From: an uncultured Pelagibacteraceae bacterium | GTDB lineage: Bacteria; Pseudomonadota; Alphaproteobacteria; Pelagibacterales; Pelagibacteraceae | Direction of reading: 5' to 3' | NCBI GenBank assembly: GCA_902599605.1 | Contig: CACKFV010000005.1 | Coordinates: forward strand, 1-52,500 | DNA length: 52,500 nt | Shown: positions 1 to 52,500 of the stretch, in pieces | How the letters are laid out: every line of letters starts with the position of its first letter | Position numbering within the stretch: position 1 is the stretch's first letter | The notes under the pieces: model-generated | Told to the model about the DNA's origin: nothing | The model's database searches: none | Seen by the model: the letters and a program-made list of their open reading frames with translations, nothing else | Translations under genes and position numbers: made by a program

Positions 1-439
1 GAATTCCCACAAAACCAAGTTCCTTTTGTTCAGGAATAATTTCTATAACATTGTCTTTTTTTGTATGCAGTGAGGCTGCCTGGGACCCAATTTCTTTTAG
101 AGAATTTACAATATCCTCATTAAATTCAATTAGCACTGTCTCAACAACATTTATAATTTTTTTATCAGTAATTCTAAGACCTCTTATAAATTTGGACTCA
201 ATATTTTGTTTAGACAACTCTCTTTTTATTCTTGGCCCTCCTCCGTGCACAACAACTACTTGCAAACCAAGCTTGCTAAGTACACTTAAATCTTTAATAA
301 AATTATCAAAAATTTTTCTATCAATGAATACATTGCCCCCATACTTTATTACTATTATTTCATTTTTGTACTTCTCAACATATTTCAAAACTTCTTCGAC
401 TGGCGGTCCATCTGTAGGTAAGATCTTTTTTAAATCCAT
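1..439 (-). CDS. argB: Acetylglutamate kinase, N-terminal part (truncated by window edge)
   Basis: This is the first 146 or so residues of N-acetyl-L-glutamate kinase, which phosphorylates N-acetylglutamate in the second step of arginine synthesis. The frame runs leftward off the window, so the C-terminal half is not visible. The start reads MDLKKILPTDGP, followed by the nucleotide-binding IKYGG motif (about residues 32-36) and the substrate loop VVHGGGP (about 62-68), both diagnostic of the amino-acid kinase fold. The ATG shares one base with the yidC stop codon (TAATG), so the two genes are probably translationally coupled. In many alphaproteobacteria engB lies between yidC and argB; it is absent here. 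It joins argD, argF and argJ elsewhere in the window. Confidence 0.9.
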   Translation of the reverse strand, partial: MDLKKILPTDGPPVEEVLKYVEKYKNEIIVIKYGGNVFIDRKIFDNFIKDLSVLSKLGLQVVVVHGGGPRIKRELSKQNIESKFIRGLRITDKKIINVVETVLIEFNEDIVNSLKEIGSQAASLHTKKDNVIEIIPEQKELGFVGI

Positions 440-2124
440 TATTGAGAGGTTTTCACAGTAGTTCTCTTCATAATGACGTACTGTTGAGCCATTGTAAGAA
501 TATTGTTGGCCGTCCAATACAAAACTAATCCCGAAGGAAAAGGTGCAAGTATTACAGTTAAAAAAACGGGGAAGAACATAAAAATTTTCTTTTGAATGTC
601 ATCTTGTGGAGCTGGATTAAGTTTTTGTTGTGCCCACATTGTTAAGCCCATTAGAACTGGTAACCCACCTATGATTAAAAATTCAGGAGGCGCCCATGGT
701 ATCAATCCAAATAAATTGAAAATTGAGGTTGGGTCCTTCTCAGATAGATCTTTTATCCACCCAAAGAAAGGCTGGTGTCTCATTTCAATTGTTACAAATA
801 ACATTTTATAAATAGCGAAGAAGAACGGTATACTTATAATTATGGGGACGCAACCACTTACAGGATTAACTCCTTCTTTCTTATAGAGTTGCATTATTGC
901 CTGCTGAAGTTTCATCTTATCATCTTTATGAACTTCTTTAAGACGAGCCATTTCGGGTTGTAAAATTTTCATACGACTCATCGATCTAAATGCATAATTA
1001 TTGAGTGGAAAGAACACTAATCTTAAACAAACAGTTATTAATATAATTGCTACTCCATAATTTCCTGCAAGTTTAAAGAAGTAATCATTTAAAAAGAATA
1101 AAGGTTTTACAATCCAGTAAAACCAGCCCCAGTCAATGACAAGGTCAAATTTTGATAATCCTAATTTCTCATTATACTCATCAATTACGTCTACTTCTTT
1201 TGCGGCAATAACAATATTAACTTTATTACTAATTTGCTTATTAGGTTGTGCCTCTAAAGCCTCAGTTTCTATATAACTAATTTTAAATTTTTCACTGTAC
1301 TCAAAGTCCGCTCTAAATTTTTTATTTTTTTCCGGTATTAAGCTTGTAAGCCAATATTTATCAGTAATACCAAGAAAACCTTTTTCAGCATTTATAGAAT
1401 ATTTTTTGTCTATCACATCATCATAATCTTTTTCCACTAACTGATCATCAAACACCCCAAGTGGCCCCTCATGTAAAATAAAAAAATTTACTATATCTCT
1501 AGGAATATTTTTTCGGATAATTTGGCTATAAGGATAAAAATTATATATTTTGTTAGTGTTATTTTTTATTTTTTGGTTAACAGTAAACAAAAATTTATTA
1601 TCAATACTAATAATTTTTTCAAAAGTAAGTCCTTGAGTATTTTTCCATGTTAATTTAACGTCATTTCCTGGAGAAAGTTTTGTGTTTCCCTCTACTTTCC
1701 ATTTTGATTTATTATTTGGTAAATCAATATTTTTGTTATTAGTAACCCAGCCTGTTTCTAAGTAATATGTATCAGAAGCGTTTCTTGGATTTAGTAGTAC
1801 TACTTTTTTTGTACCCTCGAGTTTTTCATTGTAATTTTTAAAAAGCAAATCGTCTATAATTGCACCCTTTAAAGAAATTGAACCCTTAACGTTATCGTTT
1901 TCAAATGTAATTCTTTTATCTTTATTTAAAGCCTCTTTTCTTGAAAGAAGGTTATTAGTTTCAGAATTTTCTATCTCTGGAGCATCTAAACTTTTTACTG
2001 AGTCTATTCTTTTTTGCTTTATTTTTTCTCGATCCTCTGGTGAAGGTGAAAAAAATAAAGCCCATAAAACAATTATTGCTGCACTAAGAGATATAGCTGC
2101 GATTATATTTTTATTTGAGTCCAT
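439..2124 (-). CDS. yidC: Membrane protein insertase YidC (Oxa1 family)
   Basis: YidC inserts and folds inner-membrane proteins, alone or with SecYEG. The 561-residue product has the long proteobacterial architecture: an N-terminal membrane segment (about residues 7-27), a large periplasmic beta domain (about 60-330), then the conserved five-helix core from about 345 to 550 with the cytoplasmic loop SMSRMKILQPEMARLK. The length is normal for the family. It lies in the order rpmH-rnpA-yidD-yidC, the standard bacterial cluster, 2 nt after yidD, and its stop codon overlaps the argB start. The product should sit in the inner membrane and service respiratory and transport proteins. Nothing looks broken. 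Confidence 0.95.
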   Translation of the reverse strand: MDSNKNIIAAISLSAAIIVLWALFFSPSPEDREKIKQKRIDSVKSLDAPEIENSETNNLLSRKEALNKDKRITFENDNVKGSISLKGAIIDDLLFKNYNEKLEGTKKVVLLNPRNASDTYYLETGWVTNNKNIDLPNNKSKWKVEGNTKLSPGNDVKLTWKNTQGLTFEKIISIDNKFLFTVNQKIKNNTNKIYNFYPYSQIIRKNIPRDIVNFFILHEGPLGVFDDQLVEKDYDDVIDKKYSINAEKGFLGITDKYWLTSLIPEKNKKFRADFEYSEKFKISYIETEALEAQPNKQISNKVNIVIAAKEVDVIDEYNEKLGLSKFDLVIDWGWFYWIVKPLFFLNDYFFKLAGNYGVAIILITVCLRLVFFPLNNYAFRSMSRMKILQPEMARLKEVHKDDKMKLQQAIMQLYKKEGVNPVSGCVPIIISIPFFFAIYKMLFVTIEMRHQPFFGWIKDLSEKDPTSIFNLFGLIPWAPPEFLIIGGLPVLMGLTMWAQQKLNPAPQDDIQKKIFMFFPVFLTVILAPFPSGLVLYWTANNILTMAQQYVIMKRTTVKTSQ

Positions 2125-2126
2125 TT

Positions 2127-2369
2127 TTAATTTTTATTTTTTTTAACTGGTTCAAATCCTTCACCACCACCAAGGAATTTTATGGGATGACAACTTAAAA
2201 CTCTTTTAGTACCTTTGAAAAAACCTTTAATCAAACCATACTCCTTTAAAGACTGTATAAAATACTCTGAACAAGTTGGTAAATATCTACAGTTGCTACC
2301 CAGCAAAGGTGATATTAAGTACTGATAAAGTTTTATTATCTTAATAATAATCTTGGTTAAAATCTTCAT
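2127..2369 (-). CDS. yidD: Membrane protein insertion efficiency factor YidD
   Basis: A small (80 residue) membrane-associated protein of the YidD/UPF0161 family, which assists membrane protein insertion next to YidC; its exact mechanism is not settled. The family signature is clear: YQYLISP, then CRYLPTCS, then the CHP motif near residue 60. The start codon shares a base with the rnpA stop (TAATG) and the gene ends 2 nt before the yidC start, so it is surely in the same transcript. Its length matches the family. Confidence 0.92.
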   Translation of the reverse strand: MKILTKIIIKIIKLYQYLISPLLGSNCRYLPTCSEYFIQSLKEYGLIKGFFKGTKRVLSCHPIKFLGGGEGFEPVKKNKN

Positions 2370-2710
2370 TAACTTATTTTTTCAAAACTTTTTTGTAATG
2401 CCTCTTTAATTTCATCGTATTTTTCCTCTAAAACACTTTTTTTTGCAAGGACTAAATAAGAAAAGTTAAGATTTAATTTAGCTATTTTAGTTATTGCATA
2501 TGTCATATTTTTGAGCCTTCTTTTTATCTTATTTCTATCAACAGCTTTACCCATTTTCTTTTTTGCCACAAAACTAATATTAAGACATGTATTTTTTTTA
2601 TCAGGAATCTTTTTAAAAAAAATCGTGAGATAAGAATTGGAAATTTTTCTTCCATTAAGAAGTTTTTTAAAGTCCTCATTCTTTGAGAGACTTTTGATTT
2701 TAATATTCAT
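2369..2710 (-). CDS. rnpA: Ribonuclease P protein component
   Basis: The 113-residue protein subunit of RNase P, which binds the catalytic RNA and helps process the 5' leader of tRNA precursors. The diagnostic RNR-type motif is visible as KKKMGKAVDRNKIKRRLK (about residues 50-67), placed in the usual alpha-beta sandwich context. It is highly basic, as expected for an RNA-binding subunit. It follows rpmH with a TAATG overlap and precedes yidD with another, so L34, RnpA and YidD are translationally coupled in one operon. Confidence 0.95.
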   Translation of the reverse strand: MNIKIKSLSKNEDFKKLLNGRKISNSYLTIFFKKIPDKKNTCLNISFVAKKKMGKAVDRNKIKRRLKNMTYAITKIAKLNLNFSYLVLAKKSVLEEKYDEIKEALQKSFEKIS

Positions 2711-2844
2711 TAAACGGTAAGTTTTTTTCGACCTTTTTTTCTTCTTCTAGCTAGAAGTTTTTTTCCACCTTTTGTTTTCATTTTTGATCTAAATCCGTGG
2801 CGTCTTTTTCTGACAAGTTTACTTGGTTGATAAGTTCTTTTCAT
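2710..2844 (-). CDS. rpmH: 50S ribosomal protein L34
   Basis: A 44-residue very basic protein that matches L34 over its whole length: [18 protein letters not shown] at the start and an Arg/Lys-rich tail. The start ATG at 2844 is fixed by the invariant MKRTYQPS N-terminus. The stop TAA shares its last A with the rnpA start. It is the first gene of the minus-strand cluster; the 57 bases between it and the divergent gene at 2902 must hold the promoters for both, though I cannot pick hexamers with confidence. Confidence 0.96.
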
Positions 2845-2901
2845 AAGATTTTAATTATGTAGTATAAAAAATTTAAGTACTTATAATGTAAAATCTATAA
2901 T

Positions 2902-3624
2902 ATGCAAACTATGAAAAACGTAAAAATATGGTTAGGTTTAGCCTATATTATATTTCTGGGATTATTTTTATACTTCTTATTAACTTATATTAGTATTGAG
3001 GAATTAACTTCATATAGTTTTCTTAAATCAAATAGTGAGTATTTAATTAATTTTAAACAAACCAATATTATATTCACATCTTTTATATTTATTATATTTG
3101 GAATTGTTTGGATTTCTTTACTTCAAGGTTTTGGCTCCCCACTAGGATTGATTTGTGGATATATTTTCGGACCTTACTTTGGAACTTTAATTTTTTCACT
3201 AACTTTTGCTATAGGATCTAGTGTAACGTTTATCGTTGCTAATTATTTTTTCAAAAACTATATAATTGAAAAAATACAAAATAAGTATCAATATCTTAAT
3301 AATAAAATAAGAAACAATCAGTTTTTAGCGGTAGGTCTTCTTAGATTTCTTGGTGGAATTCCAATACAGATACAAAATTTGATACCAGTATTATTTGATG
3401 TAAAATTAAAAAACTATTTTTTTGGAACCTTAGTTGGAGTTATTATTCAAGCATTTATCGTTTGTTCATTAGGATCAGCTTTAGAAAAAAAAATATACGA
3501 AAATGATGAATTGCCTAAAATTTTAGATCTTTTAAAAACTCAAGAAATTTATTTACCAATATTAGCTATAATATTTTTGTTCGTTTTGACATTTATTTTA
3601 AGAAAATTTTTCTTTAAAAAGTAA
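2902..3624 (+). CDS. TVP38/TMEM64 (VTT domain) family inner-membrane protein
   Basis: A 240-residue multi-pass membrane protein with about six hydrophobic stretches (first at about 9-29, last at about 215-234). The central part fits the VTT/SNARE-associated domain of the TVP38/DedA superfamily: SPLGLICGYIFGPYFGT, followed by GSSVTF and the re-entrant signature LRFLGGIPIQIQN (about residues 148-160). Family members are membrane proteins linked to lipid scrambling or membrane homeostasis; the substrate here is unknown. The gene stands alone, divergent from rpmH. Its stop codon ends one base before the 3' end of the tRNA-Thr gene on the other strand, so the two transcription units converge with no spacer. 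Confidence 0.8.
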   Translation: MQTMKNVKIWLGLAYIIFLGLFLYFLLTYISIEELTSYSFLKSNSEYLINFKQTNIIFTSFIFIIFGIVWISLLQGFGSPLGLICGYIFGPYFGTLIFSLTFAIGSSVTFIVANYFFKNYIIEKIQNKYQYLNNKIRNNQFLAVGLLRFLGGIPIQIQNLIPVLFDVKLKNYFFGTLVGVIIQAFIVCSLGSALEKKIYENDELPKILDLLKTQEIYLPILAIIFLFVLTFILRKFFFKK

Positions 3625-3699
3625 TGGTGCCCTCGATGAGAATCTAACTCATGACTGACCCTTACCAAGGGCCTGTTTTAACACTAAAACTACAAGGGC
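3625..3699 (-). tRNA. tRNA-Thr (GGT anticodon)
   Basis: A full cloverleaf can be drawn: acceptor stem GCCCTTG/CGAGGGC (7 bp), D stem GTTT/AAAC, anticodon stem GGCCC/GGGTC (one G-T pair) with loop TTGGTAA giving anticodon GGT, a 4-nt variable loop, T stem ATGAG/CTCAT, discriminator A and an encoded CCA (75 nt in all). The anticodon arm is the familiar alphaproteobacterial tRNA-Thr form. Two positions are odd: the D loop reads AGTGTTA where AGTGGTA is usual, and the T loop reads TTAGATT where TTCGATT is usual. These would turn the G19-C56 tertiary pair into U19-A56. Confidence 0.9.
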
Positions 3700-3758
3700 A
3701 TACAATTATAAATAGTGTAAAAATAAGGATTATTCAAATTATTGCCTTAATATTCGAT

Positions 3759-3791
3759 ATATTTAATATATAATTAAATTATATTAAATAT
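3759..3791. repeat. 12-bp inverted repeat just before a start codon
   Basis: ATATTTAATATA (3759-3770) and its exact reverse complement TATATTAAATAT (3780-3791) flank a 9-nt spacer. The right arm ends 5 nt before the ATG at 3797, exactly where a ribosome binding site would lie, and no Shine-Dalgarno sequence is visible. It could be an operator for a dimeric regulator or an mRNA hairpin at the start site. The DNA is almost pure A/T, so a chance palindrome is possible. Confidence 0.5.
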
Positions 3792-3796
3792 CTGTC

Positions 3797-4078
3797 ATGA
3801 AAGTTTACAAAAAAATAATATTAGACCAAAACAATAAAATTATTTACGAAGATTCTTTTGAATATAATGGAAAATGGTCTTACGCTGGTATTCACTACGA
3901 TTTCAAATCAACCAGGGGCGCAAAAGCTATGGAGAAGCAAGCCAAAAGAGAAAAAAAACTAGCTGAAAGAAAAGCCAAAAGACAAGCTAAGCAAGGAACA
4001 AATAAATCTGAAGATAAGACAATACCAATTGATCAAGTTGTAACTTTAGAGCATCTCACCAATCCTGAAAAAAAATAA
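3797..4078 (+). CDS. Small conserved-looking protein of unknown function
   Basis: I do not recognise this 93-residue protein. The N-terminal 45 residues look like a small beta-rich domain (MKVYKKIILDQNNKIIYEDSFEYNGKW is alternating hydrophobic/polar; the stretch quoted is split at GKW by a likely turn). Residues 48-70 are a strongly charged Lys/Arg/Glu/Ala helix, and the tail is acidic and polar. There is no signal peptide or membrane segment. Codon usage and composition match neighbouring genes, and the frame is followed after 8 nt by another small basic frame, so it is probably a real gene. A 12-bp inverted repeat covers its start region. Confidence 0.6.
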   Translation: MKVYKKIILDQNNKIIYEDSFEYNGKWSYAGIHYDFKSTRGAKAMEKQAKREKKLAERKAKRQAKQGTNKSEDKTIPIDQVVTLEHLTNPEKK

Positions 4079-4086
4079 TCTTTTTA

Positions 4087-4209
4087 ATGAATTTTAAAAG
4101 AAAGCCTTCTAAGCTTGATCTCGAAAGAGCTCTTAGAAAAAATTTAAGAAAAAGAAAAATTCAAAAACGGAAAAATCAAAACAATGATATTAAACGACAA
4201 ACAAATTAA
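4087..4209 (+). CDS. Very small, strongly basic protein (40 aa), function unknown
   Basis: An ATG-initiated 40-codon frame that begins MNFKRKPSKLDLERALRK and continues with alternating Arg, Lys, Gln and Asn to the stop at 4207-4209. About half of its residues are basic. It begins 8 nt after the preceding small gene and overlaps the dcd start by 26 nt, which fits the tight packing of this genome. Such a protein would be expected to bind nucleic acid or the ribosome, but that is only inferred from charge. In A-rich DNA, Lys-rich frames can arise by chance, so this is a candidate only. Confidence 0.4.
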   Translation: MNFKRKPSKLDLERALRKNLRKRKIQKRKNQNNDIKRQTN

Positions 4210-4735
4210 AGAGCTTGCTCAAAAAGAGGAAATGATAAGCCCATTTGTAAGTGAAAGTGTATCTCAAGGCATTAGTCATGGACTCAACTCATTTGGCTAT
4301 GACTTAAGATGTGGCTCCGAATTTAAAATTTTTACTAATATAAAAGGAGCTACTGCTGACCCCAAGAATTTTAGTGAGGATAATTTTATAACTATTAAAG
4401 GTGAGGACTCAGTTTTAATTCCCCCAAACTCTTTTGCATTAGCAAGTAGTCTTGAATATTTTAAAATGCCTAGAAATGTGACTGGACTAGTGACAGCTAA
4501 GAGCACATACGCTCGTTGTGGACTAGGAACTCCCCCAACAGTTTTAGAAGCAGGTTGGCATGGCAATTTAGTTTTAGAATTTTCAAATCATACAAGCAAC
4601 ACTATAAAGTTATATGCAAATAGTGGAGCAGCTCAAATTTTGTTTTTTAGTGGAGATCAACCTGAGGTATCTTACTCTGACAGAAAAGGAAAATATCAAG
4701 GTCAAGTTGGTATAACTTTAGCAAAATCAAAATAG
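4184..4735 (+). CDS. dcd: dCTP deaminase
   Basis: Deaminates dCTP to dUTP, the main bacterial source of dUMP for thymidylate synthesis. The 183-residue product spans the whole trimeric dUTPase-fold family: SFGYDLRCG near residue 37, TAKSTYARCGL (about 104-114) and the active-site strand LEAGWHGNLVLEFSN (121-135) in which Glu132 corresponds to the catalytic glutamate. The C-terminal segment AAQILFF is also typical. The gene ends 1 nt before murA, so it lies in one transcript with murA, the DUF2948 gene, hisD and infA. Confidence 0.93.
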   Translation: MILNDKQIKELAQKEEMISPFVSESVSQGISHGLNSFGYDLRCGSEFKIFTNIKGATADPKNFSEDNFITIKGEDSVLIPPNSFALASSLEYFKMPRNVTGLVTAKSTYARCGLGTPPTVLEAGWHGNLVLEFSNHTSNTIKLYANSGAAQILFFSGDQPEVSYSDRKGKYQGQVGITLAKSK

Positions 4736-4736
4736 T

Positions 4737-6005
4737 ATGAAAAGTTTAATAATTACTGGCCCAAACAAAGCCGTAAATGGAACAGTAGATATAAGTGGTG
4801 CAAAAAATTCATGTCTCCCACTTATGGCAGCATCTATTCTTTTTAAAAAAGAAGTAATTTTAAGAAACGTTCCTTTGGTTCAAGACGTTCTTACAATGAA
4901 AGATCTTTTAATTTCCTTAGGTTCTAAAGTAAAAATTTTAGAGAAAAAAAAGATTATGATTATTACAAATAAAAAAGATCATAAATTAACCGTTTTTTAC
5001 AACTTGGTATCTACAATGAGAAGTGGTGTTCTTTTAATGGGTTCTTTACTTGGAAGATATCCAAAAAAAAAAATAAGAGTTGCTCAAGGTGGTGGTTGTG
5101 CACTTGGAATTCGTGACACATCATGGCATCTCGAAGGTTTCAAAAGTTTAGGGGCTGAGTACGTTTTAGAAAAGGGATATGTGAAAATATCTTCAAAGAA
5201 TGGTTTGGTAGGTAAGAGTTATAAGTTTCCAAAAATTACAGTTACAGGCACATCAAATTTAATCATGTCTTCAGTTTTTGTAAGAGGTTCCCATGTTTTA
5301 AAAAATATATCCTTAGAACCTGAAGTACTAGATCTTATAAAATTCTTAAACAATTCAGGAGCAAATATAAAGTTTATTGGCAAAAGATCTTTAAGAATTA
5401 AAGGTATTAAAGAGTTATTAAGCGGCAATCATAAAATTATCGGCGATAGAATAGAAGCATTTAGCTATCTATGTGTAGGAGCAATTACAAAGGGTAGTGT
5501 AAAGGTAGTGAATATAAATCCAAAATTTTTACCTTCAGAATTAAAGGTATTAAAAAAAATAGGTTTTAAAATTGGCATAAGTAAAAATTCTATAAAATTA
5601 AACACAATTAAAAAATTAAAACCTATAAACATTAAAACTGGACCATGGCCTGGATTTGCAACAGATTGTTTGCCTATTCTAATACCTGTTTTGACAAAAA
5701 TTTCTGGGCAAAGCAAAATTAAAGAGACGATTTTTACAAATAGATTTATGGCTGTACCTGAACTAAATAGAATGGGTGCAGATATAAAAATTAAAAAAAA
5801 CTTAGCAGTAATTAATGGAGAAAAAAAATTGAACTCTGCTGATTGTATTTCATCTGATCTTAGAACTACTTTCTCAATAATATTGGGGGCAGTTGCAGCA
5901 AAGGGAGCATCAACAATATCAAGAATTTATCATGGATTGAGAGGGTACTCAAATCTTCAATTTAAATTAAGAAAACTTGGTATTAAAGTAAAAATGAAAA
6001 TATAA
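4737..6005 (+). CDS. murA: UDP-N-acetylglucosamine 1-carboxyvinyltransferase
   Basis: Transfers enolpyruvate from PEP to UDP-GlcNAc, the committed step of peptidoglycan precursor synthesis. The 422-residue product has the two-domain EPSP-synthase-like fold. Lys23 in SGAKN, the loop cysteine Cys121 in GGGCALG, Asp in SSDLR (about 374) and Arg in LRGYS are all present. Several near-invariant neighbours differ from the usual family text: GGCAIGxRP is GGCALGIRDT, PYPGFPTDMQ is PWPGFATDCL, and DRGYE is LRGYS. The reactive cysteine is retained, so fosfomycin-type chemistry should still apply. It is followed with a TAATG overlap by the DUF2948 gene, the normal alphaproteobacterial order. Confidence 0.9.
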   Translation: MKSLIITGPNKAVNGTVDISGAKNSCLPLMAASILFKKEVILRNVPLVQDVLTMKDLLISLGSKVKILEKKKIMIITNKKDHKLTVFYNLVSTMRSGVLLMGSLLGRYPKKKIRVAQGGGCALGIRDTSWHLEGFKSLGAEYVLEKGYVKISSKNGLVGKSYKFPKITVTGTSNLIMSSVFVRGSHVLKNISLEPEVLDLIKFLNNSGANIKFIGKRSLRIKGIKELLSGNHKIIGDRIEAFSYLCVGAITKGSVKVVNINPKFLPSELKVLKKIGFKIGISKNSIKLNTIKKLKPINIKTGPWPGFATDCLPILIPVLTKISGQSKIKETIFTNRFMAVPELNRMGADIKIKKNLAVINGEKKLNSADCISSDLRTTFSIILGAVAAKGASTISRIYHGLRGYSNLQFKLRKLGIKVKMKI

Positions 6006-6394
6006 TGGTAAAAAATTTTTTATCTAAAATATTAGCAAGAGATCAGAATGGTTTGAATATAATTTCTACATACTGTGAGGACTCGACCACTAGTGTTTCA
6101 GAGATTAAATATTTAAAAAAAAATCAAATATTTTTACTGTCCCTCATCCGAAAATCTCTGAAAGATAACAAAAAAAGTAACATTATAAGTGTCTGTAAAT
6201 TTGAATTTATACAGAATGTTGTAGCAAAAAATATAGACCAAAAAGATAGTAAACTAAAATTAAATTTGATGGGAATAGATCTTATGAAAATAGGCAAACA
6301 ATATGAAATTAATTTGTTATTTTCAGATAATCGTTTTATAACCCTATATTCTGAAATTATAGAAGTGACATTGGAGGATTTAAAAAAAAAATAA
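6005..6394 (+). CDS. DUF2948 family protein
   Basis: A 129-residue protein of unknown function. Assignment to DUF2948 rests on the pattern LARDQNGLNIISTYCEDS at the start, a central LNLMGIDLMKIG strand, the later FITLYSEIIEVTLEDL segment, and above all on position: DUF2948 genes lie between murA and hisD throughout the alphaproteobacteria. No catalytic motif, membrane segment or metal-binding cluster can be seen. Its start shares a base with the murA stop and hisD begins 1 nt after its stop, so it is co-expressed with both. Confidence 0.75.
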   Translation: MVKNFLSKILARDQNGLNIISTYCEDSTTSVSEIKYLKKNQIFLLSLIRKSLKDNKKSNIISVCKFEFIQNVVAKNIDQKDSKLKLNLMGIDLMKIGKQYEINLLFSDNRFITLYSEIIEVTLEDLKKK

Positions 6395-6395
6395 G

Positions 6396-7682
6396 ATGAA
6401 GGTAATTTCTGCTAAAAATAAGAATTTTGATCAATTGTTGGGTAATCTTTTATCCAAAAGAAAAAATAGGCTTCAATCAGATTACATTTCAGTAAAAAAC
6501 ATAATTAAAGATGTTAAAAAAAATGGAGATAAAGCTCTAGTGAAATATGAGAAAAGATTTAACAAAAATAAAACAATTATTCCGACTTCAAAAAACATTA
6601 AAGATTCCATTAAGTCTCTAGATCAAAAGGTAAAAAAGGCAATAGATGCAGCTTATAATAGAATTTATAAATTTCACTCACTTCAAAAGTTTGGAGATAT
6701 CTCATATGTTGATAAGTATCAAAATAAAGTGAAATATAAATATGTTCCACTCGAGTCAGTTGCCATTTATGTGCCAGGTTCAAAAGTCTCTTATCCATCC
6801 AGCGTTTTAATGGCCGCAATACCTGCAATCGTAGCGCGGGTTAAAAGAATTGTAATGATAAATCCTGGTTATAAAGGAAAGCAAAACGCTGCAGTTTTGT
6901 ATGCTGCAAAAAGATGTGGCATTAAAGAAATTTTTTCCATTGGTGGTCCCTCAGCAATTGCAGCTTTAGCATATGGCACTAAATCAATAAAACCTGTAAA
7001 CAAAATTGTGGGACCAGGAAATTCGTATGTTGCTGCAGCAAAAAAAGAGGTTTTCGGGGATGTAGGCATTGAGTTAATGACAGCTGGACCTTCGGAGATT
7101 TTAGTTGTTTGCGATAATAAATCTAATCCAGAATGGCTAGCAAGTGATTTAATTGCTCAAGCTGAACACGATCCTTTTGCGCAGTGCGTTTTAATTTCAA
7201 AAGATAAAAATATTCTTAAAAAAACCAAGCATGAAATATATAAACAACTAAAAGATATTTCGAGAAGTTCAATTGCAAAAAAAAGTTTAACGACGAATGG
7301 TATACTAATCTACGAAAATTCAGAAAAAAAAATAGTAGAAATAATTAATAAAGTGGGGCCAGAGCACTTAGAGCTGAATATAAAAAATTATAAATCTTTA
7401 ATACCAAAAGTTAAAAATGCAGGCTCTATCTGCTTAGGAAAATATGCTGTGATGGCTATGACAGATTACGGAGTACCGGGCACTAATCATGTTCTTCCAA
7501 CCAATATGACTAGTAAATATTCAAGTGGATTAAGTGTTTCAGAGTTTATAAAAAAAATTTCATATATAAATTTATCAAAAAAGGGTATTGAAACTCTTGG
7601 TCCATCAGTTATAACACTTGCAACAAACGAAGGTTTAGATGGACATGCTAAATCAATTGAAAAAAGATTAGGAGATAAATAA
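6396..7682 (+). CDS. hisD: Histidinol dehydrogenase
   Basis: Catalyses the last two oxidations of histidine synthesis, L-histidinol to histidine, with NAD and a zinc ion. The 428-residue product has the family landmarks in order: YVPGSKVSYPSSVLM, KIVGPGN, AGPSEILV, the zinc/catalytic AQAEHDPFAQ, PEHLEL with the catalytic Glu-His pair, and NHVLPT near the end. The usual GGAQAIAAL appears as GGPSAIAAL. It sits between the DUF2948 gene and infA; the UPF0262 and phosphatase genes often found between them in other alphaproteobacteria are gone. The hisS-hisZ-hisG group lies 1 kb downstream. Confidence 0.95.
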   Translation: MKVISAKNKNFDQLLGNLLSKRKNRLQSDYISVKNIIKDVKKNGDKALVKYEKRFNKNKTIIPTSKNIKDSIKSLDQKVKKAIDAAYNRIYKFHSLQKFGDISYVDKYQNKVKYKYVPLESVAIYVPGSKVSYPSSVLMAAIPAIVARVKRIVMINPGYKGKQNAAVLYAAKRCGIKEIFSIGGPSAIAALAYGTKSIKPVNKIVGPGNSYVAAAKKEVFGDVGIELMTAGPSEILVVCDNKSNPEWLASDLIAQAEHDPFAQCVLISKDKNILKKTKHEIYKQLKDISRSSIAKKSLTTNGILIYENSEKKIVEIINKVGPEHLELNIKNYKSLIPKVKNAGSICLGKYAVMAMTDYGVPGTNHVLPTNMTSKYSSGLSVSEFIKKISYINLSKKGIETLGPSVITLATNEGLDGHAKSIEKRLGDK

Positions 7683-7898
7683 TTGACTAAGGAACAGGTT
7701 TTAGAACTAAAAGGAAAAATTTTAAAAAGTCTCCCGAATGCAACTTTTGCCATAAAGCTCGAGAATGGGCACGAATGTATTGGATACACAAGTGGAAAAT
7801 TAAAGAAAGGAAGAATCCGTGTATTGGAAGGTGATGAGGTGCTTTGTTCTGTTTCAACTTATGACTTGAAGCGTTGCCGTATCACTTGGCGCTTTTAA
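7683..7898 (+). CDS. infA: Translation initiation factor IF-1
   Basis: A 71-residue single OB-fold protein that binds the ribosomal A site during initiation. Family pattern is clear: LPNATFAIKLENGHE, SGKLKKGRIRVLEGDEV and the final YDLKRCRITWRF. The TTG at 7683, directly after the hisD stop, is the only start that gives the normal length. The usual conserved segment GKMRKxRIR is present as GKLKKGRIR. The tRNA-Phe gene begins 2 nt after the stop codon, so the tRNA is probably cut out of the same transcript. Confidence 0.92.
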   Translation: MTKEQVLELKGKILKSLPNATFAIKLENGHECIGYTSGKLKKGRIRVLEGDEVLCSVSTYDLKRCRITWRF

Positions 7899-7900
7899 GA

Positions 7901-7972
7901 GGCCTTGTAGCTCAGTAGTAGAGCAGTACCCTGAAAAGGTATGTGTCGTTTGTGCGATTCAAACCAAGGCCA
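7901..7972 (+). tRNA. tRNA-Phe (GAA anticodon), CCA not encoded
   Basis: The cloverleaf is regular: acceptor GGCCTTG/CAAGGCC, D stem GCTC/GAGC, anticodon stem GTACC/GGTAT with loop CTGAAAA (anticodon GAA), 5-nt variable loop, T stem GTTTG/CAAAC, discriminator A, 72 nt. The bases after the discriminator are CAT, so CCA must be added enzymatically, unlike tRNA-Thr and tRNA-His in this window. The D loop AGTAGTA (usual AGTGGTA) and T loop TGCGATT (usual TTCGATT) suggest A18 and G55 in place of the universal G18-U55 contact. Confidence 0.85.
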
Positions 7973-8127
7973 CATCCCTTAAAATGCATGTGTCGTTATC
8001 ACGAGCAACTAATATAAAGTTAAATACTAAATAAAAGACAATTAAATAACTTGCATCTAATTTAGAAATCTAATAACTAAACACGTTCTTTGTATAAACA
8101 AAGATTAATTAATAAGGAAAGAGTAAA

Positions 8128-8340
8128 ATGAGTACACTAAAGGGTAAAGTCAAGTGGTTTAACGGAAAAAAGGGTTACGGATTCATAGAGCGATCTGACG
8201 GTGAGAAAGATTGTTTTGTTCATGCGAGCCAAGTTCGTGAAGCTGGTCTTCGTTTTTTAAATGAAGGTGATGAACTTGAGTTTGAGATAGAAACTGGAAG
8301 TAAGGGTCCGAGCGCCGTTAAGCTTCGAAAGACATCTTAA
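8128..8340 (+). CDS. Cold-shock domain protein (CspA family)
   Basis: A 70-residue single cold-shock domain. Both RNA-binding motifs are present: KGYGFIE (RNP1, about residues 15-21) and DCFVHAS (RNP2, about 28-34). Such proteins bind single-stranded RNA and DNA and act as RNA chaperones. A purine-rich ribosome binding site, AAGGAAAGAG, lies 5 nt before the ATG, one of the few clear ones in this window, which suggests strong translation. A 155-nt leader between tRNA-Phe and the start is long for this genome and may be a regulatory 5' UTR. A strong hairpin follows the gene. Confidence 0.93.
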
Positions 8341-8361
8341 AAGAAAATCCATCAAACATCG

Positions 8362-8405
8362 TTGTATAGGAATATAAACTGACTAGGTAAATTATTCCTA
8401 TACAA
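8362..8405 (+). terminator. Likely terminator hairpin of the cold-shock gene
   Basis: TTGTATAGGAAT (8362-8373) and its exact reverse complement ATTCCTATACAA (8394-8405) form a 12-bp stem around a 20-nt loop, starting 21 nt after the stop codon. It is followed by a T-rich stretch (TCACTCTTGTATTTTT). Both position and T-rich tail suggest a terminator or a 3'-end stabilising hairpin; the large loop makes it a less than perfect intrinsic terminator. Confidence 0.6.
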
Positions 8406-8494
8406 TTCACTCTTGTATTTTTAAAATTAGATGTTATTTAATCACTATGATTATATTAAATAATAACTTTAATTCTCTTCACAGACATCATTCA

Positions 8495-8516
8495 CATGCT
8501 GGCTGCATGCTAGCTA
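8495..8516. repeat. 11-bp tandem repeat next to the tRNA-His promoter
   Basis: CATGCTGGCTG (8495-8505) is followed directly by CATGCTAGCTA (8506-8516), 9 of 11 bases the same. The block is noticeably more G+C-rich than its surroundings and sits immediately before a perfect TATAAT at 8517. It may be a regulatory protein site or part of the promoter spacer; this is inference from position alone. Confidence 0.35.
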
Positions 8517-8522
8517 TATAAT
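8517..8522 (+). promoter_or_regulatory. Candidate -10 element for tRNA-His/hisS
   Basis: A perfect TATAAT lies 52 nt before the tRNA-His 5' end. The best upstream hexamer, TTCACA at 8491-8496, is 20 nt away, longer than the ideal 17, so the -35 assignment is weak. The 169 bases between the cold-shock hairpin and tRNA-His hold no gene that I can see, so a promoter is expected here. Confidence 0.45.
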
Positions 8523-8574
8523 CATATAAAAATTTAAATTTAATAAAAATTAGTATAAGAATATGAAAGGATAG

Positions 8575-8648
8575 GCGCCCGTCGAATATGGGTAATTCAA
8601 GTGCCTGTGGAGCACTTAAAGGTTGTTCGAGTCAACCCGGGCGTACCA
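8575..8648 (+). tRNA. tRNA-His (GTG anticodon), alphaproteobacterial U72/A73 type
   Basis: Acceptor GCGCCCG/CGGGCGT (with a G1-U72 pair), D stem GAAT/ATTC, anticodon stem AGTGC/GCACT with loop CTGTGGA (anticodon GTG), T stem GGTTG/CAACC with a normal TTCGAGT loop, discriminator A73 and encoded CCA. Ordinary tRNA-His has an extra G-1 paired with C73; here position 73 is A and 72 is U. This matches the divergent tRNA-His of a subset of alphaproteobacteria (studied in Caulobacter), in which the anticodon, A73 and U72 are the identity elements. The 3' end lies 3 nt before the hisS start codon. Confidence 0.88.
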
Positions 8649-8651
8649 AAA

Positions 8652-10034
8652 ATGAAAAAAAATAAAAAAACACCAAGTTTACCAGTTGGATTTCTCGACT
8701 TTAGAGGAAACACGTTAGAGTTAAAAAAAAAAATAATTAAAATTATAGAAGATAATTTTATAAATTTTGGATTTTCAGCTCTAGAGCAATCAACTTTCGA
8801 GATAAGTGAAAATATTGGAAGTTTTCTTGCTGATGACCCTAATAACCCCATGGCAGACGTTTATTCTTTTGAAGACGGCAAAGAACAATTAACTTACAGA
8901 TATGATATGACGGCTGGTTTAGCTAGAATGTATGCAGCCAATTATTTAGAGTTACCACCTATATACAAAAGGTACTGCATAGGTGATGTGGCCCGTCGCG
9001 AAAAACCGCAAAAAAAAATTCGATTAAAATCTTTTACTCAAGCTGATTGTGATATTATAGGTAATGTAAATAAATTTCAGGCTAATGCAGAATTATGTAA
9101 TTTAATTGCGGACTCACTTCTCAAACTTAACTTTAAAAAAGAACAATTTAAAATTTGTATAAGTAATCGAAAGATAATCGAGGGGTTGATTGATGACCTT
9201 AAAATAACGGATGAAAATCAAAAATTGAAAGTTTTTAGAGCTATTGATAAAATAAGCAATCCAAATATTGGTATATCTGGAGTAAAAGATTTACTAGGTA
9301 GCAAACGAGCTGATCAGTCAGGGGCAATTCAAATTGGAGCAAATCTTTCAAAAGATCAAATAGAAACAATAACTAACTGCATTCAATTAAAAGATTTAAA
9401 AGAAATAAGTTCTACTTTAAAGAATCCACTATCAAGAGAAGGTATAAACGAGACAGAAAAATTATTAGAAATAATTAGTTATGGCGATTATTCTAATCAG
9501 ATAAATATATCGATAGAGAAAGTTAGAGGGATAAATTATTATTCAGGGTGGTTAGTAGAAACTGAATTAAATATTCCTAATTTTGGAAGCGGTCTATCTG
9601 TTTGCAGTGGAGGAGAATATCAAGACTTAATTGGTTCATTTAAAGGGCTATCAACACCTGGTGTGGGTATAAGTTTCGGAATATCTAGGTTAACAACAAT
9701 ATTATCAGAAATTAAACAACTTGAAGTTAATGAAAAAAAACCAGCTTTAATTTGTGTAATGGACTCGAAATACTTATCAAAATATTATGAAATTTTAAAT
9801 GAGTTGAGATCAAACGGGATAAATAGTGAAATCTATCTAGATCGTGAAAAAAATCTTGGGAAACAATTAACTTATGCCAATAAAAGAGGATGTCCAGTTG
9901 CGGTAATTTGTGGAGAAAATGAATTTAAAGAAAATAATATCACTCTGAAAAATCTTCTTGGAGTAAAAGGAGAAAATAACCAAGCTACATTTCCAAAAGA
10001 AAACTTAATCAATGAAATCAAAAAACTTATCTGA
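8652..10034 (+). CDS. hisS: Histidyl-tRNA synthetase, divergent alphaproteobacterial type
   Basis: A class II synthetase (460 residues) that charges tRNA-His. Visible landmarks are motif 2 around RYCIGDVARREKP, the histidine-specific KVRGINYYSG (family norm VRGLDYYT) and a GISFGISRL motif 3 near residue 350, followed by an anticodon-binding C-terminal domain. The frame is open upstream to a GTG at 8601, but that codon lies inside the tRNA-His anticodon arm, so I take the ATG at 8652. No ribosome binding site is possible once the tRNA has been cut out: only 3 nt would precede the AUG. It overlaps hisZ by 23 nt. The enzyme and its U72/A73 tRNA appear to be a matched pair. Confidence 0.92.
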   Translation: MKKNKKTPSLPVGFLDFRGNTLELKKKIIKIIEDNFINFGFSALEQSTFEISENIGSFLADDPNNPMADVYSFEDGKEQLTYRYDMTAGLARMYAANYLELPPIYKRYCIGDVARREKPQKKIRLKSFTQADCDIIGNVNKFQANAELCNLIADSLLKLNFKKEQFKICISNRKIIEGLIDDLKITDENQKLKVFRAIDKISNPNIGISGVKDLLGSKRADQSGAIQIGANLSKDQIETITNCIQLKDLKEISSTLKNPLSREGINETEKLLEIISYGDYSNQINISIEKVRGINYYSGWLVETELNIPNFGSGLSVCSGGEYQDLIGSFKGLSTPGVGISFGISRLTTILSEIKQLEVNEKKPALICVMDSKYLSKYYEILNELRSNGINSEIYLDREKNLGKQLTYANKRGCPVAVICGENEFKENNITLKNLLGVKGENNQATFPKENLINEIKKLI

Positions 10035-11061
10035 AAAAATTCTTAAATCTGTAAAATCTAAAGGATTTAAATATATTGAGTTACCATCAGTGATTGAGGC
10101 TAATCATATTTTTCAAAGGTCAGGCGAAAATTTTAGAAAGTTTGTTTTTTCATTTATAGATCAAAATGGAAATGAGTTATGTTTAAGGCCTGATTTAACC
10201 ATAGTTTCCTGCCTTAGATATCTTGAAAACAATCTGAAATCCAAAGAAAAAATATTTTATAGTGGTCAGGCTTATAGAAAATCAAATAATAAAAAAGACT
10301 CAATCATTAGAGACCAAGTTGGATTTGAAATTATCGGTTCAAATGATGAGAAGAAAGATGACAAAGAAATAATTGATACTTCTCTCAAATCACTAAAAAA
10401 CTTAAAATACGCTGCTGGTACGCTAACTGTTGGAAATATACAGATATTCAATCTTTTGATTTCAAAATTGGAGATTCCTAATAGATGGAAATTAAGACTC
10501 GCAAGACATTTTTGGAGAGAAGGCTATTTCAACGACTTACTAAAAAGACTGGAGACTAATTCAGACGTTGATCCGATAACTGTAGAAATTGATAAAAAGC
10601 GTTTTTTAAAAATGACCAAAGAAAATAAATCATCAGTAATTGCAGAAAGATCCATCGATGAAATTTTAAAAAGGTTTGACAAGAAAATAAAAGACCCAAG
10701 ACGTCCAAGCGAAGGTAGAAACATTTCTAAAATTATTAGACAGTTCTTAAAGATAAAATGCCCAATAAGCAAAGCTGCAAACGAATTAAATAAATTTTTC
10801 AAAAAAAATAAAATTAACTTAGCTGTTGATCAAAAATATTTTCCATTTTCAAATAACAAAGTTTCAAAACTTAATGTAATTTTTTCAACCACTTGTGGCA
10901 GGCAGCTTGAATACTATACAGGTATGGTGTTTAAAATAGATATTAAATCAAAAAACAAAATTAAAAATGTCTGTAATGGTGGAAGATATGACAAATTAAT
11001 TTTTGATTTAGGATCAAAAAGAAAAGTACCAGCTGTTGGAGCTGCAGTAAACTTAAGTTAA
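10012..11061 (+). CDS. hisZ: ATP phosphoribosyltransferase regulatory subunit HisZ
   Basis: A 349-residue catalytically inactive paralogue of the HisRS core that activates short-form HisG and carries histidine feedback control. The N-terminal part follows class II synthetase text (FRKFVFSFIDQNGNELCLRPDLT, here broken into its recognisable parts SFIDQNG and LRPDLT), and YYTGMVFKI with NGGRYDKL near the end corresponds to the synthetase histidine-binding region. There is no anticodon-binding domain. The start overlaps hisS by 23 nt and hisG begins 3 nt after its stop, which fits a HisZ4-HisG4 complex made from one mRNA. Confidence 0.9.
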   Translation: MKSKNLSEKILKSVKSKGFKYIELPSVIEANHIFQRSGENFRKFVFSFIDQNGNELCLRPDLTIVSCLRYLENNLKSKEKIFYSGQAYRKSNNKKDSIIRDQVGFEIIGSNDEKKDDKEIIDTSLKSLKNLKYAAGTLTVGNIQIFNLLISKLEIPNRWKLRLARHFWREGYFNDLLKRLETNSDVDPITVEIDKKRFLKMTKENKSSVIAERSIDEILKRFDKKIKDPRRPSEGRNISKIIRQFLKIKCPISKAANELNKFFKKNKINLAVDQKYFPFSNNKVSKLNVIFSTTCGRQLEYYTGMVFKIDIKSKNKIKNVCNGGRYDKLIFDLGSKRKVPAVGAAVNLS

Positions 11062-11064
11062 ATT

Positions 11065-11748
11065 ATGAATAATATAATTAACATCGGTATTCCAAGTAAA
11101 GGTAGATTAAAAAAAGAATTTTTAAAAATTTTTAAAAGTAAAAAATTAAAGCTTACCTCAGAAAGGGGTGAAAGAGATCTTATTGGTTCCATACAGGGAA
11201 AAAAAAATATCAAAATTTTGTATTTACATGCTCGAGAGATAATACAGAGATTAGGAGATGGGTCTTTAGATTTGGGTTTTTCAGGATTTGATCTGTTTAA
11301 AGAAAGTGAATTTAATATTCAAAAAAAAATAAATGTTGTTAAAAAATACGATTTCTCAAAGGCAAATCTTGTCATTGCGATTCCTGATCGTTGGATTGAT
11401 GTTCAAACTGTAGCAGACCTAGAAGAAATAGCATTTGAATTTAAAGATAAAAAAAAGAAAAGAATAAGAGTTGCAACCAAATATCCTAACTTGACCCGAA
11501 ACTTTTTATATTCAAAAGGCGTAACTCAATTTCAATTAGTTGCAAGTTCTGGAGCTATGGAGGTTTACCCTTTCACTGGCTCAGCAAATTTAATATCAGA
11601 TATCAGTTCCTCTGGTGAAACAATTAAAAGTAACAACCTGCGCATACTTAAAGATGGAATAATCCTAAAATCTCAAGCATGTTTTTTCATATCTAAAAAA
11701 AATAAATCAAAAATGGATATAAAAAAAACTATAAGACTATTCACCTAG
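11065..11748 (+). CDS. hisG: ATP phosphoribosyltransferase catalytic subunit, short form
   Basis: Joins ATP and PRPP, the first step of histidine synthesis. At 227 residues this is the short HisG, which lacks the C-terminal ACT-like regulatory domain and needs HisZ, encoded just upstream. Motifs: GIPSKGRLKKE at the start, GSLDLGFSGFDL, RVATKYPNLTRNF and the PRPP loop region SSGAMEVYPFTGSANLI (about 157-173), where the family usually reads GAxExAPxxGLAD. With hisD and the hisS/hisZ pair this gives a scattered histidine pathway. Confidence 0.92.
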   Translation: MNNIINIGIPSKGRLKKEFLKIFKSKKLKLTSERGERDLIGSIQGKKNIKILYLHAREIIQRLGDGSLDLGFSGFDLFKESEFNIQKKINVVKKYDFSKANLVIAIPDRWIDVQTVADLEEIAFEFKDKKKKRIRVATKYPNLTRNFLYSKGVTQFQLVASSGAMEVYPFTGSANLISDISSSGETIKSNNLRILKDGIILKSQACFFISKKNKSKMDIKKTIRLFT

Positions 11749-11862
11749 TATTCTTTCTTTAAAATATCTTAAAATGATTTTTAAAATATCTTTGTTTTTA
11801 AGTATTAAATAAATAGTTAAACCAAAAAAGATTATTAGTATTAAAACGATTACGGAGTTCAT
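11737..11862 (-). CDS. Candidate 41-aa single-pass membrane peptide
   Basis: A short minus-strand frame with ATG at 11862 and stop TAG at 11737-11739, overlapping the hisG 3' end by 12 nt. The product begins MNSVIVLILIIFFGLTIYLI, a good membrane helix (about residues 3-20), followed by a basic amphipathic tail ending KERILGE. The shape, one helix plus a short charged tail, is common for real small proteins, and it fills the otherwise empty gap between hisG and the next gene. There is no ribosome binding site and A/T-rich DNA gives hydrophobic frames by chance, so confidence is low. Confidence 0.3.
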   Translation of the reverse strand: MNSVIVLILIIFFGLTIYLILKNKDILKIILRYFKERILGE

Positions 11863-11914
11863 ACAACAATTTTAATATTACTCTTTTTTCAAATTATTGA
11901 TATAAAAAGCTCTT

Positions 11915-12598
11915 ATGAAATGGAATAAAAAATTTAATTATCCATCATCAACAAGGGCACTTTACAATGGTAGACGTTTATACGATATAAATAATGAAAA
12001 ACTACCTTCAGTCACTACAATTTTAAATGCCACAAAACCTCAAGAAGAAATTGACAGTTTGAATAAGTGGCGTGCAAAAGTAGGTATTGCTCAATCAGAA
12101 ATCATTTCAAAAGAGGCGACTGAGCGCGGCGCAAGTATGCACGCTTTTATTGAAAAATATTTATTAGGAAAACTTAATCTCGATTTATTAGGTGACAATA
12201 GAATAGAGAGAATTATGGCGGATCAAATAATTGAGAATGGGTTGAAAAATCGACTCCAAGAAATATGGGGTTGTGAATCAACATTATACTATCCTGGAAA
12301 ATATGCTGGTGCAGCAGACTGTCTTGGGATTTACGAAAATTATCAAACTTGCATTGACTTCAAGCAGTCCAATAAGCCTAGGAAACATGAATGGAACACT
12401 CAATATTATATGCAGCTAGGCGCATATTCGCTCGCGCATAATACTGTTTATGGAACGCATATAGACCAGGGAGTAATATTAGTTTGCACTAAAGACAATA
12501 TATTTCAGAAATTTGTTATTTATGGAGAAGAACTTAAAGACTATCAAAATAAATTTTTAGAGAGAGTTGAAAAATATTATTCACAAAAAAAAAATTAA
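11915..12598 (+). CDS. PD-(D/E)XK superfamily nuclease (phage/MGME1-like exonuclease)
   Basis: A 227-residue protein with the PD-(D/E)XK core: Glu121 in CEST, Asp135 in AGAADCLG, the Asp148-x-Lys150 pair in CIDFKQ, and Gln167 in the following helix YYMQLGAYSLAH. The N-terminal half contains SVTTIL and RGASMHAFIE, which are typical of the RecB-like exonucleases found in phages and in the mitochondrial single-strand exonuclease MGME1. It probably acts on single-stranded DNA ends in repair or recombination. It is followed, after a 226-nt gap, by an exonuclease I gene. A former phage origin is possible, but composition matches the surroundings. Confidence 0.8.
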   Translation: MKWNKKFNYPSSTRALYNGRRLYDINNEKLPSVTTILNATKPQEEIDSLNKWRAKVGIAQSEIISKEATERGASMHAFIEKYLLGKLNLDLLGDNRIERIMADQIIENGLKNRLQEIWGCESTLYYPGKYAGAADCLGIYENYQTCIDFKQSNKPRKHEWNTQYYMQLGAYSLAHNTVYGTHIDQGVILVCTKDNIFQKFVIYGEELKDYQNKFLERVEKYYSQKKN

Positions 12599-12653
12599 AA
12601 TTTTATTGATTTTCAAAATTATTTGATATATTGTAACATTAACTAAATAATTA

Positions 12654-12744
12654 GTACTTGTTTAGATCTAGTAAAGTTTAGTCCTTTATTTCTTTTACTC
12701 AATTCAAACAAACTAATTTTTTAACGAAGGTACTAGTTTAGATC
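12654..12744. repeat. Pair of 15-bp direct repeats in the gap before the exonuclease I gene
   Basis: GTACTTGTTTAGATC (12654-12668) recurs as GTACTAGTTTAGATC (12730-12744), 14 of 15 bases the same, 76 bp apart start to start. They lie in the 226-nt gene-free stretch between the two nuclease genes, one of the longer gaps in the window. I see no open frame of note and no RNA-like fold there. They may be binding sites for a regulator of the exonuclease I gene. Confidence 0.4.
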
Positions 12745-12824
12745 CTGAGTCATACATTTAAACTCTTTTTACTAATCTAAATTTAGACTATTCCTTCTTT
12801 AACAAAGATAAAGAATAAAAAACA

Positions 12825-14294
12825 ATGAATTACGTCATATGGGATGTAGAAACAGATTCTGCCGATACTAATTATGCTACAATAATTGAAATTGGAGCGA
12901 TCCTTTTAGATAAAGATTTAAAAGAAAAAGAGAGATTTAGCGCCAGATGCAGAATACCTCAGGATAGAGTCCCTTCTGCTACAGCTTTGTGTGTTAATCG
13001 ATCAAGTATCAATTTATTGACTAAACAAAATTTAAGTCATTATCAAATGCTTAATCAAATAGAGGCTAAATTTAAAGAGTGGTCACCCTCTATTTTTTTA
13101 GGATATAGTTCGATAAATTTTGATGACGAGGTACTTAGGAAGGAGTTTTTTAAAACTTTAAGGGATCCGTATATTACTAATACCAAGGGAAATCACAGAC
13201 ACGATGCTTTAAATATTGTAAGAGCTGCATTTGCAATTGACCCGGAGGTTTTAAAAACGGAGTTAAATTCCAAAGGAAATGTCTCGATGAAATTAGAATC
13301 GCTTGGAAGATTAAATGGTTACAATACTGAGGCGGCCCACTCTGCCTTATTTGATTCAGAACTTTGTGGAAAAATACTTTCTCAAATTAAACAAAAACAA
13401 TCGAATTTATGGAATGATTACTTTGAAACAAAAAATAAACTATCTGTTGAGGAGATTATTAAAAAAAAAACTATGATTACAATAAATGAATATTTTTATA
13501 GCAAGAGTAGATTATACCTTGTGGCACCACTTCATGCGAGCAACTGTGTTCATCCAGTATATAAATGGGGACAAGGTGTAGATATTAGGATAGATGTAGA
13601 ACCATTGTTTAAACTTTCCTATCAAGAGCTTAAAAAGGCTATGCTCAAGACACCAAAATTTTTGAGGACGATTCGTTCAAACAAGGCGCCAATTATAATT
13701 GACGCAAGCCACGCGATGAAAGCAGAACCTTATAACGCAATTAGTACTGAGATCTTAAAAAAAAGAGCTGAAATGGTCAAATCAAATGCAAAGTTTGCCC
13801 AAGATGTTTGTTCAATTTTAAAAGAGTTAGCTGACGAAAAAAAAGATACATCTTCCCAGTTAGATATAGAGCCAGAAGAAAGCATATACCAAGGAGGATT
13901 TACTAGTAATAATGATAAAATTTTGTTTTCAAAATTTCATGACACAGATTGGAGAGGAAAATTTTCAATGCTTGAAAAGTTCGAGGACAAAAGGATGCTA
14001 TATTTTGGGGAAAGATTAATCTTTAACGAAGCACCAGAAATTTTACCTGATAAAATTCAAAAGAGAATTAAAAATCAAATTGCAGACAAAATATTGTCCG
14101 AGACAGGAAAGGAGAAATGGTGGACCATATCATCAGCACGTTCAGAAATTGATAAGTTAAGAGAAGATGATAGTAAAATGTTCTCTTTTAAAACTAAGGA
14201 GGAAAAATTGGATTTTTTAAAGGAAATTGATCGTTATTACGATTTTTTACAAAAAAAATATAAAAATTTTAAAAGTGAAAATTCTTATTTTTAA
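12825..14294 (+). CDS. sbcB: Exodeoxyribonuclease I family protein
   Basis: A 489-residue 3'-5' single-strand DNA exonuclease of the DEDDh type. Exo motifs are visible: Asp7 and Glu9 in WDVETD (ExoI), INFDDEVL (ExoII region), and AAHSALFDSEL (ExoIII, with the His and Asp). The C-terminal half follows the E. coli ExoI layout with an SH3-like middle and helical end (for example YQGGFTSNNDK and LIFNEAPE). The length is near the 475 residues of E. coli ExoI. The pairing with the PD-(D/E)XK nuclease suggests a shared DNA end-processing role. The long leader region carries the direct repeats described separately. Confidence 0.88.
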   Translation: MNYVIWDVETDSADTNYATIIEIGAILLDKDLKEKERFSARCRIPQDRVPSATALCVNRSSINLLTKQNLSHYQMLNQIEAKFKEWSPSIFLGYSSINFDDEVLRKEFFKTLRDPYITNTKGNHRHDALNIVRAAFAIDPEVLKTELNSKGNVSMKLESLGRLNGYNTEAAHSALFDSELCGKILSQIKQKQSNLWNDYFETKNKLSVEEIIKKKTMITINEYFYSKSRLYLVAPLHASNCVHPVYKWGQGVDIRIDVEPLFKLSYQELKKAMLKTPKFLRTIRSNKAPIIIDASHAMKAEPYNAISTEILKKRAEMVKSNAKFAQDVCSILKELADEKKDTSSQLDIEPEESIYQGGFTSNNDKILFSKFHDTDWRGKFSMLEKFEDKRMLYFGERLIFNEAPEILPDKIQKRIKNQIADKILSETGKEKWWTISSARSEIDKLREDDSKMFSFKTKEEKLDFLKEIDRYYDFLQKKYKNFKSENSYF

Positions 14295-14363
14295 TTTTGT
14301 GGATAAAATTAAATTTGATTATTTTGTGCTTGAATAAAAATTTAATCTTTATATATAAATTAT

Positions 14364-14681
14364 ATGGCAACTATAAAAGTAACAGACGAAAATTTTGAAA
14401 CGAAAGTTATTAAATCTGAAAAACCAGTGTTGGTCGACTTCTGGGCACCTTGGTGTGGCCCATGTGTTTCGATTTCTTCTTTGTTAGAGGAAATTTCAAA
14501 TGAGATGCCCGAGGTTGTTATTGCTAAGTTAAACATTGATGAAGAATTAAATACCGGGGTTAAATATTCAATAAGAGGAATTCCCACCATGCTTTTATTT
14601 TCTGGAGGTAAACTAAAAGCAACAAAAGTTGGAGCAACTACTAAATCAAATTTGGTGTCTTTTATTAAGGAACACACTTAA
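14364..14681 (+). CDS. trxA: Thioredoxin
   Basis: A 105-residue classical thioredoxin with the active site WAPWCGPC (Cys31 and Cys34), the cis-proline loop RGIPTML and the glycine-rich end VGATTKSNLV. It reduces disulphides of ribonucleotide reductase, reductases and peroxiredoxins in the cytoplasm. In other alphaproteobacteria trxA follows folC on the same strand; here it converges on folC and the two stop regions overlap by 4 nt, so a small inversion has taken place relative to that order. Confidence 0.95.
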   Translation: MATIKVTDENFETKVIKSEKPVLVDFWAPWCGPCVSISSLLEEISNEMPEVVIAKLNIDEELNTGVKYSIRGIPTMLLFSGGKLKATKVGATTKSNLVSFIKEHT

Positions 14682-15946
14682 TTTAAATTAAGAACTTCCC
14701 CAATTAAATAAAGCGATCCAGTCACTAAGGTTATAGTATTCATATCTTTTGAGTTTAAGTGAATTGCATCATCGATACTGTCGGAAATTTTTAGGTTAAA
14801 ATTGAGATTGCTTATTTTTTCCTCAAATTCTTTTTTTGAAATTCCTCCATCCTGATTAGGTATTTCAATTATAGTAACTGAATTTACTAGACCTTCAAAA
14901 GATTTCATAAATTTTTGATGTTCCTTATCTTTCATCATGGCTACAATAAGATTAACTTTTTGATTTTGGTTTTTAATCCAATCTGCAATAACATAACTGC
15001 TTGAAATGTTATGACCCCCATCAACCACCAATCTGTTGTTACCAGCAATCTTTTTGAGTTTTCCAGACTTAATTTCCTGTAATCTTCCTTTAAGAGTGAT
15101 ATTTTGAATACCTAATTTGATATCTTGATCTTTAACGTTGAATATTTTTCTAGATGCTGCAATTGAAGTACTTATATTATAAAGTTGATGGTCTCCTAGA
15201 ATATTGGGTTCAGGTAATAATAATTCACCAATATCATCTTGGTATTGGATGAAGCTATTATCTGATCTTGAAATATTGAAGTTTTTCCCAAAAAAATATT
15301 TGTTTGATGTATTTAGTCTTAAAGATCCTTTTACTTTTTTACCTATTTCATCAGTTACTTGTTTGTTTACAAAAATATTAGAATTTAAAAGCTTATTAGT
15401 TTTTTCATATATAACCCCATCGATACTCTTGTTTTCTAACCATTGAAAATGATCATTGTGAATAACCCCGATCAATGTCATCAAATTTTTTTTAAAAACA
15501 TTGGTACTATCAAATTGATGAAATAATCCAGCTTCGATTATATTAATATTACTTTTGAAGCTTTCTGCGTATTTTAAAAAGGCACATGTGAGAACTTCAA
15601 ACACAGTCGCGTTATCATCTCCTAAAACTCTTTCAATGTCTTCTAATAATTTAATAAGATTTTCCTCATCAATCTCATTATCATTAAATACAAAGCGTTC
15701 AGTATAGAATTGAAGATGCGGAGAGGTATACATATTACACTTTAATCCAGCTTGATTAAGGATTGCTTTTAAACTGTAAGCCATGCTTGCCTTAGCATTG
15801 GTACCGACTATTGACACCACATTTTCAAGTTTGTCTTGAGGATTTCCAAGTTTTTTTAAAAGATTAAAAGTTCGACCTAAGGATAGGTCTAATTTCTTTT
15901 TATGATGCTTCTCTAGTTGTGATATTAGCTTCTGAAGTTTGTTCAT
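14678..15946 (-). CDS. folC: FolC-like folylpolyglutamate/dihydrofolate synthase with altered P-loop
   Basis: Full-length (422 aa) member of the Mur-ligase-type FolC family, which adds glutamate to dihydropteroate and folates. Order of features: SIVGTNAKAS (residues 45-54; family norm GTNGKGS), SPHLQFYTERF, EAGLFHQFDSTNV (138-150; family norm EVGLGGRLDATN), HFQWL and DGGHN near 312. The P-loop lysine, the acidic residues and the His of the metal/ADP sites remain, but both glycines of the loop are alanine and the GGRLD motif is lost. It starts inside accD (47-nt overlap). It is either a divergent genuine FolC or a relative with changed substrate. Confidence 0.75.
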   Translation of the reverse strand: MNKLQKLISQLEKHHKKKLDLSLGRTFNLLKKLGNPQDKLENVVSIVGTNAKASMAYSLKAILNQAGLKCNMYTSPHLQFYTERFVFNDNEIDEENLIKLLEDIERVLGDDNATVFEVLTCAFLKYAESFKSNINIIEAGLFHQFDSTNVFKKNLMTLIGVIHNDHFQWLENKSIDGVIYEKTNKLLNSNIFVNKQVTDEIGKKVKGSLRLNTSNKYFFGKNFNISRSDNSFIQYQDDIGELLLPEPNILGDHQLYNISTSIAASRKIFNVKDQDIKLGIQNITLKGRLQEIKSGKLKKIAGNNRLVVDGGHNISSSYVIADWIKNQNQKVNLIVAMMKDKEHQKFMKSFEGLVNSVTIIEIPNQDGGISKKEFEEKISNLNFNLKISDSIDDAIHLNSKDMNTITLVTGSLYLIGEVLNLN

Positions 15947-16835
15947 TATTTTCTGAACTTACTTGAGATTTCTTATTTAGCAAAATAGATAATAATGAAC
16001 CTAGTTTTTCAGGCAAATCTTTTCTATCAATTATGTTGTCTATAAATCCTTTTTCTAAAGCCCAGCTAGCTTTTTGAAAATCAGCTGGTAATTCCTCCTT
16101 GATTGTGCCCTCGATTACGCGCCTTCCACTGAAAATTATTTCAGAATTTTCATTTTCAGCAATAGCTATATCTGAAAGATTTGCATAACTTGCAGAAATT
16201 CCTCCGCTACACTTCCAGTGGAATAACACAATGTACGGCAAGTTTGTATTTTTTTTAAATTCACTTACTGCAACAGTGGTACGTGTCATACCAACTAAAG
16301 CTCGTGCTCCTTGAAACATAATTTGTCCGCCACCGCAAGGTGCTAAGATTAGACTTGTATTATTTTTTGTAGCATATTCAGCTGCAAATATTATGGCCTC
16401 AGACTCGTTTTGGCCATGGGCTCCACCTATGAACTCAAAGTTTACAACGGCCATAGTTACATCAATTCCTTTTAATTTGCCTTTTGCAACAAGTATGGCA
16501 CAATCCTGTTTTGTCTTCTTTTTTGCTTGTTTAAGTCTTTCTTTGTATGATTTTTTATCAACCCAATCTAAAACATCTTCCTCATAAAGTGGTGTTTTTA
16601 GTATTTCATAATTTCCATAATCGAACATCATATCAAATCGTTGTACTGGAGTTATATGGAAGTGTTTATTGCAACTTGGACAAACAAATAAATTTTTCTC
16701 TAGGTCAGCCTTCGACATTGGTCCCTTACAACAAGAAATCCAATCGCTATTTTCAATATCTGACTTTGAAGGTCTTTTTTTAAAAATCTTTTTGATTTTT
16801 TCACCAAATCTAAGTGTTTTTTTTAACCAGTTCAT
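15900..16835 (-). CDS. accD: AccD-like acetyl-CoA carboxylase carboxyltransferase beta subunit
   Basis: A 311-residue crotonase-fold subunit that normally forms the alpha2beta2 carboxyltransferase with AccA to make malonyl-CoA. N-terminal MNWLKKTLRF is typical of AccD. The zinc ribbon is irregular: Cys35-Cys36 adjacent, then CPSC at 52-55. The oxyanion-hole glycine pairs are kept (CGGG at 167-170; SGG at 210-212), but surrounding text differs from the family: SGGARMQEG is CGGGQIMFQG, DPTTGGVSAS is HWKCSGGISAS, FAGPRVIEQT is FSGRRVIEGT. Position between trpA and folC is the normal alphaproteobacterial one. The accA gene lies 22 kb away and looks ordinary. Confidence 0.78.
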   Translation of the reverse strand: MNWLKKTLRFGEKIKKIFKKRPSKSDIENSDWISCCKGPMSKADLEKNLFVCPSCNKHFHITPVQRFDMMFDYGNYEILKTPLYEEDVLDWVDKKSYKERLKQAKKKTKQDCAILVAKGKLKGIDVTMAVVNFEFIGGAHGQNESEAIIFAAEYATKNNTSLILAPCGGGQIMFQGARALVGMTRTTVAVSEFKKNTNLPYIVLFHWKCSGGISASYANLSDIAIAENENSEIIFSGRRVIEGTIKEELPADFQKASWALEKGFIDNIIDRKDLPEKLGSLLSILLNKKSQVSSENNEQTSEANITTREAS

Positions 16836-17653
16836 TACTCTATTCCTTTAGCAATCTGTTTAACATATTCTCCTACAAATTGCGCTAAATTTTTATTGCT
16901 CAAACCATTTTGTGAACCCTCTTTAATTTTTTCAACTATTGAACTTCCACAAACAACTAAATCTGCAAGTTTTGAGACTTTTTTTACATCATCCAAACTT
17001 TTAATTCCAAAGCCAACACCAATAGGAATTTTGGACTGTTTTCTAATCATTTTTGATAATTTCTTAACATTATTTAAGTTCACATCTTTTGAACCGGTCA
17101 CTCCTGCGTAAGATACTATGTAAACCCATGAAGAGCATTTTTTTAAACTTTGTTTGATATAATTGCTATCATTAGTCGGAGCAATTAATTTTATAAAAGC
17201 CATGTCGTTTTTAGTAAGTCCTTTAAAAATCTGGTCATCTTCAGGTGCCTCATTGTTACTATCCACAACAATGCAACCATCGACACCACTTTTTTTACAG
17301 TCTTCAATATATCGATCAATACCATAAACGTGGATTTGGTTTAAGTAGCCCATTGTAACAAAAGCAGTATCAGAAGTTATTTCTCTTTTTACATCCTTAA
17401 TAAGTTGAAAAATTTTTTCAGTTTTAGCACCAGATTTTATCGCTCTGTCGTTAGCGCTCATTATTATGGAACTATCTGACGTTGAGGTGTTAAAACTAAC
17501 CCCAATTTCTAGAACTGAGCAATATTTAGATAGTTCAATTAATATCTGTTTTGAACTTTCATAATCTGGATCCATTCCAGTGACAAAACCAACAAAGCAA
17601 GATTTATTTTCTGATTTAGCCTTTGCAAAAATTCTTTGAAAAGTTTTATTCAT
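16835..17653 (-). CDS. trpA: Tryptophan synthase alpha-chain-like protein
   Basis: A 272-residue TIM barrel that normally cleaves indole-3-glycerol phosphate to indole. The two catalytic residues fall at exactly the standard positions, Glu49 (VLEIGV) and Asp60 (TSTSD), and the phosphate-binding end is intact (GVTGSKD, GFGI, CGSSIV). But the near-invariant loop PFSDPxADGPxIQ is replaced by SFNTSTSDSSIIM, and YNPI and PDLPPEE read LNQI and VDSNNEA. The gene overlaps trpB by 8 nt and touches accD. Retained catalysis with a changed indole pocket points to either strong divergence or altered substrate. Confidence 0.78.
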   Translation of the reverse strand: MNKTFQRIFAKAKSENKSCFVGFVTGMDPDYESSKQILIELSKYCSVLEIGVSFNTSTSDSSIIMSANDRAIKSGAKTEKIFQLIKDVKREITSDTAFVTMGYLNQIHVYGIDRYIEDCKKSGVDGCIVVDSNNEAPEDDQIFKGLTKNDMAFIKLIAPTNDSNYIKQSLKKCSSWVYIVSYAGVTGSKDVNLNNVKKLSKMIRKQSKIPIGVGFGIKSLDDVKKVSKLADLVVCGSSIVEKIKEGSQNGLSNKNLAQFVGEYVKQIAKGIE

Positions 17654-18896
17654 TATCTTTTTTATATTTTAACATTCTTGCAACATTTGACTCACCCGAA
17701 CCACATAGATGTATTAAATGATTTTCTTTAGGGTTCTTTCTTTTTTTAATCTCCTTAAGTGCAGCATGTATTACATAACATGCCTCAATAGCTGGAAGTA
17801 TGCCTGTTTTCTTACACATCATTAAAAAAGTTTCTTGCGCTTCTTTATCAGTTGTTGCTCTAAATTTTATTCTGCCTGTACTTGCCATGTAACATATTTC
17901 TGGTCCTGTTCCACTGAAGTCGAGCCCACTGGCCTCTGTTTCAGAAGGGTCTACTTGGCCGTCTGCGTCCATTAAAACGTTTGATCGTGCACCTAATAAA
18001 ATTCCAATAGGAGCTTTACTTGTAATTGTTGCCGCGTGAGCTCCTGATGCAATTCCCTTTCCAGCAGACTCTATCCCAAAAATATCAACATTTTTTTCAT
18101 TATAAAAAGGATAGCTTATTGCTGATAAATTTGATCCTCCCCCACACACTGCAAACACAGTTGAAGGTGATTTACCTATTAAATCTCTCATTTGCTTTTT
18201 TGCAATTCTACCAATAATACTTGCAAAAGTTCTCACCATTAATGGGTATGGGTGAGGTCCACATACAGAACCTACAACGTACATCGCAGTAGGATCACTT
18301 TGCCAACTTCTAAGAGCTGCAGCCATTGCTGGCAAAAGCGACTTTGTAGAATCGTGACATACTTTTATATCTGCACCGTAAAGTTCAGTTATATCTTTAT
18401 TCAAGGAAACCTTTTCCGCATCAAGTGCACCGATGTGCACTTCACAAGAAAGATTTAGTTTGGCACATGCTGAGGCAACAGCCCTAGCGTTCATAGAGGC
18501 ACCAGTTTCAGTAATTATTTTCTTGGCTTTGAGAATATGTTTAGCAAAAAAAACAGAACTAAAAGCACTAACGGGTTTATGGGAACTGTCATGATGAAGA
18601 TCAGTTCTTTTAAGAAAAATTTTCCCTATTTTTTTTTCTCCACCAGCTATTTCCTCAAGTTCCTTGCTTCTCAGAATTGGTGTCACAATACCAATATGAT
18701 TAACAAGTTGTTCTTCAAGGTCAGCTAAGAATTTCTCGTTTTTCATTGCTTTTTTAAATCCTGTCTCAACTTTTTTTAGATTAGGGATAAGCAGTGGGCT
18801 TATATATTGTCCACCATATTTCTCTCCTGTTTTTTTATTGGTCCAATAACCTAAATTATCAGGGGGATTATGTTCTTTAAAAGGAGGTATTTTCAT
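17646..18896 (-). CDS. trpB: Tryptophan synthase beta-chain-like PLP enzyme
   Basis: A 416-residue fold-type II PLP enzyme that normally condenses indole and serine. The PLP lysine Lys107 (SHK), Glu130 (ITETGA), the phosphate loop GGGSN (252-256) and Asp310 region (MDADGQ) are present. Changed positions: NHTGAHKINN is HHDSSHKPVS, TGAGQHGVA is TGASMNARA (Gln and His of the substrate site lost), and LSGRGDKD is LCGSGESN, replacing the serine that bonds the PLP ring nitrogen by cysteine. It overlaps trpF by 20 nt and trpA by 8. The protein looks active but possibly not as a standard tryptophan synthase. Confidence 0.8.
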   Translation of the reverse strand: MKIPPFKEHNPPDNLGYWTNKKTGEKYGGQYISPLLIPNLKKVETGFKKAMKNEKFLADLEEQLVNHIGIVTPILRSKELEEIAGGEKKIGKIFLKRTDLHHDSSHKPVSAFSSVFFAKHILKAKKIITETGASMNARAVASACAKLNLSCEVHIGALDAEKVSLNKDITELYGADIKVCHDSTKSLLPAMAAALRSWQSDPTAMYVVGSVCGPHPYPLMVRTFASIIGRIAKKQMRDLIGKSPSTVFAVCGGGSNLSAISYPFYNEKNVDIFGIESAGKGIASGAHAATITSKAPIGILLGARSNVLMDADGQVDPSETEASGLDFSGTGPEICYMASTGRIKFRATTDKEAQETFLMMCKKTGILPAIEACYVIHAALKEIKKRKNPKENHLIHLCGSGESNVARMLKYKKDNE

Positions 18897-19497
18897 TTGA
18901 TTTATTAATTTTTTTCATAAAATTTTTTATTCTTAGGTGATCTTTTTGTCCAAATTTAGATTCCAAACTAGACGATAAATCAAAAAAGTTAACCCCTAAT
19001 TTTATCATATTATCAATATTATATTCCGAAATAGAACCTGCCACAGCAAATCTTTCTCCTTTAGGAAGTTTAGCAATTAGGTTTTCTGGAAATTTTATTG
19101 ATTGTTCCATTCCAGGAGTATCAAATAAAATCAAATTAGCTTCTTCATATTTTTTATAATATTCAATATCAGCCTCATTTTTAATTTTAATTGCTTTAAT
19201 AACTTTTAATCCCATCGATTTTATCTCCTTTACTCTCTCTTTGGTTTCTGATCCATGTAGTTGGATGTAATCAAAATTTTTAAGAATATTTTTTTTAATA
19301 AACTCATTGCTGGGATCAACAGTAACAGCGACAAACAATGAGCTTTTCTTTTCGTAGCCTTGTAATTTTTTTATCTCCTCAAGATTTAGGTTTCTGGGTG
19401 ATTTTTCATAAAATACGAAACCTAAAAAATCCACTTTAAGATCAATACAAAGTTGAACATCTCTGGTTGGATTTAAACCACAAATCTTTATTTTCAT
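18877..19497 (-). CDS. trpF: Phosphoribosylanthranilate isomerase-like protein
   Basis: A 206-residue TIM barrel that normally isomerises phosphoribosylanthranilate. The general base Cys6 (KICGL) and general acid Asp126 (LILFDT) are at their standard places, with GFVFYEKSPR and QLHG also typical. The glycine-rich phosphate loop GGTG expected just after Asp126 is missing (the segment reads TPGMEQSIKFP), LAGGL is VAGSI, and SSGVE is SSSLE. It overlaps trpB by 20 nt and its start meets the pyrF stop. The missing phosphate loop is the most striking departure in the trp group. Confidence 0.75.
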   Translation of the reverse strand: MKIKICGLNPTRDVQLCIDLKVDFLGFVFYEKSPRNLNLEEIKKLQGYEKKSSLFVAVTVDPSNEFIKKNILKNFDYIQLHGSETKERVKEIKSMGLKVIKAIKIKNEADIEYYKKYEEANLILFDTPGMEQSIKFPENLIAKLPKGERFAVAGSISEYNIDNMIKLGVNFFDLSSSLESKFGQKDHLRIKNFMKKINKSNENTSF

Positions 19498-20171
19498 TAT
19501 CTTAATTCTTTAGCAAGATTTTGAACATTTTTTTTGACGTTGCCTCGAGTAATAGCTCTCCCAATGACTATCCAATCAGATTTAACTTTCTTAGCTTCCA
19601 TAGAACGTTTTTGATCATAATTTTTTTTTCCGATTTGAACTCCAGGAGTAATAATTTCTTTTTTAAAAATTTTTCTTAAAGAACTAACTTCATAAGGGCT
19701 ACAAACTAGAGCATCTAAGGAGGCTTTTTTTGCAAGTTTGGCTTGATGGATTACTAGACTTTTCAAAGATTTGTTGTATCCAATTAATCTTAAATCATTA
19801 TCATTTAATGAGGTGAGGGTTGTCACACCTATTATTTTTGTCCTTCCCGAAACTTTTTTTACAGCCTTTAATGCAGCCAAACCAGAAGAAATATGAACTG
19901 TAAGATAATCGATCTTTAAATCTTTTAAAGCTTTTACAGCTGACACCATTGTATTCACTGTATCTTTTAATTTTAAATCAATAAAAATTATCTTATTCCT
20001 TAAAGTTGATATAAATCTTCTTCCATTTTTAGAATTCATAAACTCCAATCCAAATTTATAGCCTACTTTAATTTCTTTTGTTTGTGAGTCTCTAATTATT
20101 TTTTTTGCCTTGGAGACTTTATTAGTATCTACAGCAATAAATATTTTTTTTTTATTCATCATTAACTTCAC
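19497..20171 (-). CDS. pyrF: Orotidine 5'-phosphate decarboxylase
   Basis: Makes UMP from OMP, the last step of de novo pyrimidine synthesis. The catalytic DxKxxD array is clear in FIDLKLKDTVNT (about residues 63-74), followed by YLTVHIS, GVTTLTS, VCSPYE and the phosphate-binding end ITPGVQIG and IGRAITR. Length (about 221-224 aa) is normal. Three in-frame ATGs (20171, 20162, 20159) could start translation; all lie inside the ihfB 3' end, so coupling with ihfB is likely. In contrast to its downstream neighbours its active-site motifs are ordinary. Confidence 0.92.
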   Translation of the reverse strand: MKLMMNKKKIFIAVDTNKVSKAKKIIRDSQTKEIKVGYKFGLEFMNSKNGRRFISTLRNKIIFIDLKLKDTVNTMVSAVKALKDLKIDYLTVHISSGLAALKAVKKVSGRTKIIGVTTLTSLNDNDLRLIGYNKSLKSLVIHQAKLAKKASLDALVCSPYEVSSLRKIFKKEIITPGVQIGKKNYDQKRSMEAKKVKSDWIVIGRAITRGNVKKNVQNLAKELR

Positions 20172-20439
20172 GAAATAGATCTTTTGACATTTTAAAATTT
20201 ATACTTTTTTTTTCTTCAACTATTACTCGCTCTCCGGTTCTTGGATTTCTTGAGGTTTTGCTTCTTTGATTTTTAGTAAAAAAAACACCCCACCCGCGAA
20301 GTTCAACTCTTTCATCATTTTTAAGAGCTGATTTTACTTCGTTTATAAATATATCAAAAAATTTCTCTAAATCTTTTTTTAACAGATTTGGGTAAGTTTT
20401 GGATAATTGTTTTACTAATTCTGACTTAGTTATCGGCAA
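20152..20439 (-). CDS. ihfB: Integration host factor subunit beta (HU/IHF family)
   Basis: A 95-residue DNA-bending protein. It begins MPITKSELVKQLSKTYP and contains the beta-arm region with RNPRTGERV (residues about 65-73) carrying the intercalating proline. IHF-beta rather than HU is supported by its place directly after rpsA, as in most alphaproteobacteria. Some usual residues differ: RGFGxF is RGWGVF and GRNPRTG is SRNPRTG. The gene follows rpsA by 12 nt and overlaps pyrF. Confidence 0.88.
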   Translation of the reverse strand: MPITKSELVKQLSKTYPNLLKKDLEKFFDIFINEVKSALKNDERVELRGWGVFFTKNQRSKTSRNPRTGERVIVEEKKSINFKMSKDLFREVNDE

Positions 20440-20451
20440 TTTATTTTTTAC

Positions 20452-22188
20452 CTATTTTTTTTCTTTACCTTTTTTCTTAAGTTTATCAGATAAAGTTGAA
20501 AAAGGTAAATTTTTTCCCGACGAGCTTCCTTCGGTACCATACTTCTCTAAAGCTTCCTTTTTTTGTATTTCTTCAAGAAGTTTAATACTTAGAGATACTT
20601 TTCGTTTTTCAAGATTCAGTTCAGCCACGGCACAGTCGATACGCTCCCCGCCAACAAATCTTGAAGGACGGGCATCACTCGCATTTACAGCTATTTGAGA
20701 TTTTTTAATTAATACATTCATTTCACATCCTTCTGGCTGAACAACCAAACCTTTTGCGTCAGATGAAACTATTTTTACAGTAATTATGTCGTTTATTTTC
20801 TTATTCTCTCTGAAATAATCAAACGGATCTTTTTGAGTTTGTTTTAGACCAACTCTAACCTTTTGTTGATCTTCTTTAATTTCTAAAATTTTAACTTTAA
20901 TTTTATCTCCAATTTTATATTTTTTTAATTCAGTTTCAGGATCATTTGTGTAGTGAAGATCATTACAGTGTAAAAATCCTGAAATATCGTATCCATTCAA
21001 TTTTACATAAAGGGCATAATCATTTGAACTTTCTACTACTCCTTCAATGGTGCTTCCGACTGGACTCTTTTCAGTTAAAACTTTGAAAGGATTATCAAGT
21101 GTTAGTCTGTGGGATACAGCAATCCTTCGTTTTTCATTATCTATCTCTGTTATAATTACAGGTATCATACTACCAACTTTAAAAGCTTTTTTTGGGTTTA
21201 CATTTTTTTTTGACCAACTTATTTGGCTCGAGTGTAGTAAGCAAGTTAAGCCTGCCTCGAGTTCTACAAAAATTCCGAACTCCATAAGTTTTATAACCTT
21301 AGCCTCGTACTTTTTGTTAAGTTCATAATTAGAAATTTTTTCAAATGGGTCTGGAGAAAGCTGTTTTATTGAACAACCAATTTGCAATTTTTCTTTATCA
21401 ATTGAAATGATCTTTAAATCACTTTTGTCACCAATAGAAAAGACGTCGTTTAAATCATTCACCCTTGACCAATCTACTTCGCTCTGATGAACCAAAATGT
21501 CCAGCTCATTGTTAACATTAAAAAAAACTCCAAATGATCCAACACTCTTACAGATCGCATCTTTTAGAATTTGTCCAACTTTATACTTTTCAATAATTTT
21601 TGCTTTGTCTTCTTTTTTACCTGACTCTAGTATTTGTCTTCTTGAAACACATAAATTTCCACGAGCCGTATCAGCTTTTATAATTGCAAATTTTTGTGGT
21701 TCATTAAAAAGGTCAGAAATATCCTTAAGAGGTGTCGTGTGAATTTGGCTACCGGGGCAAAACATTAAAAAACCTGTATCAATATGTTCACATATAGCTC
21801 CTCCCTTAGTTCGACTTACAAACCGTGCAGTTATAGGTTCATTCTTTTTGTAACACTCTAGCAAAATGTTCCACCCTCTTATTTTTTGGGCTTTACTTGC
21901 TGAAACGACAACATTTCCTTCTCGGTCCTCGAGACGTTCCAGCAAAACCTGAATTTTTTCACCAACTTTAATTTTTTTTTCAAGTCCGATGGTTTTTAAT
22001 TCATTAATATCTAAAATTGCTTCTGATTTTAGTCCACAATCTAGAAAGGCAAATTTTTCTGTTACTTTAGTAATAACCCCCTCAATTATTTTGCCTTCTA
22101 CAAGACTTTGAGTTTTTGTGAATTGAGTGTCTAGTAATTTTTCAAATTCTTTAGATGCCTCTGTCTTAGCGCTTTTGAATATTTCCAT
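20452..22188 (-). CDS. rpsA: 30S ribosomal protein S1
   Basis: A 578-residue protein with six S1-type OB repeats in tandem, the normal layout for proteobacterial S1, which recruits mRNA to the 30S subunit. Repeat cores include VITKVTEKFAFLDCGLKSEA, GGAICEHI, KSVGSFGVFF, FGIFVELEAGLTCLLHSS and later VVESSNDYALYVKL. In several repeats the usual GLxGLVHxSE text is altered (GLTCLLHSSQ, NELDILVHQSE). The C-terminal tail is Lys-rich. cmk normally lies just upstream between aroA and rpsA; here only a 106-nt gap is present. S1 matters in this genome because most genes have no Shine-Dalgarno sequence. Confidence 0.92.
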   Translation of the reverse strand: MEIFKSAKTEASKEFEKLLDTQFTKTQSLVEGKIIEGVITKVTEKFAFLDCGLKSEAILDINELKTIGLEKKIKVGEKIQVLLERLEDREGNVVVSASKAQKIRGWNILLECYKKNEPITARFVSRTKGGAICEHIDTGFLMFCPGSQIHTTPLKDISDLFNEPQKFAIIKADTARGNLCVSRRQILESGKKEDKAKIIEKYKVGQILKDAICKSVGSFGVFFNVNNELDILVHQSEVDWSRVNDLNDVFSIGDKSDLKIISIDKEKLQIGCSIKQLSPDPFEKISNYELNKKYEAKVIKLMEFGIFVELEAGLTCLLHSSQISWSKKNVNPKKAFKVGSMIPVIITEIDNEKRRIAVSHRLTLDNPFKVLTEKSPVGSTIEGVVESSNDYALYVKLNGYDISGFLHCNDLHYTNDPETELKKYKIGDKIKVKILEIKEDQQKVRVGLKQTQKDPFDYFRENKKINDIITVKIVSSDAKGLVVQPEGCEMNVLIKKSQIAVNASDARPSRFVGGERIDCAVAELNLEKRKVSLSIKLLEEIQKKEALEKYGTEGSSSGKNLPFSTLSDKLKKKGKEKK

Positions 22189-22294
22189 AATTTTAAAAAT
22201 CTCGATGTTTTAGATAAAAAAAAAGAATTAATCAAGCCAGAATTGACTAAATCAAGTAAAGATATTAAAGGCTTTTTACCATCTAATATATCAA

Positions 22295-23632
22295 TTATTT
22301 ACTAACCTTAAATTTATAACCCAATTTTTTTATTATATTTAAAAAAGATGGAAATGAGCTTTTGTAGCATGAAGCATCATCTATAATCCACTTTCCGTTA
22401 AAAACAAGGCCAGCAATGACCGAAGTCATTAAAATTCTATGATCCTTAAAATATTTATTGATTAAAATTTTTCTGTTTAACTTTAAATTTGGATTCCCAT
22501 AAATTTTAATCGAATTTTTAGTAAGAATTGTTTTAATACCCATTTTGTTTAGAATTTTCGAACCGAGTTTTAACCTTGGACTCTCTTTCTTGTTAAGTTC
22601 ATCTAAATTTTTAAAACTTGAAACACCCTTTGCTTTTGCAGCCACTAAGAACATAATCAAAAATTCGTCGATCAAATTACTATTTAGACTTGAAGGACAA
22701 TTAATCTTCTTTAAATTAGCCTGACTTTTAACAAAAATATCAGCTTGTTTTTCCCCGTATTTTTTTTTTATATTCAAAATTTTTATCTTAGCTCCCATCT
22801 TATTTAAAACTTTTATATATCCAATTCTTGATTCATTTACATTTACATTTTTCATTTTCAATTCACAATTTTTTGATAAGAGTGTAAGTACAATAAAAAA
22901 GGCGCACGAACTTGGATCTGAGGGAACTTTATATTTAAATGCATTAAATGCTTTTTGACCCTTAACTTTAATTTCATCACTATTTTTATTTTTTTTAATA
23001 GCAATAGGTATTCCAAGATACTTAAAAAAAGACTCGGTGTGCGATCTAGATTTTTTTGCTTTAATTACAGTTTGCCCTGGAGAATTAAGAGCTGCTAACA
23101 TCACGGTGCTTTTGCATTGCGCACTCCCCCTATTCTCAAAATAATGGATAGGGTTGACAAAGTTAGAACCAATAACTTGCAATGGTAAAGTCTTTTTATT
23201 ATTTAATTTAAAACTCGCACCCATCTTTTGCAAAGGTGTAACCACTCTTTCAAAATCTCTTTTTGATAAACTTTTATCACCAATTAATTTAATGTAGTAA
23301 GGTGATTTTACTAAAAGTCCTAAAATTAATCGAGCAAACGTTCCAGAGTTTCCAGCGTTTAAAACTAATTTTTTTTGATATTCAAATCCATTTAGGCCAT
23401 TTCCGTGAATAGAACAATTTTTTTTGTTTATAGAAATTTTAATGCCTAATTTTTTTAAACATCTAATAGAATTTAATATATCTTCCGACAATAGAATATT
23501 TTCAATATAACTTTTGCCGCAAGCTTGAGATCCAAGTAGCAATGTTCTTATTGAAATACTTTTATCACCATCAATAGAAATAGTTTTTTTAAATGAATTA
23601 TGTTTGCTATTAATAAATAATTTTTTTCCCAT
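22295..23632 (-). CDS. aroA: 3-phosphoshikimate 1-carboxyvinyltransferase (EPSP synthase)
   Basis: Condenses shikimate-3-phosphate with PEP on the route to chorismate, and so feeds the trp and phe genes in this window. The 445-residue product has the two-domain EPSP fold: DGDKSISIR (residues 21-29; norm PGDKSISHR) with the substrate-binding Lys24, GNSGT followed by ARL, GSAQCKS, SRSHTE, LIDEF with the catalytic Asp, and KESPR (norm KESDR). Glu and Arg of that last motif remain. It begins 6 nt after the lptB stop, so it is co-transcribed with the LPS genes. The 106 nt between it and rpsA hold no gene. Confidence 0.9.
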   Translation of the reverse strand: MGKKLFINSKHNSFKKTISIDGDKSISIRTLLLGSQACGKSYIENILLSEDILNSIRCLKKLGIKISINKKNCSIHGNGLNGFEYQKKLVLNAGNSGTFARLILGLLVKSPYYIKLIGDKSLSKRDFERVVTPLQKMGASFKLNNKKTLPLQVIGSNFVNPIHYFENRGSAQCKSTVMLAALNSPGQTVIKAKKSRSHTESFFKYLGIPIAIKKNKNSDEIKVKGQKAFNAFKYKVPSDPSSCAFFIVLTLLSKNCELKMKNVNVNESRIGYIKVLNKMGAKIKILNIKKKYGEKQADIFVKSQANLKKINCPSSLNSNLIDEFLIMFLVAAKAKGVSSFKNLDELNKKESPRLKLGSKILNKMGIKTILTKNSIKIYGNPNLKLNRKILINKYFKDHRILMTSVIAGLVFNGKWIIDDASCYKSSFPSFLNIIKKLGYKFKVSK

Positions 23633-23638
23633 TTATAC

Positions 23639-24415
23639 TTAGTTAATTTTAAATGAGTCACCAAAATAAGCTGATTGAGCCTCTGGATTTTTTATAAGTT
23701 CTGAAGGAGTCCCTTTTGCGATTACTTTTCCTTCTGCTAATACAAAACTTTCATCACAAATTTTTAATAGTGCTGAAATTTGATGGTCTGTAATGACACA
23801 AGTTATTCTATTTTCAGTTTGTAATTTAACAATTATTTCTTGAATATTTATAATTGATTTTATATCTAAAAAAGAAAAAGGTTCATCCAACAAAAGTAAT
23901 TCTGGTTCGCCTAAAAGTGCCATTGCAATCGTGAGGCGTCGCTTTTGTCCTCCAGAGAGTAGCCTCGCTTTTATGTCTCTGACTTCTTCTAACTGAAATC
24001 TAGAAATTAAATATTCTATTCTTTCACTTCTTGCTCTCTGATTTTTTACTCTAATTTCGCCGACTGCTTTTAAGTTATCTAAGGTAGAGAGGTCAAATAA
24101 ATATCCCCCATACTGAGGACAAACAGATAGATTATACTTTGACGTTCTTGTAAAAATTGGGATATCATTTACCTTTTGACCTCTAATAAAAATATCACCT
24201 TTGTCTGGGCTTATAAGTCCACAAACCAAATTTATGATGGTACTTTTGCCTACACCGTTTGGGCCCAGCATGCCAACTATAGATCCTTTATGGATTTCAA
24301 AACTCAAATCTTTTAAAATTTGTCTTTTTTCAAAAGACATACTTATGTCTTTAACTGCCAAAAGTGGTTTATTCTCTTTATAACTTTTTATTCTAAATTT
24401 TTTAATTATTGCCAT
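23639..24415 (-). CDS. lptB: LPS export ABC transporter ATP-binding protein
   Basis: The 258-residue ATPase of the LptBFG transporter, which lifts LPS out of the inner membrane. Walker A GPNGVGKST (51-59), signature LSGGQKRR, Walker B LLLLDEP and switch histidine ITDH are all present, and the C-terminal AYFGDSF matches LptB (norm YLGxxF). The Q loop is unusual, SVCPQYGGYLFDLS where YLPQExSIFRxL is standard, and there are about 15 extra residues at the N-terminus. It overlaps lptC by 14 nt. The expected lptA between them is absent. A branched-chain amino acid ATPase is the main alternative, but context favours LptB. Confidence 0.85.
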   Translation of the reverse strand: MAIIKKFRIKSYKENKPLLAVKDISMSFEKRQILKDLSFEIHKGSIVGMLGPNGVGKSTIINLVCGLISPDKGDIFIRGQKVNDIPIFTRTSKYNLSVCPQYGGYLFDLSTLDNLKAVGEIRVKNQRARSERIEYLISRFQLEEVRDIKARLLSGGQKRRLTIAMALLGEPELLLLDEPFSFLDIKSIINIQEIIVKLQTENRITCVITDHQISALLKICDESFVLAEGKVIAKGTPSELIKNPEAQSAYFGDSFKIN

Positions 24416-24992
24416 TTTTTGATAGATTGTTTATTTGCACTTTTTTATTAGAATTTTCCATAAAAATTTTTGTATTTTTATTTAAAATATCAATTTCGGC
24501 TCTGTCGGCTTTTAATGTTGAAATTCCGCTTAGATAACGAACATTATCGTATATTGAAACCAAATTATTTTCAAAAGATAAGTTTAAAAATTCACTTTTT
24601 AAACCATGCTCTCCATAATCTAAAGATACTGAATTATTAAACAAAGTATCAAAATTTTTTGTATTATATTTCGCAAATTTTGATTTAATTAATATGGTGT
24701 CAGAATTTTCTAATAAAATAACAGCCTCTACATTTTCTAAATAAATAATATCTGGATTTTCTTTATCTATGTTTCCTTTTTTTGCCTCTATTTTGTACTC
24801 ATTACCCTCTTTGTCTGTAGATAGGTATTTTAGATCCTCAATCATGCTTTTATTGGCATTCTCAGCCTTTTCAATATTTACCTTTAAATTACTTTTAGTA
24901 ATTGGTTTACTAAAATATTTAAAAAATATTAGTAAAGATATTATTACAAAAGTGAAAATTAAGAATAGTTGTATGTATAATTTCTTAGTCAT
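24402..24992 (-). CDS. lptC: LPS export system protein LptC
   Basis: A 196-residue protein with one N-terminal membrane anchor (about residues 6-25) and a periplasmic beta-jellyroll, the LptC/YrbK plan. Recognisable parts are the segment YKIEAKKGNID, IYLENVEAVI and a repeated beta pattern to the end. LptC links the LptBFG transporter to the LptA bridge. The sequence is divergent, so the call leans on its position between kdsD and lptB. It is too short to contain a fused LptA. Confidence 0.78.
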   Translation of the reverse strand: MTKKLYIQLFLIFTFVIISLLIFFKYFSKPITKSNLKVNIEKAENANKSMIEDLKYLSTDKEGNEYKIEAKKGNIDKENPDIIYLENVEAVILLENSDTILIKSKFAKYNTKNFDTLFNNSVSLDYGEHGLKSEFLNLSFENNLVSIYDNVRYLSGISTLKADRAEIDILNKNTKIFMENSNKKVQINNLSKNGNN

Positions 24993-25973
24993 TTATTGAA
25001 TATTACTTTCTAAGATATTATGAATATGAATTACACCTATTGTTTTATCCTTTTGTTTTTTTTTATGAACACATAAAAAAGTAATTCTATTTGAATTCAT
25101 AAGTGATAAAGCTTTAGCAGCCAGAACATCAGCATTAATTGAAATTGGATTTTTTGTCATTACATCTTTTACTTTTAACTGTTTAAGATCTCCTTTTTTT
25201 TCACTTATTCTTCTAATTTGACCATCAGTAATAATTCCAGTAGTCCTTTTTTTGTTATTTCTTGCAACAAGAACCCCAAGTTTTTTTTGGGAAATGAACT
25301 TTAACGCATTTTTCATGTTAGAACTTTCGCTAATAAACGGTATTTTTTTTCCTGTTAGCATCAGGTCTTCTACAGATTTTAACTTAGATCCTAAACTTCC
25401 AGAGGGGTGAAATTTTTTGAAGTCTTTTTGACCAAATTTTTTCTGTTTCATTGTAGCTATCGCAATTGCATCACCAATTGCCAATTGGACAATAGTCGAA
25501 GAAGTTGGAACTATACCTCCTGGTCCGGCTTCTTTTACCTCAGGAGTTAAAATCTTTATATCCGACGCTTTGTAAAGAAGAGAATTTTTTTTTGAAACTA
25601 TTCCAATTAATGTAATACTCTTATTTCTATTTGCGAATTGAATAATATTTCTTAATTCACTAGACTCTCCGCTATTACTAATAAGCATCAAAACATCATT
25701 TGAACTAATTTGTCCAAGATCTCCATGAGAGCAAGAACTCGCATCCACAAAAAAAGATGGAGTACCAACTGATGCCAAAGTAGAAGAAATTTTTTTGGCA
25801 ATAATTCCCGATTTACCAACCCCAGACAAAATAACTTTTCCTTTTTTACAATTTAGTATTTTTTCGACTGCTTTTTTAAAATTCATGTCCAATGAATTTT
25901 TCAGTTTATTTAGAGAGACTATTTCAGTATTAATTACGTCCTTTGCAATTTTTTTATAAATATCTTTCTTCAT
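24993..25973 (-). CDS. kdsD: Arabinose-5-phosphate isomerase (KpsF/GutQ family)
   Basis: Interconverts ribulose-5-phosphate and arabinose-5-phosphate, the first step to Kdo for LPS. It has an N-terminal SIS domain (GVGKSGIIAKK, SHGDLG, SNSGES) and two C-terminal CBS repeats. The start at 25973 is preferred over an upstream ATG at 25985 because it makes a TAATG overlap with the rnd stop, the pattern seen throughout this genome; the product is then 326 residues. The usual HPxEASHGDLG reads DASSCSHGDLG, and CPLGLAPTTST reads GPGGIVPTSST. kdsB, the next Kdo gene, lies at 32 kb. Confidence 0.9.
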   Translation of the reverse strand: MKKDIYKKIAKDVINTEIVSLNKLKNSLDMNFKKAVEKILNCKKGKVILSGVGKSGIIAKKISSTLASVGTPSFFVDASSCSHGDLGQISSNDVLMLISNSGESSELRNIIQFANRNKSITLIGIVSKKNSLLYKASDIKILTPEVKEAGPGGIVPTSSTIVQLAIGDAIAIATMKQKKFGQKDFKKFHPSGSLGSKLKSVEDLMLTGKKIPFISESSNMKNALKFISQKKLGVLVARNNKKRTTGIITDGQIRRISEKKGDLKQLKVKDVMTKNPISINADVLAAKALSLMNSNRITFLCVHKKKQKDKTIGVIHIHNILESNIQ

Positions 25974-26578
25974 TAATGTGACCAAATATCGTCTGAAAAT
26001 GATGCTAAATCTAAATTAACTCTGGTGTTAATAAATTTTAGGCAATCTTCATAAAGGTGATACCTTTTTTCCCTTTTAAGAATTTTTGTAAGAGCATCAT
26101 TTATTTTATGCAAATATAAAACGTCATTAGCGCAATATTTAATTTGAGCCTGAGACAACTCTCCTCCAAAATCAGAACTTTGGTACTGTTTGCTTATGTC
26201 AACACCAACAAATTCTTTTATTAAATCTTTCAACCCATGTTTATCGGTGTAAGACCTTGCTAATTTTGATTGAAGTTTTGTATCCTCAATATTATTTACA
26301 TCAACTAAAAGATATTTTTTTATAAAAGTTAAATCGCTCCTAGAATAATGAAAAATTTTTTTAATTGATTTATCTGACAATATTTTTTTTAAAATAGGAG
26401 CTTTATATTCATTCCTGTCAAGTTGGACTATATGCGCATCAGAATTTCCAGATGAAATTTGAACTAAGCACAATTTATCCCTTTGGAAATTTAATCCCAT
26501 AAACTCGCAATCAACAGCTACCCTATTGCCAACATTAAGATCTTCTGGTAAATCTGTTTTGTGAACTTTTATATCCAT
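25973..26578 (-). CDS. rnd: Ribonuclease D-like 3'-5' exonuclease
   Basis: A 201-residue DEDD-type exonuclease, consisting of the nuclease domain only (no HRDC domain), as is common in alphaproteobacteria. Motifs: AVDCEFMGL with the Asp-x-Glu pair, FHYSRSDLTFI, then TDKHGLKDL and the tyrosine motif YCANDVLYLH. It should trim tRNA precursors or other structured RNAs. It heads the rnd-kdsD-lptC-lptB group, in the standard alphaproteobacterial order, and is divergent from the SDR gene 20 nt away. Confidence 0.88.
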   Translation of the reverse strand: MDIKVHKTDLPEDLNVGNRVAVDCEFMGLNFQRDKLCLVQISSGNSDAHIVQLDRNEYKAPILKKILSDKSIKKIFHYSRSDLTFIKKYLLVDVNNIEDTKLQSKLARSYTDKHGLKDLIKEFVGVDISKQYQSSDFGGELSQAQIKYCANDVLYLHKINDALTKILKREKRYHLYEDCLKFINTRVNLDLASFSDDIWSH

Positions 26579-26598
26579 AAGCTTGTAATTATTTATAT

Positions 26599-27564
26599 AT
26601 GAAACGAAAAAATAGTCTAAAAAATTGTCTAATTTTTGGCGCTTCTGGCCAAATCGGAAGAAATTTGATTAGAAGTCTAACCAAAAATAATATTAAAGTA
26701 ACGGCATTAACAAGAAATATTCATCAAAAAGGCTATATACTAAAAACCCAAGCCAACCCTGGATTTCTTGAAATAGTCGAGGGAAGTATCTTTGATCACA
26801 AATTGATTGAGAAACTATTTATTAATGCTGATTTATGCGTGAACTTGGTCGGTATATTATTTGAAAAAGGTAAAAACAATTTTAACAACATACATGTCGA
26901 ATTTCCAAAAATGATTTCAAGATATGCATCGACTTATAAATTAGAAAAATTTGTACACATATCTGCTCTCGGCATTGAAAATGCCAAGGACTCAATTTAT
27001 GCTCAAAGTAAATTAAAAGGTGAAAAAGAAGTTTTAAATAATTTTCATAAGGCCGTAATTGTGAGACCCTCAATAGTATATTCGGTCGATGATAATTTCA
27101 CTACCCAATTAATGACTTTATTAGGATTGATGCCTATTTTTCCAATTTACTATAATGGTAAAACAAAGTTTAGACCTATTTTTTGTTCAGATTTAACAAA
27201 TTCTATTACTAAAATTATAACTGATGATATTAAAGAAAATATAATTGAATTCGCTGGACCGGAGGAAATCTCTTTTAAGGAAATATTAGAAAAACTTCTT
27301 TTTTTATTAGAAAAAAAAAGGCTTTTGCTACCAATGCCAATTTCACTTGCAAGAATGACCGCATATATTTTCGAGCAATTGCCTAAACCACTCATCACAA
27401 ATGATCAGCTTAGATTATTAAAATATGATAACGTTTTATCTGGCAAATACAAAAGCAACAATGATTTTGAATTTGATTGTTCATCAAGATTTGAGCAAGA
27501 GGTAAATAAATACTCTTATATGTGGAAAAATGAAGGAGAATATTCAAAAAAAAGGGTAAATTAA
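26599..27564 (+). CDS. NDUFA9-like atypical SDR (NAD-dependent epimerase/dehydratase fold)
   Basis: A 321-residue extended short-chain dehydrogenase-like protein. The nucleotide-binding start IFGASGQIGRNLIRSL is followed by NLVGIL, ISALGIENAKDS with YAQSKLKGE (Tyr-x3-Lys) and RPSIVYSVDDNF. This set matches the complex I NDUFA9 group, whose bacterial members are co-conserved with NADH dehydrogenase or ubiquinone synthesis, although the exact role in bacteria is not clear. The start is 20 nt from the divergent rnd gene, so both share a very short promoter region. The SHOCT gene follows after 4 nt. Confidence 0.82.
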   Translation: MKRKNSLKNCLIFGASGQIGRNLIRSLTKNNIKVTALTRNIHQKGYILKTQANPGFLEIVEGSIFDHKLIEKLFINADLCVNLVGILFEKGKNNFNNIHVEFPKMISRYASTYKLEKFVHISALGIENAKDSIYAQSKLKGEKEVLNNFHKAVIVRPSIVYSVDDNFTTQLMTLLGLMPIFPIYYNGKTKFRPIFCSDLTNSITKIITDDIKENIIEFAGPEEISFKEILEKLLFLLEKKRLLLPMPISLARMTAYIFEQLPKPLITNDQLRLLKYDNVLSGKYKSNNDFEFDCSSRFEQEVNKYSYMWKNEGEYSKKRVN

Positions 27565-27568
27565 CTTT

Positions 27569-27820
27569 ATGATAATATCTATTGTTTATACTATAATAGG
27601 TTTAATTTTTTGCTTTGTTTTATATCTTGCTTTTAGAGCTATAAATACTGGCATGGAAGCGAAAAAAGCTAATAAAGATTTAGAGAATTCTGATAATACC
27701 AGTTTAGATAATCAAAAAGACCTAATAAAAAAACTTAGCGAATTAAAAGAATTACACGAAAAAAAAATTTTGAGTGATGAGGAGTTTATTGCAGCTAAAA
27801 AAAAAATACTAGGTGAATAA
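27569..27820 (+). CDS. Small membrane protein with SHOCT-type C-terminal motif
   Basis: An 83-residue protein with one N-terminal membrane helix (about residues 4-24) and a C-terminal segment LSELKELHEKKILSDEEF followed by AAKKKILGE. This helix-turn-helix is the SHOCT (short C-terminal) motif, found at the ends of many unrelated bacterial proteins and thought to mediate oligomerisation. No enzymatic function can be suggested. It is the second gene after the NDUFA9-like SDR and converges on gcrA with only 1 nt between the stops. Confidence 0.75.
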   Translation: MIISIVYTIIGLIFCFVLYLAFRAINTGMEAKKANKDLENSDNTSLDNQKDLIKKLSELKELHEKKILSDEEFIAAKKKILGE

Positions 27821-27821
27821 T

Positions 27822-28371
27822 TTAAGCTGACTTTATCTTTCTTCTAATAAATTTTGGCACTTCATTATCTTTATCTTTATCCAAAACGTCTTCTTTTCTG
27901 TTTTTTGGCTGGAAAGCATATAATAAGTGAAGTTTACAATATGAAAAATCTTTTAACGAAGTTCTGCCACAAAAGTAAAAATTATCCTCATTGGGATGTC
28001 CAATTGGCCATTTGCATGAATTTTCATCAAGTTCCTCAAGCTGCTTAGGATTTTCAGGTTCAAAATCTTTATCTATAATTAAAGATTTGAATTTACCTCT
28101 TCTTAAATTTTTACGAGAGACTTTATTTTCTTTTACATTGACATTAGTAGCTAACTGTGAATTTTTTCGTGTCTGAAATTTTCCCGAAAGATTTAAACGA
28201 TGCGCTTTACCGATTTAAGAGACAGAATGGCTATCTTAATTCTAAGACAGCCATTCTGCGGATAACGGCATTACGAGTAACTCCACCTAGTATTTCAGCT
28301 ATTTGGCTCGCAGTATTGCCTTTACCCCACAATTCTTTCAGTTTATTTACTTTTTCTGGTGTCCAACTCAT
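27822..28371 (-). CDS. gcrA: Cell-cycle regulator GcrA, reading frame interrupted by a 49-nt hairpin insert
   Basis: GcrA binds sigma70 RNA polymerase and controls CcrM-methylated (GANTC) promoters in alphaproteobacteria. The first 37 codons (28371 to 28261) read MSWTPEKVNKLKELWGKG and on to GVTRNAVI. The next 49 nt break the frame, and then translation resumes at 28211 with GKAHRLNLSGKFQTRK and runs 129 codons without a stop to a typical GcrA end with CKWPIGHP, FCGR, CKLHLLYAFQP. Removing 49 nt restores one 166-residue protein through the invariant motif GVTRNAVIGKAHRL. As written, ribosomes would stop at a TAG nine codons into the insert. Nothing else in the gene is damaged. It may be a bypassed gene, a mini-intron-like element, a recent pseudogene or an assembly fault. 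Confidence 0.88.
28212..28260 (-). other. 49-nt hairpin insert inside gcrA, flanked by matching ATC codons
   Basis: In gcrA sense the last proper codon is ATC (28263-28261). Then come CG, a 16-nt arm CAGAATGGCTGTCTTA (28258-28243), loop GAAT, the second arm TAAGATAGCCATTCTG (28238-28223), 8 further nt, and ATC again (28214-28212) directly before GGT AAA GCG. The stem is 15 Watson-Crick pairs plus one G-U; on the opposite strand that position would be an A-C mismatch, so the fold is best as gcrA mRNA. The 46 nt between the ATC codons plus one ATC give 49 nt, a +1 frame change, with an in-frame TAG in the stem. I see no second copy in this window. Confidence 0.8.
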
Positions 28372-28379
28372 ACAATATT

Positions 28380-28405
28380 TTGTTATATAAAATAAAATAT
28401 AACAA
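28380..28405. repeat. 9-bp inverted repeat between gcrA and the ABC permease gene
   Basis: TTGTTATAT (28380-28388) and ATATAACAA (28397-28405) are exact reverse complements with an 8-nt spacer, 9 nt upstream of the gcrA start codon and within the divergent promoter region. The size and symmetry fit a dimeric repressor site that could control gcrA; an mRNA hairpin at the gcrA 5' end is the alternative. The rest of the 119-nt gap is A/T-rich without clear hexamers. Confidence 0.4.
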
Positions 28406-28490
28406 TATGTAGTAATTCACAATAAATGTATCAAAACAAGGATTTTTTTTAACTTCTTAACAATTTTATAAAATAAATTAATAAATACTT

Positions 28491-29303
28491 ATGGTTGAAT
28501 TAAACAAAAAATATAAAATTGGAGTACGACGTTTTAGCTATATTAATTGGATAGGTTTTTACTCTCTGTATAAAAAAGAGACACTTCGTTTTCTTATTGT
28601 ATCTGGTCAAACAATTTTAGGACCAGTGGTAACTGCAATTTTATTTTTAATGGTCATTTCTCTTGCAATAGGTGAAAATAGAGGAATGGTTCTAGGAGTT
28701 CCTTTTATAGAATTTTTAGCACCTGGATTAATAAGCATGCAAATAATTCAACAATCTTTTGCTCACTCATCATCCTCAATACTATCAGGAAAAATGATGG
28801 GAAATATTGTGGATTTGGTAGGAAGTCCACTTTCAGCACTTGAAGTAACGCTTGCTGTAGTTTTCGCCTCAATTACGAGGTCTATTATGATAAGTTTTTT
28901 ATCAATCTTAGTGTTCAGCATTTTTATAGAAATCCGTTTCGAAAACGCTCTGATCTTCTTAATTTTCTTATTTCTGTCGTCTTTTTCTATGGGAGCATTG
29001 GGTTTTATTGCGGGTATGTGGTCAGATAAATGGGAAAATATGGCTACTGTAACCAACTTTATAATTGTTCCAATGTCATTTTTATCTGGCACTTTTTACT
29101 CGATAAATAGACTTCCCGAAATCTTACAAAAAATAAGTTTTTTAAATCCTTTCTTTCACATGATTGATGGGTTGAGATTTTCCTTTATCGGAACTAGCGA
29201 TGGTTCAATTAAATTTGGTCTTATATATTTATTTTTGTTTGGTTTGATTATATGGTTCATATCATTCCTCCTTTATAAAAAAGGATACAAAATTAGAAAC
29301 TAA
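28491..29303 (+). CDS. ABC-2 type transporter permease
   Basis: A 270-residue inner-membrane protein with about six hydrophobic segments (near 37-60, 70-90, 120-145, 153-172, 187-205 and 240-262). The ABC-2 permease signature is present in the pattern MSFLSGTFYSINRLPE (about 196-211) and FLNPFFHMIDGLRFS. Such permeases export polysaccharides, lipids or drugs with a separate ATPase. No ATPase gene is adjacent; the partner must lie elsewhere. The argD start follows the stop codon directly, an arrangement also seen in other alphaproteobacteria. Confidence 0.87.
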   Translation: MVELNKKYKIGVRRFSYINWIGFYSLYKKETLRFLIVSGQTILGPVVTAILFLMVISLAIGENRGMVLGVPFIEFLAPGLISMQIIQQSFAHSSSSILSGKMMGNIVDLVGSPLSALEVTLAVVFASITRSIMISFLSILVFSIFIEIRFENALIFLIFLFLSSFSMGALGFIAGMWSDKWENMATVTNFIIVPMSFLSGTFYSINRLPEILQKISFLNPFFHMIDGLRFSFIGTSDGSIKFGLIYLFLFGLIIWFISFLLYKKGYKIRN

Positions 29304-30464
29304 ATGACATTTTTAGCAAATAATTATAACAGAAAAAAAGTTTCTTTTAAAAAGGGAAAAGGAAGTTATCTTTATTCAACCAATGGAAAAAAATATCTAG
29401 ACTTCGTGAGTGGTATAGCTGTTTGCGCTTTAGGTCATGCACATCCAAAATTGATTAAGGCAATAAATGATCAATCAAAAAAAGTATGGCACGTCTCTAA
29501 CGCATTTCAAATCCCTGAAGGAGAGAAATTAGCAAAAAAATTGTGTCAAAAGACATTTGCAGACTATGTTATGTTTTCTAACTCAGGGGCAGAAGCTGTT
29601 GAAGCTGCTATTAAAGTCGCTAGACGATATTTTTATTCAATTGGAAAACCGAAGAAAAATAGAATTCTTTGTGTAAAGAATTCCTTTCATGGACGGACTC
29701 TAGGAGCAATTTTTGCAAGTGGATCAAAAAAAATGACTGAAGGCTTTGGCCCGGTAAGTGGTTTCGATCATTTCACTTTTGGGGATCATAATTCATTAAA
29801 AAAAAGAATTACAAAAAATACTGCAGCTATTATGGTTGAGACAATTATGGGTGAAGGAGGAATAAAAGTAATACCTGATTGGTGTTTAAGAGGTTTAAGA
29901 AAATTATGCAATAAGAAAAAAATATTACTTATACTTGATGAAGTACAATGTGGAATTGGAAGAACAGGTGATTTTTTTGCTTTTGAAAGTTCAAAAGTAA
30001 AACCAGATATTGTACCTATAGCAAAAGGTATTGGCGGTGGGTTTCCTATTGGTGCAGTCTTGATGAACAAGAAGGTCAGCAAAGCAATGGTGCCTGGAAC
30101 CCACGGATCTACATTTGGAGGTAATCCCTTAGCCATGTCTGTTGGAAATGAAGTAATGGATATAATTTCAAATAAAAAATTTTTGAATAATGTCAAAAAT
30201 TTATCAAAATATTTTTTAAAAAATTTAAATATTTTAAAAGATAAATATCCGAATATTATTAAACAAATAAGAGGAAAAGGTTTGTTAATAGGTATTCAGT
30301 TACATAAAGATCAAACTTTATTTATCAAAAAATTGATGGAAAATAAATTACTGACTATCAAAGCAGCTGAAAATGTCATTCGTATTTTACCACCCCTGAA
30401 TGTTAAGAAGAGTGAAATCGATATTGCATTAAAAGTTATTAATAAAGTTTGCTCAGAATATTAA
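29304..30464 (+). CDS. argD: Acetylornithine aminotransferase
   Basis: A 386-residue class III PLP aminotransferase that converts N-acetylglutamate semialdehyde to N-acetylornithine. Motifs: FSNSGAEAVEAAIKVAR, SFHGRTLGA, LILDEVQCGIGRTG with the PLP aspartate, AKGIGGGFP with the PLP lysine (about residue 241), and THGSTFGGNPLA. These are normal for the family. It begins immediately after the ABC permease stop (TAAATG) and argF follows after 4 nt. Together with argB, argF and argJ it supplies most of the arginine pathway. Confidence 0.95.
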   Translation: MTFLANNYNRKKVSFKKGKGSYLYSTNGKKYLDFVSGIAVCALGHAHPKLIKAINDQSKKVWHVSNAFQIPEGEKLAKKLCQKTFADYVMFSNSGAEAVEAAIKVARRYFYSIGKPKKNRILCVKNSFHGRTLGAIFASGSKKMTEGFGPVSGFDHFTFGDHNSLKKRITKNTAAIMVETIMGEGGIKVIPDWCLRGLRKLCNKKKILLILDEVQCGIGRTGDFFAFESSKVKPDIVPIAKGIGGGFPIGAVLMNKKVSKAMVPGTHGSTFGGNPLAMSVGNEVMDIISNKKFLNNVKNLSKYFLKNLNILKDKYPNIIKQIRGKGLLIGIQLHKDQTLFIKKLMENKLLTIKAAENVIRILPPLNVKKSEIDIALKVINKVCSEY

Positions 30465-30468
30465 TTTA

Positions 30469-31398
30469 ATGAAACATTTTATAAATTTAAAAGATATATC
30501 TTCAAAAGATCTTAGAAAGATTATCGTTGATGCTAAAAATAGAAAAAGATTAAGAAAAAAACTCAGCACTCTTGAAGTTGATAAAGGATCTCCGCTTAAA
30601 GGAAAAATATTGATACAAATGTTTGAAAAACCAAGTTCAAGAACAAGAATAAGTTTTTATTTGGCAATTAAACAGTTGGGAGGAGGAACTTTAACATTAA
30701 GATCTAATGAGCTGCACTTAGGTCAAGGAGGAGAAAGTATTACTGATACGGCCAAAGTTCTCTCTACTTATGGAGACGGTTTTATGCTGAGAACTGATAG
30801 CGAAAAAAAAATGGAAGATTTTAAAAAATATTTGTCAATACCTATAATAAATGGTTTAAGCCCTTTATCTCATCCTACACAAGTATTGTCTGATATTTTC
30901 ACAGTTGAAGAAATTAAAAAAAAACCTATTTCAAAATTAAATATTTGTTGGATTGGTGACTCAAATAATGTTTTAAATAGTTTAATAGCCGCCTCTGTAA
31001 AATTTTCATTTAAGCTAAGCATTGGCTGCCCAAAAAAATTTGAACCTGGAAAAGAAGTTAAAAACTGGGTTAAAAAAAACAATAAGAAAATTTATATTTA
31101 CAATGATCCAAAAAAAGCAGTCTCTGGTGCTGATGTAATATTTTCAGATAAGGTAATTTCACTTAACGATAAAGTGAATAAGAAAAAAAAGATCTATGCG
31201 TTTAAAAATTTTAAAATAGATAAAAAGTTAGTTAGATTGGCAAAAAAGAATTATATATTTTTGCATTGTCTGCCTAGAGGAAATGAAGTTTCGGATGAAG
31301 TTTTTTTGAGCAAAAATTCATATGTCTGGCAACAAGCACTTAATAGAGTTCATGTTCAAAAAAGTATTTTATTATACTGTTTTGGAAAATTAAGGTAA
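30469..31398 (+). CDS. argF: Ornithine carbamoyltransferase (some ornithine-site residues altered)
   Basis: A 309-residue transcarbamylase following argD in the normal order; it makes citrulline from ornithine and carbamoyl phosphate. The carbamoyl phosphate loop is SSRTR at 56-60 (norm STRTR), HPTQ is HPCQ-like, and HCLP near residue 264 is kept. The ornithine loop DxWxSMG reads DKVISLN, and HCLPAHRGEEV reads HCLPRGNEVSDEV. Because N-acetyl- and N-succinylornithine transcarbamylases differ from ornithine enzymes in these regions, substrate preference cannot be taken for granted, but argF is the simplest call. It converges on cycM with a 9-nt overlap. Confidence 0.82.
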   Translation: MKHFINLKDISSKDLRKIIVDAKNRKRLRKKLSTLEVDKGSPLKGKILIQMFEKPSSRTRISFYLAIKQLGGGTLTLRSNELHLGQGGESITDTAKVLSTYGDGFMLRTDSEKKMEDFKKYLSIPIINGLSPLSHPTQVLSDIFTVEEIKKKPISKLNICWIGDSNNVLNSLIAASVKFSFKLSIGCPKKFEPGKEVKNWVKKNNKKIYIYNDPKKAVSGADVIFSDKVISLNDKVNKKKKIYAFKNFKIDKKLVRLAKKNYIFLHCLPRGNEVSDEVFLSKNSYVWQQALNRVHVQKSILLYCFGKLR

Positions 31399-31929
31399 CG
31401 GTAAAGGGTTATCCGAATTTTTATTTAAATACAAAATAACTGATGCTCTATCTTTCTCTTTTCTTAAACCAGCGAATGCCATTTTCGTTCCTTTTATCCA
31501 AGCTTGAGGTTTGATTAAATAACCATTCAATTCTTCAAAAGTCCAATTTTTTGTGTAAGCAACAAGTGCTTTTGAATATTTGTAATCTTCGACTACTGCA
31601 ACTTTTCTTCCCACAACATTGTATAAAGCTGGTCCAATTTTGTTTCCCCCACCTGCTTGTATCGAGTGACATGCTGAACATTTTTTAAAGATTTTTTCGC
31701 CATGAGCAAGATCAGCTTGGGCCATTAAAGCCGATATATCAACTTCGACCTTCTCCTCTTTTTGAGCCACAGATTTTTTTGAAACTTCTTCAGATACCTC
31801 AACTTTATAACCAGAAACCTCTGGCTTTTCTACATTAAATAATAAGTTTGAGATTTTTCCAATACCAATGACTAAGAGCGCAACTAACAAGACAGCTGCA
31901 ACTATTTTATTTATTTCAAAAGAATCCAT
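31390..31929 (-). CDS. cycM: Membrane-anchored cytochrome c (CycM-like, c552/c550 type)
   Basis: A 179-residue class I cytochrome c with an uncleaved N-terminal anchor (about residues 9-27), a charged, Glu/Lys-rich linker (about 35-68), the haem motif CSACH (84-88) and the axial methionine Met150 in GTKMAFAGL. This plan matches alphaproteobacterial CycM, which passes electrons from the bc1 complex to cytochrome oxidase. It is divergent from kdsB, and cycM/kdsB/pheA is a standard alphaproteobacterial group. The anchored form suits an oligotroph that keeps its periplasmic proteins few. Confidence 0.9.
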   Translation of the reverse strand: MDSFEINKIVAAVLLVALLVIGIGKISNLLFNVEKPEVSGYKVEVSEEVSKKSVAQKEEKVEVDISALMAQADLAHGEKIFKKCSACHSIQAGGGNKIGPALYNVVGRKVAVVEDYKYSKALVAYTKNWTFEELNGYLIKPQAWIKGTKMAFAGLRKEKDRASVILYLNKNSDNPLPLP

Positions 31930-32020
31930 TATTTTTTCTTAAGAACTCATATAACATGTTAATATTAAAATAAACTAATTAAAAAATTATTTGCGTCTGT
32001 AAGACGCATTAAACTTTTAA

Positions 32021-32767
32021 ATGAATAATACAATTATCTTGATACCGTCTAGAATGAGCGCATCAAGGCTTCCTGGAAAACCTTTGCTAAAAATAAATGG
32101 AATAAGCATTATTCAGCACGTATACAACAAAGCTAAGGCAACAAATTTGGGCAGAGTTTATGTTGCAACAGAGGATGCTGAAATTCAGACTGAAATTGAA
32201 AAAAATGGTGGTAATTCAATAATGACTAGTAAAAATCATCAAACAGGTACTGATAGAATTTTTGAGGCAGTAGAAAAAATTAAAGACATAGAAAATATCA
32301 AATATGTGATTAATTTACAGGGGGACGAACCCCAAATATCAACAGAGGATATAATTAATCTTGATAAAAACGTTAGAAAACTAAATTCAAAAATTGGAAC
32401 GCTTTGCACAGATATTAAGGACAAAAAAATATTTAGTAACAAGAATGTTGTAAAAGTCTCCGTAAATGAAACTTTTCGAAAAAATAATTATTCACCAGCT
32501 TTGACTTTTTTTAGAAATGCGGAAGATTTTGACGAAAAAATTACCTATCACCATATTGGAATTTATCAGTACGAAATCTCGACTTTAAAGAAATTTATCA
32601 ATTTAAAACAGACAGAAAATGAAAAAAAATTTAGATTGGAGCAGCTACGTGCTTTAGATAATGGTATACCGATTGATGTTATGTATACACAAAATTCTCC
32701 AATAGGCGTAGATACAATGGATGATTTTATGGAAATTAAAAAAATAATGGAATATAAAAAAGATTAA
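32021..32767 (+). CDS. kdsB: CMP-Kdo synthetase (3-deoxy-manno-octulosonate cytidylyltransferase)
   Basis: Activates Kdo with CTP for lipid A assembly. The 248-residue product shows the nucleotidyltransferase start IPSRMSASRLPGKPL, VATEDAEI, MTSKNHQTGTDR, LQGDEPQIS, HIGIYQYE, EQLRALDNG and GVDTMDD, all in family order. Some internal text is loose (TFFRNAEDF where YFSRxxIP is normal). The pheA gene begins 4 nt later. With kdsD at 25 kb and lptB/lptC it argues for a conventional Kdo-containing LPS. Confidence 0.93.
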   Translation: MNNTIILIPSRMSASRLPGKPLLKINGISIIQHVYNKAKATNLGRVYVATEDAEIQTEIEKNGGNSIMTSKNHQTGTDRIFEAVEKIKDIENIKYVINLQGDEPQISTEDIINLDKNVRKLNSKIGTLCTDIKDKKIFSNKNVVKVSVNETFRKNNYSPALTFFRNAEDFDEKITYHHIGIYQYEISTLKKFINLKQTENEKKFRLEQLRALDNGIPIDVMYTQNSPIGVDTMDDFMEIKKIMEYKKD

Positions 32768-32771
32768 ATTT

Positions 32772-33602
32772 ATGAAAATTGTATACCAAGGTTCACCAGG
32801 AGCATATTCTCACTTAGCTGCAAAAAAAATGTACCCTGATTTTGAACCCATTTCACAAAATACTTTTGAAGAATGTTTTAATCTTTGCTTAAAAAATGAG
32901 AGTTATAGAACTATTATTCCTGTAGAAAATTCAATAGCAGGAAGAGTTGCAGACATACAATATCTGATAAATAAATATAAACTCCAAATTTATGCAGAAC
33001 ATTTTCAACCGATCACTCATAATTTAATGATACTGCCTAGTTCAAATATGAAAAATATATCTTCAGTAAGATCGCACACTCAAGCTATTTCACAGTGTCA
33101 AAAAATTATCACAGAAAACAAGCTTGAGCCTATTATTGCAGCAGATACCGCAGGTAGTGCAAAATATATTAGTGATAACCAAATTAAAAATGAAGCTGCA
33201 ATAGCATCTGAGCTAGCTGCTGAAATTTATAATCTAAAAATAGTTAAAAAGAGCATTGAGGATAATAAGGGCAATGTGACGAGGTTTTTAATTATGGGCA
33301 GCAAAGCTTCTCATCCAGAATTTAAGAAAAAAAATTATATTACAAGTTGTATTTTTAAAGTAAAAAATAAACCTGCCGCTCTTTACAAATGTTTAGGTGG
33401 CTTTGCTACTAATAATGTTAATTTAAGTAAATTAGAAAGTTTCTCTGATCAAAACAGTTTTGAACAGTATTTATTTATATGCGATATTTATGGACATATT
33501 GAAGATCCAAAAATCCAAAAATCTTTAGAGGAGCTAGGTTTCCATACTGTTAGTTTAGATATTCTAGGAGTTTACGAAGCAAGCGAATATAGAAAAATCT
33601 AA
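32772..33602 (+). CDS. pheA: Prephenate dehydratase
   Basis: Converts prephenate to phenylpyruvate on the phenylalanine route. The 276-residue product is the stand-alone form: a PDT domain beginning YQGSPGAYSHLAA, with PVENSIAGRV, the catalytic TRF in NVTRFLIMG (about residues 172-180), then a C-terminal ACT domain (KNKPAALYKCLGGFA and NLSKLESF) for feedback by phenylalanine. It lies between kdsB and the SRP RNA gene. Confidence 0.94.
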   Translation: MKIVYQGSPGAYSHLAAKKMYPDFEPISQNTFEECFNLCLKNESYRTIIPVENSIAGRVADIQYLINKYKLQIYAEHFQPITHNLMILPSSNMKNISSVRSHTQAISQCQKIITENKLEPIIAADTAGSAKYISDNQIKNEAAIASELAAEIYNLKIVKKSIEDNKGNVTRFLIMGSKASHPEFKKKNYITSCIFKVKNKPAALYKCLGGFATNNVNLSKLESFSDQNSFEQYLFICDIYGHIEDPKIQKSLEELGFHTVSLDILGVYEASEYRKI

Positions 33603-33643
33603 AAATTTACAAAGTTTTGTTGTAGACTAGAAAATATAACTGT

Positions 33644-33649
33644 TATAAT
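33644..33649 (+). promoter_or_regulatory. -10 element of the SRP RNA (ffs) promoter
   Basis: A perfect TATAAT lies 5 nt before the first G of the SRP RNA. TTGTAG at 33620-33625 is a fair -35 with an 18-nt spacer. The short pheA-ffs gap leaves no other place for a promoter, and transcription from here would also cover dnaX. Confidence 0.6.
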
Positions 33650-33653
33650 AACT

Positions 33654-33740
33654 GGGGGCCAATCAGGTGGAGGTACCACGAATCCCCCAGGCTTGAAAAA
33701 GAGCAAGGGTAATGAGTATTTTCCAGGTTGATTGGTCTCC
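33654..33740 (+). ncRNA. ffs: Signal recognition particle RNA (4.5S type)
   Basis: An 87-nt RNA whose ends pair over 12 bp: GGGGGCCAATCA (33654-33665) with TGATTGGTCTCC (33729-33740), two G-U pairs. The apical part has the SRP domain IV signature: AGG, stem CTT/AAG closed by a GAAA tetraloop, then AGCA, which bind Ffh. The family tetraloop is usually GGAA; GAAA still fits GNRA. The gene lies just upstream of dnaX, its usual alphaproteobacterial site. It works with Ffh and FtsY to target inner-membrane proteins. Its 3' end is 9 nt from the dnaX start, with no terminator between. Confidence 0.88.
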
Positions 33741-33749
33741 TAAAAAAAA

Positions 33750-35378
33750 ATGAGTAATAATTCAAAAGTTTTAGCACTGAAATATAGACCTCAAGTCTTT
33801 AAAGATTTAATAGGTCAAGACATCATTGTAGAAACAATTGAAAAGTCTATCTCTCAAAATAAAATTCCCAATGCTTTTTTATTTACAGGAATAAGGGGTG
33901 TCGGCAAAACAACAATTGCAAGAATTTTAGCGAAATCTTTAAATTGTGGAAATGCTGAAAAAAATAATTGTTTGAAAAATAAATGTAGAAATTGTGATGA
34001 AATATCCGAGTCTAGACACATTGATGTTCTAGAAATGGATGCAGCGAGCAAAACTGGTGTTGATGATGTTAGGGACTTAATAGAATTTTCAAGATATGGA
34101 CCAACATCCTCAAAATTTAAAATTTTTATAATCGATGAAGTCCATATGTTAAGTAAGCAAGCTTTTAATGCCTTGCTAAAAACTCTAGAGGAACCACCTG
34201 CTTATTTAAAGTTTATTTTTGCTACAACTGAGGTTAACAAAATCCCAGTAACAGTCTTATCAAGATGTCAAAGATTTGATTTATCAAGAGTCAAGTCTGA
34301 GGAATTAAGTGAATTTTTAGCAAAGGTTGCTGAAATGGAAAAAATAGATATCAATCAAGATGTTATAAACCTAATCTCAAAAATTTCAGAGGGTTCAGTT
34401 AGAGACGCATTGTCATTATTAGATAGAATATCACTTACCAATGATGATAGCCAAAAAGGAACTATAAGCTTAGAAAGCGCAAGGGAAATATTTGGATATT
34501 TTGATAAAGAGTTTACCATAAACCTAATAGAGAAAATATTTGATGGAGATGAAGACAAAACTCTGGATCTATACAGGCAGATTTATCAAAAAGGAATAGA
34601 ACCAAAAATTTTTTTAAATAGTTTTTTGGAGATCGTCTATTATTTAAAAAATTTTAAGAATTTAGAAAGAGTAAGTTTTTCTACCGATTTAACTGAAAAT
34701 AATTTTACAAAAATTAAAGAAATGTCTGAGAAATTAGATGCTCATACATTACTTCTTTTCTGGCAATTTACTATAGAGACAATGGATGAAATTAATATTG
34801 TGAACGATCCAAACTTATCTGTAGAGATGTTTTTGATACGCTTGCTTTATTTAAAAGGTAATAAAACAAAAACTGATAATCCAGCACCAAATCAAAGCAA
34901 TAAAATCGATAATAATTTTGAGAAAAAGAAAATAGCTGTAAACCAACTAAAATCTTCTTCTCAAGAAAAACAAAAAAAGATTTTAGAAGAAAATAAATCC
35001 CTAAACAATTTAGAAATTAAATCTTTCAACGATTTAGTTAATATATGCAATTCAAAAAAGGAAGTAGAATTAAAATATGAGTTGGAAACTAATGTAAATT
35101 TAATAAGCTTTAAAAACGGTTACATCGAAATATCCTTTAATGAAAATTTAAAAAAAGATTTTGTAAAAATATTATCATCCAAGCTTTATGAGTGGACTAA
35201 CGCCAGATGGATTATTTCTCTTTCGCAAAATAGAGGACGAGAAACAATTAAAAAAACTTCAGAAGGGGAGAAGAAAAATAATTTAAAAGATTTTGAGCAA
35301 ACAGATATATTCAATAATATTAAAAAATCATTTCCCGACGCAGAATTGATAGATGTTAAAGATAATAAAGATGACTGA
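33750..35378 (+). CDS. dnaX: DNA polymerase III subunits gamma and tau
   Basis: The clamp-loader ATPase (542 residues as tau). P-loop GIRGVGKTT at 47-55, zinc cluster with CGN, NNCLKNKCRNCDE, Walker B IIDEVHML, and the SRC arginine finger LSRCQRFD mark domains I-III (to about residue 365); the rest is a low-complexity linker and the tau-specific C-terminus. An A AAA AAG heptamer in the correct frame at codons 408-410 is followed in the -1 frame by five codons and TAA, predicting a 415-residue gamma form. Its start is only 9 nt from the SRP RNA, without a ribosome binding site. It overlaps ybaB by 8 nt. Confidence 0.95.
   Translation: MSNNSKVLALKYRPQVFKDLIGQDIIVETIEKSISQNKIPNAFLFTGIRGVGKTTIARILAKSLNCGNAEKNNCLKNKCRNCDEISESRHIDVLEMDAASKTGVDDVRDLIEFSRYGPTSSKFKIFIIDEVHMLSKQAFNALLKTLEEPPAYLKFIFATTEVNKIPVTVLSRCQRFDLSRVKSEELSEFLAKVAEMEKIDINQDVINLISKISEGSVRDALSLLDRISLTNDDSQKGTISLESAREIFGYFDKEFTINLIEKIFDGDEDKTLDLYRQIYQKGIEPKIFLNSFLEIVYYLKNFKNLERVSFSTDLTENNFTKIKEMSEKLDAHTLLLFWQFTIETMDEINIVNDPNLSVEMFLIRLLYLKGNKTKTDNPAPNQSNKIDNNFEKKKIAVNQLKSSSQEKQKKILEENKSLNNLEIKSFNDLVNICNSKKEVELKYELETNVNLISFKNGYIEISFNENLKKDFVKILSSKLYEWTNARWIISLSQNRGRETIKKTSEGEKKNNLKDFEQTDIFNNIKKSFPDAELIDVKDNKDD
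34973..34979 (+). promoter_or_regulatory. Candidate -1 ribosomal frameshift site in dnaX
   Basis: The heptamer A AAA AAG lies in the zero frame as CAA AAA AAG ATT, the same heptamer used in E. coli dnaX. After slipping one base back the ribosome would read GAT TTT AGA AGA AAA TAA and stop at 34994-34996. I see neither a strong downstream stem-loop nor an upstream Shine-Dalgarno stimulator, so efficiency may be modest; transcriptional slippage on the seven A bases is an alternative route. Confidence 0.45.
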
Positions 35379-35688
35379 TTTCAATAAAATTTTAGATAAG
35401 GCAAAAGAGATAGAAGAAAAGATAAAGGATAGTCAAGAAAAAATTAAACAAATTAAAGTGGAAGGCTCATCTGGTGGTGGTTTAGTCAAAGTTATATTGA
35501 ACGGTAATAGTGAAATAGAAAAAATAGATATTTCTGAAAAAATCTTTTCCGAAGATAAGACTATGTTAGAAGATTTAATTGTAGCTGCTCATAATGAAGC
35601 AAAAAAAAATTTAAAAACTAAAACTACTGAAGAAATAACAAAAGCTACTGGTAATTTTGGCATTCCAGGCTTTAAGTGGCCTTTCTGA
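35371..35688 (+). CDS. ybaB: YbaB/EbfC family nucleoid-associated protein
   Basis: A 105-residue protein starting MTDFNKILDKAKEIEEKI, with a coiled N-terminal helix, the central beta motif VEGSSGGGLVKVILNGN (about residues 26-42) and a helical C-terminus ending in FGIPGFKWPF. YbaB proteins bind DNA as dimers and are found between dnaX and recR in most bacteria, as here. The ATG at 35371 lies inside the dnaX end (ATGACTGA), so the two are translationally coupled; a longer frame from 35353 is less likely. Confidence 0.9.
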   Translation: MTDFNKILDKAKEIEEKIKDSQEKIKQIKVEGSSGGGLVKVILNGNSEIEKIDISEKIFSEDKTMLEDLIVAAHNEAKKNLKTKTTEEITKATGNFGIPGFKWPF

Positions 35689-35690
35689 GC

Positions 35691-36293
35691 ATGAACAATC
35701 TTACTGAAATAGAGGAATTAATAAAAATAATTTCTAAACTTCCAGGACTTGGGCCAAAATCTGCAAAAAGAATAGTTTTGAAATTAATTAATAATCGCGA
35801 GGAGCTAATAAAGCCAATGGCGAAAACATTAGCAGAGGTTTATAAAAATGTATCTCGTTGTAAAATTTGTGGGACTTTGAAAAGCAACTCTATAGAATGT
35901 AGTTTTAGTGATTGTAATTTTATTGATAATAAATTTGATAAAATTTGTGTTGTTGAAAATATTTCTGATCAATGGAGTATTGAAAGTTCAAATATTTATA
36001 AGGGTTATTTCCACATTTTAGGAGGGACAATTTCTTCAGCGGGACAAAATAAAGAGGATTTATTAGTCAGCTCTTTAGTGGAGAGGGTAAAAAAAGATAA
36101 AATTAAAGAGGTAATTTTAGCTACAAGTGCAACTGTGGAAGGTCAAACGACCGCATATTACATTCAAGACAGTTTAAAAAATCTAAATATTAAAATAACA
36201 AAGTTGGCACAAGGTTTACCTGTGGGTGGTGAAATAGAAAGCTTGGATGATGGCACCCTTAATTCTGCCTTCAAAAATAGGACAACTATCTAG
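35691..36293 (+). CDS. recR: Recombination protein RecR
   Basis: A 200-residue protein of the RecFOR gap-repair pathway. It has the helix-hairpin-helix LPGLGPKSAKRI (about residues 16-27), a four-cysteine zinc region CKICGTLKSNSIECSFSDC that is spaced a little wider than usual in its second pair, and a Toprim domain (ICVVEN, then GYFHILGGTIS). The start at 35691, 2 nt after the ybaB stop, is preferred over an in-frame ATG at 35676 inside ybaB. The stop overlaps the convergent glcB stop by 8 nt. Confidence 0.93.
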   Translation: MNNLTEIEELIKIISKLPGLGPKSAKRIVLKLINNREELIKPMAKTLAEVYKNVSRCKICGTLKSNSIECSFSDCNFIDNKFDKICVVENISDQWSIESSNIYKGYFHILGGTISSAGQNKEDLLVSSLVERVKKDKIKEVILATSATVEGQTTAYYIQDSLKNLNIKITKLAQGLPVGGEIESLDDGTLNSAFKNRTTI

Positions 36294-38460
36294 AGGTTCT
36301 TAAATTTTTTTTTATAGATCTGTTCAAGTGCAACAGAGGTTCCGTATAACCTGATGATTGGTCTTTACCTTTAAAAACCAAGTCACAAGCAGTTTTAAAT
36401 GCAATAGAATTATCAAAATTATCAGACATATTTTTGTATTCAGGATCCTTTTTGTTTTGATCATCTACAATTTTTGCCATCTTTTTTAATGTTTCTAATA
36501 CCTGATTAGGAGTACATATATTATGGTGTAACCAGTTAGCAATATGCTGAGAAGAAATTCTTAAAGTTGCGCGATCCTCCATGAGACCGATATTGTTTAT
36601 GTCTGGAACTTTTGAACAACCTACACCACTATCTATCCATCTTACAACGTATCCCAATATCCCTTGGCAATTATTTTCAAGTTCGGTTTTAATTTCATCC
36701 ATTGACCAGTTTGGACCTCGGATAATTGGTAATTTTAAAAGATTGTCTAAGTCAAATTTTCTTTTATTAAATAATTTTTTATGAACTTTAAATACGTTCA
36801 CTTTGTGATAATGAGTTGCATGTAAAGTTGCTGCGGTTGGTGAAGGGGTCCAGGCACAATTCGCTCCAGAAGAAGGATGTCCTATTTTTTCATTTAACAT
36901 ATCTGCCATTCTATCCGGGGCAGCCCACATTCCTTTTCCAATTTGTGCTTTACCAGAAAAACCACATTCCAATCCAACTACAACATTATTGTTCTCATAT
37001 GCTTTAATCCAATCAGAATTTTTTATATCGCCTTTCTTAATCACTGGACCTGACTCCATAGATGTATGTATCTCATCACCAGTTCTATCTAAAAACCCAG
37101 TATTAATAAAGACAACTCTTCTTTTTACATTTCTAATACACTCTTTTAAATTAGCACTTGTTCGTCTTTCTTCATCCATTATTCCAATTTTGATTGTATT
37201 CTTTTTCATTTTTAAAACATTTTCAACATGGGTAAAAATTTCATCAGCGAATGCGACTTCATCCGGTCCATGCATCTTTGGTTTAACAATATAAATTGAA
37301 TTTTTTCTTGAGTTCCCTTTTTTAATAAAATCATGCAAACACGCTGCAGAAATTATAAAGGCGTCCATAATACCCTCAGGAACTTCTGATTTATCTGATA
37401 ATAAAATTGAAGGGTTTTTCATTAAGTGCCCGACATTCCTGTTTAATAAAAGCGCTCTTCCATGTAATTTAAATTTTTTTCCATTTTGGGAAATGTAATT
37501 TCTATCTGAGTTTAAAACTCTTTTATATTTTTTTCCTAATTTTTCAAATTTGACCTGTAAATTTCCTTTCATTAAACCCAACCAGTTTCTATAGCCCAGT
37601 ACTTTGTCACTTGCATCTACCGCAGCAACACTATCTTCATGATCTATGATAGTTGAGACAGCTGACTCTATTACTAGATCACTAAGCCCAATGGGATCAT
37701 TGTTTGCATGGAAAGCGTAAGGATTAATAATTAATTCTACATGAAGTCCGTTGTTAATAAGCAAAACACCTTTAAGACCCTTTTTATCGCGTCGATATCC
37801 TTTAAACTGCTTTTTATCTTTTAAAGATGTAGTTTTTTTACCAATTTTTAAAATCAATTTATTTTTCACAATTTTTAATTCACTAAGTTTTTTCCATGAA
37901 GCATTTTTTAATGGAAAAATCTCATCTAAGAAATTTCTACAATAATTTATAACTTTTCCTCCACGAACAGGATTGTATCTGTTATCAAGTTTTTCAGAGC
38001 CGATTGCATCTGTTCCATATAAAGCATCATATAAACTTCCCCATCTCGCATTTGCAGCATTTAAAGCGTATCTTGCATTTGAAATTGGAACAACTAGTTG
38101 GGGACCTGGTGTTTTTGATATTTCTTCATCAACATTCTTTGTTTGGATTTTGAAATTTTTCCCTTCTTTTTTTAAATAGTTAATAGAATATAAAAACTTT
38201 TTATATTCTACTAAATTGAATTCATTATCTTTATTTTGTATATGCCAATCATCAATTTTTTTTTGAATACTTTCTCTTATACCGATCAACTTTTCATTTT
38301 TTGGTTTTAAAATGTGTAAAGATTTCTCAAACCCACTCCAAAAATTTTTTGGCTTTATTTTTGTACCTTTAAGAACCTCGTTGTTTACAAACTTTAATAA
38401 CTCTTTTGATACATAAAGACTTCCAACATTTGTGTATTCTTTAAAATTTTTAGTTTTCAT
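36286..38460 (-). CDS. glcB: Malate synthase G
   Basis: Condenses glyoxylate and acetyl-CoA to malate; in SAR11 it is the outlet for glyoxylate from glycolate or glycine. The 724-residue product is the monomeric G form. Family text includes GPQLVVPISNARYALNAA, the segment SLYDALYGTD, GIMDEERRT with the catalytic and metal acids, NTGFLDRTGDEIHT and GANCAWTPSPTAATLHA. In cultured Pelagibacter this gene is known to carry a glycine riboswitch; the space upstream here (to 38566) has no sequence resembling one. Convergent with recR. Confidence 0.95.
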   Translation of the reverse strand: MKTKNFKEYTNVGSLYVSKELLKFVNNEVLKGTKIKPKNFWSGFEKSLHILKPKNEKLIGIRESIQKKIDDWHIQNKDNEFNLVEYKKFLYSINYLKKEGKNFKIQTKNVDEEISKTPGPQLVVPISNARYALNAANARWGSLYDALYGTDAIGSEKLDNRYNPVRGGKVINYCRNFLDEIFPLKNASWKKLSELKIVKNKLILKIGKKTTSLKDKKQFKGYRRDKKGLKGVLLINNGLHVELIINPYAFHANNDPIGLSDLVIESAVSTIIDHEDSVAAVDASDKVLGYRNWLGLMKGNLQVKFEKLGKKYKRVLNSDRNYISQNGKKFKLHGRALLLNRNVGHLMKNPSILLSDKSEVPEGIMDAFIISAACLHDFIKKGNSRKNSIYIVKPKMHGPDEVAFADEIFTHVENVLKMKKNTIKIGIMDEERRTSANLKECIRNVKRRVVFINTGFLDRTGDEIHTSMESGPVIKKGDIKNSDWIKAYENNNVVVGLECGFSGKAQIGKGMWAAPDRMADMLNEKIGHPSSGANCAWTPSPTAATLHATHYHKVNVFKVHKKLFNKRKFDLDNLLKLPIIRGPNWSMDEIKTELENNCQGILGYVVRWIDSGVGCSKVPDINNIGLMEDRATLRISSQHIANWLHHNICTPNQVLETLKKMAKIVDDQNKKDPEYKNMSDNFDNSIAFKTACDLVFKGKDQSSGYTEPLLHLNRSIKKNLRTSR

Positions 38461-38566
38461 GGTTAAAAATTATCTTAGAAATTGACAAATTAACATATAT
38501 AATAATTACACACTAATAAAAGTAATCATTTTATTGCCATTTTTAAATATTAGTGGATATTTAATT

Positions 38567-39661
38567 ATGAAAAATTATTTGAATTTTGAAAAAGATATAA
38601 AATCCCTTGAAAACGAGATTGAAAAACTTCAAGATCCATTTTCTAAAGATGGCATCACACAAGTTGAAACTGGAAAACTGGCGAAACTTCAGAATGATTT
38701 AAGTTCTAAACTGAATGAAATTTATTCAAACCTTGATCCATGGCAAACAACAATGGTCGCTCGTCATGAGGACCGTCCTAAATCAAAATTTTTTATTGAT
38801 AATCTTTTTGAGGATTTCTTCCCAATTCATGGTGATAGGTTATTTGGGGAAGATAAATCTTTGATTTCTGGGTTAGCGACATTTCAAAATAAATCTGTAA
38901 TGGTGATTGGACAAGAGAAAGGCGAGGATCTTGACTCTAGAATTGAAAGAAATTTTGGAATGATGAAACCCGAAGGGTATCGAAAATCAATTAGACTGAT
39001 GAAGTTAGCTGATAAATTTAATTTACCAATTATTTTATTTATAGATACCCCCGGTGCTTATCCTGGAGTAGGAGCAGAGGAGAGAGGTCAAGCAGAAGCA
39101 ATAGCAAGATCAATAGAATGCTCAATGTCGATTGGTGTGCCTACGATTTCTATTATTATTGGTGAGGGAGGATCTGGTGGCGCAATAGCGTTAGCATCCT
39201 CAAATAAAATAATTATGTTAGAAAATGCAATTTATTCAGTCATATCTCCAGAGGGATGTGCATCTATTGTATGGAGAGATCCAACAAAAACTTTAGAAGC
39301 CGCAAAAGCAATGAAACTAACTTCGAAAGATCTTTTAAATTTAAAAATTATTGATGAAATAATTACTGAACCAATAGGTGGGGCTCATAGAGATAAAAAG
39401 CTAATTTTAGAAAATGTAAAAATGTCTATTGATAAAAATTTAAATGAGTTAAGCAATTTCTCTAGAGATGAAATTATATCTCATAAAAAAGAAAAATTCT
39501 TAAAAATTGGTAGGGATAGAGGTTTAACAGAGGGAATTTCTATTTCAAATAAATTGTCAATTAATTTAACAAATGTAAGTAAATTAAAAAAAATTATCTT
39601 TAAATACAAATATTTTTTTATAGGATCGATATTTATTTTAGCTGCTTTACTTTTTGTCTAA
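38567..39661 (+). CDS. accA: Acetyl-CoA carboxylase carboxyltransferase alpha subunit with C-terminal membrane helix
   Basis: The alpha half of the carboxyltransferase that makes malonyl-CoA. Motifs are ordinary: FFPIHGDRLFGED, RNFGMMKPEGYRK, FIDTPGAYPGVGAEERGQ, IGEGGSGGA and VISPEGCASI. With the start at ATG 38567 (MKNYLNFEKDIKSLENEI, the normal N-terminus) it has 364 residues, about 45 more than usual. The extra C-terminus ends in a basic stretch and a hydrophobic helix, YFFIGSIFILAALLFV, directly before the stop: a tail anchor. A TTGACA lies at 38482-38487 in the divergent region with glcB. Its AccD partner at 16 kb is divergent. Confidence 0.92.
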   Translation: MKNYLNFEKDIKSLENEIEKLQDPFSKDGITQVETGKLAKLQNDLSSKLNEIYSNLDPWQTTMVARHEDRPKSKFFIDNLFEDFFPIHGDRLFGEDKSLISGLATFQNKSVMVIGQEKGEDLDSRIERNFGMMKPEGYRKSIRLMKLADKFNLPIILFIDTPGAYPGVGAEERGQAEAIARSIECSMSIGVPTISIIIGEGGSGGAIALASSNKIIMLENAIYSVISPEGCASIVWRDPTKTLEAAKAMKLTSKDLLNLKIIDEIITEPIGGAHRDKKLILENVKMSIDKNLNELSNFSRDEIISHKKEKFLKIGRDRGLTEGISISNKLSINLTNVSKLKKIIFKYKYFFIGSIFILAALLFV

Positions 39662-39687
39662 AAATAAAACTAAAATTAATTGGAGTC

Positions 39688-42096
39688 TTATCTTCTTTTC
39701 TCAACGATTTTTAAATTTAGCAAAATCATTACTATATCCTGCCTTATTTTGTTGAGTAGTGTTTCAAAAGAATGAAACGCCTCCTTTTTGTACTCTATTA
39801 AGGGATCCCTTTGACCATAAGACCTTAAACCTATAACTTGACGCAACTGTTCTAAATACTGAATATGATTTTTCCAATTTAAATCAATTAATTGTAAAAA
39901 GATTTTCTTTTCTATTTCTTTTGAATTTTCCTCTCCTAAATAAGCACTTCTTTCCTCTCTCTTTTTTTTAAAATTTGAATTTATAGAACTCGATATTTCT
40001 TTGTCACTTAGACTTCTTAATTTCTCATTAAAATTTTCTACATTCTGACCAAAAAGTGTATTAATTCTATTTAACTGTGCTTTATTTTCAAAAATTGTTG
40101 GAGATTTTTCTTTTTGTTTTATTAAATCTTCAATTTCGTCTTTTAAAAAATTGTCAATAGTTTCAAATATGTTTTGTTTTTCTAGGACTTCTTTTCGTTG
40201 ACTAAATATTACATGTCTCTGGTCATTGAGCACATCGTCAAATTTTAATAAAGTTTTTCTTATATCAAAGTTTCTAGCCTCAACTTTTTGTTGCGCTCTT
40301 TCTAAAGCTTTGTTGATCCAAGGATGATCAATACTTTCTCCATCTTTTAATCCAAGTTTTTCTAATATCTTATTAATAGACTCTGATCCAAAAATTCTCA
40401 TTAAATCATCTTCTAAGCTTACATAAAAAATTGAATTACCCTCATCACCCTGTCTCCCAGCTCTTCCTCTGGCTTGATTATCAACTCTTCTAGACTCCAT
40501 TCTCTCTGTACCAATAACAAAAAGCCCACCTAGAGATTTAATTTTTTCTTTATTCTCTTTTAAGTTATCTGAATCTTTCCCACCTAATTTAATATCTACA
40601 CCTCTTCCTGAAATACTTGTTGTAATTATCACCGAATTTAATTTTCCCGCATTGGCAATTATCTCAGCCTCTTTTTCATGATTTTTAGCGTTTAAAACTG
40701 TATGAGTAATTTTATTTTTTCTAAATAAATTTGAATAGACCTCCGATTTGTCTACACTGGATGTAAAAATAAGTAATGGTTGACCTTTTGAATTCAACAT
40801 TTTTACTTTAGAAATAATTGCATCTTGTTTTTCTTTTTCTGTCCTAAAAATTTGATCGTTCCAATCTTTTCTAATCATTTCTTTATTAGTTGGAATAACA
40901 ACAACATTGAGATTGTAAATTTCATAAAACTCCTGACTTTCCGTAACAGCAGTACCAGTACATCCTGCAAGTTTATTATATAGTTTGAAGTAATTTTGAT
41001 AAGTAATTGATGCAAGTGTCTGATTTTCCATTTGGACTTTTAAATTTTCTTTAGCCTCTAAAGCTTGGTGTAGTCCATCACCATACCTTCTACCTTCAAG
41101 AATTCTTCCAGTAAGTTCATCAACAATTTTGATCTTTCCACCCACTTCGACATAGTCTTTATCTTTTGAGAAAAGATGAATTGCCTTCAATGCCTGATTA
41201 ACGTGATGTACAAGGTTTAAATTAGCTGGATCGTAAAAATTATTATTTTGAAGTATTCCAATATTATTTAATAATTTTTCTATAGAATCTATTCCTTCAT
41301 TTGTTAAAGTGACATTTTTATCCTTTTCATCCAATTCGTAGTCACTTGGTTTTAATTTTCTAACAAGTTTATTAATAGCTTTATATTGATTACTTGTTTC
41401 ATCTGACTGCCCTGAAATAACCAATGGTGTTCTAGCCTCATCTATAAGACAAGAGTCGATTTCATCTACAATAGCAAATCTATGTTCTCTTTGAACTAGT
41501 TTATTGGATGAATACTTCATATTATCTTTTAAATAATCGAAACCAAGTTCACTGTTAGTTGCGTATGTAATATCCATCATATAATTTTTTCTTCTCTCAT
41601 CATCAGATTGATCATTGTTGATGTAACCAGCACTTAGGCCAAGAAAGTTGTAAATTTTTGACATGTTTTCACAATCTCTCTTTGCCAAATAATCATTTAC
41701 TGTAACAACATGAACACCATTTCCAGAAAGAGCATTTAAATAAGCTGCTAATGCAATTGTAATTGTTTTTCCTTCCCCAGTTCTCATTTCTGCTATTTTT
41801 CCTTGATGTAATGCAATACCCCCTAATAATTGAACATCAAAGTGTCTTTCATTTCTTGATCTATGAGAAGCTTCTCTCACATACGCAAATGCTTCTGGCA
41901 AAACTTCGTCAAGATTTTTTCCACTTTTAATTTGATTTTTCAGTTCATGAGTTTTATTTGGAAAATCACTATCTTTTATCTTAGCCACATCATTTTCGAG
42001 CAAATTAATTTTTTCTAGAATTTTTCTAAACTTAGCAAGCTCGATATCGTTGCTACTCTTAAATATTTTACTAATAAAGCTTAATGGATTTAACAT
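39688..42096 (-). CDS. secA: Preprotein translocase ATPase SecA
   Basis: The motor that drives unfolded preproteins through SecYEG. The 802-residue product has the DEAD-type motifs TGEGKT, VNDYLAKRD, IVDEIDS, GTERMESRRVDNQARGRAGRQGD and the helical wing domain. Length is shorter than the roughly 900 of most proteobacteria because the C-terminal linker and the zinc-binding SecB-interaction tail are absent; the protein ends in the IRQDIVMILLNLKIVEKRR helix (19 residues). Loss of that tail suggests that SecB binding is weaker or absent. It is divergent from argJ, a common alphaproteobacterial arrangement. Confidence 0.96.
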   Translation of the reverse strand: MLNPLSFISKIFKSSNDIELAKFRKILEKINLLENDVAKIKDSDFPNKTHELKNQIKSGKNLDEVLPEAFAYVREASHRSRNERHFDVQLLGGIALHQGKIAEMRTGEGKTITIALAAYLNALSGNGVHVVTVNDYLAKRDCENMSKIYNFLGLSAGYINNDQSDDERRKNYMMDITYATNSELGFDYLKDNMKYSSNKLVQREHRFAIVDEIDSCLIDEARTPLVISGQSDETSNQYKAINKLVRKLKPSDYELDEKDKNVTLTNEGIDSIEKLLNNIGILQNNNFYDPANLNLVHHVNQALKAIHLFSKDKDYVEVGGKIKIVDELTGRILEGRRYGDGLHQALEAKENLKVQMENQTLASITYQNYFKLYNKLAGCTGTAVTESQEFYEIYNLNVVVIPTNKEMIRKDWNDQIFRTEKEKQDAIISKVKMLNSKGQPLLIFTSSVDKSEVYSNLFRKNKITHTVLNAKNHEKEAEIIANAGKLNSVIITTSISGRGVDIKLGGKDSDNLKENKEKIKSLGGLFVIGTERMESRRVDNQARGRAGRQGDEGNSIFYVSLEDDLMRIFGSESINKILEKLGLKDGESIDHPWINKALERAQQKVEARNFDIRKTLLKFDDVLNDQRHVIFSQRKEVLEKQNIFETIDNFLKDEIEDLIKQKEKSPTIFENKAQLNRINTLFGQNVENFNEKLRSLSDKEISSSINSNFKKKREERSAYLGEENSKEIEKKIFLQLIDLNWKNHIQYLEQLRQVIGLRSYGQRDPLIEYKKEAFHSFETLLNKIRQDIVMILLNLKIVEKRR

Positions 42097-42161
42097 TTTT
42101 TTTTGATATATAATTAATTATTAATTGATTATATAGTTATAAATTAACTTTTTTAAATAGA

Positions 42162-43463
42162 ATGCCTCTTAATTTAAGCAATTTTTTGTTATCTCAAAAA
42201 GAAAAGTCAAAAATGGCTGACTTCCAAGACCTAGACCATATTGATGGAGTCTCGGTATCTACGACTTCTGCTAATTTATATAATAATGAAAGAGATGATT
42301 TAGTCCTTTTTTACTTTAGACATGGTGCTGAACATGCATCAGTTTATACCCAATCACAGGTCGTTTCAGAAAATATCAAATGGAACAAGAAGTTAAAAAC
42401 AAAAAAAATTCGCGCTCTTTTAGTAAATACAAGAAACGCAAATGCTCTTACAGGAAAAAAAGGGTATGAAGCTCTTACAGAGATTTCTGAGGAAATAGCA
42501 TCAAATTTAACAAAGAAACAAAAAGAAGACGAAGAATATCCAAAAAAAGTTAAACCAAACGAGGTTTTGTTTGGTTGCACCGGCACTATAGGAGAAGTTT
42601 TTCCAAAAGAGAAAATTAAATCTTCCATTAAAAATTTAATTGATAAAATTAAATATACACAAAATAAGTATTTATGGATCAAAGCTGCGATGGGAATATT
42701 GACAACTGATCTAAAACCTAAACTTGCTATGGAAGAATGTAATATTGGAAATACAAAAGTTAAAATCTACGGTCTTGCCAAAGGATCAGGTATGATTTTT
42801 CCAAATATGGGAACTACGCTTGCTTATATTTTTACTGATGCGGATCTTTCTTCGAATGTTTTAAAAAAGATTTTAAAAAAAAATATCCAAAATACCTTTA
42901 ATGCAATTAGTTGTGATGGAGACACCAGCACAAATGATATGGTTACAATTTTTTCAACAGGAAAAGCAAAAAATAAATCTATTAATAATATTAACGATAT
43001 AAAACTAAAAGATTTTGATTTAGCACTCAATAATGTTTTATTAAACTTAGCAAAAAGGGTAGTTAGTGATGGCGAAGGAGCCACAAAGTTTATAAAGATT
43101 AATTCATTAAAGTGTTCGAGTGAAAGTGATGCGAAAAAAATATCATTTTCAATTGCTAATTCACCATTAGTAAAAACAGCTATTACAGGAGAAGATCCTA
43201 ATTGGGGAAGAATATTAATGGCGGCAGGAAAAGCGGGTGTTGAGTTTGAAATAGATCGGGTAAATTTATTTATAGGAGAGTTTAAAATTTTGGACAAAGG
43301 ACAGCTAATTAAAAATTATATTGAAAAAGATGTTGCTGATTATATGAAGCAAACCAATTTAGAAATCTCAATTGAGATTAATAATGGCAATAAAAGTTTC
43401 ACTTGTTATACAATGGACTTGACTCAAAAATACATATCTATTAATTCAGATTACAGAAGTTAA
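42162..43463 (+). CDS. argJ: Glutamate N-acetyltransferase / amino-acid acetyltransferase
   Basis: Moves the acetyl group between N-acetylornithine and glutamate, closing the acetyl cycle of arginine synthesis. The 433-residue proprotein normally cuts itself before a conserved threonine to give alpha and beta chains; that site is seen as GSGMIFPNMGTTLAYIF, where the family has PNMATML, so the nucleophile Thr follows Gly rather than Ala. DGDTSTND, GEDPNWGRILMA and the end YISINSDYRS are typical. It complements argB, argD and argF. Confidence 0.93.
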   Translation: MPLNLSNFLLSQKEKSKMADFQDLDHIDGVSVSTTSANLYNNERDDLVLFYFRHGAEHASVYTQSQVVSENIKWNKKLKTKKIRALLVNTRNANALTGKKGYEALTEISEEIASNLTKKQKEDEEYPKKVKPNEVLFGCTGTIGEVFPKEKIKSSIKNLIDKIKYTQNKYLWIKAAMGILTTDLKPKLAMEECNIGNTKVKIYGLAKGSGMIFPNMGTTLAYIFTDADLSSNVLKKILKKNIQNTFNAISCDGDTSTNDMVTIFSTGKAKNKSINNINDIKLKDFDLALNNVLLNLAKRVVSDGEGATKFIKINSLKCSSESDAKKISFSIANSPLVKTAITGEDPNWGRILMAAGKAGVEFEIDRVNLFIGEFKILDKGQLIKNYIEKDVADYMKQTNLEISIEINNGNKSFTCYTMDLTQKYISINSDYRS

Positions 43464-43500
43464 AGGTTGAAAAAAATTAGAAAGTTATTATTTAAATTAT

Positions 43501-43923
43501 ATGATAAAATACAAATTAATTTGTAAAGATTGTAATAACATTTTTGATAGTTGGTTTTCTAATTCAAAGGAATATGAGAAATTAAAAAAGAGAAAATATT
43601 TAAATTGTCATTTTTGCGATTCTAAGAAAATTGAAAAAACGTTGATGGCACCTAATGTATTAAATAGTTCAGACTTTAAGAAAAATGATGTAAATAAAAT
43701 TAAAGAGATTAAATCAAAGTTAAGAGAATTTAAAAAATTCATTAAAGATAACTTTCAATACGTAGGAGACAACTTTGCTCATGAGGCAAGATCAATACAT
43801 TATGACCTAAAAAAGAAAAATAAAGCAATTTATGGAAAAGCTTCACGAAAGGAAATTGAAGAACTCAAACAGGAAGGTATTAAAACTGAGGAATTTCCCT
43901 GGATAGAGGATAAAGAAAATTAA
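43501..43923 (+). CDS. DUF1178 family zinc-ribbon-like protein
   Basis: A 140-residue protein of unknown function. The family pattern is present: MIKYKLICKDCNNIFDSWF, NCHFCDSKKIEKTLMAP (two CxxC knuckles, likely zinc binding), then NFQYVGDNFAHEARSIHYD and the end EEGIKTEEFPW. DUF1178 members occur throughout the alphaproteobacteria. It follows argJ after 37 nt and its stop overlaps the convergent ubiG stop by 4 nt. Confidence 0.85.
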   Translation: MIKYKLICKDCNNIFDSWFSNSKEYEKLKKRKYLNCHFCDSKKIEKTLMAPNVLNSSDFKKNDVNKIKEIKSKLREFKKFIKDNFQYVGDNFAHEARSIHYDLKKKNKAIYGKASRKEIEELKQEGIKTEEFPWIEDKEN

Positions 43924-44648
43924 GTTTTAGAAAATTGAGCAAGGTAATTTACAGAGCTATCTTCAGATACAATCCACTCATTTTTTAGAATATCAAACTT
44001 TACACCAATTAAGTCATTCAAATTTAACGAATTATTTTTACAAATATTGATTAAATCCCCAGGCGTTAAAAATTTGTTCCAGTCATGAGTACCTATTGGC
44101 AACCATTTCAAGATATATTCAGCACCTATTATTGCAAATATATAAGACTTTAATGTTTTATTTAAAGTTGCAATAAACATTAACCCGTTTTTCTTTAAAA
44201 GTTCTGAGCTTTTAAATAAAAAAAAATCAACATTATCAACATGTTCAACTATCTCCATATTTAGTACTACATCAAATTTTTCTTTTGCAACAAATTTATC
44301 TGGAGATGAACAGTAATAATCAACATCTAATTTACTTTTTTTCAAATGCATTTTAGCAATTTTAATGTTTCTGTCCGAGGCATCTATACCTGTAACCGTT
44401 GCACCTAATCTTGAAAGAGGTTCACTTAAAAGACCTCCACCACATCCAATATCTAATATCCTTATATCTTTTAAAGGTAATTTTTCTGATTTATTTCCAA
44501 ATTTTTTAGTAACTGTATCTTTAATATATTTTAGTCTAACCGGATTAAAATTATGTAATGGTTTAAACTTACCCTCGGGATCCCACCATTCATCAGCTAA
44601 CTTTGAAAATTTATCAATTTCCTTTTTATTAATAGTATCTTTTTTCAT
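43920..44648 (-). CDS. ubiG: Ubiquinone biosynthesis O-methyltransferase
   Basis: A 242-residue SAM-dependent methyltransferase that carries out both O-methylations of ubiquinone synthesis. N-terminal DEWWDPEGKFKPLHNFNP is a UbiG hallmark; the SAM site is ILDIGCGGGLLSEPL (about 63-77), followed by MEIVEHV and IATLNKTLKSY. The divergent lysC gene starts 65 nt away, next to it as in many alphaproteobacteria. Confidence 0.94.
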   Translation of the reverse strand: MKKDTINKKEIDKFSKLADEWWDPEGKFKPLHNFNPVRLKYIKDTVTKKFGNKSEKLPLKDIRILDIGCGGGLLSEPLSRLGATVTGIDASDRNIKIAKMHLKKSKLDVDYYCSSPDKFVAKEKFDVVLNMEIVEHVDNVDFFLFKSSELLKKNGLMFIATLNKTLKSYIFAIIGAEYILKWLPIGTHDWNKFLTPGDLINICKNNSLNLNDLIGVKFDILKNEWIVSEDSSVNYLAQFSKT

Positions 44649-44713
44649 TGGTTGTTGACTTTACAATTTAGATGTATTTTATCTAAATATAAAAATTTAA
44701 ATATAAAATATCA

Positions 44714-45928
44714 ATGAAAATAATTGTTTTAAAATTTGGTGGAACGTCAGTTGGTTCGTTAAATAGAATTGTTAAAATATCTAAGATAATAATCTCTTAT
44801 ATAAAAAAAAAATACAAAGTTATTGTTGTAACCTCTGCAATGAGTGGCGTTACAAATGAACTAATAAAAAAAGCTGGAAAAATTTCTAAGAATTTTCCAA
44901 ACTCTGAGAGGGATGTGCTGTTATCAACGGGTGAACAAATGGCTAGTGCTCTAATAGCTGGAAAGTTATGTGACTTAGGTTTTAATTCTAGATCTTGGAT
45001 GTCATGGCAGATCCCTATTATAACAAGAGGTAATTATAGCTCTGCAAGAATTATAAAGATTGGAACAGACCAGTTAAAAAAATATTTAAAAAAAGGTGGA
45101 ACCCCAATAATAACTGGTTTTCAGGGTTTAAACAAAGAAAGCAGACTTACAACTTTAGAAAGAGGTGGCAGTGATGCAAGTGCAATTATGATCGCTAAAT
45201 TTTTTAAAGCCAAAAGATGTATAATTTATACTGATGTTGATGGTGTGTATACTACTGATCCTAATTTAACGAAAAAAGCAAAAAAAATAAAAGTGTTGTC
45301 TTATGAAGAGATGCTCGAAATGTCCTCGCTTGGTGCTAAAGTAATGCAGCCAGCTTCAATTCAGGATGCAAAACTAAATAAAGTAAAAATTAATGTTAAA
45401 TCATCATTTACAAATAAAACAGGTACGCAAATAATTGGTAGAAAAAAGATTAAAGACACAAATATCATCAGAGGTGTATCTTTTACTAAAAATGATTCGA
45501 AAGTAAGTCTTCTTGGGGTAAAAGACAAACCAGGTGTAGCCGCGGCAATATTTGAGCCACTATATAAAAATTCTATAAATGTTGATATGGTTGTTCAAAA
45601 TATTTCTTCAGATGGCAAAGAAACAGATTTAACTTTTACCATTAAATCTGATGATCTTTTAAAAACTAAAAGACTTATTTCTAAAAATAAAAAAATTAAA
45701 TTTAGAAAGCTGATTGTGGATAAAAATGTTGCAAAAGTTTCCATTGTGGGTGTTGGAATGATTACGACACCAGGTGTCACTTATCGAATGTTCCAGGCAT
45801 TAGCGAATAAAAAAATAAATATTCTTGTTATTTCTACTTCTGAAATAAAGATTTCTGTTTTAATTCAAAGTAAAAATTTAAAAAAATCAGTTGAATTATT
45901 ACATAAAGAATTTAATTTAAATAGATGA
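44714..45928 (+). CDS. lysC: Aspartokinase
   Basis: Phosphorylates aspartate, the entry to lysine, threonine, methionine and diaminopimelate. The 404-residue product has the kinase core ([12 protein letters not shown] at the start, [43 protein letters not shown]) and two C-terminal ACT domains (from about residue 265), the feedback module. The stop shares bases with the ispG start (ATGA), and the genes lysC, ispG, prfA and prmC form one tightly packed run. Confidence 0.95.
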
Positions 45929-47025
45929 GTTATAAAGAATTTAGAGATATAAAAAGAAAAAAAACAAAAGAGATAAATGTTGGTGATGTAAAAATTGGTG
46001 GGGATAATCCTATCTCAATTCAGACAATGACAAATACTTTAACTACCAATGTTAAAGAAACAATTAAACAAATTAACGATTGTGCTGAAGAAGGCGCTGA
46101 ACTTGTTAGGGTTTCATGTCCCGATGAGGAGTCCACAAATTCTTTGAGAGAAATAGTAAAAAAAAGCAAAGTTCCAATTATTGCAGATATTCATTTTCAC
46201 TTCAAAAGAGCTATAGAGGCAGCTAAAAGTGGAGCAAAATGCTTGAGGATAAATCCAGGTAATATTGGTCAAAAAGAAAAAATTAAACAAGTGATAAAAG
46301 CAGCTAAAGATTATGGTTGCGCATTAAGAATTGGAGTTAATGCTGGTTCTTTAGAAAAAGATATTTTGGATAAATATAAAGGACCCTGTCCAGATGCTTT
46401 AGTAGAGAGTGCAATGAGAAATATCCAGCTTATAGAGGATGAAGATTTTTATAATTTTAAAGTTAGTGTAAAATCATCGGATGTGTTTTTATCAGTAGCC
46501 TCGTACAAACTTCTTTCATCCAAGACAGATTATCCTTTGCACTTAGGAGTTACAGAATCAGGCAGCTTTGTGCCAGGGAGTGTAAAAACTTCAATAGGTT
46601 TAGGCTCGCTTTTAATGGAGGGAATTGGTGACACTATTAGGGTTTCTTTATCTGATGATCCTATTAAAGAAATTAAAATAGGTAATGAGATTTTAAAATC
46701 TCTAAACTTAAGAAATAGAGGTGTTAAAATCATTTCATGCCCTTCATGTGCTCGTCAAGGTTTTGAAGTTATTGATGTAGTAAAAAAACTGGAGAAAAAG
46801 TTATCTCATATTAAAACACCTTTAACATTATCGATAATTGGATGTGTTGTTAATGGCCCAGGGGAAGCAGCTTCAACTGATATTGGTATTACAGGAGGCG
46901 GGAAGGACAGCAATATGTTATATTTAAATGGTGTTCAAAAAGAAAAATTAAAAAATGACGAGATAATTTCCAAAGTCGTAGCATTGGTAGAAAAAAAAGA
47001 AAAAGACATCAAAAATAAAATTTAA
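45925..47025 (+). CDS. ispG: 4-hydroxy-3-methylbut-2-enyl diphosphate synthase
   Basis: An iron-sulphur enzyme of the MEP isoprenoid pathway (also gcpE). The 366-residue product begins with [16 protein letters not shown], has [13 protein letters not shown] and RINPGNIG, and carries the cluster ligands in [12 protein letters not shown] plus a third cysteine in [11 protein letters not shown]. It supplies precursors for ubiquinone and undecaprenyl phosphate. Both ends overlap neighbours (ATGA with lysC, TAATG with prfA). Confidence 0.95.
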
Positions 47026-48098
47026 TGATACCAGTTGATAAGGTAAGGGAAATAATAAAAAAACATGAGACTCTTGAAAAGGAATTATCCTCTGGAGCAA
47101 TCGAAAAAAAATTATTTGCATCTAAATCAAAAGAATATTCAGAATTAAACGAAGTAATTAGTCACGCAAAGGACTATCTAACATTTGACAAAACTAGGGA
47201 TGATCTTAAAAAAATTATTGGTGATGAAAACAGCGATAAAGAGATGATAGAAATGGCCGAAATTGAACTTAATGAGCTTGAAGTTAAAAAAGACAAAAAT
47301 GAAAGTAAACTTAAATTATTTTTGTTACCAAAAGATGAGGCAGATACCAAAAATGCAATTATAGAAATACGCGCAGGAACAGGTGGATTGGAGGCAAGTT
47401 TATTTGCATCAGACCTTTTTAAAATGTATGAAAAAGTAAGCCAAAAAAAGAAATGGTCCTTGGAAATAATTAGTATATCAAAAAGTGATGCGGGAGGATT
47501 AAAGGAAGTAATAGCCTCAATAAAAGGAAGAAATATTTACTCCTCTCTAAAATATGAAAGTGGAGTTCATAGGGTTCAACGAGTTCCCGATACTGAAACA
47601 CAAGGCAGGGTACATACCTCAGCAGCAACAGTGGCGGTATTACCAGAGGCAGAAGAAGTAGACATAAAGATCGAGGAAAAAGACTTGAGAATTGATGTAT
47701 TCAGAAGTAGTGGACCTGGAGGGCAAAGTGTTAATACCACAGACTCAGCTGTAAGAATTACACATATCCCAACAGGGATTGTTGTAAGTCAACAAGACGA
47801 AAAATCTCAGATTAGAAATAAAGAAAAGGGACTTAAAATTTTAAGATCGCGAATATATGAGTTCGAAAGAAATAAAAGAGATGAGGAAAGAGCAAAAGAT
47901 CGAAAAATGAAAATTGGATCAGGTGATAGATCTGAAAGAATAAGAACATATAATTTTCCTCAAGGTAGAGTCACAGATCATAGAATTAATTTAACATTGC
48001 ATAAACTAGAGGAGTTTATGGAAGGAGAAATTTTTGATGAAATGATTGATAATTTAAGCCTTCAAGCGCAAGAGGAAGAATTAAGAAAAATATCGTGA
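47025..48098 (+). CDS. prfA: Peptide chain release factor 1
   Basis: Reads UAA and UAG stop codons. The 357-residue protein has the catalytic GGQ in [18 protein letters not shown] (about residues 228-245) and the codon-recognition PxT motif as [10 protein letters not shown], where E. coli has PAT. Helical N-terminal domain and Lys/Arg-rich C-terminus are normal. prmC, which methylates the GGQ glutamine, overlaps its stop codon. RF1 would release the gcrA peptide at the in-frame TAG of its insert unless that stop is avoided. Confidence 0.96.
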
Positions 48099-48934
48099 AA
48101 ATTATAGACAATTTAAGACAAGGTAACGAAATACTGAAAGAAAATAACATACCTTCATATAAAATTGATTGTGAAATTTTAATGTCAAAAACCCTAAATA
48201 TTTCAAGAGAAGAGGTTCTTCTAAATTTAGAGAAACAAATAAAAAAAGAAGATAGAGCAAAATATTTTAATTTTATTGAAAGAAGAAAAAAAAAAGAGCC
48301 AATTGCTTATATAACAAACAATAAAAGTTTTTGGAGAGATACGTTTATAACAAATAAAGATACACTTATCCCGCGTCCAGACTCAGAACATTTGGTGGAG
48401 CAGACACTATTATTGATAAAAAATCATCAGGCTAAAAGAATTCTTGATGTTGGTGTAGGCTCGGGATGCTTAGCAATTTCTATTTTAAATGAGAGACCAT
48501 ATTGCAGATGTGATGCTATAGACACATCAAAAAAAGCTTTAAAATTGGCAAAAATTAATGCAATTCGGCATCATTTATTAGATAGAATAAAATTTTACAA
48601 AAGAGATGTTGACAATTTTTATAACGATAAATATGATTTAATTATAAGTAATCCTCCATATATTAACAAACATAAAATAAAATATTTGGGCACAATTAAT
48701 TACGAACCAAAAATTGCATTAGATGGTGGATTGGATGGTTTAGAAATAATTAGAAAAGTTATTTCAAAATCAAAATATTTGTTAAAAATAAATGGTAAAC
48801 TTATCCTTGAAATTGGATACGATCAGAAATACAAAGTGGTAAATTTCTTAAAAGAAAAAAGTTTTTTTATAAATAAAATTATCAAAGACTATGGAAATAA
48901 TACTAGATGTATAGTATCTACAAAAATAAAATAA
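48095..48934 (+). CDS. prmC: Peptide chain release factor N5-glutamine methyltransferase
   Basis: Methylates the GGQ glutamine of RF1 and RF2. The 279-residue product has the PrmC helical N-terminal domain, the SAM motif [16 protein letters not shown] and the catalytic NPPY in [13 protein letters not shown]. The start is a GTG at 48095 that overlaps the prfA stop (GTGA); no ATG gives the standard N-terminus. The DUF4167 gene follows after 7 nt. Confidence 0.94.
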
Positions 48935-48941
48935 AGTTTAT

Positions 48942-49238
48942 ATGAGACAATTTAGAAATAATTTAAAAAGAAGTAGAGGAAGAAACCATTCAGACAGGTC
49001 TTTCAAGAGAGGTACTGATGTAGATAGACTGAATGGTAATTTTACGAATAATGATAATTCCTTTAGAAGAAAAATAAATAGAAGCAATGGTAATGTTCAA
49101 AAATTAATTTCCAAGTATAATGATCTTGCGAGAGAAGCTTTATCTAATGGAGATAAAATATTATCAGAAAACTATTTTCAGTATGCTGACCATTTTTTAA
49201 GAGTTTCTTTAGAACAAAAAGAAAAAGATGCTTCCTAA
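48942..49238 (+). CDS. DUF4167 family protein
   Basis: A 98-residue protein with a basic, Arg/Asn-rich and probably disordered first half (MRQFRNNLKRSRGRNHSDRS) and a conserved C-terminal helix pair NVQKLISKYNDLAREALSNG, then ENYFQYADHFLR. This is the DUF4167 domain, which follows prfA-prmC in most alphaproteobacteria and has no established function; the composition suggests RNA binding. It converges on the M23 peptidase gene with 6 nt between the stops. Confidence 0.88.
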   Translation: MRQFRNNLKRSRGRNHSDRSFKRGTDVDRLNGNFTNNDNSFRRKINRSNGNVQKLISKYNDLAREALSNGDKILSENYFQYADHFLRVSLEQKEKDAS

Positions 49239-49244
49239 ATAATA

Positions 49245-50552
49245 TCAATTAATTTTTATTATTAAATCAGATTTAAGTACATCAGTTTTTATTCTGACAA
49301 TTTCAAAATCTTCCCTCACTGGTCCTTTAAGTGATTTCCCTGGAGGTAGTTTAAGTGTTTGTGAGTTTATTTTTTTTCCGTTTTCAATTACTTCATAATG
49401 CAAATGTGGGCCTGTAGACATTCCGGTTGATCCGACGAAACCTATTATCTGTCCTTGTTTTACTCTAGATCCAGGTACAGCAAGACTTGAAAATTTAGAC
49501 ATGTGAGCATAAATAGTTTGATATGTTGTGTTATGTTTTATTTTTACACAATTGCCACCTCCACCACACCATCCAGCTTTTATAATAATACCGTCGCCTG
49601 ATGCCATTATTGGTGTACCTAGCGGTGCAGCAAAATCAGTACCTCGATGCATTTTATTAAAACCTAAAATAGGATGTTTTCTCATTCCAAATGGAGACGA
49701 CAGTCTTGCTCCATTTATCGGGGTTTTCATTAAAGCTTTTTTAACACTTTTTCCGTTTTCATCATAGTGTCCAAAAAATTTTTTATCTGGATAAAAATAT
49801 AATTGATTGGTTTGCCCTCTTAAAACTAAGTTTGCATAAATAATTTCACCAGTGCTGAAAACTTCATTTTTTTCGTCTATAAACGTTTCATAAATAATCT
49901 GATAAGAGTCATTTTTTCTTATATCTCTCTGGAAATCTACTTGGAACCCATAAAGCCTAGCAAATTCAATAATCACATTAGGACTTATATTTTGTTTTGT
50001 GGCAGATTTATATAGACTTGACTTTATAACACCTTCTTTTAATACAAGCCTCTTAGTGAGATTAGTTACAATTTCCTCTTTTTTTAACTGACCAGTTTCT
50101 AAATTTTTGACTATTTGTATTTTTCTAGTTTTCGAAACAGGTATTAAAAGACTAAGTATCTTTTTGTTATTTTTATCAGTATTATCCAGAATTATATTTA
50201 GAATTTGCTTGGATCTAATTTTGTTAGTTTCCTTTTTACTTAAGATTGCAAATATTTTTTTTATTTCATCATCTTTTACAGAAAATTCTTTAAGAATGTC
50301 TCTTAGTGTCTGTCCGCTTTTTACTGAATAGTCAATCTGTTCATATCTAGGAGTTAAATTAAAAAAAATGTGGTTTATTGTTTTTTTAAAGTAAGTATTT
50401 CTTAAAATCTTTATATATTCATTATCAATTTTTTTGCTTTGCGAATTATAAACCTGAATCATAATCGTTGAAACAATCAAAAGGAGTATTAAAAGAAATA
50501 CCTCAGTATTCTTTCTAATAAATGATGTAACCTTAAGTTGAATAAATCTCAT
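49245..50552 (-). CDS. M23 family metallopeptidase (peptidoglycan DD-endopeptidase type)
   Basis: A 435-residue cell-wall peptidase with one N-terminal membrane anchor (about residues 16-33), a LysM/OapA-like segment (YSVKSGQTLRDILKEFSV, about 75-92) and a C-terminal LytM domain. The zinc ligands are visible in MHRGTDFAAPLGTP (His and Asp) and GPHLHYEV (HxH). This layout matches MepM/ShyA-type endopeptidases that cut cross-links to let the sacculus grow. The LytM motif is complete, so it should be an active enzyme rather than an EnvC-type activator. It stands alone upstream of the rRNA region, transcribed away from it. Confidence 0.9.
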   Translation of the reverse strand: MRFIQLKVTSFIRKNTEVFLLILLLIVSTIMIQVYNSQSKKIDNEYIKILRNTYFKKTINHIFFNLTPRYEQIDYSVKSGQTLRDILKEFSVKDDEIKKIFAILSKKETNKIRSKQILNIILDNTDKNNKKILSLLIPVSKTRKIQIVKNLETGQLKKEEIVTNLTKRLVLKEGVIKSSLYKSATKQNISPNVIIEFARLYGFQVDFQRDIRKNDSYQIIYETFIDEKNEVFSTGEIIYANLVLRGQTNQLYFYPDKKFFGHYDENGKSVKKALMKTPINGARLSSPFGMRKHPILGFNKMHRGTDFAAPLGTPIMASGDGIIIKAGWCGGGGNCVKIKHNTTYQTIYAHMSKFSSLAVPGSRVKQGQIIGFVGSTGMSTGPHLHYEVIENGKKINSQTLKLPPGKSLKGPVREDFEIVRIKTDVLKSDLIIKIN

Positions 50553-50609
50553 GGAATTTCTATAATTTCTTGTTTTTAAAAATACCAGCTCGAAAAGTAT
50601 AGGTTTTTA

Positions 50610-50640
50610 TTGACTTTTTTAAACTATTTTCTTTGATAAT
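50610..50640 (+). promoter_or_regulatory. Candidate rRNA promoter P1
   Basis: TTGACT at 50610-50615 and GATAAT at 50635-50640 (five of six matches to the -10 consensus) with a 19-nt spacer, about 210 nt upstream of 16S rRNA. The 299-nt gene-free stretch 50553-50851 contains only this, the next promoter and leader structures. Confidence 0.45.
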
Positions 50641-50643
50641 CGC

Positions 50644-50671
50644 TTGATTTACCAACGATTTGTACTATAAG
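50644..50671 (+). promoter_or_regulatory. Candidate rRNA promoter P2
   Basis: TTGATT at 50644-50649 and TATAAG at 50666-50671, spacer 16 nt, directly after P1. Tandem promoters are common upstream of rRNA operons, and this pair has better spacing than P1. Start of transcription would be near 50678. Confidence 0.5.
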
Positions 50672-50747
50672 CAGTCTCTCCAAGCAATGAAAATTGTTAA
50701 TTATTAGGGTTAAACCTAATTAGCTATTTAAAAAGTAAAATTTTAAG

Positions 50748-50768
50748 AAGAGAAGTGTGGACGGTTAA
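50748..50768 (+). other. Left arm of the 16S rRNA processing helix
   Basis: The 21 nt from 50748 (starting AAGAGAAGTGTGGACGG) pair with 52380-52400 downstream of 16S (ending GCACTTCTCTT). All 21 positions can pair; two of them are G-U, so the arms differ in sequence but keep the helix. This is the long-range stem that loops out 16S rRNA and is cut by RNase III. Confidence 0.8.
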
Positions 50769-50801
50769 GGTTACCAAAATTTGTCGTACACACTTCAACA
50801 T

Positions 50802-50829
50802 TATATAAATTTATTCTTAGATTTATATA
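50802..50829 (+). other. Leader hairpin before 16S rRNA
   Basis: TATATAAAT (50802-50810) and ATTTATATA (50821-50829) form a 9-bp stem with a 10-nt loop; CACACTTC upstream and GAAG/GTGTG downstream can extend it with bulges. It lies between the processing helix and the 16S 5' end and probably guides 5' end maturation. Confidence 0.5.
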
Positions 50830-50851
50830 GAAGCTAGTGTGCGCCGTTTTT

Positions 50852-52326
<1,475 letters not shown>

Positions 52327-52379
52327 CTAAGGATGAATAAAATTTTTTAATTTTATTCTAAATATTTAACAGGTTAATG

Positions 52380-52400
52380 TTGACCGTCCGCACTTCTCTT
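52380..52400 (+). other. Right arm of the 16S rRNA processing helix
   Basis: Pairs with 50748-50768 over 21 positions, including G-U pairs at 52382 and 52390. It lies in the 105-nt spacer between 16S rRNA and tRNA-Ile, which holds nothing else that I can identify. Confidence 0.8.
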
Positions 52401-52431
52401 TTTAAATTTGTGTTTCTCTTAAAAACAATGA

Positions 52432-52500
52432 GGGCCGGTAGCTCAGTTGGTTAGAGCACACCCTTGATAAGGGTGGGGTCGATAGTTCGAGTCTATCTCG
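52432..52500 (+). tRNA. tRNA-Ile (GAT anticodon), 3' end cut by the window
   Basis: The first 69 nt of a tRNA: acceptor GGGCCGG, D stem GCTC/GAGC with a normal AGTTGGTTA loop, anticodon stem CACCC/GGGTG with loop TTGATAA (anticodon GAT), T stem GATAG/CTATC with loop TTCGAGT. tRNA-Ile(GAT) is the normal first tRNA in the 16S-23S spacer; tRNA-Ala and 23S would be expected to follow. Its D and T loops are ordinary, in contrast to tRNA-Thr and tRNA-Phe. Confidence 0.93.

Follow-up and report, generated by a model that had tools for sequence, protein, structure and literature searches.

Transfer RNA genes that directly adjoin protein-coding genes are known from several systems. In animal mitochondria, protein genes are directly preceded or separated by tRNAs, whose excision frees mRNAs with little or no leader. 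The thrU–tyrU–glyT–thrT–tufB operon of Escherichia coli places tRNAs and a protein gene in one transcript, from which the tRNAs are released by processing. In the E. coli thrS operator, a synthetase recognizes a tRNA-like structure in its own mRNA, and in pylT–pylS, a mobile cassette for a non-standard amino acid, a tRNA gene stands beside the gene for its own synthetase. For histidine, one study describes an alphaproteobacterial tRNA-His and histidyl-tRNA synthetase (HisRS) that have codiverged, with a tRNA that lacks G−1 and carries A73, and finds this pair in seven of eight SAR11 strains (PMC3937112); these features of SAR11 tRNA-His are thus known. A report on Caulobacter likewise describes a tRNA-His/HisRS pair without G−1 (PMC3875453).

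Here we analyse a locus in which tRNA-His abuts the gene for its own synthetase. The window is a 52,500-nt stretch of a Pelagibacteraceae contig and belongs to a partial SAR11 genome assembly (975 kb, 86% complete).

Organization of the tRNA-His–hisS junction

The tRNA-His(GUG) gene occupies positions 8575–8648 of the forward strand, as identified by ARAGORN (anticodon GTG) and from the sequence, and has a G1–U72 pair, A73 and an encoded CCA. The junction with hisS reads CCA-AAA-ATG (8646–8654, forward strand): the CCA at 8646–8648 is followed by a 3-nt AAA spacer (8649–8651) and the hisS start codon (8652–8654), exactly as in an earlier note on this DNA, which had placed the tRNA directly against hisS. 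Three forward-strand genes follow in the order tRNA-His–hisS–hisZ–hisG. The hisS gene (8652–10034) passes the curated cut-off of TIGR00442 with 290 bits; hisZ, for the regulatory subunit of ATP phosphoribosyltransferase (10012–11061), scores 371 bits against NF008953, just below the cut-off of 384, and hisG, for the short form of ATP phosphoribosyltransferase (11065–11748), is recognized by TIGR00070. The 5′ end of hisZ overlaps the 3′ end of hisS by 23 nt, and 3 nt separate hisZ from hisG.

Apart from this ATG, hisS has no start codon near its conserved N-terminus. The open frame offers a single alternative, the GTG at 8601 within the tRNA gene, and the HisRS N-termini of relatives all align with the Met encoded at 8652, which rules out a start at another codon. 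A start deep inside the frame, which the earlier note had set against its own proposal, is made unlikely by the same conserved N-termini.

Upstream, a cold-shock protein gene, csp (8128–8340, forward strand), lies between tRNA-Phe and tRNA-His and is kept across the family. The tRNA-Phe(GAA) gene (7901–7973, forward strand; ARAGORN) starts 2 nt past the infA stop codon. At 7973–7980 it reads ...GGCCACATCC, compared with ...GGCCACCA in relatives; the encoded CCA has apparently been lost, so that a CCA-adding enzyme would be needed. The interval between tRNA-Phe and tRNA-His is a flexible insertion spot: at loci L103, L112, L131 and L132 it holds insertions of ~0.8–1.6 kb whose genes, as read by eye, include one for a predicted methyltransferase and one for a short conserved protein.

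A single, divergent tRNA-His gene

The window tRNA-His folds into a full cloverleaf but is so divergent that a search with the Rfam tRNA model leaves it out even at E ≤ 1; several SAR11 tRNAs with unusual bodies or elbows are missed by ARAGORN or Rfam. Parsed tRNA-His types from related loci have 6–7 acceptor, 3–4 D-stem, 4–5 anticodon-stem and 5 T-stem pairs, with an intact CCA and anticodon; the exception is L019, which the script parsed out of register. Across 134 loci, G1 and U72 are invariant, A73 is present in all but one (133/134) and the GUG anticodon is kept. Conservation of these bases together with the position of the gene argues against a chance match. The base at −1 is G in only 26 of the 134 loci, so there is no conserved encoded G−1; base 8574 of the window happens to be G, and the window alone is uninformative on this point. 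Judged by its tRNA-His, the window hisS product is of the alphaproteobacterial, G−1-independent type.

The gene also appears to be the sole source of tRNA-His. When all RF00005 hits in the complete genome of a relative, G012, were fetched and typed by anticodon, one of its approximately 32–33 tRNA genes had GTG, and this is the gene before hisS. The copy at 8575–8648 is likewise the only tRNA-His gene found in the window genome, and typing of the other tRNAs found in genome G000 revealed no second one, leaving no candidate for a copy elsewhere in either G012 or the G000 set. With a single gene, as in G012, the leader tRNA must be excised if His codons are to be translated.

Distribution of the linkage and genome compaction

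Loci containing hisS were gathered by protein-anchored surveys and duplicates were removed; a class-wide DNA pattern combining tRNA-His with a following ATG was dropped as too unspecific. Many of the surveyed genomes were assembled from single cells or metagenomes. The tRNA lies directly 5′ of hisS in all 134 unique Pelagibacteraceae loci, which span six genera, so that the SAR11 synteny survey proposed in the earlier note found the abutment at every examined locus of this family. The spacer from CCA to ATG is 4 nt in 97 loci and 3–7 nt in 130; the remaining four (L017, L249, L250 and L251) have spacers of 27–29 nt with a possible small hairpin inside. In the long spacer of L251, an AGGA motif lies at Shine–Dalgarno (SD) distance from hisS. 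The sister family within Pelagibacterales is different: ~1.4 kb separates hisS from a tRNA-His gene on its 5′ side, with an antisense transporter-like gene in the gap at one such locus (L056), or else no tRNA-His was found in the fetched flank. Outside Pelagibacterales the contrast consists of 22 alphaproteobacterial genomes with short flanks, and in none of these 22 loci was a tRNA found in the fetched hisS flank (~1.5 kb for most). The view that this is no standard alphaproteobacterial arrangement thus holds outside the order, but within Pelagibacteraceae the arrangement is standard. In the literature searched, we found no published report of the hisS/tRNA-His linkage in SAR11.

The abutment is shared with other genes. 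At least seven of the G012 tRNAs run straight into an ATG, namely tRNA-His and at least six others with an in-frame ATG 3–9 nt past the CCA and confirmed long open reading frames. By our reading of the sequences, tRNA-Gln precedes a cca-type CCA/poly(A) nucleotidyltransferase gene by 3 nt, tRNA-Glu a GIY-YIG nuclease gene by 4 nt, tRNA-Pro a respiratory-complex subunit gene by 5 nt, tRNA-Gly-GCC a phhB-like gene (pterin carbinolamine dehydratase) and tRNA-Leu-CAA an AMP-binding enzyme gene by 6 nt each, and tRNA-Leu-UAG the trigger factor gene tig by 9 nt. Two further candidates, Leu-UAA and Arg-ACG, were left out because their long open reading frames are unconfirmed. The Gly, Pro, Gln, Leu-UAG and Glu pairs are found again in G000, with gaps of 2–11 nt. 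The 3-nt pairing of tRNA-Gln with a cca-like gene (L264 in G012, L270 in G000) is, again by reading, a second pair of a tRNA and a tRNA enzyme. In the control G069, a large-genome alphaproteobacterium, none of 40 tRNAs is followed within 15 nt by an ATG-started open reading frame, and three TTG starts look spurious. The median same-strand gap in the window is 2 nt (10 nt or less in 21 of 33), and a median intergenic length of 3 nt has been reported for P. ubique (PMC2704228).

Because unrelated genes adjoin unrelated tRNAs equally closely, the abutment needs no histidine-specific explanation. The abutment is mostly a matter of genome compaction, which largely explains the linkage itself. A 3-nt gap is expected from close packing alone; a cognate synthetase as the neighbor is not predicted by it. 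Cognate linkage is unlikely a priori to arise by chance and, together with the proximity seen in the sister family, hints at selective value beyond compaction.

Transcription and processing

An A/T-rich box resembling TATAAA or GATAAA is found 10–20 nt 5′ of tRNA-His in almost all relatives, and the putative −10 box of the window, TATAAG (8554–8559, forward strand), lies 15 nt from the tRNA. The GC-rich 3′ arm of the tRNA contains no −10-like box. With a box upstream and none in the 3′ arm, the hisS transcript would have to enter through the tRNA, and the conserved box lends support to the earlier suggestion that the two genes share a transcript. The accompanying suggestion, that excision would produce a near-leaderless hisS message, agrees with the spacer sequences, from which A(3–7)-AUG would remain.

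We propose that a single promoter just 5′ of tRNA-His drives tRNA-His–hisS–hisZ–hisG and that RNase P would cut the 5′ end of the tRNA. RNase E/G is clearly present, but for RNase Z no gene was found (the family model gave only a sub-cut-off match, to a PhnP-like protein). We therefore infer that the 3′ end is produced by cleavage in the A-rich spacer, through RNase E or a nuclease like it, followed by exonuclease trimming. The excised leader would be the cell's only tRNA-His, and the residual hisS mRNA would start 0–7 nt before the AUG and be read as a leaderless or near-leaderless message. Transcripts cut within the start region would yield tRNA without HisRS, making the two products coupled and partly exclusive. 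Several other tRNA–gene pairs in the genome have the same layout, and co-expression would be the most that the cognate pairing of tRNA-His with hisS offers.

Nothing resembling an SD sequence precedes hisS. Among window genes, for which start sites are only estimated, SD-like 4-mers precede 1 of 46, compared with 6 of 46 control positions; this suggests that initiation is mostly SD-independent in these genes, within the uncertainty of their start sites. Since such motifs are rare in the window generally, as far as estimated starts allow, their absence at hisS says little. Other leader types were also sought: the T-box covariance model gave no match at E ≤ 1 in 7700–9000, no other Rfam element was detected nearby as a hisS leader, and predicted structure in the hisS 5′ coding region is not beyond chance (fold z-score −0.22).

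We favor, with a probability of about 0.6 for the reading as a whole, a tRNA–mRNA operon that arose by genome streamlining, with mitochondria-like punctuation, a near-leaderless hisS message and an abutment fixed in the ancestor of Pelagibacteraceae.

Variation in the tRNA body and elbow

The turnover of tRNA bodies and elbows is more surprising than the hisS linkage. The tRNA-His body is hypervariable, with 34 sequences among the 134 loci. When the 23 tRNAs shared by G000 and G012 are compared, identity is lowest for Thr-GGU (57%), His (65%) and Phe (74%) and at least 91% for the other 20. All three of these most divergent tRNAs lie in one 5-kb stretch inside the window (3625–8648), the third being tRNA-Thr(GGU) on the reverse strand (3625–3699; ARAGORN).

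Bodies can differ sharply between otherwise similar loci. L101 and L093 are mostly 93–99% identical over 5 kb and encode HisRS proteins that are 98% identical, whereas their tRNA-His genes are 59% identical; the L101 tRNA-His, together with ~35–50 nt of promoter, is instead identical or nearly so to those of another lineage (L094 and L110). The exchanged tract in L101 (~110–130 nt, promoter and tRNA) reaches the tRNA/hisS junction. The tRNA-Phe genes of this pair are 38% identical, and the conserved csp gene lies between tRNA-Phe and tRNA-His. L121 and L118 have tRNA-His genes that are 45% identical beside a nearly identical adjoining promoter. A phage source for the bodies was considered, and three sequence patterns gave no match in viral contigs.

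The synthetase varies as well. In the window HisRS the motif-2 loop is aberrant, with REKPQKKIRLKSF in place of NEKxGNxRYREF. At the site of this loop examined for Gly in place of Gln, most SAR11 loci read xGN(G/A), and the window and two sisters, L071 and L143, have PQKKI instead. These three share the aberrant loop, and each has a different tRNA-His body.

Positions 18 and 55 are occupied by either G–U or A–G, never by a mixture, in the parsed types of tRNA-His, -Phe, -Thr(GGU) and -Val(GAC). Counted as distinct sequences, G18–U55 and A18–G55 number 22 and 13 for His, 7 and 10 for Phe (five Phe types were left unparsed by the script) and 29 and 3 for all G012 tRNAs; L019, out of register in the parse, is G18–U55 by eye. 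The window tRNA-Phe has the A18–G55 elbow. We noted the covariation at L006, L008, L009, L016, L071, L143 and L147 and in tRNA-Phe, -Thr and -Val genes of relatives. In tRNA-His the switch is seen on several backgrounds, namely the canonical-bodied type of genus g5, L005/L134, L009/L071 and the AGCGTAA type, and from these different sequence backgrounds it probably arose more than once. In tRNA-Thr the 19–56 pair is also replaced, by U19–A56 (including in the window) in place of G19–C56 or, in one relative, by A19–U56. Psi55 has been described as universally conserved (PMC4810234), SAR11 and A18 are absent from a review of unusual tRNAs (PMC7609411), and a literature search on A18–G55 found nothing matching. 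The paired changes from G18–U55 to A18–G55, and in tRNA-Thr from G19–C56 to U19–A56 or A19–U56, are natural compensatory evidence on a tRNA contact. In practical terms, the altered elbow hides the sole tRNA-His of many SAR11 genomes from tRNA finders.

Alternative explanations

An unlikely reading is that the linkage is purely an accident of gene order, with hisS translated from uncut transcripts by SD-independent initiation and no further consequence. The short same-strand gaps, the scarcity of SD-like motifs in the window and the presence of three hypervariable tRNAs flanking the region whatever the function of the genes would all fit, but because the tRNA needs maturation, cleavage at the start codon or beside it has to affect a sizeable fraction of transcripts. 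We consider it distinctly unlikely that the uncut tRNA fold on hisS mRNA acts as an operator. In such a model, HisRS would either occupy the fold during a shortage of free tRNA-His and so repress its own translation, or compete with RNase P or the 3′ nuclease. The fold does sit at the start codon, the bases recognized by HisRS are intact in every leader and there is a precedent in yeast, where HisRS represses translation of its mRNA by binding to an anticodon mimic within it (PMC6542539). However, the leader is the sole tRNA-His gene and must be cut, charging accounts for the conserved bases, unrelated genes are equally close to unrelated tRNAs and the hisS 5′ coding region holds no conserved structure. 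Nothing in the comparisons favors the binding of HisRS to its own message that the earlier note had raised, and near-identical HisRS proteins are found behind bodies only 45–59% identical.

Very doubtful is the proposal that tRNA-His and HisRS form a co-evolving orthogonal pair that must recombine as a unit. Codivergence of the two is known in alphaproteobacteria (PMC3937112), and both the motif-2 loop and the tRNA body are unusually variable; yet in L101 and L093 one HisRS occurs with different tRNA-His bodies and the exchanged tract ends at the junction, so the pair is not an inseparable cassette, and three sister strains combine one motif-2 loop with three different bodies. Least probable of all would be a dual-use leader, in which the ratio at which tRNA-His is cut out or stays on hisS mRNA determines both products and repeated exchange of body and promoter, along with the A18–G55 elbow, tunes this balance in SAR11 populations; the elbow would then change how the tRNA is recognized by RNase P and by other factors that read the elbow.

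Comparison with known systems

If the streamlined tRNA–mRNA operon is correct, it would be a bacterial counterpart of mitochondrial punctuation in which the supply of tRNA-His is coupled to that of HisRS, and, should processing leave leaderless messages, tRNA excision would make the 5′ ends of hisS, tig, cca and other mRNAs in the most abundant marine bacteria. As in mitochondria, the SAR11 tRNA lies immediately 5′ of the start codon and in the same direction; unlike in mitochondria, most genes lack this layout, the bacterium is free-living, there are several promoters, the CCA is encoded and RNase Z is apparently absent. The E. coli tufB operon keeps a spacer with a ribosome-binding site, whereas the SAR11 spacer is 3–7 nt without one and the gene is that of the cognate synthetase. 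With the codiverged alphaproteobacterial pair the locus shares A73, the lack of a conserved encoded G−1 and an unusual position 72, but the SAR11 body and elbow are far more variable, the motif-2 loop of the window lineage is unusual and the linkage goes unmentioned in the accessible part of that study (PMC3937112).

Recognition of a tRNA-like element in the synthetase's own mRNA, as by yeast HisRS and at thrS, is the model put forward in the earlier note; in contrast to those mimics, the SAR11 element, known here from its sequence, is a genuine and sole tRNA gene that needs excision. Finally, whereas pylT–pylS is mobile, the SAR11 pair is an essential housekeeping one whose members abut within 3–7 nt.
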